The translations under genes were made by a program, and so were the position numbers. Below the pieces are notes generated by a model that saw nothing but the letters and a program-made list of their open reading frames with translations, made no database searches and had not been told where the DNA came from. From a bacterium (GTDB taxonomy: Bacteria; Armatimonadota; Zipacnadia; Zipacnadales; UBA11051), in assembly GCA_021372615.1 (NCBI GenBank), contig JAJFUB010000031.1, forward strand, positions 1 to 33,402: a stretch of 33,402 nt of DNA, written 5' to 3'. This document shows, piece by piece, positions 1 through 33,402 of the stretch (positions are counted from its first letter, which is position 1; each line of letters begins with the position of its first letter).

Positions 1-21
1 GAATCGGGAATCGGGAATCGC
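1..21. repeat. Short tandem heptamer at the window edge
   Basis: Three consecutive copies of GAATCGG (the last ends in C) open the window. It is either the edge of a longer simple repeat or an assembly end effect. Confidence 0.6.
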
Positions 22-34
22 GGGGCGGAACGCG

Positions 35-94
35 CAGGTGCGCCGGCGAGCCGGCGCACCTGCAGTTCGGGGCCCACCGACGGTGCGGTGGGCC
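35..94 (-). terminator. Two tandem hairpins downstream of the peroxiredoxin gene
   Basis: Positions 35-46 and 51-62 form a perfect 12-bp stem with a 4-nt loop. Positions 71-79 and 86-94 form a perfect 9-bp stem with a 6-nt loop. Both lie just past the stop of the minus-strand peroxiredoxin gene. There is no T-tract, so this may be a non-canonical terminator or a 3'-end stabiliser. Confidence 0.5.
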
Positions 95-108
95 GAGGCG
101 AAGGAGGC

Positions 109-924
109 CTACTGCCCCTTCGTCGGCTGGGTCTGGCTGGGGCCGAGGCCGTTGGGCTTCTCGTCGGCCTTCAACGGGCTGGGCTTGAAGCACAGGAACC
201 AGTCCACGCAGCGCAGGCCCTGCTGGTTGGCCGTGTTCACACGCTCGTTGGCCGTGCCGCACGAGCCCGGCGGGGGCACGATGACTTCCTCGCCCGGCTG
301 CCAGTTGGCTGGCGTCGCGATCTTGAACTGGTCGGAGGTCTGCATGGCGATCAGGAGGCGCTTGATCTCCTCCATGTTGCGCCCGTTCGACAGCGGGTAG
401 TACAGGAGCGCCCGGATCGTCCCCTCCGGGTCAATGAAGAAGACCGCACGCACCGCCTGTGTCGTGCTGGCAGACGGCTGCAGCATGCCATACTTCCGCG
501 CGACCTCCATCTTGAGGTCCTCGATCAGCGGGAAGGTGACTTCGATGTTCTTGATGTCCTTGTACGTGATCTTCTCGCGGATCGTCCGCAGCCACGCGAT
601 GTGGGCGTAGATGCTGTCAATCGAGAGCCCGATCAGCTCGCAGTTGAGCGCCTTGAACTCCGGCAGCATCTTGGCGAAGGTCATGAACTCAGTCGTGCAC
701 ACCGGCGTGAAGTCCGCCGGGTGAGAGAAGAGGATCACCCACTTGCCCTTGAAGTCGTCCGGGAACTTGATGTCCCCCTGCGTCGTCTTGGCGGTGAAGG
801 CCGGGGCCTTCTCGCCGATTAGCGGGAGACGCGTGGGCAACTCGTACTGCGCCCACGCCATCCCCGCCAGGCACATCACCAGCACCATCAGGCTCACGGC
901 CGTCAACAGTGTCTTCCTCATCAT
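109..924 (-). CDS. Exported three-cysteine peroxiredoxin (Prx6/archaeal-type)
   Basis: A thiol peroxidase that reduces hydrogen peroxide or organic hydroperoxides. With the start at 924 it is 271 aa. Residues 1-25 form a signal peptide (Lys/Arg start, hydrophobic core, A-W-A cleavage site), so it should act outside the cytoplasm. The thioredoxin-fold domain has the peroxidatic motif P-V-C-T-T-E with Cys76. The C-terminal arm carries Cys222 and the pair Cys239/Cys245 in C-V-D-W-F-L-C, which resembles the C-terminal cysteine pair of archaeal Prx6-type enzymes. An in-frame GTG at 930 overlaps the AAGGAG ribosome site (930-935), so the ATG at 924 (5-nt spacing) or 921 is the better start. It lies 72 nt downstream of sixA but has its own promoter. 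Most members of this subfamily are cytosolic, so export is unusual. Confidence 0.9.
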   Translation of the reverse strand: MMRKTLLTAVSLMVLVMCLAGMAWAQYELPTRLPLIGEKAPAFTAKTTQGDIKFPDDFKGKWVILFSHPADFTPVCTTEFMTFAKMLPEFKALNCELIGLSIDSIYAHIAWLRTIREKITYKDIKNIEVTFPLIEDLKMEVARKYGMLQPSASTTQAVRAVFFIDPEGTIRALLYYPLSNGRNMEEIKRLLIAMQTSDQFKIATPANWQPGEEVIVPPPGSCGTANERVNTANQQGLRCVDWFLCFKPSPLKADEKPNGLGPSQTQPTKGQ

Positions 925-956
925 CTTCACTCCTTGGTCATCAAGTACGCGGCTGT

Positions 957-993
957 GTAACCAGATTATATAGTTTGGTTACGAATGATGCAA
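957..993 (-). promoter_or_regulatory. Peroxiredoxin promoter with inverted-repeat operator
   Basis: On the minus strand a perfect -10, TATAAT (965-970), lies 17 nt from a -35-like TTGCAT (988-993). The -10 sits inside an inverted repeat, GTAACCA (957-963) and TGGTTAC (976-982), separated by 12 nt. A factor bound there would block RNA polymerase. The predicted transcript start gives a leader of about 35 nt before the ATG at 924. Confidence 0.65.
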
Positions 994-996
994 CCT

Positions 997-1491
997 CTAC
1001 TGCGCCCGGCCCCCGGCCGCCATCAGTGTCAACTGCTTGCCGCTATTCAGCCACAGCAGCGTGGCCCCGCCGCGCACGACGGCCTGGCAGTCCAGGCACG
1101 CTACCGCGCCCTTCTTCATCTCCACCTCGGCCCCGCCAATCAGCTCCCCGATGATGGTGCTGAAGTCCGGCTCGTGCCCCACGAGCATCACCGTCCCCGG
1201 ATGCCCCTGCTCCTCCAGCAGGTCACGCAGGCTGGCTGTCGTCAGCCGCCCGGCCAGGACCGACGTCTGCTCCACGGGCGCCCCCAGCGTCTCGGCTACG
1301 AGTTCCGCCGTCTGGACGGCCCGCACCAGCGGGCTGGTGAGGACCAGGCCCACCTCGACGCCGAGAGCCTGCAGCGCTACCCCTGCCTCGCGCGAGCGGC
1401 CCAGGCCCCTGTCGGTCAGGCGGCGGTCGGCGTCCGTGCGCCCTGGCGGCGTGTTCTCGGCTTCGGCGTGGCGCATGAAGTACAGCAGCAT
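997..1491 (-). CDS. sixA: SixA-like phosphohistidine phosphatase (histidine phosphatase superfamily)
   Basis: A 164-aa histidine phosphatase. SixA-type enzymes remove phosphate from phosphohistidine, for example on Hpt domains or phosphotransfer proteins. The N-terminal motif L-Y-F-M-R-H-A-E has catalytic Arg7 and His8. Arg57 lies in S-P-L-V-R-A-V-Q-T-A, and the second catalytic His106 is in V-G-H-E-P. Size and the very short N-terminus match SixA rather than phosphoglycerate mutase. The start at 1491 puts the R-H-A motif in the usual place. An upstream in-frame ATG at 1533 would add 14 residues without family similarity, and neither start has a strong ribosome site. No phosphorelay partner is nearby, so the true substrate is unknown. 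Confidence 0.85.
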   Translation of the reverse strand: MLLYFMRHAEAENTPPGRTDADRRLTDRGLGRSREAGVALQALGVEVGLVLTSPLVRAVQTAELVAETLGAPVEQTSVLAGRLTTASLRDLLEEQGHPGTVMLVGHEPDFSTIIGELIGGAEVEMKKGAVACLDCQAVVRGGATLLWLNSGKQLTLMAAGGRAQ

Positions 1492-1637
1492 GGTGGTCTT
1501 CCCGGGCAGGCCCCGTCCCGTCGGTGGCGGCATGTCACGTTCTCTTGTTCGTTCGCGTTCGACCGTGAATTGTCCTGCAGGCCCCAGCCCGACGGGGGCC
1601 GAATAGGGAGCCATCCCACGACAACGAGGAAGACCCG

Positions 1638-3410
1638 ATGCTGCGACCTGCTGCCACTGCCGGAACGTTCGTGCTGGACGCCGAGGGGGCGCCCGGCTTC
1701 GAGATCACTGTCCGCACGACCCCCGCCGTGCCGTTCGACGCCCAGGCCACTCCCGCCGCAGGCGGCGTGTGCGAACTCATCGTTCGCCCCACTGCCGAGG
1801 CCTCGCTGGAGGAGTTGGCGGTGGAACTGTCGCCCACCGGCGCCGGAACGACATGTCTGCAGCCGGAGGCGCGTGTGTTGTCGCTCGGGGGCTTCGAGTT
1901 GGGCTGGCGGGGCGCCGTGGCGCTGGGGACGCTGCTGGACGAGGGCGAGGGGCGCGCCAGCCTGACCGGCCTCGGCGTGGCCCTGCAGGGCGCGAGACTG
2001 GCGCTCGTGCTGGGCGCGGGGCACGCCAATGGCGACTTCCCGGCCTTCTCGACCGATGGCCAGCGCCTGACGCTGACCTTCACGCCCCAGCGCCCCCTGG
2101 CCGCCGGGGAGCGCTTCCGCGTGCTGATGGGGCTGGCGGACGATGTCGCCGCCGTGCTCGCCGACTACGGCGCGGCCCTCGGCCGCGACGCGCGACCGCT
2201 GGGCGAGGCGCCGACGGGTTGGAACAGTTGGGACTACTACCGGGGCGGCATCACGATGGACGCCTGCGCCGCCGAGATGGCGGCGATCAACGCCTCGCCC
2301 CTGCGCGGCAAGCTACGCTACTTCGTCATTGACATGGGCTGGGAGAACTGCTGGGGCGACTGGCGCCCGAACCGCAAGTTCCCCGAGGACCCCGCCGACA
2401 TCGCCGGCGCGATCAAGGCGGCGGGCTTCGCCCCGGGCATCTGGGTGGCGCCGCTGCAGGCCAGCACCTATGTCCCGTGGGTGCGCGATGAGCGCGACTG
2501 TTTCTGCCAGGGCGCCGACGGCGACGCGATCGTCGGCCAGGGCAACGGCGCGTGCGTGCTCTTTGATCCCACCCACCCGCGCACCGTTCAGTGGCTCCAT
2601 GACACCTTCTCCGGGCTCCGCGAGGCGGGCTTTGAGCTGTTCAAGGTGGACTACCTGTACCGCGCCTACTTCGACAGCATGGCCACGCTGCACGACCCGA
2701 CGGTCGGCAAGGCCGCGGCGGCGCGGCGCTTCCTCGAGATCATCCGCGAGGCCATCGGGCCGGACGCGCACCTGCTCAGTTGCGGGGCGCCGCTGCCGTG
2801 CGCGCTGGGGCTGGCCGACAGCGCCCGCATCTCCGCCGACATCCACAACTTCTGGGGCCACGTGCGCCACAGCGCCATCCAGATCGCCGGCACGCACTGG
2901 CTCAACGGGCGGGCGTGGGTCAATGACCCGGACTTCGCGCTGATCCGCTGCGCGCAGACCAGTGCCGACCGCTACCAGAACCCGCCGTACACGCGCCGGC
3001 CCTACAACGACCCCAACGACTTCTGGTTGGCGGGCGATGACGCGACGTGGACGGAGCTGCACACCTGGCTGAGCCTCGTCCACCTGTGCGGCGGCTCGAT
3101 CTTCGCCAGCGACTCCATCGCGCGGCTCAATGAGCGGGGCCTGGCGGCACTGGCGCACCTGCTGAGCCATCCCGCGCCGGCTCCGGCTGTCCCACTGGAC
3201 CTCGTGGATGCCGTCCCGCCGCGGCTGTGGCTGGCGACGGCAGGCGAGCAGAGCTGCCTCGGCGTCTTCAACTGGGAGGACGAGGCGGCCGAAGTCGAAC
3301 TGCCGGCGAATGCGCCGACGGCGGCGACGGACTACTGGACGGGGGAGAAGGTGAGCCTGGGCCGAAGCGTGCGGCTGGAGGGGCGGAGTGCGCTGGTGGT
3401 GGAGTTCTGA
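1638..3410 (+). CDS. Alpha-galactosidase-like glycoside hydrolase (clan GH-D, GH36/GH27 type)
   Basis: A 590-aa retaining glycosidase predicted to release alpha-linked galactose or a related sugar. Residues 1-185 form a beta-sandwich-like N-terminal domain. The TIM barrel begins with G-W-N-S-W (194-198), a clan GH-D hallmark. The nucleophile is Asp338 in F-K-V-D-Y. The acid/base is probably Asp401, following Arg397 in R-I-S-A-D. A C-terminal beta domain follows from about residue 510. There is no signal peptide, so it should be cytoplasmic and act on imported oligosaccharides. A GAGGAAG ribosome site precedes the ATG. The Gfo/Idh/MocA gene follows after 159 nt on the same strand. Substrate is uncertain because GH36-like paralogues include raffinose synthases and alpha-N-acetylgalactosaminidases. 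Confidence 0.88.
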   Translation: MLRPAATAGTFVLDAEGAPGFEITVRTTPAVPFDAQATPAAGGVCELIVRPTAEASLEELAVELSPTGAGTTCLQPEARVLSLGGFELGWRGAVALGTLLDEGEGRASLTGLGVALQGARLALVLGAGHANGDFPAFSTDGQRLTLTFTPQRPLAAGERFRVLMGLADDVAAVLADYGAALGRDARPLGEAPTGWNSWDYYRGGITMDACAAEMAAINASPLRGKLRYFVIDMGWENCWGDWRPNRKFPEDPADIAGAIKAAGFAPGIWVAPLQASTYVPWVRDERDCFCQGADGDAIVGQGNGACVLFDPTHPRTVQWLHDTFSGLREAGFELFKVDYLYRAYFDSMATLHDPTVGKAAAARRFLEIIREAIGPDAHLLSCGAPLPCALGLADSARISADIHNFWGHVRHSAIQIAGTHWLNGRAWVNDPDFALIRCAQTSADRYQNPPYTRRPYNDPNDFWLAGDDATWTELHTWLSLVHLCGGSIFASDSIARLNERGLAALAHLLSHPAPAPAVPLDLVDAVPPRLWLATAGEQSCLGVFNWEDEAAEVELPANAPTAATDYWTGEKVSLGRSVRLEGRSALVVEF

Positions 3411-3446
3411 ACGGCCTTGGGGTGGCGCATCCGTGCCGTTGCCGTT

Positions 3447-3477
3447 CCCCTCTCCGGAGCGAAGCGAGGGAGAGGGG
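3447..3477. repeat. Palindromic hairpin with a GCGAAGC tip
   Basis: A perfect 9-bp stem, CCCCTCTCC (3447-3455) with GGAGAGGGG (3469-3477). The loop holds the heptamer GCGAAGC (3459-3465), known to form an exceptionally stable DNA mini-hairpin. It lies between the glycosidase and the dehydrogenase. It has no T-tract and looks more like a dispersed palindromic repeat than a terminator. Confidence 0.6.
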
Positions 3478-3569
3478 TAGGGGTGAGGACGCCGTGGCCG
3501 TACCTCCGGCAGGTCTCTCCCGCTGGTGAGCCGAATCGCTGCATACCTTAGCACACGGGAGTGACGAAC

Positions 3570-4643
3570 ATGGACCAGGTCGGTGTTGGCATCATCGGGT
3601 CGGGCTTTGTGTCGGAGATCCACGTCGAGGCCTTCGGCATGGTGCCCAATGCGCGCGTCGTCGCCTGCGCCTCGCCCCACAACGCCGCGACCTTCGCCGC
3701 CAAGCATGGCATCCCCAAACACTTCCCTGACTACCGGGCGATGCTGGAACTGCCCGAGGTGGATGTCGTCCTGCTGGCCCTCCCCAACACGCTGCACTGC
3801 CAGGCATGTGAGGACGCCGCCGGCGCGGGTAAGCACGTCATCTGCGAAAAGCCCCTCTGCCCGACGCTGGACGAGGCCGACCGCATGATCGCGGCCTGCC
3901 GGCGCGCCGGCGTGCACCTGATGTATGCCGAGGAGCTGTGCTTCACCCCCAAATACGTCCGCGCCAAGCAACTGTGCGACGAGGGCGCGCTGGGCAAGCT
4001 GTACCTCATCAAGCAGAGCGAGAAGCACGACGGCCCGCACATGCCGTGGTTCTGGGATGTGACACAGTCCGGTGGCGGCGTGACGCTGGACATGGGCTGC
4101 CACGCCTTCGAGTACTTCCGCTGGATGCTCGGCAAACCCCGGGCGCTCAGCGTGTATGCCGACATGGGCACCTTCGTCCACCAGGACAAGACGCGGGGCG
4201 ATGACGACGCGCTCATCATCGTGGACTTCGAGGGCGGCTGCCGGGGCCTGGCGGAGGAGAGCTGGGCCAAGCAGGGCGGCATGGACGACCGCATCGAGCT
4301 ATACGGGTCGGAGGGCGTGATCTACTGCGACCTGCTCAAGGGCAGCAGCTTCGAGACCTACAGCACCCGGGGCTACGGCTACGCGGTCGAGAAGGCAGGC
4401 AGCACGCAGGGCTGGAGCTTCACGATGTACGAGGAGGTCTGGAACTACGGCTTCCCGCAGGAGGACCAGCACTTCGTGAACTGCGTGGCGGGGCTGGAGA
4501 CGCCGCTGGAGACGGGCGAGGACGGCAAGGCGACGCTGGAGATCATCTTCGCGGCGTACGAGAGCGCGGGGACGGGGCGGAAGGTGGCGCTGCCGTTCAC
4601 GCCACCGGCGGGGAAGAAGCCGATTGAGTTGTGGGTGAGGTAG
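3570..4643 (+). CDS. Gfo/Idh/MocA family NAD(P)-dependent oxidoreductase
   Basis: A 357-aa cytoplasmic dehydrogenase of the glucose-fructose oxidoreductase/inositol dehydrogenase family, which oxidises sugar or cyclitol hydroxyls with NAD(P). The N-terminal Rossmann fold has V-G-I-I-G-S-G-F (residues 5-13 region). The family signature E-K-P is at 93-95, with Lys94 the expected catalytic lysine. A second conserved site is D-M-G-C-H (174-178), with His178 in the active-site position. The C-terminal alpha/beta domain is complete. A GGGAG ribosome site at 3557-3561 is 8 nt before the ATG. A GTG at 3561 overlaps that site and is less likely. The neighbouring glycosidase suggests it handles a released monosaccharide, but the sequence does not identify which. 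Confidence 0.9.
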   Translation: MDQVGVGIIGSGFVSEIHVEAFGMVPNARVVACASPHNAATFAAKHGIPKHFPDYRAMLELPEVDVVLLALPNTLHCQACEDAAGAGKHVICEKPLCPTLDEADRMIAACRRAGVHLMYAEELCFTPKYVRAKQLCDEGALGKLYLIKQSEKHDGPHMPWFWDVTQSGGGVTLDMGCHAFEYFRWMLGKPRALSVYADMGTFVHQDKTRGDDDALIIVDFEGGCRGLAEESWAKQGGMDDRIELYGSEGVIYCDLLKGSSFETYSTRGYGYAVEKAGSTQGWSFTMYEEVWNYGFPQEDQHFVNCVAGLETPLETGEDGKATLEIIFAAYESAGTGRKVALPFTPPAGKKPIELWVR

Positions 4644-4751
4644 ATGGCCCATCGTCCTTCCGCGAGGGCGGTCTGGGGCAAGATGGTGCCTCACCGCGCG
4701 GGTGGTTGTGACAGCCAGATATGCAGCCCAAAGGCATCAGGAGGGAAGCGA

Positions 4752-5195
4752 ATGGACACTGTAGTATGTGTAGCCACTGCCGTGAACGCCGTTGCTGTCG
4801 TAGTGCTCTTGGTCATCACGGCCTTCCAGGTCCAGTGGTTCAGGAACAGCGTGGCCGCCACCACTCGGTACAATCTGTCGGTGGATGCCCAAGCGCTGAA
4901 CCGCCTCTTGGTTGAGTACCCAAGTACCCACAGGGCCTTTGCCGACACTGAGGTCTACAGGAGTCTCGGGCCGGATGAGCGGCTGCGGGCGGACACGATC
5001 TGCGAGGTGTGGTTACTCCACTACGAGACAGTCTTCGAGTCGTGGCCCACGATGTCCCTTGAGACACGGCGGTTGTATGAGAACGCCATCAGAGGTTCCG
5101 TGCACCACTACCCGTTGCTGCGCAAGATGCTGCATGACGATGCGTTCAGCGGCAAGCCCGTGTGGCACGTCAAGCTCCGGGAGATGGCCGGCTAG
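4752..5195 (+). CDS. Small membrane-anchored protein of unknown function
   Basis: A 147-aa protein that I do not recognise by name. Residues about 4-26 form one hydrophobic helix. The rest is hydrophilic and probably helical, rich in Trp, Tyr and His, with the strings E-V-W-L-L-H-Y-E and H-H-Y-P-L-L-R-K. These look like conserved family positions. An AGGAGGG ribosome site (4739-4745) is 6 nt before this ATG. The reading frame is open further upstream to 4644, but that part has no ribosome site and no protein-like character. Codon use is less GC-rich than in neighbouring genes, a possible sign of transfer. It shows no functional link to the sugar genes on either side. Confidence 0.75.
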   Translation: MDTVVCVATAVNAVAVVVLLVITAFQVQWFRNSVAATTRYNLSVDAQALNRLLVEYPSTHRAFADTEVYRSLGPDERLRADTICEVWLLHYETVFESWPTMSLETRRLYENAIRGSVHHYPLLRKMLHDDAFSGKPVWHVKLREMAG

Positions 5196-5277
5196 GCGAG
5201 AGCGAGCACAGCAGGGCAGCGCCATGCGGTCGCGGTGGCTGCCGACCATCCTGGGTGCGGCACTGTGTGGTGCCGTT

Positions 5278-5379
5278 CCGTTCGCAGGACGGTTGGCGCG
5301 CGTAGCGCGTCCCTTAGGCGGAGACTGAAGTCCCCGCCTGGGGGGCGGTCCTGCGGACCGCCGATCGTCCTGCGGACGA
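5278..5379 (+). repeat. Three-hairpin repeat, copy 1, with a degenerate flanking unit
   Basis: Hairpin 1 is AGGCGGAGACT-GA-AGTCCCCGCCT (5316-5339, one mismatch). Hairpin 2 is GGCGGTCC-TGC-GGACCGCC (5344-5362). Hairpin 3 is TCGTCC-TGC-GGACGA (5365-5379). A TGGGG linker joins the first two. A degenerate unit resembling hairpin 3 lies at 5278-5292. The same three-hairpin order recurs at 26093-26154 (inverted) and 26308-26369. The rest of the 5196-5473 gap shows nothing else convincing. Confidence 0.75.
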
Positions 5380-5473
5380 GACGGCAACGGCGATGCCTCG
5401 GTGGCGGTCTGGCGGCGACCTGGGGCCACATCCCACCGTGCCACACCCCTCAACCACACCCAAGGAGTTGTCC

Positions 5474-7387
5474 ATGTCCCATATCTGGCTAGAAGCAGAG
5501 TCGTTCGCTGAACTCGGGGGGTGGGTGATTGACGCGCAGTCCATGGATCAGATGGGGTCGGCCTATGTCATGGCCCATGGCATGGGGGTGCCGGTGCCGG
5601 ACGCGGAGACGGTGTGCGTCGTGCCCGAGGCCGGGCAGTGGACCGTGTGGGTGCGGACGCGCGACTGGACCGCGGTGTGGGGGCGCGGTGGGCCGGCTGG
5701 GACGTTCCAGGTCTGCCTGGACGGCGTGCCCCTGCCCGCGACGCTGGGGACGAACGGGGCCGAGTGGGCGTGGCAGAAGGCCGGGGTCGTGGCGCTGGAG
5801 CGGGGGCCGGTCACCATCGCCCTGCATGACCTGACCGGGTTCAATGGGCGCTGCGATGCGCTCTACCTGACGACCGACCCGGCCGACGTGCCGCCCAACG
5901 AAGCGCAGGCGCTCAGCGAGTTCCGCCGGGCCGCGGCGGGGATCGTCTGCGAGGATGATCCCGAGGTGTATGACCTCGTCGTGGCCGGCGGGGGAATGGC
6001 GGGGCTGTGCACGGCCATCGCAGCGGCGCGCTGTGGGGCGAAGGTGGTGCTCATCCAGGACCGGCCGGTGCTGGGGGGCTGCAACAGCTCGGAGATCCGC
6101 GTGCCCCTCGGCGGGCTGATTCATGTGCCGCCGTATCCGCAACTGGGGAACGTGGTCGAGGAGATCTCGCCCATCACCGGGCGGCCAGGGGTGCTGCCGG
6201 CGGAGTTCTACGAGGACACGCGGAAGGCGAACGTCTTTCACACCGTGCCCGACGGGCGGTGCCGGCTCGTGCTGAACGCACGGGTCGTGGCGGTGGAGCG
6301 CGACCCCGATGAGCCGCAGAGGATCACGGCCTGCCTCGCGCGAGACATCCGCACCGGGGGCGAGACGCGCTTCCGGGCGCGGCTCTTTGCCGACTGCACC
6401 GGCGACGCGACCCTCGCGCGCCTGATGGGCGCCGAGACCATGTACGGGCGCGAGCCGCGCGACAAGTATGGCGAGTCGCTGGCCCCGGTGCAGGGCGATG
6501 ACGAAGTGATGGGTATGTCGGTGATCTGGAGTTCGGAGCAGGGCGACACGCCGGCGCCCTTCCCCGAGATTGACTGGGGCCTGGAAGTCACCGAGGACAA
6601 CGTCTACCACGTCCGCAGCGGCGACTGGGAGTGGGAGACCGGCCAGTACCGCAACCAGGCCGACGACACCGAGACGATCCGCGACTACGGGCTGATGGCG
6701 ATCTTCGCGAACTGGTCGTACCTGAAGAACCGCTCGGCGCGCCGCGCCGAGTGGGCGCGGGACCGCCTCACGTGGATCACGCCTCTGGGTGGCAAGCGCG
6801 AGAGCTATCGCGTGGTCGGCGACTACATCATGACGCAGAACGACATCGAGGGTGACACGATCCAGCCGGACGCGACCGCCTCGATGACGTGGAGCATTGA
6901 CCTGCACTTCCCCGACCCCGAGCACCTCGCCAAGTTCCGCGAGCCCTTCCGCTCGTGCGCCTATCACCGCAACCTGATGCAGCCCTACCCGGTGCCGTAC
7001 CGCTGCCTGTACGCGAAGGACGTGACGAACCTGTTCCTGGGCGGGCGGATCATCAGCGCCTCCCATGTGGCGTTCGGGTCGGTGCGGGTCATGCGCACGC
7101 TGGGGCTGCTGGGCGAAGTCATCGGCATGGCCGCGGCGCTTTGCGCCCGGGAGGGGCTCTGTCCGCGCGACATCTACCTGTCGCGGCTCGATGAGCTGAA
7201 GGCGATGATGGAGCGGGGCGTGCCCCCGCCGCCGACCTACCATCCCGGCGGCACCGGCCGCAAGTACGAGGGCTACCACTTCAAGGACACCGGACACCTG
7301 GGCGTGTATCCGGACCGCGACCCCAAGCTGGACGACCCGGAAGTGGCCAAGCGCGTCCGGGCGCTGGGCCTGCAGCACATGGAATGA
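5474..7387 (+). CDS. FAD-dependent oxidoreductase (FAD_oxidored type) with N-terminal jelly-roll-like domain
   Basis: A 637-aa flavoprotein. Residues about 1-145 look like a beta-sandwich of carbohydrate-binding type (begins W-L-E-A-E-S-F, rich in W and G). The FAD Rossmann fold starts at Tyr166 with the dinucleotide motif G-G-G-M-A-G (172-177). It is followed by V-L-G-G-C-N-S-S-E, typical of the FAD_oxidored family often found in polysaccharide loci. A late L-F-L-G-G-R-I segment fits the C-terminal FAD contact. There is no signal peptide, so the predicted location is cytoplasmic. AAGGAG at 5462-5467 is 6 nt before the ATG, which rules out the longer open frame from 5393. The substrate is unknown. 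By context it is a sugar or sugar-derived alcohol. Confidence 0.88.
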   Translation: MSHIWLEAESFAELGGWVIDAQSMDQMGSAYVMAHGMGVPVPDAETVCVVPEAGQWTVWVRTRDWTAVWGRGGPAGTFQVCLDGVPLPATLGTNGAEWAWQKAGVVALERGPVTIALHDLTGFNGRCDALYLTTDPADVPPNEAQALSEFRRAAAGIVCEDDPEVYDLVVAGGGMAGLCTAIAAARCGAKVVLIQDRPVLGGCNSSEIRVPLGGLIHVPPYPQLGNVVEEISPITGRPGVLPAEFYEDTRKANVFHTVPDGRCRLVLNARVVAVERDPDEPQRITACLARDIRTGGETRFRARLFADCTGDATLARLMGAETMYGREPRDKYGESLAPVQGDDEVMGMSVIWSSEQGDTPAPFPEIDWGLEVTEDNVYHVRSGDWEWETGQYRNQADDTETIRDYGLMAIFANWSYLKNRSARRAEWARDRLTWITPLGGKRESYRVVGDYIMTQNDIEGDTIQPDATASMTWSIDLHFPDPEHLAKFREPFRSCAYHRNLMQPYPVPYRCLYAKDVTNLFLGGRIISASHVAFGSVRVMRTLGLLGEVIGMAAALCAREGLCPRDIYLSRLDELKAMMERGVPPPPTYHPGGTGRKYEGYHFKDTGHLGVYPDRDPKLDDPEVAKRVRALGLQHME

Positions 7388-7391
7388 CCCG

Positions 7392-7456
7392 GCCCGCGTT
7401 CGGGCTCTGCGGACCGGCGATGGCGCGGCAACGCCCAGGCGTCCTCGACGCGCCAT
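7392..7456. repeat. Stem-loops between the FAD oxidoreductase and 2H phosphoesterase genes
   Basis: A short hairpin GCCCG-CGTT-CGGGC (7392-7405) follows the stop codon. A nested structure then follows: outer arms ATGGCGCG (7420-7427) and CGCGCCAT (7449-7456) enclose ACGCC-CA-GGCGT (7431-7442). It may act as a terminator or processing site for the upstream gene. No T-tract is present. Confidence 0.5.
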
Positions 7457-7501
7457 GGAGCTTCGCCATCGGCAGCGGACAGCGGAAGGAGCCTCATCCC
7501 C

Positions 7502-8317
7502 ATGTCCCTCACCTCGGATGACCACATGCGGTTCGCGGTGTACTTCATTCCGGAGGCGCCCGGCATGCTGTACAGACTGGGGACGGGCCTCCTCGGCTAT
7601 GACGTGCGGGCGCCAGGCGTGTGTCCCGACGACCTGGGGCTCCGCGGGCGGCTCGCCGCGAGCCTCGGGCCCCCCCATTCGCCAGGCGGCTTCGACCCGG
7701 GCTGGGTCGAGAGGGCCAGCAGGTTCGGCTTCCATCTCACCATCTGCGACGCGATTGACCTCAAGGTCGAGCCCCCCGGGGAGGTGGAAGAGAAGCTAAG
7801 CCAGGTGCAGGAGCGGATACGTGAGGTGCTTGGCTACCTCAAGCCGGGGCGAGAGTTCTGGCTGCTCCCGCCCGATGACGGCAGATCCGTGGACTTCTTC
7901 CCCTCCGGCAAGAAGCGCGCGGTGGTGCTCAAGTACAAGCCCAGCGATGCGCTGCGCGTGCTGGAGACGCTTCTGGTCGCACTGGTGAACCCTCTGGGGA
8001 CCGGCTCGAGCGAACACAGCAGGCTGCTGCAGACGCCACTGCCTGACCAGCGGACCTACACGCAACTGCGGACGCTGAAGTTCTACAGTTCGACGGTGTT
8101 CGACAGCTACTGTCCCCATCTCACCTTGCTCGATCCCTGTCCTGACCTGCTGGCGTGCGAGGACACGCGGGATCGGATCCGCCAGTTCTTCACTGACGAG
8201 TTCCGCGACTACCTGGCCAGGGTGCCAGTAACGAACGTGTGCCTGCTGGTCAAGAGGGGAAGCGAGGCGCATTGGCGTATCCGGGAGGAGTTCCCGATCG
8301 GCCCGGCACGCCCATAG
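7502..8317 (+). CDS. 2H phosphoesterase superfamily protein, DUF1045-like
   Basis: A 271-aa protein with two H-x-T motifs, H78-L-T80 and H206-L-T208. These are the paired catalytic signatures of 2H phosphoesterases, which act on 2',3'-cyclic phosphates or related esters. The N-terminus (R-F-A-V-Y-F-I-P followed by L-Y-R-L-G-T-G-L-L-G-Y-D) closely resembles DUF1045 proteins, often encoded with phosphonate (phn) genes. No phn gene is present here, so a phosphonate role is not supported by context. An AAGGAG site is 10 nt upstream of the chosen ATG, and Met9 is an alternative start. The protein is hydrophilic and probably cytoplasmic. The family call rests on both motifs and the N-terminus, but the substrate is unknown. 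Confidence 0.75.
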   Translation: MSLTSDDHMRFAVYFIPEAPGMLYRLGTGLLGYDVRAPGVCPDDLGLRGRLAASLGPPHSPGGFDPGWVERASRFGFHLTICDAIDLKVEPPGEVEEKLSQVQERIREVLGYLKPGREFWLLPPDDGRSVDFFPSGKKRAVVLKYKPSDALRVLETLLVALVNPLGTGSSEHSRLLQTPLPDQRTYTQLRTLKFYSSTVFDSYCPHLTLLDPCPDLLACEDTRDRIRQFFTDEFRDYLARVPVTNVCLLVKRGSEAHWRIREEFPIGPARP

Positions 8318-8412
8318 GGCACGCCAACTGCGTGGCCCGCCTGCGGACCCGCCAGCGATGGCCTACGCGGCGTGCGAGCCCGTGGTGGCGGGCCGGGAGC
8401 TGGCACTGCTCC

Positions 8413-8441
8413 TTATCAGGCCACTGTGCTTGCACTATATA
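8413..8441 (+). promoter_or_regulatory. Possible promoter of the methyltransferase gene
   Basis: A TTATCA box (8413-8418) lies 17 nt from TATATA (8436-8441), upstream of the methyltransferase ATG at 8480. Each box matches four of six consensus bases. The AT-rich patch stands out in this GC-rich DNA. Confidence 0.4.
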
Positions 8442-8479
8442 GGCAGGTGTTCACCAGACGGGGGGCCAGGAGCAGACCG

Positions 8480-9241
8480 ATGGAACAGCAGTGGTACCAG
8501 ACGCTATTCGCCAACTACGCGCGCCAGTATGACGAAGAAGTCTACACCCAGGGCACCCAGGGCGAGGCGGACTTCCTGGAGCGGGAGCTGGAGCACGACC
8601 GCACGCGAACCATCCTCGACATCGGCTGCGGCACCGGCCGCCATGACATCGAGCTGGCCACGCGGGGCTACCGGGTGACGGGTGTGGACCTGTCAGCCGC
8701 GCAACTGGCGCGGGCGCGGGAGAAGGCGGCCGCCGCGGGCGTCTCCGTGGACTTCCGCCAGGGCGATGCCCGCGAGCTGGACTTCGTCGCGGCCCTCGAT
8801 CTGGTCATGATGGTCTGTGAGGGCGGCTTCTGCCTCATGGAGACCGACGAGATGAACTACCGCATCCTGCAGGGAGCGTGCCGGGCGCTGAAGCCGGGCG
8901 GGAAGCTGGTGCTGACGACGCTGAACGCCCTCTTCCCGCTGGCGCGAGCCCTACGGCCGGCGGACGACGCCGCCGGGGAGGGGCCGCCGCTGGGGAGCTT
9001 CGACCCGGTGACCTTCCGGAACAGCTCGTCGTTCGAGTTCAGCGACGACGACGGCGTCCCGCACACAATCCACTGCACCGAGCGCTACTACGCGCCCTGC
9101 GAGATGCACTGGATGCTCGGGAGTCTGGGCATGACCGACATCGGCATCTACGGCTGCGAGCTGGGACGCTTCAGTCGCGAGCGCGCGCCGGGCTTCGATG
9201 ACGTCGAGTTGCTCGTGATCGCCCGGCAGGCGGCGAGCTAG
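8480..9241 (+). CDS. Class I SAM-dependent methyltransferase
   Basis: A 253-aa soluble methyltransferase. Motif I is I-L-D-I-G-C-G-T-G (45-53). The acidic residue ending strand 2 is Asp70 in V-T-G-V-D-L-S. Later motifs include the G-D-A-R-E segment and L-K-P-G-G-K-L-V-L, typical of Methyltransf_11/25 domains. The C-terminal half has a beta-rich insertion (F-S-D-D-D-G region) and a C-H-x-M-L segment, as in small-molecule methyltransferases. AGGAG at 8468-8472 lies 7 nt before this ATG, whereas a longer open frame from 8372 lacks protein-like sequence. The acceptor cannot be predicted. The GNAT gene follows after 64 nt, so the two may be co-transcribed. Confidence 0.88.
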   Translation: MEQQWYQTLFANYARQYDEEVYTQGTQGEADFLERELEHDRTRTILDIGCGTGRHDIELATRGYRVTGVDLSAAQLARAREKAAAAGVSVDFRQGDARELDFVAALDLVMMVCEGGFCLMETDEMNYRILQGACRALKPGGKLVLTTLNALFPLARALRPADDAAGEGPPLGSFDPVTFRNSSSFEFSDDDGVPHTIHCTERYYAPCEMHWMLGSLGMTDIGIYGCELGRFSRERAPGFDDVELLVIARQAAS

Positions 9242-9243
9242 GC

Positions 9244-9274
9244 GGCAGGCGCTGCCGTCCGCGCCGCAGGCGCG
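9244..9274. repeat. Paired small hairpins between methyltransferase and GNAT genes
   Basis: GGCAG-GCG-CTGCC (9244-9256) is followed by CGCGCC-GCA-GGCGCG (9260-9274). The second has the same stem-GCA-stem form as the hairpins of the dispersed repeat at 5344-5379 and 26093-26411, with a different stem sequence. Confidence 0.5.
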
Positions 9275-9305
9275 CCGCAATGGCGCCGTTAGAGGTGTGG
9301 TGACT

Positions 9306-10214
9306 ATGGAACCGCGACACTGCCGGGGGCACGAGGACTTCGCCGCCATCTCCCGCTTCCTGACGGGACTGTACCGGCCTGGCAACCGCGACGGGAACTG
9401 GCTTCAGCCGGTATGGGAGTACGCCTACACGCACCCGTGGTTCGACGAGAGTGCGGTCGGGGAGATCGGCATCTGGGAGGACGCGGGCGAGATCGTGGGG
9501 GTCGCGACGTATGAGTTGGGGCTCGGCGAGGCGTTCTTCCATACGCGCGAGGGCTATGCCCACCTCAAGCCGGAGATGCTCGCCTATGCCGAGGCGCACC
9601 TGGCCTCCCGCAGCGCGGACGGGCGGCGACGCCTGAAGGCCTTTGTGCCCGACTTTGATGAGGCCTTCACACGGGTCGTCGAGGCGCGCGGCTATCGGCT
9701 TGACCCCGGCTCGCATCGCCCCATGTCGCAGTTCGTGATCCCCGCACCCTTTCCGCCCATCCCGCTCCCTGGCGGGTTCCGTCTCATGTCGCTGGCCGAG
9801 CGCAACGACCTGCGGCAAGTCAGCCGCGTGCTGCACCGGGGCTTCAACCACCCCGGCGAGCCGCCGGAGGACGCTGTCGCGGGCTGCCGGAAGATGCAGT
9901 CCGGACCGAACTTCCGCCAGGACCTGGCGGTGGTCGTTGTGGCGCCGACGGGTGACTTTGTGAGCTACTGCGGCATGTGGTTCGACCCGGTGAACCGCTT
10001 CGGCTACGTCGAGCCGGTCGCGACCGACCCGGACTACCGGCGCCGTGGCCTGGGCCGGGCCGCGGTGTTGGAGGGTCTCCGGCGCTGCGGCGAGCTGGGC
10101 GCGACCGTGGCCTACGTCGGCACGGACATGCCCTTCTACCTGTCGTTCGGGTTCCGGAAGTTGTTCACGGTGAACTGCTGGGTGAAGGAGCTTGAGGGCG
10201 CCGCGAGCATCTGA
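9306..10214 (+). CDS. Two-domain GNAT family N-acetyltransferase
   Basis: A 302-aa protein with two GNAT-like halves. The C-terminal half is canonical. After V-A-T-D-P-D-Y it has the acetyl-CoA pyrophosphate-binding motif R-R-R-G-L-G (245-250), then the helix A-A-V-L-E-G-L and a typical F-Y-L-S-F-G-F-R-K ending. The N-terminal half (about 1-150) has the general layout but lacks a clear R/Q-x-x-G-x-G/A motif, so it is probably structural or degenerate. The acceptor is unknown. The ATG at 9306 lies 10 nt after an AGAGG site. GTG codons at 9297 and 9300 are possible alternatives. It converges on the isomerase-like gene across a gap with hairpins. Confidence 0.82.
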   Translation: MEPRHCRGHEDFAAISRFLTGLYRPGNRDGNWLQPVWEYAYTHPWFDESAVGEIGIWEDAGEIVGVATYELGLGEAFFHTREGYAHLKPEMLAYAEAHLASRSADGRRRLKAFVPDFDEAFTRVVEARGYRLDPGSHRPMSQFVIPAPFPPIPLPGGFRLMSLAERNDLRQVSRVLHRGFNHPGEPPEDAVAGCRKMQSGPNFRQDLAVVVVAPTGDFVSYCGMWFDPVNRFGYVEPVATDPDYRRRGLGRAAVLEGLRRCGELGATVAYVGTDMPFYLSFGFRKLFTVNCWVKELEGAASI

Positions 10215-10230
10215 CGCGGCTGAGGCGCAA

Positions 10231-10274
10231 GGTGGCGTGGCCATGGACGCCACCGGCCGGGACGGAGCCGGTGG
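10231..10274. terminator. Overlapping hairpins in a convergent gap
   Basis: GGTGGCGT (10231-10238) pairs with ACGCCACC (10247-10254). The overlapping arms CCACCGGC (10250-10257) and GCCGGTGG (10267-10274) form an alternative stem. The pair lies between two converging genes, where a bidirectional terminator is expected. No T-tracts flank it. Confidence 0.5.
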
Positions 10275-10322
10275 CGCGAATGGTTGAGACGACCACCCCC
10301 CAGCGACGCGGGCCAGCGGCGC

Positions 10323-11105
10323 CTACCCCACCAGCCCCCGCAAGTACTGCAGATTGTGCCGCGCCGCTGCCTCCGGGTCGGCCGTGGGGGCGGTCTCCAG
10401 GACCAGCCAGTCGTCGTAGCCCCCCTCGCGCAGGGCTGACAGACACTCGGCGAGGGGCACGATGCCCTCGCCCAGCAGGTCCGCGTCGCGCTCCTTGATG
10501 AGCACCTCGGCGATGCGGCGGCCCAGGAACACGATCTCGGCGACGGGGTCGTTGCCGAACGCCAGCGCATTGCCCACGTCATAGTAGACCCCCAGGCCCG
10601 GGGACTGCACGGTGTCCACCATGTGCGCCAGCTCCGCGGCGGACTTGCCGTAGCCGCGGCCCACGTTCTCCAGGCAGAGCACGACCCCCAGGTCGGCCGC
10701 GTGCGGCGCGAGGTCGGCCATCATGTCAATCCACCGCTGCGTGCCGGTCTCGTGGGACACGCCCTCTTCGCCGGGGGTCACTGGCACGAGTATCCACTTG
10801 ACGCCGAACGCCGCGGCGTGGGTGGTGGCTTCCCGGAGCATGTCGCGGATGCGCCCGCGGATCGCCGGGTCATCGGAGGCCGGGCTGATCGTCCAGCACA
10901 CGCCAGTGCAGAGACCGGCAAGCTCGAGGCCCGAGGCGGCGATGACATCGTGGAGCCGGCGGCGCCCCGCGGCACTCCACAGCAACGTCTCCTCATAGTT
11001 GGCTCCGAGGTCCAGTTCGAGGCCATCGAAGCCGATCCGGGCGCCCATCGCGAACGCTTCCGGCCACGGCTGCTGCAGGCATCCGTCACGAATCCCGATC
11101 TTCAT
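10323..11105 (-). CDS. Sugar phosphate isomerase/epimerase-like TIM barrel lacking the metal His
   Basis: A 260-aa AP-endonuclease-2-type TIM barrel. Relatives isomerise or epimerise keto-sugars using a divalent metal. Three expected ligands are visible: Glu146 (C-L-E-N), Asp176 (Y-Y-D-V-G-N) and Glu237 (V-L-E-T). The fourth, normally His in an H-x-K-D motif, is replaced: the local sequence is V-L-I-K-E (201-205), with Leu202 in the His position. The two other copies in this window keep that His. The enzyme may be altered in metal use or non-catalytic. GGGAG lies 7 nt before the ATG. The gene follows GH16 after 45 nt on the same strand, so the two are probably co-transcribed. Confidence 0.85.
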   Translation of the reverse strand: MKIGIRDGCLQQPWPEAFAMGARIGFDGLELDLGANYEETLLWSAAGRRRLHDVIAASGLELAGLCTGVCWTISPASDDPAIRGRIRDMLREATTHAAAFGVKWILVPVTPGEEGVSHETGTQRWIDMMADLAPHAADLGVVLCLENVGRGYGKSAAELAHMVDTVQSPGLGVYYDVGNALAFGNDPVAEIVFLGRRIAEVLIKERDADLLGEGIVPLAECLSALREGGYDDWLVLETAPTADPEAAARHNLQYLRGLVG

Positions 11106-11150
11106 CAGTCTGCTCCCATGGTGTAGTTGGCTTACGGCGCCCTCGCGCCC

Positions 11151-13442
11151 CTAGCCCCCCGGCTTGGCCGCCGGGCTGAAGACCAGCTTGCAGAAGAACG
11201 TGAACTGCGTGTTGAAGTCGTCGAAGAAGAAGATGAGCTTGTGGCGGCCGGCGGGGAGCTGGACCGTCTGCTTGCCCACCGATTTCTGCGGGCTGCGCCA
11301 ACCGGCGCCCGAGTTCCATGACGCCGGGAGCTTCCAGGCCAGCAGTTGCGGGCCGACCTCCCCGGTCTTGCCCAGGCACACGCGGACAGTGCCCTCGCGG
11401 GCGCCGTCGGCCGCGCTGAGGCCCTTGGTGACGTAGTCCGGGCGGTTCATGAACAGCTCGGCCTCGTACTGGCCGGCCTGGGCGACCTCGACTTCATAGC
11501 AGATCCACTTCGCGCGGTCGCCGCCCACTTCCACCGCCTCCTGCAGCGCCCCCAGCTCCGTCTTGCGCCATTCGAGGCGGGCATCGCTGGGGCCAAGGAC
11601 ATCGCTGCGGAAGGCGACCCCGTTGCCGCCCTCATCGTAGCAGCCGCCCTGGACCGTGCCGGGGATGGCCTGCGGCTGGCCCTGGAAGGCCGTGCCGGTG
11701 TACTCCTTGCCGGTCCGCAACTCCAGTGGCAGCAGAGCCGACTGGCCGATCAGGCCAGCGTCATCCTGGGCCATGACCATGATCGTGTTGGTGACACCGG
11801 GGAAGAGGTTGCTGACGGTGAAGGTGGTCTTGGCCTGCGCGGCGTCCGCCTGCTGCTCGGCCCGGATGCGGCCCATCGAGAAGAGCAGGAGTTGCTTGAT
11901 CTTGCCCCGGGAAGCCGTCGCGGTGACATCGAACGTGACTGGCTCGCCCTCCTTGGGCGGGGTGGAACCCCTGAGTGCCAGCGTGACCTTGGGGAGCTTG
12001 CGGACGCCGGTGTCCTGCTCGTAGATGCGCACGTAGTCCACGACCAGGCGGTCGGGCAACTGCGCGTCTTCCAGGCGACCGTAGAAGGGCTTGTCCTGCG
12101 GGGTCTTGGGGGCTCGCAGGCAGGCGCTGATCCAGATCTTCTGCGGCGCGCTGGTCATCGGGACCTCGCGGTAGGTCTGCCGCAGCGTCTCCTGGCCGTC
12201 CACGTAGAAGATGTGCTCAAGCGGCGTCCACTGGAACGCCACGGTGTGCCAGCCGTCGTAGTCCTCCATGACAACCTTGCGCCCGCTGGAGGTGCGGGCC
12301 AGACGGGTGCTGCCCAGGATGCCGCCCTCGCCCACGCCCTTGGCGTTGCCCTGGTCCTCCAGCCGCTGGAGCTTCACGGCGCAGTGGTAGCAGTGGCTGA
12401 TGTCGTTCTCCCTCTTGGGCTTGTAGAAGTCCTCGAAGATGTCGAACTCCTGGGGGTGGGTGAAGCAGTCCACGCCGCAGTCGTAGGGGTATCCGGCCAT
12501 CCAGACGGCGCTCCACCAGCCGGGCTGGCGCGAGAACTGCACGCGCGTCTCGAAGTAGCCGTAGGCTTTGGCGAAGAAGCTGTTGATGCTCCCGGCATGC
12601 CGCACGGTGCCATCCGGGTCGCGGGTCAACTGGAGCACCAGGGCGCCCTTGCCGTCCAGGAAGAGGTTCTCGGCGCACGGGCTCGTCTGGATCCCCGGCC
12701 ACTCCCACTTGCTCAGGGGTTGCACGTTCCACTTGGCCGTGTCCAGCGTCGTCCCCTCGAACTCCTCGTTCCAGACCATGCGCCACTTCTTCCCCGCGGG
12801 CGGGCCCTCACGGTACCCGGCCTTCGTCACCGTGGCGACCTGCGCCGCAGCGGGCACCGGGGCCTTGCGGATCGCGGGGTTGCGGAGGTCCTGCGGCCCG
12901 CCGACAGCCAGCATGGCGGACCCGGTGCCGCGCAGTATCCTCACGGCGAGCACGTGCGGTCCCTGGGTGACAGCCACCGTGGCGGTGAAGTCGCGGATGC
13001 TCGGCGGCCAGGCTATGTTGCCCTGGTCGCCATGGCTGAGCGTGTCGGAGATGAGCTTGCCGTCCAGGTACGCCTCATACCACCAGTCCGCGCCGAACCC
13101 GAAGGTCGTTGGCCCGGCCGTGTCCGCCGTGAACGTGAGGTAGACCCAGGCGGTGTTGCCCACCGGCGTGCCGCAGACGGGCGCACAGTCCAGGCAGCGC
13201 CGCGCATCGAACGTGGCGGGACGGCCGCCCACGCGCTTGGCGCCGATGGCCAGTGTCTCCGGCACGCGGGACAGCAGGTCCGGCGCGGGCACGCCGTCCT
13301 CACGAGCGAACGGGCCGAAGACCACGGCCTGCGTGGGCAGCACCACGTTGCCCTGGGGCTTGGCCTCCTCGGCCGCGGCAATGGCGGCCCCCACGGCGAG
13401 GGGGAACAGTAAGCTCAGCAGTACCCGACAAGAGCACTTCAT
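11151..13442 (-). CDS. Exported multidomain GH16 glycoside hydrolase
   Basis: A 763-aa secreted endo-acting beta-glycanase candidate. The signal peptide spans 1-24 (A-I-A-A-A end). Residues about 30-205 form a PA14- or jelly-roll-like beta domain. The GH16 domain, about 215-490, has the catalytic motif E-F-D-I-F-E (332-337): nucleophile Glu332, Asp334, acid/base Glu337. The insertion between the two glutamates is the ExDxxE form seen in laminarinase-type members. After it come an Ig-like domain (about 495-600) and a C-terminal CBM6-like module (begins I-P-G-T-V, contains Y-D-E-G-G-N-G-V-A-F). GH16 substrates include beta-1,3-glucans, agar, carrageenan and porphyran, and this sequence does not decide between them. 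AAGGAG is 9 nt upstream of the ATG. A longer open frame to 13616 has no signal-peptide logic. Confidence 0.9.
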   Translation of the reverse strand: MKCSCRVLLSLLFPLAVGAAIAAAEEAKPQGNVVLPTQAVVFGPFAREDGVPAPDLLSRVPETLAIGAKRVGGRPATFDARRCLDCAPVCGTPVGNTAWVYLTFTADTAGPTTFGFGADWWYEAYLDGKLISDTLSHGDQGNIAWPPSIRDFTATVAVTQGPHVLAVRILRGTGSAMLAVGGPQDLRNPAIRKAPVPAAAQVATVTKAGYREGPPAGKKWRMVWNEEFEGTTLDTAKWNVQPLSKWEWPGIQTSPCAENLFLDGKGALVLQLTRDPDGTVRHAGSINSFFAKAYGYFETRVQFSRQPGWWSAVWMAGYPYDCGVDCFTHPQEFDIFEDFYKPKRENDISHCYHCAVKLQRLEDQGNAKGVGEGGILGSTRLARTSSGRKVVMEDYDGWHTVAFQWTPLEHIFYVDGQETLRQTYREVPMTSAPQKIWISACLRAPKTPQDKPFYGRLEDAQLPDRLVVDYVRIYEQDTGVRKLPKVTLALRGSTPPKEGEPVTFDVTATASRGKIKQLLLFSMGRIRAEQQADAAQAKTTFTVSNLFPGVTNTIMVMAQDDAGLIGQSALLPLELRTGKEYTGTAFQGQPQAIPGTVQGGCYDEGGNGVAFRSDVLGPSDARLEWRKTELGALQEAVEVGGDRAKWICYEVEVAQAGQYEAELFMNRPDYVTKGLSAADGAREGTVRVCLGKTGEVGPQLLAWKLPASWNSGAGWRSPQKSVGKQTVQLPAGRHKLIFFFDDFNTQFTFFCKLVFSPAAKPGG

Positions 13443-13874
13443 CGTGATCGTCTCCTTGCCCAGAGCCAGAGGGCGGCGACCCAGCCGCGCCCCTCGGCTG
13501 CAGCATCCGTGCGCGAACGGGAGGTAGTATGTCACGGGAATCGAATCAGAGCAATGGTCGAAACGGCGCGGGGCCCGGAGGCCGTAGCCGCAATCGTCGT
13601 CGGCCATCCCGCCCACGGTGCGCCCCCGAAGGGGAAGAGGCCGCCGACAGTGCTGTACTGGCGGTGAGGACCGGAGCGTGTGGGAGGGATAGTGCCCTGT
13701 CAGGCGTGGAGCCGTGGGTGTGGGCCGTTGTAGAGCGTAGAGACCGCTTGCGGTCTACCCCGCCCAGCCGTTCGGTTCGTGCCATGCGGGGGCGGGGTAC
13801 AAGCCCCCGCCCTACAGTCACTCGCACCCCAAAGTTCAGACCTGACAGGGCACTAGCGGGGGGGCCGGGGCGCA
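13443..13874. other. 432-bp gap between the GH16 and vapC genes
   Basis: It holds the 5' region of the GH16 gene (no strong promoter seen) and the MITE-like element at 13690-13855. Frames open across it have no ribosome sites and no protein-like composition. Confidence 0.6.
13690..13855. mobile_element. MITE-like element with 15-bp terminal inverted repeats
   Basis: TAGTGCCCTGTCAGG (13690-13704) and its exact reverse complement (13841-13855) bound 166 bp with no coding capacity. Both ends carry TA, consistent with the TA target duplication of IS630/mariner-type transposition. Inside are AGACCGC-TT-GCGGTCT and the 8-bp arms GCGGGGGC/GCCCCCGC, plus TGTAG/CTACA arms around the core. No transposase is present in the window. 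Confidence 0.7.
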
Positions 13875-14267
13875 CTACCGGACCGTGTCCGGCGTGTCAC
13901 CAATGAGGTCGAAGTGAGCGTCGCAGTGGAGCAGGTCGGCCCCATGCAGGCGAGCCGTAGCGACCACGAGGCGGTCCGTGAGGGGCACCGTGAGGCCGGC
14001 GCGGCGGAGGTTGAAGCCAAGGGCGGCCGCGCGGTCCCAGCACTCGTCTGTCAGCGGCAGCCAGACCAGGGCAGTGAGTTGAAGCTCGACCTCGCGGTAC
14101 TCGGATCTGGACCGGCACCCAGTGAGTAGTTCCGCGCGCACAACATGGCACACCGCCGCACGCCCCTCGGCGAGGGCCGCGTCAACGGCGCGGGCGACAT
14201 CGGTGTCAGCCTGGCGGCTGAACTCGATGAAGGCCGAGGTGTCAATCAGCGTCAGGCGGCTAGTCAT
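13875..14267 (-). CDS. vapC: VapC-like PIN-domain ribonuclease toxin
   Basis: A 130-aa PIN-domain endoribonuclease, the toxin of a type II toxin-antitoxin pair. The acidic metal-binding residues are all visible: Asp9 in L-I-D-T-S-A-F, Glu46 in R-A-E-L-L-T-G, Asp98 in L-T-D-R-L-V, and Asp116/Asp120 in H-C-D-A-H-F-D. It is full length and appears intact. The ATG overlaps the end of vapB by 8 nt, so translation is probably coupled. Known VapC toxins cut tRNA or rRNA, and the target here cannot be predicted. Its stop is 19 bp from the end of the MITE-like element, so this may be a recently rearranged junction. Confidence 0.9.
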   Translation of the reverse strand: MTSRLTLIDTSAFIEFSRQADTDVARAVDAALAEGRAAVCHVVRAELLTGCRSRSEYREVELQLTALVWLPLTDECWDRAAALGFNLRRAGLTVPLTDRLVVATARLHGADLLHCDAHFDLIGDTPDTVR

Positions 14268-14463
14268 CGGCTCTCATCCGCTGGAGGTCCTCCTGCGTCA
14301 TGTCCAGGAAGCCCGTGCCGATCTTGCGGCGGAGTTCGTCACGCAGCAGCCGCTTGACGTACTCGTCCAGCGCGGCCGCCACCACCTCGCGCTTGGTGCG
14401 CGCGGGGCTGAGTTCCAGGGCCTGTGCCATTAGCTCGTCGGGGAGGTCAATCGTCGTGCGCAC
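14260..14463 (-). CDS. vapB: VapB-like ribbon-helix-helix antitoxin
   Basis: A 67-aa antitoxin. The N-terminus (M-R-T-T-I-D-L-P-D-E-L) is a typical ribbon-helix-helix DNA-binding start, followed by a basic helix (K-R-E-V-V-A-A-A-L-D-E-Y). The acidic C-terminus, ending near Q-E-D-L-Q-R-M-R-A-D-D, is suited to wrap the toxin. The start is GTG at 14463, about 7 nt after AAGGTG. It overlaps vapC by 8 nt and is transcribed first, as usual for such pairs. The palindromic promoter just upstream is the expected autoregulation site. Confidence 0.88.
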   Translation of the reverse strand: MRTTIDLPDELMAQALELSPARTKREVVAAALDEYVKRLLRDELRRKIGTGFLDMTQEDLQRMRADD

Positions 14464-14484
14464 GGCGCATCACCTTGTGCCACT

Positions 14485-14519
14485 ATTGTATGCTAGTTCA
14501 CACGTGAAGTAAAGCATAC
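14485..14519 (-). promoter_or_regulatory. vapBC promoter with nested palindromic operator
   Basis: On the minus strand -35 TTTACT (14508-14513) and -10 TACAAT (14485-14490) are 17 nt apart. Two palindromes overlap them: GTATGCT/AGCATAC (14488-14494 and 14513-14519), and TTCAC-AC-GTGAA (14497-14508). VapB or VapBC binding here would cover both promoter boxes. The patch is AT-rich compared with its surroundings. Confidence 0.7.
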
Positions 14520-14620
14520 TCTGGAGCGATCATCAGCCATACTGCGATAGGGACTAGGGGCACCACCAGCTTGGGCTCCGAGCCATATCCGGCACGTCAG
14601 ACACTCCGGGAGGGCATCGC

Positions 14621-15682
14621 ATGGGTGGGTACGGCACGTTCGACATCCGTGACTTTGGCGCGAAGGGGGACGGTGTCGCCGACGACACCGCTGCCATCCA
14701 GAAGGCCGTGGACGCGGCGGGCGAGGTGTCCGGCGCGGTGGTCGTGCCGCCGGGGACATACCTGACGGGTGAGATCCAGGCCCGGACCGGCGTGGCGATG
14801 CAGGGACTGGCCAACACCTCCTACGGGCTGGACTGCGACTTCGGGTCGCGGCTGGCGCTGCGCGACGATGGCACCTCCCGGTGTCTCATCAACCTGACCG
14901 GCGCCATCGGCGCGCGACTGACCGGGCTGATCCTCAAGGGGCGGGGCAAGGAGGCGCCCGACCTGGTCCATGGTGTCATGGTCAGCAAGCCCAACCACGC
15001 CGTCCATCATGACAGTCCGGCCCTTGACTCGTGCATGGTCGAGTACTTCAGCGGCGACGGCGTGCACCTGGAGGGTATCTTCGTCTTCACCGTGCGCCAC
15101 TCGTTCATCAAGGCCAACGGCGGCCACGCCGTGCACGTGCTGAACGGGCATGACGGCTTCGTGCTCGATTCGTGGCTGTCCAACAACGTCGGCGCGGGGT
15201 ATGTCGGAGAGGGCAGCTCGGCCACCACGGTCACGGGCAACCGCATCGAGTGGAACCGCCAGGGGGGCGTGGTGCTGCGGGGCAGCAGCCACTACAACCT
15301 CACCGGCAACTACGTGGACCGATCGGGGACGGTGGGGCTGCGCTTCGAGGGCGTCAACACCATCGCCGCCACGGGGAACATCATCTACCGCAGCGGCAAG
15401 GTCGAGTGGAGCAACACCGACCCGCTGGACTCGGCGCATGTCAGGATGACGAACTGCCGCGGGATCGCGCTGTGCGGCAACAACCTCATCATCGGGCGCG
15501 ACGATGGCGGGGAGGGCACATACTCCCCCGACTATGGCCTCGTGCTCCAGGACTGCGCCGAGTGCGTCGTGCAGGGGAACTCGATGTCGCGTTGCTGTGT
15601 CAAGCAGCTCGTGGTGGACCGCGGCGGCAATGAGACCTCGCGCCTCGCCGACAACAGCGGGAGTCTTCATCCGGGGGACTGA
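14621..15682 (+). CDS. Right-handed beta-helix protein (Pectate_lyase_3 type)
   Basis: A 353-aa parallel beta-helix protein. The N-terminus (F-D-I-R-D-F-G-A-K-G-D-G-V-A-D-D-T-A-A-I-Q) is the standard opening of the Pectate_lyase_3 and GH28-like families. It is followed by repeated short turns with Asn ladders (for example T-G-N-R-I, L-T-G-N-Y, A-T-G-N-I, C-G-N-N-L) typical of PbH1 repeats. Such proteins cleave or bind acidic polysaccharides. No catalytic triad could be assigned. There is no signal peptide, which is unusual because most relatives are exported. GGGAGG lies 7 nt before the ATG. It converges with the heparinase-like gene, with 20 bp between their stop codons. Confidence 0.82.
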   Translation: MGGYGTFDIRDFGAKGDGVADDTAAIQKAVDAAGEVSGAVVVPPGTYLTGEIQARTGVAMQGLANTSYGLDCDFGSRLALRDDGTSRCLINLTGAIGARLTGLILKGRGKEAPDLVHGVMVSKPNHAVHHDSPALDSCMVEYFSGDGVHLEGIFVFTVRHSFIKANGGHAVHVLNGHDGFVLDSWLSNNVGAGYVGEGSSATTVTGNRIEWNRQGGVVLRGSSHYNLTGNYVDRSGTVGLRFEGVNTIAATGNIIYRSGKVEWSNTDPLDSAHVRMTNCRGIALCGNNLIIGRDDGGEGTYSPDYGLVLQDCAECVVQGNSMSRCCVKQLVVDRGGNETSRLADNSGSLHPGD

Positions 15683-15702
15683 CCCGATGGGCCGGGGCGC
15701 TC

Positions 15703-18700
15703 TCAGGGCGTGCGCGTCGGGGTGGGAGAGGCTATGGGGCGGAGGATGAGGGCGACCAGGGCGAAGAAGTGGTTCGTGGAGGCCGCTTGCTTGCCGGTCA
15801 CACGGCAGGTGAGGCGGTGCGGCCCGGCGGACAGGCGCACCTGCCCCAGCAGGGGGCTGCCGCCGAGCGCCACCGTAGCGGCGCTGTAGCCGTCCACCGG
15901 CTGCCCCAGCGGGGCGTCATCCACCAGCACCTGAAACTGGCCGTAGCAATCCGAGGTGGTGTGGTCCAGGGACACCTCGTACAGGCCCGTCTGAGGGGCA
16001 GCAAAGCCATACGTGACGAAGTCGCCCGGCTGCTCGGCGCGGTAGAAGCGCGTGTCGAGCTGCCCCCCGAAGTACGTGCACGTCCGTCCCGAGCTGTCCA
16101 GCACCGGCGCAGTGCGGAAGGGCAACACGAACCCCCGTGTCGAGAAGCGCCAGGTGTACGTGGCCGCGTTGTCCAGGGCATCGGTCAGGCGAAGCGTCAG
16201 CGTGTAGTTGCCCGGCGGCTGGTCGCGCGCGGTGTGCAGCCCCAGCCGCCAGCGCCCCACGCCGGCCTGCTCGCGTGTGATGCGGACCGGACGGCTCTGC
16301 CCGACCCCGGAGACCATCTCAGCGCTCACCATCTGGTCGGTCAGCGGCCCCGCCTCGGCCAGCTCCACCTGCGCGCTCCCCGCCCACGGCAGGTAGCCCA
16401 CGTCGCCTGTCCCCGCGATCTTCCGGTCGCCGACCCGCAGCCGCAGCAGCCTCGGTGGGGTGGCGTCGCTCACCTGGACCGGGCCGTGGCTGAGCATCAC
16501 GACCGCCTGCGTGGCCTGCGACGGGTCGAGGCGCAGCCGCCAGCCATCGGCAGCGGAGGTGAGGGCCAGGGGCATCCAGCGCCCACCGGCGGGCCGCATG
16601 TAGGCCTGCGTCGGTGTCCCGCTGTTGCGGCACATGAGTGGCCCGGCCGGGGCGAACGCCGCGCGCGTCAGCTCCACCTCGCACGGCACGTTCCCCCGCC
16701 AGCGCAGCAGTCCGGTGGCGTCCATGGTGATCTCGACGAAGGTCGTGATTGCGAACTCCTCGCCCGCTTTCAGGGCGAGTGTGGGCTCATCGGCCAGCTT
16801 GACGACAGCCTGGTTGCCCTGGCGGGCCACGCTCTCGATCTCGAAGGCGCCGTCGGGGCGTCCGGCGACGAGGAGTTGCTGCCCGGCCATCGCCGCACCG
16901 GCGGGCAAGCCAGGGCAGTCCACCGTCACGCTGAAGTGCTCCTGATCCACCGCCACGAGCTGGCCGTGCAACGGTGGCTTCATCGTCAGCTTGACCCCGG
17001 CGGCGCTGAGCGCAGAGCCGTTCATCAGGGCCACAGTAGTCGTGCCGCCGGCGCGGCTGACGAGGGCCTGCTGGCCGGTGAACGCCAGCCGGTCGCCGCA
17101 GCGCGCCGGACCGGGAGCTGCGGCCGGGTCGGTCACGGCGAGCAGGTCGGTGAACTGCGGGCCGCTGATCTCCACGGCGCGCGCTTCACCCGCCGTGGCT
17201 GTGATGGGCACGGATTTGGCCGCCGGCGTCGGGCCCGAGGCGCCGACCGCCTGTAGCACCGACACAAAGACATTGCTCGGGCCGGGCCGGCGGACCTGGA
17301 GCAGGTGGAGGTCGCGTTTCTCCCACGGGTCGTTGCGGTTGCGCTGGCCGGGAGCCACCAGGTGCAGCAGTTGTGTCCCCGCCGTGGTCAGTTGGTCCAG
17401 CCGCACGCTCTTGCCGCCCTCAGACCAGGTCGCGGTCACCAGATCGCTCGGCGCCGTGGTCCCCTGAACGGAGCGCAGCCACTTGGTCCTCCCCTCGCCA
17501 CCGGCGGGCGGGGTGCAGACCTCCTCGGTGAAGGGCTGCCAGTTGCCGTTGGGGGGCGTGAAGTCCTGTCCGGCGCCGTGCATCACGAAGTCCTGCCGGG
17601 CGCCGCCCTCGGCCCGCACGACATCCAGCAGGTAGCGCCGGCCGACGCCGTGGTCCACCAGCGACAGCAGGCGCTCGTAGCGCGTGGCCGGGGGCGCCGC
17701 CTCCTCGCCGCGGCCCACGACCGTCTGCAGCGTGTCGCCGGCCATGAAGGCCAGCAACTCCCCGGCGGCGCGCGTCTGCGGCTGCCCGTCGAACATCACG
17801 ACGTTGTGGCAGAGGGTCGAGCGGTTCCACGGGCTGATCTCATGCCGCGCGCCCAGGTAGCCCTGGTCCGGGATGAGTTCGGCGCCCTGGTCGTAGAACA
17901 GGAAGTTGAGCTTGTCCGGGTGGCCGTGGCCGGACCCGTAGACCCCGTACTTGAGGTAGACGGCGGCGGCGTCCGGGCCCGGCCCGGTGCGCAGGATGGC
18001 CCAGCCGACGCCCGGCCGGACGAGGCTGCGGGCGGACAGATCCAACGGGGTGACCTGGCTCAGGTCAGCCGCCGGATCGCGCCGGAACAGGGCATACTCA
18101 TCCCCGCTGTCTCCGAACTTGCCGTCAAAGACATCGGCCAGCAGACGGCGGTTGCGCTCGGCGGGGTACCAGCGGAAGTTCGTCTCGGCGTGGCGCCGCG
18201 GGTACTGCGCGCCGAGGCAGGAGTCGCTGATCGGCGGCCCGGTGCGCTGGGGCGTCAGCACGGTCAGCGGCGCGACGTAGATCTTGCGCAGCAGCGGGTC
18301 GCCGAGCAGGTCGAGCTTGTCATACCGATCCGCGCCCGTATACGCGGGCGGGTCCGAGTAGCCCTGCAGGATCTCCGGGCAGGCGTACAGCGGGCCGAGG
18401 GCCATGCCCTCGTACGAGAAGCTGCCGTCCTCCCAGTGGCCGTCGCGGAAGAAGTAGCGCTTGATGAAGGCGCGGAAGCCGTCCGGGTGGTCCACCGCCC
18501 ACTTGACCGTACTGTGGTCGCCCAGCATCGTCCCCAGCATCGCGCCGCACGACATCGCGTACGGCCCGTCATTGATGCAGCAGCCCTTCGGCGAAGTGGC
18601 CGTCAGCAGCAGCGCACATTCGCGGAAGGCGCCGTTCTCGATGAGCTGCTTGTCCGCCTCGGTCAGCACCCCGCTGTTGTAGATCAGGTCATAGCACAGG

Positions 18701-19911
18701 CCCAGTTGCAAGAACGTGCCCTCATCGTGGAGCTTCCACCCCGACAGCTTGCCCGACTGCAGGTTGCTGTAGTCGGGGTACACCCGGTCCCAGTCGTGGG
18801 CCAGGTAGCCGGGATAGACTTCCGCCACGCGCCGCAGGATCGGGACGGCCTTCTCGGCATACTCCCGCTCACCCGTAAGGGCGTAGACCTTGCCGAGCGC
18901 CCCCAAGTCGTTGAGGCGGTTGATGCGCCGGTAGCGCAGCAGGGCGCTGATGCGGTACTTCTCTCCGCGCGCGTCCTGGTAGTAGCTGATCTGCACCTTC
19001 TGCCCCACGGGGTTCATGTACGTATCGTGCTTGTCCTCGGGGTAGGCGGGGTCGGGGAGAGTCAGGCCACAGCGGGTGCACTGCACGCGGTCGGGTAAGG
19101 GCGATTTCCACGCGTAGTCCCAGTTCGCCCCGCACTTGGGGCAGTCCATCACGCGCATGGGTGTCTCGGCGGGGATCCAGAAGGGGATCTGGTCTGCGGG
19201 CAGCTCCATCCAGAACCTGGCCTGGTTGCGCAGCGCCTGGAGCTGATCCCGGGCCCACTGGTGGCGCTTGATGTTCTCACGGGCGCGGGTGATGTCTTCC
19301 GTCTTGTACAGCCCGCACGGGTGCGCTACCGTCGCCGGTGGGAGCACCTGGCGCTCGAGCGGCTCGAACGCGCCGACCACCGCGCGCAGATCATCGTAGT
19401 ACGAGTCGCACTGGCCCCCCGACCAACACGAGGGGAGCAGCGTGAGCCCCACCGCAGCCGCCGGGACGTCCACAACCCCGCGCATCTGCTCCCACTGGCC
19501 GGTCCCGGCCGGGCGCAGGATCGTGAGGTCCTCCTTCTCCAGGCGTTTGCCGGCCTCGTTCCAGAACTCGACGTACAGCGAGGCGCCGCTGTCAGCCGCC
19601 CCCTTGTACCAAGCGGTGACCAGCAGGCTCGTGCCCGGCTGGACGGGTATGCGCGGGCTGCGCAGGCTGCAGGCCAGCTTGTCGCTGGTATCGAGCACGT
19701 GCAGTGACTGCTTGCCCGAGTGCGCCTCGCGCGTGCTCAGTTCCGCGACGTTGGGCGCCTCGAACATGCGCCCCCAGCCCTCGGGCGTCGTGCCCGCGGC
19801 GCCCTCCTCGAACGAGGCCTCGAAGAGCGGCTTGGTCTCGGCCGCGACCGCCGCCACCGGCCCCAGGGCCAGGACGATCAGACACGCCGCCACTATCATA
19901 TGGGTACGCAT
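15703..19911 (-). CDS. Exported heparinase II/III-like polysaccharide lyase with Cys4 zinc ribbon
   Basis: A 1402-aa secreted protein. The signal peptide is 1-24 (V-A-A-V-A-A end). Residues 25-185 resemble a CBM4/9-type module. An alpha-toroid follows, interrupted by a Cys4 knuckle, C257-x2-C260 and C278-x2-C281, that looks like a zinc ribbon. The heparinase II/III-like beta-sandwich has the motif G-H-G-H-P-D-K (661-667), whose histidines are likely catalytic. About 500 C-terminal residues contain further beta domains, the last possibly carbohydrate-binding. Relatives cleave uronate-containing polysaccharides by beta-elimination (heparin, alginate, ulvan and others). The substrate here is unknown. 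GAGGAG lies 9 nt upstream of the ATG. It is the last gene of a probable operon, 73 nt after its upstream neighbour. Confidence 0.85.
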   Translation of the reverse strand: MRTHMIVAACLIVLALGPVAAVAAETKPLFEASFEEGAAGTTPEGWGRMFEAPNVAELSTREAHSGKQSLHVLDTSDKLACSLRSPRIPVQPGTSLLVTAWYKGAADSGASLYVEFWNEAGKRLEKEDLTILRPAGTGQWEQMRGVVDVPAAAVGLTLLPSCWSGGQCDSYYDDLRAVVGAFEPLERQVLPPATVAHPCGLYKTEDITRARENIKRHQWARDQLQALRNQARFWMELPADQIPFWIPAETPMRVMDCPKCGANWDYAWKSPLPDRVQCTRCGLTLPDPAYPEDKHDTYMNPVGQKVQISYYQDARGEKYRISALLRYRRINRLNDLGALGKVYALTGEREYAEKAVPILRRVAEVYPGYLAHDWDRVYPDYSNLQSGKLSGWKLHDEGTFLQLGLCYDLIYNSGVLTEADKQLIENGAFRECALLLTATSPKGCCINDGPYAMSCGAMLGTMLGDHSTVKWAVDHPDGFRAFIKRYFFRDGHWEDGSFSYEGMALGPLYACPEILQGYSDPPAYTGADRYDKLDLLGDPLLRKIYVAPLTVLTPQRTGPPISDSCLGAQYPRRHAETNFRWYPAERNRRLLADVFDGKFGDSGDEYALFRRDPAADLSQVTPLDLSARSLVRPGVGWAILRTGPGPDAAAVYLKYGVYGSGHGHPDKLNFLFYDQGAELIPDQGYLGARHEISPWNRSTLCHNVVMFDGQPQTRAAGELLAFMAGDTLQTVVGRGEEAAPPATRYERLLSLVDHGVGRRYLLDVVRAEGGARQDFVMHGAGQDFTPPNGNWQPFTEEVCTPPAGGEGRTKWLRSVQGTTAPSDLVTATWSEGGKSVRLDQLTTAGTQLLHLVAPGQRNRNDPWEKRDLHLLQVRRPGPSNVFVSVLQAVGASGPTPAAKSVPITATAGEARAVEISGPQFTDLLAVTDPAAAPGPARCGDRLAFTGQQALVSRAGGTTTVALMNGSALSAAGVKLTMKPPLHGQLVAVDQEHFSVTVDCPGLPAGAAMAGQQLLVAGRPDGAFEIESVARQGNQAVVKLADEPTLALKAGEEFAITTFVEITMDATGLLRWRGNVPCEVELTRAAFAPAGPLMCRNSGTPTQAYMRPAGGRWMPLALTSAADGWRLRLDPSQATQAVVMLSHGPVQVSDATPPRLLRLRVGDRKIAGTGDVGYLPWAGSAQVELAEAGPLTDQMVSAEMVSGVGQSRPVRITREQAGVGRWRLGLHTARDQPPGNYTLTLRLTDALDNAATYTWRFSTRGFVLPFRTAPVLDSSGRTCTYFGGQLDTRFYRAEQPGDFVTYGFAAPQTGLYEVSLDHTTSDCYGQFQVLVDDAPLGQPVDGYSAATVALGGSPLLGQVRLSAGPHRLTCRVTGKQAASTNHFFALVALILRPIASPTPTRTP

Positions 19912-19984
19912 GTGTGTTAGCTCCTCGACAGTGTGCGAGACGGAAGCGTCGGCGATCGGCGCTTGGCAGGTGCCTCGCCCGGCA

Positions 19985-22483
19985 CTACCGGGTGAGGACG
20001 AGCATGACCGCATCCAGGGCCGGCGCCTTCAAGGGTCGCGACAGATCCACCGCGCGGCCGGTCAGCAGGTCGCGCACACGGGCTCCGGACTGAGGCGCCT
20101 GAACGCTCACCAGCCGGTCCTCCTGAGTCAGGTTCACGACGAAGACCAGGGCCTCGTTCTTGAGCAGCCACACATGCTTGCGCACCAGGGTGCCGTCCGC
20201 GCCCTGCACCGTCACCGCGGCATCGTCACGCTTGCCGTCCCACAGGAACGGCCCGGCGGCGGCCAGGACGGCGTTCCACCTCGCCAGCAGGTGCAGGAAG
20301 CGCCCGTCTACCGCGCCGTCGTCATGCCCGCCCCAGAAGGAGAGGCCGCGCACGCCCTGGCCGATCATCGCCAGCATCTGCGCGTTCAGAATCTGCGGAT
20401 CGCTCCACGGGGTGGCCGACCCGAGCGGGTAGATGACCGTCGAGCAGAACACGATAGGCTTGCTGGTCACGTTCAGACTGTCCTGCACGGTCTGGATGCC
20501 CATCTCGACGCTGGCCAGCCCCACGTCCTTGGTCCACATGTCGCGGTAGTCGCGGGGGTGGGTGTAGTGGGGCACCTCCGGCTCGGTCAGGTACTGAGCC
20601 GCCTTGGAGATGTCAATCTGCGCGGACTCGATGGTCCCGGCGTAGTCGTAGCCCGCGATCCACGCCTGCAGCGCACAACCCGGCTTGGCCTGGCGCGCCG
20701 CCTCCCCGATGACCTTCACGTACCGCGCGCCCTGGTCGCAGCGGAACTCGATCCACTTGCTGTAGTAGCGCCCGCCCTTCTTGATGTCCTGGGGCCAGGC
20801 GGCATCCGTGACCCCCGCGTAGCGCGCGAAAGCCTGCCGGCAGCGGTCGCAGAAGCACAGCGGCGGCCGGCACTCGTAATCCAGCATGAAGCCATCGGCC
20901 CCGGACTCCCTCATCCGCGTCGTGACGCTCTCCAGGAACCGGCCATATGTCCCCGCCCCGGTGGCGATGATCTCGGGGCAGATGGTCGTGTAGCGGCTGG
21001 GCTCGGTCGCCTTCTCCTCGGGCGTGGGTGTCACGTCGGGAGGACACTGGGCCGAGTAGTCCCACCAGGACATCAGGTTGGCGTGCAGGCCCAGCCTGTG
21101 GGCCGCCTCGAACAGGGGCCGGCCGCCGCTCAGATGCAGCCGCCTCAGGCCCACCTGCTGGTACTGCTGGAGCATGTTGGCGAGCAGCTCGGGGCCCAGC
21201 GTCCCCCCGGGGTCGAGCGCCGCACCCTCCCACAGGGAGAAGCCCAGGTGCCGCGGGTCCGCCTTGGGCGGCGGCGGCAGCGGGGGCAGGACGACCGCCT
21301 TCAGTTCCGTCCACGGTCCCGGCTGGCCATCGCGTCGCAATCGCGCGCGCAACACGCCCGTCTCTCCGCTCTCGGGGCGGAAGTGCACGAATACCGGAGG
21401 CATCATGGGGCTGATCGGCCAGTTGAGCCAACCCGGTCCCTCACCCTTCGGCTTATCCACTCCGTGGAAGTTCGCCGGCAGCACGAAGTTGGCCGGGAAG
21501 TCCAGCACGCAGCGCACGAGGTCGCCCGCCGGGCTGGTCTGCACCTGCACCGGCAGGTCGCCGGCGATGATCTCCCGGGGGGCCAGGTGTCGGCTCGCCT
21601 CGATCTCAACACTCACGTGCTTGGCTGAGTGGGTGGCGTCGAGGTTGTCGTAGACCAGGCAGACGCGCTGATAGGCGCCCTGCGCGAGCCAGACGGTGCC
21701 GCGCGTGCGGTCATCCAGCACATTGGGCCAGACGGCGACATGGAGTTGCTGCGGGTCCTGCTCGCCCTCGACGCGGGCCGCCGCGACGCTGGCGGCCAGT
21801 CGCGCCGCCAGATCGGGCGGCTGCCCCACCACGACATTGTCCACGTGCACCGCGATGATCTTCTCACCCCGGCCGTAGTCGTTGTCGAAGTCCGGGGCGC
21901 CACCCTCGCCCGGCATGTAGCCTTTGCCCATGATCAGGCGGCACGGGCCCTGCCACTCGGGCAGTCGCTTCAGCTCGGCTGTCGCGGTAGCCGCCTCGCC
22001 GGGCTGCGCGACCGTCAGCGTGATCGTGTCGGCGGCAAGCGCCAGCCGCACGCGATACCAGGTGTCGGCGACGGGGCGGAGCTTGTCCGCCAGAGACACG
22101 GTTCCGGGCCCCGGCGCGGCCTCCATCCGCAGGCCATAGTGGAGGCTCAGCATCACCCGCACATACTTGTCCGGGCCCCAGTACAGGATGACGCCGGGCG
22201 ACCACGAGGCCGCCGTGTCGCAGACATTGTTGAGGTCCACCTGCACGGACGTCACATCCGTCGGCAGGTCGGTCTCCAGGTGGTTGTAGACGTTCTCTTT
22301 GCCGCCCAGCACGAGCAGTTGGCGCCGGGCATCTACGGCCATCGTGCCCTGCTTGCTGACATCGCGGGTCCACCGGGCGTCAAGCTGGGGCGCGGAGAAG
22401 TCATCCAGCCAGTCGTTCGGCTGCGCCCACGCGGGCAGGCTGAGCAGCACAGCGGCCAGGAGCACGGCCAGTCGGGTACGCAA
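19985..22483 (-). CDS. Exported TIM-barrel glycosidase-like protein with CxCxxC cluster (paralogue 1)
   Basis: An 832-aa exported protein with signal peptide 1-20 (P-A-W-A end). Residues about 25-225 form a LamG- or CBM-like beta-sandwich, followed by a linking beta domain. A TIM-barrel-like domain from about 410 carries Asp535-x-Glu537, then Cys543-x-Cys545-x2-Cys548 (Cys538 is also present). The D-x-E site resembles the catalytic position of beta-galactosidase-like GH barrels. The cysteines could bind a metal. A small C-terminal beta domain ends the protein. The start is TTG, the only one that gives a complete signal peptide, with GGAG 5 nt upstream. It is paralogous to the gene at 22534-24882 and 50 nt downstream of it. 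The enzyme activity is not established. Confidence 0.8.
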   Translation of the reverse strand: MRTRLAVLLAAVLLSLPAWAQPNDWLDDFSAPQLDARWTRDVSKQGTMAVDARRQLLVLGGKENVYNHLETDLPTDVTSVQVDLNNVCDTAASWSPGVILYWGPDKYVRVMLSLHYGLRMEAAPGPGTVSLADKLRPVADTWYRVRLALAADTITLTVAQPGEAATATAELKRLPEWQGPCRLIMGKGYMPGEGGAPDFDNDYGRGEKIIAVHVDNVVVGQPPDLAARLAASVAAARVEGEQDPQQLHVAVWPNVLDDRTRGTVWLAQGAYQRVCLVYDNLDATHSAKHVSVEIEASRHLAPREIIAGDLPVQVQTSPAGDLVRCVLDFPANFVLPANFHGVDKPKGEGPGWLNWPISPMMPPVFVHFRPESGETGVLRARLRRDGQPGPWTELKAVVLPPLPPPPKADPRHLGFSLWEGAALDPGGTLGPELLANMLQQYQQVGLRRLHLSGGRPLFEAAHRLGLHANLMSWWDYSAQCPPDVTPTPEEKATEPSRYTTICPEIIATGAGTYGRFLESVTTRMRESGADGFMLDYECRPPLCFCDRCRQAFARYAGVTDAAWPQDIKKGGRYYSKWIEFRCDQGARYVKVIGEAARQAKPGCALQAWIAGYDYAGTIESAQIDISKAAQYLTEPEVPHYTHPRDYRDMWTKDVGLASVEMGIQTVQDSLNVTSKPIVFCSTVIYPLGSATPWSDPQILNAQMLAMIGQGVRGLSFWGGHDDGAVDGRFLHLLARWNAVLAAAGPFLWDGKRDDAAVTVQGADGTLVRKHVWLLKNEALVFVVNLTQEDRLVSVQAPQSGARVRDLLTGRAVDLSRPLKAPALDAVMLVLTR

Positions 22484-22533
22484 GGTGTCTCCATCCCTTC
22501 GGTTGGCGTGACAGCGACGACAGGACCGACAGC

Positions 22534-24882
22534 CTACGGCAGGTCATACACGATGAACACGCCATCCAGCGCCGGCACCGTCACCGTGGTCCCTGGCTCC
22601 GCCCCGGACAGGACCATCCTGCCCTTGCCGGCCCGTGTGCGGACCGTCACAGTGGCGTCTTGCAGCCCGCGGTTCGTGAACCCCACGAGCAGCTTGCCCT
22701 GCCCGGCGAAGGCCCGGTGGAAGACGCCCGTGGGGGCCGTGACCTCCACCCTGTCATCAGCCCGCTTGCCCTCCCAGACGATGTCCTGCGTCGCGTCGAG
22801 CAGGCGGGCCAACTCGGACAGTAGCGCATAGTGCCGCCCATCAAAGAACGGCAGCATCCAGAAGTCCAGGCCCCGGACCCCCTGCGCCAGGTGAGTCTTC
22901 GCTTGCCAGCGCAGGTAGTCGGGGTTGGTGTACGAGTCCAGCACGCCGGCCCCGATGTTCAGACACGGCGCCAGCGGCACGCTCCACGGGTTGTCCACCG
23001 TGGCCTCGACGCGGCGGAAGGCCCAGTCCAGGCCGTACGGCTGGCCCCAGGTGTCCTCGCCATGCGGATAGACGCCGTTGGCCATGTTGGCGAAGTCCAG
23101 GTGCGGCAGGAACTGCCGCACGTCATAGCCGTACTCGCGCTCCTCCTGCAGGCGGTCGCGATAGGCCTGCACATGGGGACCGGTGGCCTGGCGCTCATAC
23201 AGGGACATGGTGAACCAGGAGAACAGCCGCCCCTGCGGGCTGCCGGCCTTGACCGCCTGGCGCACCGCCGCGACGTGCCGGCCACCGTTCCAGACATGGA
23301 AGTCCAGCCAGCGCTCGTGCAGCTTCCCGCCCGGGGCCACGTCGGCAGGCCAGTTCACCTGGTCGGCCGTCAGCTCCTCTCGCTCCAGGAACGCCGCCCG
23401 GCAGCGTGGGCAGAGGCACTGGTGGTGGTTGCCCTCATGGTCGAGGTCAAAGCCGTCCCACCCCTCCTGCTGCAGGCGGCTGGTGATGGGGCCGAAGACC
23501 TCCGCTACGTGCTCGGCGGCGTACGTCGGGCACCACTGGTACCGGTCCCCGCGTCTCTCGCCCGGTACGGGCTTGCCGCCCGAGCCCAGGCAGGCCTTGT
23601 CGAGGCCTTCGGTCGAGGTGGGGTAGACGGTCGTGTTGTAGCTCCACATGCTGGCGAGACTGACCAGCATGCCGTGCGCCCGGGCCTCGGCGATCTCCTC
23701 GGGGTATGACAGCACCAGCCGCGACACGCCCGCCGCCTGTAGCTGCGCGTCGGTCTCCCGCCGGATCATTGCCTCCAGCGGCTTCTCCGCCTCGGCGACG
23801 GCCGGTCGCACGACGCTGTAGGCCCACACGCCGAGCAGCGAGCGGCGCGGCTGCGGGGTGGCAGGTAGCGGCGGCAACACCGTGAGGGGCACAGAGACGA
23901 GTTCGCCCTCTCCGCCCTGGGAGCGTGACTGCCAGGCCAGGCGATAGACGCCCGGGGCTTGCCGGCAGCGCAGGTAGAGACAGAAGGGGTGGCCGCCGAA
24001 GGTGTGCCACTGTGTCTCGGGCGCCACGGCCGCGCTGTCGGGGAAGGTGAACGTGTAGCGCGTCACGGCTTGGCCGTCGCGTTGCTGGGTGCTGGTCTCC
24101 AGACGGACGCGCTGGGTCCAGCCGTCGGCGTAGGGCAGATAGGGCGTGACCAGCTCCACCCCGGCTGGCAGCTCCAGGACCAGGCCCAGCCGCACGGCGC
24201 CCGCCGTGTCGTCATTGCGCACATAGAAGCTCAGCCGCTGGAAGACCCCCTGGCACAGGAACAGGCCCTTCTGCTCCTTGAGGTTGGGGGCGAAGTCCCA
24301 GCGCAGCTTCTGCGGATCGTTGTTGGCCACCGCCGGCGGGTCCAGGGCCAGCGGCGTCCGCTCGTTGCCCACAATGACAAGGGCGTCGCGCAGCAGGGCT
24401 TCCTCCGCCGCCGTCACGTGCGTGATCCGCACGGTGTTCGGCCCCGGCTTCACCAGCTTCGTCACGTCGAACAGGTAGCCCAGTCCGCCCAGGTCGTCGC
24501 GCTCGCCCGACTCGAACGCCGGCTGAGCCGGGAGCGCGAAGGCCTTGGGGGCATAGACCTCGGTCCCCTGCGTCCAGTACTCGTTCGCCTTGTTGACCGC
24601 CTCGGCCGTCGCCAGCGCCTGGCCGTTGACCGCCAGGCGCAGCACGCCCCCGGAATGGCTGAGCGCCCGGTACCTGAGCACGGCCTGCAGGTACAGATAG
24701 ACCGGCTGCGCCGGATCGGCGGCCACCGTGAACCGGCCCTCCGTGAAGTGGGCCGAAGGCAGGCGCAGGACGGCGCCATGGGGTCCGGCGTTCAGAGCGC
24801 GCACCAGCTCCTCCGGCGCCGCCACGCACGGCCCGGCCAACGCCGTCACGACACAGGCCCACAGCCACCAGTCTCGGCACAT
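22534..24882 (-). CDS. Exported TIM-barrel glycosidase-like protein with CxCxxC cluster (paralogue 2)
   Basis: A 782-aa exported protein with signal peptide 1-22 (C-V-A-A end). The N-terminal 340 residues are beta-rich and unlike those of its paralogue. The barrel carries Asp481-x-Glu483 (in F-D-L-D-H-E), then Cys489-x-Cys491-x2-Cys494 at exactly the same spacing as in the downstream gene. It also shares the late segment Q-G-V-R-G-L-x-F-W and a C-terminal beta domain ending near a V-P-A-L-D-G-V stretch. AGGAGGAG lies 8 nt before the ATG. It is the first gene of the three-gene minus-strand cluster. By position and motif it is a putative glycoside hydrolase, but I cannot assign a CAZy family. 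Confidence 0.8.
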   Translation of the reverse strand: MCRDWWLWACVVTALAGPCVAAPEELVRALNAGPHGAVLRLPSAHFTEGRFTVAADPAQPVYLYLQAVLRYRALSHSGGVLRLAVNGQALATAEAVNKANEYWTQGTEVYAPKAFALPAQPAFESGERDDLGGLGYLFDVTKLVKPGPNTVRITHVTAAEEALLRDALVIVGNERTPLALDPPAVANNDPQKLRWDFAPNLKEQKGLFLCQGVFQRLSFYVRNDDTAGAVRLGLVLELPAGVELVTPYLPYADGWTQRVRLETSTQQRDGQAVTRYTFTFPDSAAVAPETQWHTFGGHPFCLYLRCRQAPGVYRLAWQSRSQGGEGELVSVPLTVLPPLPATPQPRRSLLGVWAYSVVRPAVAEAEKPLEAMIRRETDAQLQAAGVSRLVLSYPEEIAEARAHGMLVSLASMWSYNTTVYPTSTEGLDKACLGSGGKPVPGERRGDRYQWCPTYAAEHVAEVFGPITSRLQQEGWDGFDLDHEGNHHQCLCPRCRAAFLEREELTADQVNWPADVAPGGKLHERWLDFHVWNGGRHVAAVRQAVKAGSPQGRLFSWFTMSLYERQATGPHVQAYRDRLQEEREYGYDVRQFLPHLDFANMANGVYPHGEDTWGQPYGLDWAFRRVEATVDNPWSVPLAPCLNIGAGVLDSYTNPDYLRWQAKTHLAQGVRGLDFWMLPFFDGRHYALLSELARLLDATQDIVWEGKRADDRVEVTAPTGVFHRAFAGQGKLLVGFTNRGLQDATVTVRTRAGKGRMVLSGAEPGTTVTVPALDGVFIVYDLP

Positions 24883-25108
24883 CCTCAGAACTCCTCCTCA
24901 AACAACATCCCCCATCGCTGGTGGTGCCTTCCGCGGTTCGCGGTGTCGCACCTCTCTGGCGCGCATCTCCCCGGGCAGGTGAGACCAGGGGAGCAAGGAA
25001 ATCGGCGCCTGGTGGATGAAGCCTACCACGCGACGGACGCCGTCGGTGGTGTTCGTCCCTGAGCCCCGGCACAAGCCGGCCGCAACCCATCCAGGGGAGA
25101 CAGACACA
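24883..25108. other. Divergent intergenic region
   Basis: 226 bp between the minus-strand exported cluster and the plus-strand isomerase. It should carry promoters for both directions. No box pair or operator is convincing by eye. Confidence 0.5.
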
Positions 25109-25942
25109 ATGATACTGATGCATGCGTACACTTACCGGACGTATGACTTCGAGCGCGCCTGCCGCAAGGCCCGGGAGTACGGGTGGGAGGGCATCGAGCT
25201 GTGCCCGACGCTGTTCCGCGGACGGGCCCTGGCGGAGATCAAGCCCGAGCTGGAGGACACGATGGGCCGCTATGGCGTCGCGGCGCCGGTCGCGTCGTGG
25301 GGAGGCAACGTCATCCAGGACGACCGGGAGGCCGCGCAAGCGGCGCTGGACTCCCTGCTGGCCGGCCTGCCGGTGCTGCGGGAACTCGGGGTGGAGAAGA
25401 TCAACTCGGGCGTCGGCTCCCTCATGGCGGACGATCCAGTGGTGACAGGCTCGGCCATCGCCACCGAGGTGCACTACGAGCGCGGGGCTGAGGCGTTCCA
25501 GACCGTGGCCGCCGAGCTGGCCAGCCTGGGGATGACCTGCAGCTTCGAGATCCACATGCACAGCCTGCATGACACCGCCGCCTCCACCCTCAAGCTCCTG
25601 GACATGATCGGCAGCCCCCTGGTCACGGCGAACATAGACGCCGGGAACATGTATGGCACGCCCCATGCCGAGGAGGCCGTGGCTGCCGTCGAGATACTCG
25701 CCGGCCGGATCGGCTATGTCCACGCCAAGAACTGCCGGCGCCTGGCGACGGGCGGCACGGACTACTCCTACATGCTCGACAGTGGCCACCTGGACTACTT
25801 CCGCATCTTCCGAGCCTTGCGCGACACGGGCTACCAGGGGCACATCTGCTGCGAGTACTGCGGCCTGGGTGACCCCAGCGTCGCCGCCCAGCGTGACCTG
25901 GCCTATCTGAAGTACACGCTGCGCGAGCTGGGGATGTGGTAG
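25109..25942 (+). CDS. Sugar phosphate isomerase/epimerase (AP-endonuclease-2-type TIM barrel)
   Basis: A 277-aa TIM barrel with a complete metal site by position: Glu147 (F-E-I-H), Asp177 (N-I-D-A-G-N), His205 (Y-V-H-A-K-N) and Glu249 (C-C-E-Y). Relatives interconvert keto-sugars or sugar phosphates, for example tagatose/psicose epimerases and xylulose 5-phosphate epimerases. It is divergent from the exported cluster and may handle the sugars that cluster releases. GGGGAG lies about 9 nt upstream of the ATG at 25109. Met4 is an alternative start, and the longer open frame to 25016 lacks a ribosome site. Confidence 0.85.
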   Translation: MILMHAYTYRTYDFERACRKAREYGWEGIELCPTLFRGRALAEIKPELEDTMGRYGVAAPVASWGGNVIQDDREAAQAALDSLLAGLPVLRELGVEKINSGVGSLMADDPVVTGSAIATEVHYERGAEAFQTVAAELASLGMTCSFEIHMHSLHDTAASTLKLLDMIGSPLVTANIDAGNMYGTPHAEEAVAAVEILAGRIGYVHAKNCRRLATGGTDYSYMLDSGHLDYFRIFRALRDTGYQGHICCEYCGLGDPSVAAQRDLAYLKYTLRELGMW

Positions 25943-26012
25943 CCTGCCCCCCCCGGGCAGCACGTGACCAGGGCGGGGTCGGGGGTGACTCCTGGTTGTC
26001 GGCTGGTAGCTT

Positions 26013-26095
26013 GAGGCGCAGATGCCTGGGGCGCAGAGGTCTGAGGCGTAGAGGTCTGGCGGGGCGGGAGTCGTGGCGAGGCGGGAGTCGTGGCG
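26013..26095. repeat. Two short tandem repeat arrays
   Basis: Three imperfect 15-16-bp units, close to GGCGCAGAGGTCTG, fill 26013-26059. Two exact copies of GGCGGGAGTCGTGGCG (26063-26078 and 26080-26095) follow with a 17-bp period. They abut the inverted copy of the three-hairpin repeat. Confidence 0.6.
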
Positions 26096-26154
26096 TCCGC
26101 AGGACGCTCGGCGGTGCGCAGCACCGCCCCTCAGCCCGGCGTTTCAACGCCGGG
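26093..26154 (-). repeat. Three-hairpin repeat, copy 2 (inverted)
   Basis: Read on the minus strand: CCCGGCGTT-GA-AACGCCGGG, linker CTGAGG, GGCGGTGC-TGC-GCACCGCC, then GCGTCC-TGC-GGACGC. It has the same hairpin order as copies 1 and 3, and all stems are perfect. Confidence 0.75.
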
Positions 26155-26187
26155 AAAGGACGCCGCCCCCTTGTCTAGAAGTGCCTG

Positions 26188-26266
26188 CCGTCCGCAGGAC
26201 GGTTGGCCGCAGGCCCGTCTCAGGCGCAGACCTCCCCGGGCGTTCCGCCGACCGTCCTGCGGACGG
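26188..26266. repeat. Two solitary CCGTCC-TGC-GGACGG hairpin units
   Basis: CCGTCC-GCA-GGACGG at 26188-26202 and CCGTCC-TGC-GGACGG at 26252-26266 match the third hairpin of the three-hairpin repeat. They lie between its inverted and direct copies. Confidence 0.65.
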
Positions 26267-26307
26267 AACGGAACGACCGCAAGGAGGAACAAGGGGGCGG
26301 CAGCATC

Positions 26308-26369
26308 CCGGACGCTGAAGCGTCCGGCTGGGGGGCGGTGCTGCGCACCGCCAACCGTCCTGCGGACGG
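26308..26369 (+). repeat. Three-hairpin repeat, copy 3
   Basis: CCGGACGCT-GA-AGCGTCCGG (26308-26327), linker CTGGGG, GGCGGTGC-TGC-GCACCGCC (26334-26352), then CCGTCC-TGC-GGACGG (26355-26369). All three stems are perfect. Confidence 0.75.
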
Positions 26370-26396
26370 GAGGACCGCCAGCCTGAGCACCGCCGA

Positions 26397-26411
26397 CCGT
26401 CCTGCGGACGG
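26397..26411. repeat. Solitary third-hairpin unit
   Basis: CCGTCC-TGC-GGACGG, identical to the third hairpin of copy 3, placed 28 bp beyond it. Confidence 0.6.
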
Positions 26412-26524
26412 GACGGCCGCCAGCCAGCCCTGGTTGGTAGAGGTGGAGTTGGGAGAACGGTAGAATACCCTAACGGGACGATCTCGATGGTCGGGGCCCA
26501 TACGGCCAGCGAGGGAGGGACATC

Positions 26525-27400
26525 ATGATCGAGTACCCTGAAGCTGTTACGATCGCCGGGCAGATTGCCAAGACACTGACCGGCAAGCGAATCGAGTCGG
26601 CAGTGCGGGGGAACGCGCCCCACAAGTTCGCGTTCTACAGCCGTCCGCCCGAGGAGTACGCCTCGATCCTGCCCGGTCAGACCACTACCGGCGCGGAGGC
26701 CAGCGGGTCGCTGATCCTGGTCCGGCTCAGTGGCGGACACATCGTCGTGCTGGGCGGCGGGGGCGAGCGCATCATCTTCCATCCCTCGGCCGACACCGTG
26801 CCCGCCAAGCACCAGCTCCTGCTGGGGTTCGACGATGGCGCTTTCCTGAGCGTCAAGGTGCAGGGCTGGGGCTCATGCCAGCTCTACACGCCCGAGGAAC
26901 TGGAGGTCTATCCGTGGTATGCCCGGCGCGCGCTGGAGGCCACCGACGAGGGCTTCACGCGGGGGTACTTTGAGGGCCTCTTCGCCGCGTTGGAGCCGGA
27001 CGACTCCCGCGCCATCAAGTTCTTCCTGATCTCCGATCCGGGCGTGTGGGGCATGGGGAACGGGTACCTGCAGGACATCCTGCTGGCGGCGCGGCTGCAC
27101 CCCCGGACGAGGGCCGTGGACCTGAGCAAGGCCCAACAGCGCGCGCTGCACAAGGCCATCGTGCAGACGATCAAGCGCGCCATCCGGCTGGGGGGACGCA
27201 CCGACGAGCACGATCTGTTCGATGACACGGGCGGCTACGAGCGCCTGCTCAGCGCCGCGGCGGCCGGCTTGCCGTGCCCCGTCTGCGGGCAGGCGGACAT
27301 CGTCAAGGAGAGCTTCCTGGGCGGGGCGATCTACACCTGTCCGCAGTGCCAGCCCGCCCCGCCGAAGCCCGAGAGGCGCGCGGCGAAGAAGCAGGCCTAG
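26525..27400 (+). CDS. Fpg/Nei-like DNA glycosylase homologue lacking the catalytic proline
   Basis: A 291-aa protein with the Fpg/Nei layout: N-terminal beta-sandwich, an H2TH helix region around G-M-G-N-G-Y (176-181, with the DNA-contact Asn179), and a C-terminal zinc finger C251-x2-C254 / C272-x2-C275. Real Fpg begins P-E-L-P-E after Met removal, and the N-terminal proline is the nucleophile. Here the start reads M-I-E-Y-P-E, so Pro is Ile while both glutamates remain. The zinc-finger Arg before the third Cys and the beta-hairpin Lys also appear absent. It therefore probably binds DNA or RNA without classic glycosylase/lyase chemistry. A GAGGGAGG site precedes the ATG. The GNAT gene follows after 32 nt. 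Confidence 0.82.
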   Translation: MIEYPEAVTIAGQIAKTLTGKRIESAVRGNAPHKFAFYSRPPEEYASILPGQTTTGAEASGSLILVRLSGGHIVVLGGGGERIIFHPSADTVPAKHQLLLGFDDGAFLSVKVQGWGSCQLYTPEELEVYPWYARRALEATDEGFTRGYFEGLFAALEPDDSRAIKFFLISDPGVWGMGNGYLQDILLAARLHPRTRAVDLSKAQQRALHKAIVQTIKRAIRLGGRTDEHDLFDDTGGYERLLSAAAAGLPCPVCGQADIVKESFLGGAIYTCPQCQPAPPKPERRAAKKQA

Positions 27401-27432
27401 CCCGCAGTGGCGCGCCCTCACAGGAGGGGGAC

Positions 27433-27996
27433 ATGACCACCCACACCGACCAACTCACCACCGACCGACTGCTCATCCGGCACTTCACGCCCGCTGACTG
27501 GGTGGAACTGCAGGAGCTAGCCCGCGACAGGGAGTCCTCGGCGGGCGGGAAGTACGACCACGCCTGGCCGACCGACGACGAGGGCTGCCGCGGGATGGCC
27601 GTGTACTTCGCGGCACAGGAGAAGTTCTGGGCCGTGTGTCTGAGGAATACCGGCCACCTCATCGGCCTCCTGGCGCTTAGCCCCGAGGACGAGCCCGGCG
27701 TCATGGAGGTCGGGCATGTGTTCCACACGGCCCACCTCGGAGCCGACCTCGACACCGAGGCCCTCGGCTGCCTCATGGACGTTGCCTTCGCCGATCCGTC
27801 TGTCCGGCAGATCATCTGCCGGAACGCGGAGGAGTGGGAAGCGCAGCTCGCGCCGTTGCGCAAGCTGGGGCTGACGGTGGTGAGCCGGGGAGACGGCACG
27901 GACTTCTTCCAGCGCAACGCGGACGGCAACCCCATCACGTTCGTGGGCTGCACGATGGCGATAGGCAGAGACGAATGGCTGCAGCGGCGTCGGTGA
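27433..27996 (+). CDS. GNAT family N-acetyltransferase, RimJ/RimL-like
   Basis: A 187-aa single-domain GNAT. The opening T-D-R-L-L-I-R-H-F-T-P-A-D-W is typical of the Acetyltransf_3 group, which acetylates protein N-termini or small amines. The usual acetyl-CoA loop (R/Q-x-x-G-x-G/A) is weak: the matching position reads H-L-G-A-D-L-D-T-E-A-L. CoA binding may therefore be altered. AGGAGGGGG lies just upstream of the ATG. The gene is 32 nt after the Fpg-like gene and probably in the same transcript. The acceptor is unknown. Confidence 0.75.
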   Translation: MTTHTDQLTTDRLLIRHFTPADWVELQELARDRESSAGGKYDHAWPTDDEGCRGMAVYFAAQEKFWAVCLRNTGHLIGLLALSPEDEPGVMEVGHVFHTAHLGADLDTEALGCLMDVAFADPSVRQIICRNAEEWEAQLAPLRKLGLTVVSRGDGTDFFQRNADGNPITFVGCTMAIGRDEWLQRRR

Positions 27997-28095
27997 GGAA
28001 GCCCCGCCGACTGGCAGGCAGTGAGTGACTTCGTGGGTCACACGCCCCACACGAGACCCGGAGCGTAGCGGCGCGCCGGGGAGGAGCATGCTGCA

Positions 28096-29142
28096 ATGCC
28101 ACCCTCGATCAGCCTCAGCACCGAAGATCGGCGGACGTACCTCGAAGGCGTCCGGCCGATGGACTGGGGCACCGGTGAGATGTGTGAGTTCGCCAGCGCG
28201 CTGACGCGCACGCTGGAATGCGTCGGTGAGGAAGTGCCGTATCACACCATCACGGGTGTGACCGGCGTCGCCTTCCGCTTCACGATGGGGCCCGAGTTGT
28301 GGAACCCGGGTTTCTACGGCTTCGGGGGCGTCTCAGCCGACGTGCACGACCTCATCCGTCGTGCCTTTGCCGCGGTTGGCCACGCGTACGCATGGCATGC
28401 CGCCGGCGACCGGGCCAGTGACTGGCGGCGCCTCACCGACAGCATTGACCGCGGCCTCGCTGTCATGCTGCGGGGTCACGTGGTGGACGCCTCCGACTGG
28501 GCCCTGATCACTGGCTACGAGGACACCGGCGACATCCTGCTCGGGTCCAGCCCCTATGGTGGCCGCGACAGGTTCCGGGGCCACGATGTCATCCTCGACT
28601 GGCACGAGAGGACGAAGGAGTACATCCTCCTGGAAGAACGGTGCGAGCGGCCACCGGCGGCGACCATGTACACCGAGGCCCTGCAGTTGGCCGTGGCGCT
28701 GGTGCGTGGCGAACCGGCCAGGGCGCCGTACACCGGCCTGGGGGGCTACCAGGTCCTGGCCGCTGCCCTGCGGGAGCAGGAGTCTGCTGAGAGAGCGGAG
28801 CGCCAGGAGGACGGGATGTGGTTCCGCTATCTGTGCCTGCTCTGCTACGAGATGATGCTGGACGACCACGCTTCCGCGCCTCCCTTCCTGCGCGACGCGG
28901 CGGAGGCACTGCCGTCCGGCACGGCCGAGCTGCTGCAGGCGGCAAGCTGTTACGAGCAGAGCCACGCGCTCCGCAACGAACTGGAGGGCATCCTCCCCAG
29001 CAACTTCCCGGCCGAGGCACAGAAGCGCGTCCTCGACCTGGCGGTACGGGAGCAATTCGCGCAGGCGATCCTGCGGATCCGCGAGGTCGAGGCGCAGGGG
29101 ATTGCGCACATCGAGCGGGCTCTGGGAACGCCAGCGAAGTGA
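28096..29142 (+). CDS. BtrH/C39-like single-module protein of unknown function
   Basis: A 348-aa protein without a signal peptide. The N-terminal half (about 14-185) resembles the BtrH_N/C39-like papain fold. It has L-E-G-V near the start, Cys30 in the position of a nucleophile (G-E-M-C-E-F), then G-V-T-G-V-A-F-R-F and a G-Y-E-D segment. The expected His before that segment is not evident (D-W-A-L-I-T-G-Y). The C-terminal half is helical. The whole module is repeated twice in the next gene, 110 nt downstream. GAGGAG is 9 nt before the ATG. BtrH-type proteins are acyltransferases in antibiotic synthesis, but no such pathway is visible here, so the function is unassigned. Confidence 0.72.
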   Translation: MPPSISLSTEDRRTYLEGVRPMDWGTGEMCEFASALTRTLECVGEEVPYHTITGVTGVAFRFTMGPELWNPGFYGFGGVSADVHDLIRRAFAAVGHAYAWHAAGDRASDWRRLTDSIDRGLAVMLRGHVVDASDWALITGYEDTGDILLGSSPYGGRDRFRGHDVILDWHERTKEYILLEERCERPPAATMYTEALQLAVALVRGEPARAPYTGLGGYQVLAAALREQESAERAERQEDGMWFRYLCLLCYEMMLDDHASAPPFLRDAAEALPSGTAELLQAASCYEQSHALRNELEGILPSNFPAEAQKRVLDLAVREQFAQAILRIREVEAQGIAHIERALGTPAK

Positions 29143-29252
29143 GCACCCATGCCATGGCTTAAGGGCCGTGACACTGGCGACGTGGGCGGAGGGAGTGGCA
29201 TTCACGGAAGTGGGGGCCGCGGTCGAGGCCTGGTGAGGCCGGGAGGCGCAGC

Positions 29253-31607
29253 ATGCGAAGGGCGCTACTGGTTACGACACTGTTGGTGGCGGCTACGACG
29301 GCGTTCGCACAGCCGCCGAAGGAGGCGAAGGCCGTGCAGAAGCGACCGGCAACGTCGGACCCGGCCGTACGGTGTGTGCTGGCAGGTGTGCCGTGGATCG
29401 GGTTCTATCGGGGCGACAACCGTGGCCCGGAGGATGACCCCTTCCCGGCCTGCATGAGGGCGTTCCTGGAGTACCAGGGCGAGAACCTCGGCCAGCAGCC
29501 CCGCCATGCCAACGACCCCTGGCATGTCGTGCACACGTACATCAAGGGCGTCTGCGGTGCGTCGTTCCGGCTGGGATGGGACGGCACGAACTGGGAATGG
29601 AGCGCCATGGAGTTACTGGGCATGCCCGGCGACCCGCTGGCGCCCTTCCGCGACGGGTTCGCGGCGGCCGGCTATGCCTGTGAGATCCTCCTGCGCCGGG
29701 ACTTCGCCCGGTCCCTCGGCCTGCAGCAGGACGCGGACTACGACGAGGCCGCCTTCCGCGAGCGCATCGTGGCCAGCATCCGCCGGGGCGTCCCCGTGTT
29801 GGCCCTCGGCGTTGTCGGGCCGCCGGAGTGCAGCCTCATCGTCGGCTACGACGAGGGCGGCCAGGTACTGGTGGGCCGCAGCTTCTTCCAGGGCGAGGGC
29901 GACGAGGCCGCGAAGATCGAGCTGGAGGAAGCCGGCGGCGGGAACCCCGATCCCTACTTCCGCAAGCGGGACTGGTTCGCGGACACGCGCGGGATCATCC
30001 TGATCGGCGACAAGGTCAGCCGCCCCTCCGACCACGAGATCCACGTGACAGCCCTCCGGCGTGCGCTGGAGATCATGCGCACGCCGGTGGTCCGGGGGAA
30101 GTGGACCGGCCTGGCTTCGTTCACGATGTGGGCCGATACGCTGCTGAAGGAGGCGCCCTTCCCGGCGGACGATCTGGCCACTTTGCGGAAGCGGCACGAG
30201 TACCACCACAGCGCCGGGGGGACGCTGGCGGAGGCGCGAGCGTATGGCGCGGACTTCCTGCGGCGCATGGCCGACCGCGAGCCGGCCGCGGCCGAGGAAC
30301 TGCGCGAAGCGGCGAGGTGCTTCGACGACGAGCACGACCTCGTGTGGGCCATCTGGGAGTTCACGGGGGGGATGATCCCCAGCGATGACGGGGCGGGCAA
30401 GCTCGGCAACGCCTTCCTGCGCGGCCGCCTCGTGCCGCTCATCCGCCTCTGCCGCCGGCGCGATGCCGAAGCGGCGGCGCACCTCCAGAGGGCCCTGGAG
30501 CAGATGGGCGAGACGCTCCCTACCGACACACCCGCCGCCTGCGGCCGCCTCGTGCTTGAGGGCGTTCCCAAGATCGGCTACGTCACTCACCTGTGCCCCC
30601 TCCCCGGGTCGTTGTACGCGGTCATGGAGTACCTGGGCGACCCGGTGGCGTATGAGTACCTGATGGGCATCACAGGCGCGGCCTTCCGGCGGGCGTGGCA
30701 CCGTGACGACGGCGGGAATGTGGACCTAGGGTACTTCGGGCCCGAGGTGTATCGCCGCGCCGCCTTCGGGCTGCAGTACGAGCTGCGGACGGTGCCGCGC
30801 GACAAGCAGAAGATGATTGCGGCCCTCCGCGAGAGCCTCTCCCACGGCCGTCCGGTCATCGCCTTCGGTATCGTGGGCCCGCCCGAGGCCGGGATCGTCG
30901 CCGGCCTCTCGCAGGGCGGCGAAGTGCTGCACGGCTGGAGCTACTTCCAAGACGACAAGCGGCCGGGCTACTACGAGGAGGCGGGGTGGTTCGAGAAGTT
31001 CAGCCGCTTTGCGGCGGCGCCCGACGGCGGCCTGGGCCCGGTCGGCGATGAGCCGGTGGGCCTGCTCGTGGTGGGCGACAAGAACCGCTGGCGGGAGGGG
31101 TCTCAGCGCGACATCCTGCGGGAGTCGCTGAAGTGGGCCGTTGACCTGGAGCGCACCGCGAAGCGGCCCAACCTGCCGCAGCATGTCTGCGGGTTGGCCG
31201 CCTATGAGGAGTGGGCGAAGGCGCTTGAGGTGGATGCCGACTACCCGGCCGACAAGCCGCAGGTTCTCGAGACCCGCGCGATGGTGCACTGCGATCAGGT
31301 GGTGATGCTCCACGAACGGAGTCGGGGCGCCCAGTTCCTGCGCCTCATGGCCGAGCGGGTACCCGAGGTGGCCGCCGACCTGACCGCCGCCGCGGTGCTC
31401 TATGACGAGGTCGCGGCGTACGCCGGGCAGGCCTGGAAGTGGGGCCACTGGATGGAGCCCGCCGCCCAGCAGGGCCTGGCGGACCCGAAGCTGCGGCGCG
31501 AGTTCGCGGCCCAGATACGCGCCGCCGGAGCGAAGGAGGCCCAAGCCGTCGCGAAGCTGGAGACGGTGCTGCAAGCACTCAATGCGGGAACCGCAGGGAA
31601 GCCGTAG
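29253..31607 (+). CDS. Exported tandem BtrH/C39-like two-module protein
   Basis: A 784-aa exported protein with signal peptide 1-19 (T-A-F-A end). It holds two copies of the module found singly in the upstream gene. Module A spans about 40-420 and module B about 430-780. Shared landmarks are V-L-x-G-V-P-x-I-G, then G-x-x-G-A-x-F-R, then R-G-V/R-P-V-x-A-x-G-x-V-G-P-P-E, then G-x-S-x-F-Q. Each module ends in a helical half. The putative nucleophile Cys67 of module A (F-P-A-C-M) is Ser453 in module B (L-P-G-S-L). No clear catalytic His precedes the I-V-G-Y or V-A-G-L segments. GGGAGG lies 6 nt before the ATG. One inactive module, or a binding role for both, is plausible. Function unknown. Confidence 0.75.
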   Translation: MRRALLVTTLLVAATTAFAQPPKEAKAVQKRPATSDPAVRCVLAGVPWIGFYRGDNRGPEDDPFPACMRAFLEYQGENLGQQPRHANDPWHVVHTYIKGVCGASFRLGWDGTNWEWSAMELLGMPGDPLAPFRDGFAAAGYACEILLRRDFARSLGLQQDADYDEAAFRERIVASIRRGVPVLALGVVGPPECSLIVGYDEGGQVLVGRSFFQGEGDEAAKIELEEAGGGNPDPYFRKRDWFADTRGIILIGDKVSRPSDHEIHVTALRRALEIMRTPVVRGKWTGLASFTMWADTLLKEAPFPADDLATLRKRHEYHHSAGGTLAEARAYGADFLRRMADREPAAAEELREAARCFDDEHDLVWAIWEFTGGMIPSDDGAGKLGNAFLRGRLVPLIRLCRRRDAEAAAHLQRALEQMGETLPTDTPAACGRLVLEGVPKIGYVTHLCPLPGSLYAVMEYLGDPVAYEYLMGITGAAFRRAWHRDDGGNVDLGYFGPEVYRRAAFGLQYELRTVPRDKQKMIAALRESLSHGRPVIAFGIVGPPEAGIVAGLSQGGEVLHGWSYFQDDKRPGYYEEAGWFEKFSRFAAAPDGGLGPVGDEPVGLLVVGDKNRWREGSQRDILRESLKWAVDLERTAKRPNLPQHVCGLAAYEEWAKALEVDADYPADKPQVLETRAMVHCDQVVMLHERSRGAQFLRLMAERVPEVAADLTAAAVLYDEVAAYAGQAWKWGHWMEPAAQQGLADPKLRREFAAQIRAAGAKEAQAVAKLETVLQALNAGTAGKP

Positions 31608-31640
31608 CGACCCCCTGCGTTCAGGTCAGGCCATCTGCAG

Positions 31641-31673
31641 GGCCTCCGGCACGGCGCTATCCGGTCGGAGGCC
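31641..31673 (+). terminator. Terminator-like stem-loop
   Basis: GGCCTCCG (31641-31648) pairs perfectly with CGGAGGCC (31666-31673), 34 nt after the stop of the two-module gene. A pyrimidine-rich stretch follows on the plus strand. Confidence 0.45.
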
Positions 31674-31734
31674 TTCCTGTCCCTGGCGTCGAATACCCCT
31701 GCTTCCGCGCCACTCGTGCCTGAGGAACCGCCCC

Positions 31735-32454
31735 ATGGCCTCTCCGTGCTGCCGGGCCGCCGCTATCGCTCGCACCGTGCTCGCCATCGTCATCGCGCTG
31801 GCCGTCGCGGGGACACTCCTGCACGCCTGGCAGGCGCTAGGGCTGCCGCGGCTGGGGGCGATCGCCGTAGCCTCCGGCGGCTTCGTGCTGATCTCGCTGC
31901 TCAGCGGCGGGCTCCGGTCGGCCCCCGGCGTCCTGATGGTGATCGGCCTCGTGGGCTGCTTCCTGGGCGACATGCTAGGGGCGCGCAGCTTCGTAGCCAG
32001 CGCGGGGGCGTTCCTGGTCGGCCACATCTTCTTCATCGCGGCCTATGTCCTGCGGCGCGGCGATGCGCGGCGGGGCGCGGTGGTGCTGGTGGTGTTCATC
32101 GCCTGCAGCGCCGCCATCCTGTCCGGCCTCTACGGCCGGGCCGAGGGCGTGGAGCGCATCCTCGCCGTGGCCTATGCGCTGGTCATCAGCGCCATGGTCG
32201 GCGCCGCCGCCAGCGCCGCCCACCTGCCCGGCGGAAAGCTCATCTTCGCCGCGGCCGTGCTGTTCTACGTGTCGGACATTGCCGTCGCCTACTGGAAGTT
32301 CGTGGGTGGCGACGCGCCGTATGACTGGTTCTGCTACCCGCTGTACTACACGGCCTGCACCATGCTCGCGTTCGGCGCCGGGGCGGTGGCCGGGCCGCGC
32401 AGCCCGTTGGCGCCGCCGGGCACCGGTGAGACAACGCAACCTGTCACAGGATAG
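31735..32454 (+). CDS. YhhN family membrane protein (lysoplasmalogenase-like)
   Basis: A 239-aa integral membrane protein with about eight hydrophobic helices. Two family positions are visible: G-C-F-L-G-D-M-L with Asp79, and F-Y-V-S-D-I-A-V-A with Asp181. YhhN/TMEM86 proteins hydrolyse the vinyl-ether bond of lysoplasmalogens. Whether this bacterium makes plasmalogens is not visible here. The ATG has a TGAGGA site about 8 nt upstream. The open frame continues upstream to 31402 but overlaps the previous gene and lacks protein-like sequence. It is 15 nt ahead of the isomerase and probably co-transcribed with it. Confidence 0.8.
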   Translation: MASPCCRAAAIARTVLAIVIALAVAGTLLHAWQALGLPRLGAIAVASGGFVLISLLSGGLRSAPGVLMVIGLVGCFLGDMLGARSFVASAGAFLVGHIFFIAAYVLRRGDARRGAVVLVVFIACSAAILSGLYGRAEGVERILAVAYALVISAMVGAAASAAHLPGGKLIFAAAVLFYVSDIAVAYWKFVGGDAPYDWFCYPLYYTACTMLAFGAGAVAGPRSPLAPPGTGETTQPVTG

Positions 32455-32469
32455 CCAGGAGAGATCACG

Positions 32470-33309
32470 ATGAAGCACCTCGCCTGTGGAACCGTCTGTT
32501 TCCGCAACCTGCCGCTCGCGGAGGCCTTCGCACGCATCGCTCGGGCCGGATACACCTGGGTCGAGACCCAGGCCACCGCGCCCTTCTGTCCGCATGTGGA
32601 CCCGTGGCATGACGACCCCGACGCCTTCGCCCGACTGGTCGCCGACTGCGGCTTCAAGGGCGTAACGGCGCTCTGGGCCCCACACGGCGCGATCCTGGCC
32701 GATCCCGGGGCTGTCGCGGGCATCAGCACCGCCCTGGCCTGGGCCCAGGCGGCGGGCATCCCCGTGGTCAACGCCGGCGACGGGCAGAAGCCGGCCGGCA
32801 TGTCTGACGCGGAGGCCCTCGACCTGCTCCGCGAGCGGTTCGCGGCGATCCTCGAGGTGGCCGCACGCTGCCAGGTGTTCCTGGCCATCGAGCCCCACGG
32901 CACCTTCTCGCTGACCCCCGATGGTCTGGAAGCCCTGATGGGGCTGTCGGACTCGCCGTGGCTGGGGATCAACTACGACACGGCGAATGTCCACCGGGCC
33001 ACGTACGTGGAGACCGCTGCCGGGGCGTACTCGTGGAAGCCCATGGGGGAGAGCGCCGACGAGGTGGCGACCCTCAAGCGGGTGGTCGGCCGGGTGGTGC
33101 ACTGCCACGTCAAGGACGTCGTGGGACCGCGCTCGGTGGCGCTGGGGGACGGCGAAGTGGATGTGATCGGCTGCCTGCGAGTGCTGGCCGACCACGGGTA
33201 CACGGGTGCCATCTCGCTGGAGACCGAGGGTGATGAGACTCCTGAAGAGATGCAGCAACTGATCGAGCGCAGCCGGCGCTTCCTCGAGGACGCCCTGAGC
33301 GCCCAGTAG
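32470..33309 (+). CDS. Sugar phosphate isomerase/epimerase (AP-endonuclease-2-type TIM barrel)
   Basis: A 279-aa TIM barrel with the full metal-ligand set: Glu141 (A-I-E-P-H), Asp170 (N-Y-D-T-A-N), His213 (C-H-V-K-D) and Glu251 (L-E-T-E). It is closest in layout to active sugar isomerases and epimerases and is probably cytoplasmic. AGGAGAG precedes the ATG. The exact sugar is unknown. It is the third copy of this fold in the window and differs strongly from the other two, so they are unlikely to be recent duplicates. Confidence 0.87.
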   Translation: MKHLACGTVCFRNLPLAEAFARIARAGYTWVETQATAPFCPHVDPWHDDPDAFARLVADCGFKGVTALWAPHGAILADPGAVAGISTALAWAQAAGIPVVNAGDGQKPAGMSDAEALDLLRERFAAILEVAARCQVFLAIEPHGTFSLTPDGLEALMGLSDSPWLGINYDTANVHRATYVETAAGAYSWKPMGESADEVATLKRVVGRVVHCHVKDVVGPRSVALGDGEVDVIGCLRVLADHGYTGAISLETEGDETPEEMQQLIERSRRFLEDALSAQ

Positions 33310-33310
33310 T

Positions 33311-33327
33311 CAGCGCCGGCGGCGCTG
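33311..33327 (+). terminator. Hairpin after the last gene
   Basis: CAGCGCC-GGC-GGCGCTG starts 2 nt after the isomerase stop codon. No T-tract follows. Confidence 0.45.
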
Positions 33328-33384
33328 TGGTCTAGTGCTGACTTGCATAGGTTGGCGTGCTAACGGAGACAGGTCGTGGGTGTC

Positions 33385-33402
33385 GGGGGGGGGGGGGGGG
33401 GG
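33385..33402. other. Terminal 18-G run
   Basis: An uninterrupted run of 18 G closes the window. It is more likely a sequencing or assembly artefact (no-signal G calls) than biology. Confidence 0.7.

Follow-up and report, generated by a model that had tools for sequence, protein, structure and literature searches.

Three-hairpin extragenic repeats of an Armatimonadota genome as probable REP-like elements of a single-strand DNA transposase system

The window, which here means the whole analysed stretch of 33,402 nucleotides, contains three dispersed copies of a repeat that is predicted to fold into three adjacent hairpins. This raises the questions of whether the folded form is conserved, in which strand and nucleic acid it is formed, and by which means such units could have spread.

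Build and genomic distribution of the repeat

The three copies described in an earlier note on this DNA were confirmed at positions 5316-5379 (+), 26093-26154 (−) and 26308-26369 (+), together with the order of their hairpins. On the upper strand, each unit consists of hairpin H1 (stem and TGAA loop), a CTGGGG- or CTGAGG-type linker, hairpin H2 (stem and TGC loop), the dinucleotide GA or AA and hairpin H3 (CGTCC-TGC-GGACG with one additional outer pair). Fold prediction for single-stranded DNA yielded exactly three adjacent hairpins for each copy, with z-scores of −3.8 to −6.2 that beat 200 of 200 shuffles. A covariance model search, as proposed in the earlier note, was run on the genome and its relatives and gave units in both. 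This model, R1, was derived solely from 18 copies in the window genome.

Copy 1 (5316-5379) was matched by R1 at 5318-5379 with 82.8 bits, and its DNA fold reached a z-score of −3.8 on the upper and −5.5 on the lower strand. It shares one common H1 with a degenerate inverted unit at 5278-5337 (−; R1 E-value 9.4e-8), which comprises H3 and an H2 with a GTA loop. The other two copies, copy 2 (26093-26154; R1 93.4 bits, E-value 2.2e-19) and copy 3 (26308-26369; 91.9 bits), belong to an inverted, REPIN/BIME-like cluster at 26085-26420. Between them lie a partial unit of H3 and a short H2 at 26188-26248 (−; R1 E-value 0.007), with an exact H3 at 26189-26201, and an isolated H3 hairpin at 26253-26265 (+) with the exact sequence CGTCCTGCGGACG; an extra H3 hairpin follows at 26398-26410 (+; exact match). 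Two complementary inner arms, GCCGCCCCCTTGT at 26162-26174 and ACAAGGGGGCGGC at 26289-26301, are part of a predicted large fold. The whole cluster has a predicted folding energy of −137.9 kcal/mol (z-score −12.4), contains the inverted repeat I2 (68 nt, 82% complementary) and could alternatively fold as one long hairpin.

The three repeats are members of a family of small extragenic DNA hairpin clusters that is spread over the whole genome. The earlier note had named a limitation to these three copies as an outcome that would speak against it; instead, the 6.41-Mb genome contains many more. The exact H3 sequence occurs 54 times, compared to once for a reversed control, and R1 gave 54 matches with E-values of at most 0.01, among them 32 with E-values below 1e-7. 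Of these 32 strong units, 29 are located outside genes as determined with a simple codon-position gene caller, while coding sequence makes up 83% of the fetched sequence. Copies of H3 form clusters in the arrangement − − + + on contigs C21, C31, C75, C84 and C151, and these inverted, clustered copies constitute REPIN-like units. As is common with repeats, several contigs of the genome stop close to copies. No match for the unit was found in Rfam.

Two further observations concern the window genome. Insertion-sequence-like ends with the sequence GGTTRYGTTCAGAAAG were detected at four sites (L010, C65:61867; L011, C66:7707; L016, C88:184; L022, C156:2919). All four abut the TGAA loop of H1, with contig ends nearby, as if an element inserts into the H1 loop with target duplication of TGAA. 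Moreover, a second family with two hairpins (GGGGGTTGAAACCCCC and CGTCCCTCCGGGACG) is present on contig C18 at 19.5-39.8 kb (L081/L082), with about eight copies within about 20 kb, all on one strand. Their regular orientation prompted us to consider an integron attC array, which was dropped in favour of two-hairpin units like those around the TnpA gene of the relative G001.

Conservation of pairing and polarity of the fold

That the folded form is conserved, as the earlier note had claimed, is supported by covariation within the genome and by pairing across relatives. The 18 genomic copies, 15 of which are distinct, had 97.3% of their pair cells paired compared to 84.3% in shuffles, and changes on both sides of the stem occurred at 10 of 22 pairs. 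The covariation score of the 18 copies was 0.376, while shuffles scored 0.136 and slid partners did not exceed 0.079; with slid partners, 32-47% of the cells of the 15 distinct copies pair. Since this first set had been chosen with a Watson-Crick bias, the count was redone on 116 distinct R1 matches from 14 genomes, in which 1980 of 2113 cells were Watson-Crick pairs, 69 were upper-strand A.C and 29 upper-strand G.T. The details of the stem changes differ in part from the initial description. The first stem does not differ entirely between copies, as H1 of the two copies at 26 kb differs at three of eight pairs. The C-G to G-C swap in H2 exists, but is located one pair away from the loop-closing pair and not next to the loop, and five of the six H3 pairs are invariant in the window genome. 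The copies may also reflect a mosaic exchange of whole hairpins instead of base-by-base change; as the varied H1 types on the same H2 and H3 could have arisen in this way, single compensatory events are unproven.

The mismatches show a strand bias. An A.C mismatch on the upper strand corresponds to G.T on the lower strand, and 51 of the 69 are found at one position of H1, the third from the TGAA loop; H1 in many relatives bears one conserved lower-strand G.T mismatch. The excess of A.C over G.T arose although the model, as we understand it, pairs G.T and not A.C. This polarity points to the lower strand as the folding strand, which also had the better fold z-score in five of five pairs tested. 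Read on this strand, the order of the unit is H3 with a GNA triloop, H2 whose triloop is of the GNA type, a foot that mostly ends in YAG, and H1 with a TTCA loop. The loops of H2 and H3 in the window genome are GCA, GAA, GGA and GTA, which bears out the remark in the earlier note on the stable GNA triloop of DNA hairpins. Over the 116 matches, the H2 and H3 loops are largely GNA-like, and YAG stands directly 5' of H1 in 86 of them, with GTAG in seven; in the window genome, the foot is chiefly CCAG, TCAG or ACAG and not GTAG. TnpA_REP and IS200 enzymes are strand-specific and recognise loops, stem irregularities and a 5' tetranucleotide on single-stranded hairpins (PMC8266576).

Association with Y1 transposase genes in related genomes

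The window genome contains seven Y1_Tnp genes, none of which is flanked by the window repeat family. Five encode proteins of the Y---NP type (four classified by script, L030 by sequence) and two of the Y---Q--HH type. The latter two (L024 on C56 and L025 on C40) have units of their own with the same general build, in which a linker containing GTAG or CTAGG stands between a triloop hairpin and a tetraloop hairpin.

In relatives, R1 matches are located directly beside Y1 genes, mostly as inverted copies on both sides. Examples were found in the genomes G049, G016, G057 and G001 and, in a wider set, in G079, G081, G111, G080, G104, G255 and G102. G081 has the same AA linker and an identical H3 (GCGTCC-TGC-GGACGC) as the window family. 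The encoded partner proteins are IS200/IS605-like: they score above the NCBIfam cut-off for IS200/IS605 family transposases and have IS200/IS605-type TnpA chains as matches in the PDB. Their signature consists of DHVH, WQ and Y---Q--HH, and the 16 partner proteins compared all retain the two HUH histidines, the Y and the Q; a few members show signature variants such as NHLH in L024 and Y---Q--QH in L098. Judged by these motifs, the partner proteins are assigned to TnpA_Y1 subclass 1.2, which Quentin et al. (2018) described as lacking REP, being low in copy number and showing no insertion sequence behaviour (PMC6006769). Two other proteins of G049 are 65% and 45% identical to L098 and thus represent diverged copies within one genome. 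A pilin-like ILFPVFARAREKAR motif was also found in the genome of a relative.

A profile of the 16 partner proteins, searched over 291 genomes of the phylum, detected a subclass-1.2 gene in 85. The flanks of 68 loci with sufficient flanking sequence were compared with 300 control placements. An inverted repeat between the left and right flank exceeded the 99% control point at 56 of the 68 loci, and the test was failed by the other 12. A flank score of at least 50 was reached by 47 of the 68 loci and by two of the 300 controls. The repeated flank segments are often H1-linker-H2-H3 or two-hairpin units. Across genomes, the gene is present in 29 of 34 that bear units compared to 56 of 257 others (Fisher p=5e-13, uncorrected for kinship), and in all 15 genomes with at least six units.

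Outside of the phylum, a plasmid of Persicobacter (Bacteroidota) carries a subclass-1.2-type gene with inverted flanks, in which a linker that ends in TAG joins a triloop hairpin to a longer one. On a Bernardetia plasmid, one gene is bordered by an inverted repeat of its flanks with short hairpins, and a second Bernardetia gene has hairpin repeats on one side only. These plasmid loci with subclass-1.2-like tnpA near hairpin repeats (L225, L226 and L228) are few and represent a lead. No relative of subclass 1.2 was found in a phage collection. Within the collection of papers searched, none links Armatimonadota with repetitive extragenic palindromes, and Quentin et al. alone name subclass 1.2 together with TnpAREP.

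Traces of mobility were sought in congeners. G016 contains three tandem copies of a 143-bp segment just past a stop codon, each with a unit and the last one incomplete, and no such segment is present in the intergenic DNA of G020 at this site, where the two genomes are 92% identical on one side and 87% on the other. At another intergenic site, units flank a TnpA gene in G139, and in G152 an inverted pair of such units is present without TnpA. Both differences agree with gain and loss of units. These comparisons concern presence or absence alone, in diverged intergenic DNA, and neither a base-precise empty site nor a new insertion was seen in the congeners searched (G016/G020 and the genus of G139). 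That the units have moved is therefore an inference. As a separate observation, G016 carries a tandem unit array with a period of 81 bp on its contig C14 (L084) and dozens of copies on C23 (L083).

Proposed mechanism and comparison with known systems

Based on the observed family, its pairing, extragenic placement, inverted clusters and mismatch strand bias, and on the subclass-1.2 TnpA genes flanked by units in relatives, we consider it quite probable that the repeats are REP/REPIN-type non-autonomous elements of a Y1 (HUH, single-strand) transposase system with a composite unit. They would probably be passengers that are moved or copied by a single-strand DNA transposase of the subclass-1.2 type. 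The lower strand would become single-stranded, for example on the lagging-strand template, and TnpA might bind the folded H1 together with the foot. It could then cut beside the unit and rejoin it elsewhere, and the units would therefore spread in trans. H2 and H3 may aid folding of the strand or mark the ends. The copies in the window genome would then be left over from, or depend on, an enzyme of this kind that the assembly no longer contains. The earlier note contained the conserved folded form, which stands; the connection to REPs and to a transposase is absent from it.

The hairpins could instead be elements of RNA, that is, terminators, mRNA stabilisers or a small-RNA family, with a secondary link to TnpA. 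Intergenic units could be transcribed, their pairing is kept, and REPs elsewhere have been proposed to act in mRNA (PMC3733652). We regard this as unlikely, as one site between genes of the same direction (window 26.1-26.4 kb) holds units in both orientations, few cells (29 of 2113) are of the G.U type, Rfam holds no match and transposase genes are flanked by inverted unit pairs. Of the two forms that the earlier note had allowed, RNA or single-stranded DNA, the data favour the latter, with both orientations and inverted pairs at a single intergenic location, few wobble pairs, and a partner gene whose product is a single-strand DNA transposase. That the units are MITE-like derivatives of ordinary IS200/IS605 elements (subclass 1.1), and that the hairpins are subterminal ends, would agree with the NCBIfam and PDB matches of the partner proteins, but seems quite improbable given their Y---Q--HH and WQ motifs, the divergence of copies within one genome (65% and 45% identity to L098) where near-identical insertion sequence copies would be expected, and inverted units on both sides in place of distinct left and right ends. 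A spread by recombination, tandem duplication or gene conversion, with incidental proximity to TnpA, could draw on the unit-bearing 81-bp and 143-bp tandem duplications of G016 and on the lack of a detected cognate TnpA in the window genome. The systematic inverted flanking of TnpA genes and the co-occurrence across many families make such an origin very unlikely.

Extending the transposase reading, we lean slightly towards the view that subclass-1.2 Y1 enzymes form a second widespread REPtron lineage in this phylum and Bacteroidota, independent of the class 2 GTAG REPs, in which each gene would co-evolve with its own composite unit, where a linker that often ends in YAG lies between a triloop and a tetraloop hairpin. 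With the system described here, a transposase subclass described without repeats or insertion sequence behaviour gains a partner and hence a likely job. The repeats also show that a REP-like element requires neither GTAG nor a build of one hairpin, and motif scans may have missed them for this reason. Through the natural paired variants, with dozens of pairs of enzyme and repeat within a single phylum, the recognition of folded DNA by single-strand transposases and the co-evolution of repeats and enzymes become directly testable.

Compared to known systems, the partner shares DH[IV]H, WQ, Y---Q--HH, a length of about 148 amino acids, low copy number and diverged copies with TnpA_Y1 subclass 1.2 (PMC6006769). 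As published, this subclass is without REP, generally lacks terminal structures and occurs mostly in Cyanobacteria and Bacteroidetes, whereas here composite hairpin units flank it and it is frequent in a different phylum (85 of 291 genomes). IS200/IS605 elements have the Y1 HUH transposase and hairpin ends in common with the present system, but subclass 1.1 consists of near-identical multicopy elements with subterminal hairpins, unlike the diverged copies and inverted multi-hairpin units found here. CGTC-tagged REPs (Di Nocera et al. 2013, PMC3733652) are likewise short multicopy palindromes, often in pairs of opposite orientation. They have an unpaired CGTC tag, one 8-9-bp stem, a loop of 4-5 nt and no transposase; identity with them was rejected, as CGTC is here paired within the H3 stem and the loop has 3 nt.

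The closest resemblance is to REP/REPIN/BIME elements and REPtrons with class 2 TnpA_REP (RAYT). Like these, the window family consists of many short, mainly extragenic palindromes in inverted pairs and clusters, and strand-specific recognition of single strands is likely here as well. As in REPtrons, repeats flank a low-copy Y1 HUH transposase gene in relatives; for the window family, such flanking was not found in the window genome. Class 2 REPs have one hairpin per unit compared to two or three here, the classical foot is GT[AG]G compared to NYAG and rarely GTAG, and RAYTs carry Y---NP where the present partner has Y---Q--HH. On this comparison, the window system appears to work like a REPtron/REPIN system and, because its foot and transposase class depart from GTAG and Y---NP, is best regarded as a variant of the classical families rather than a member of them.
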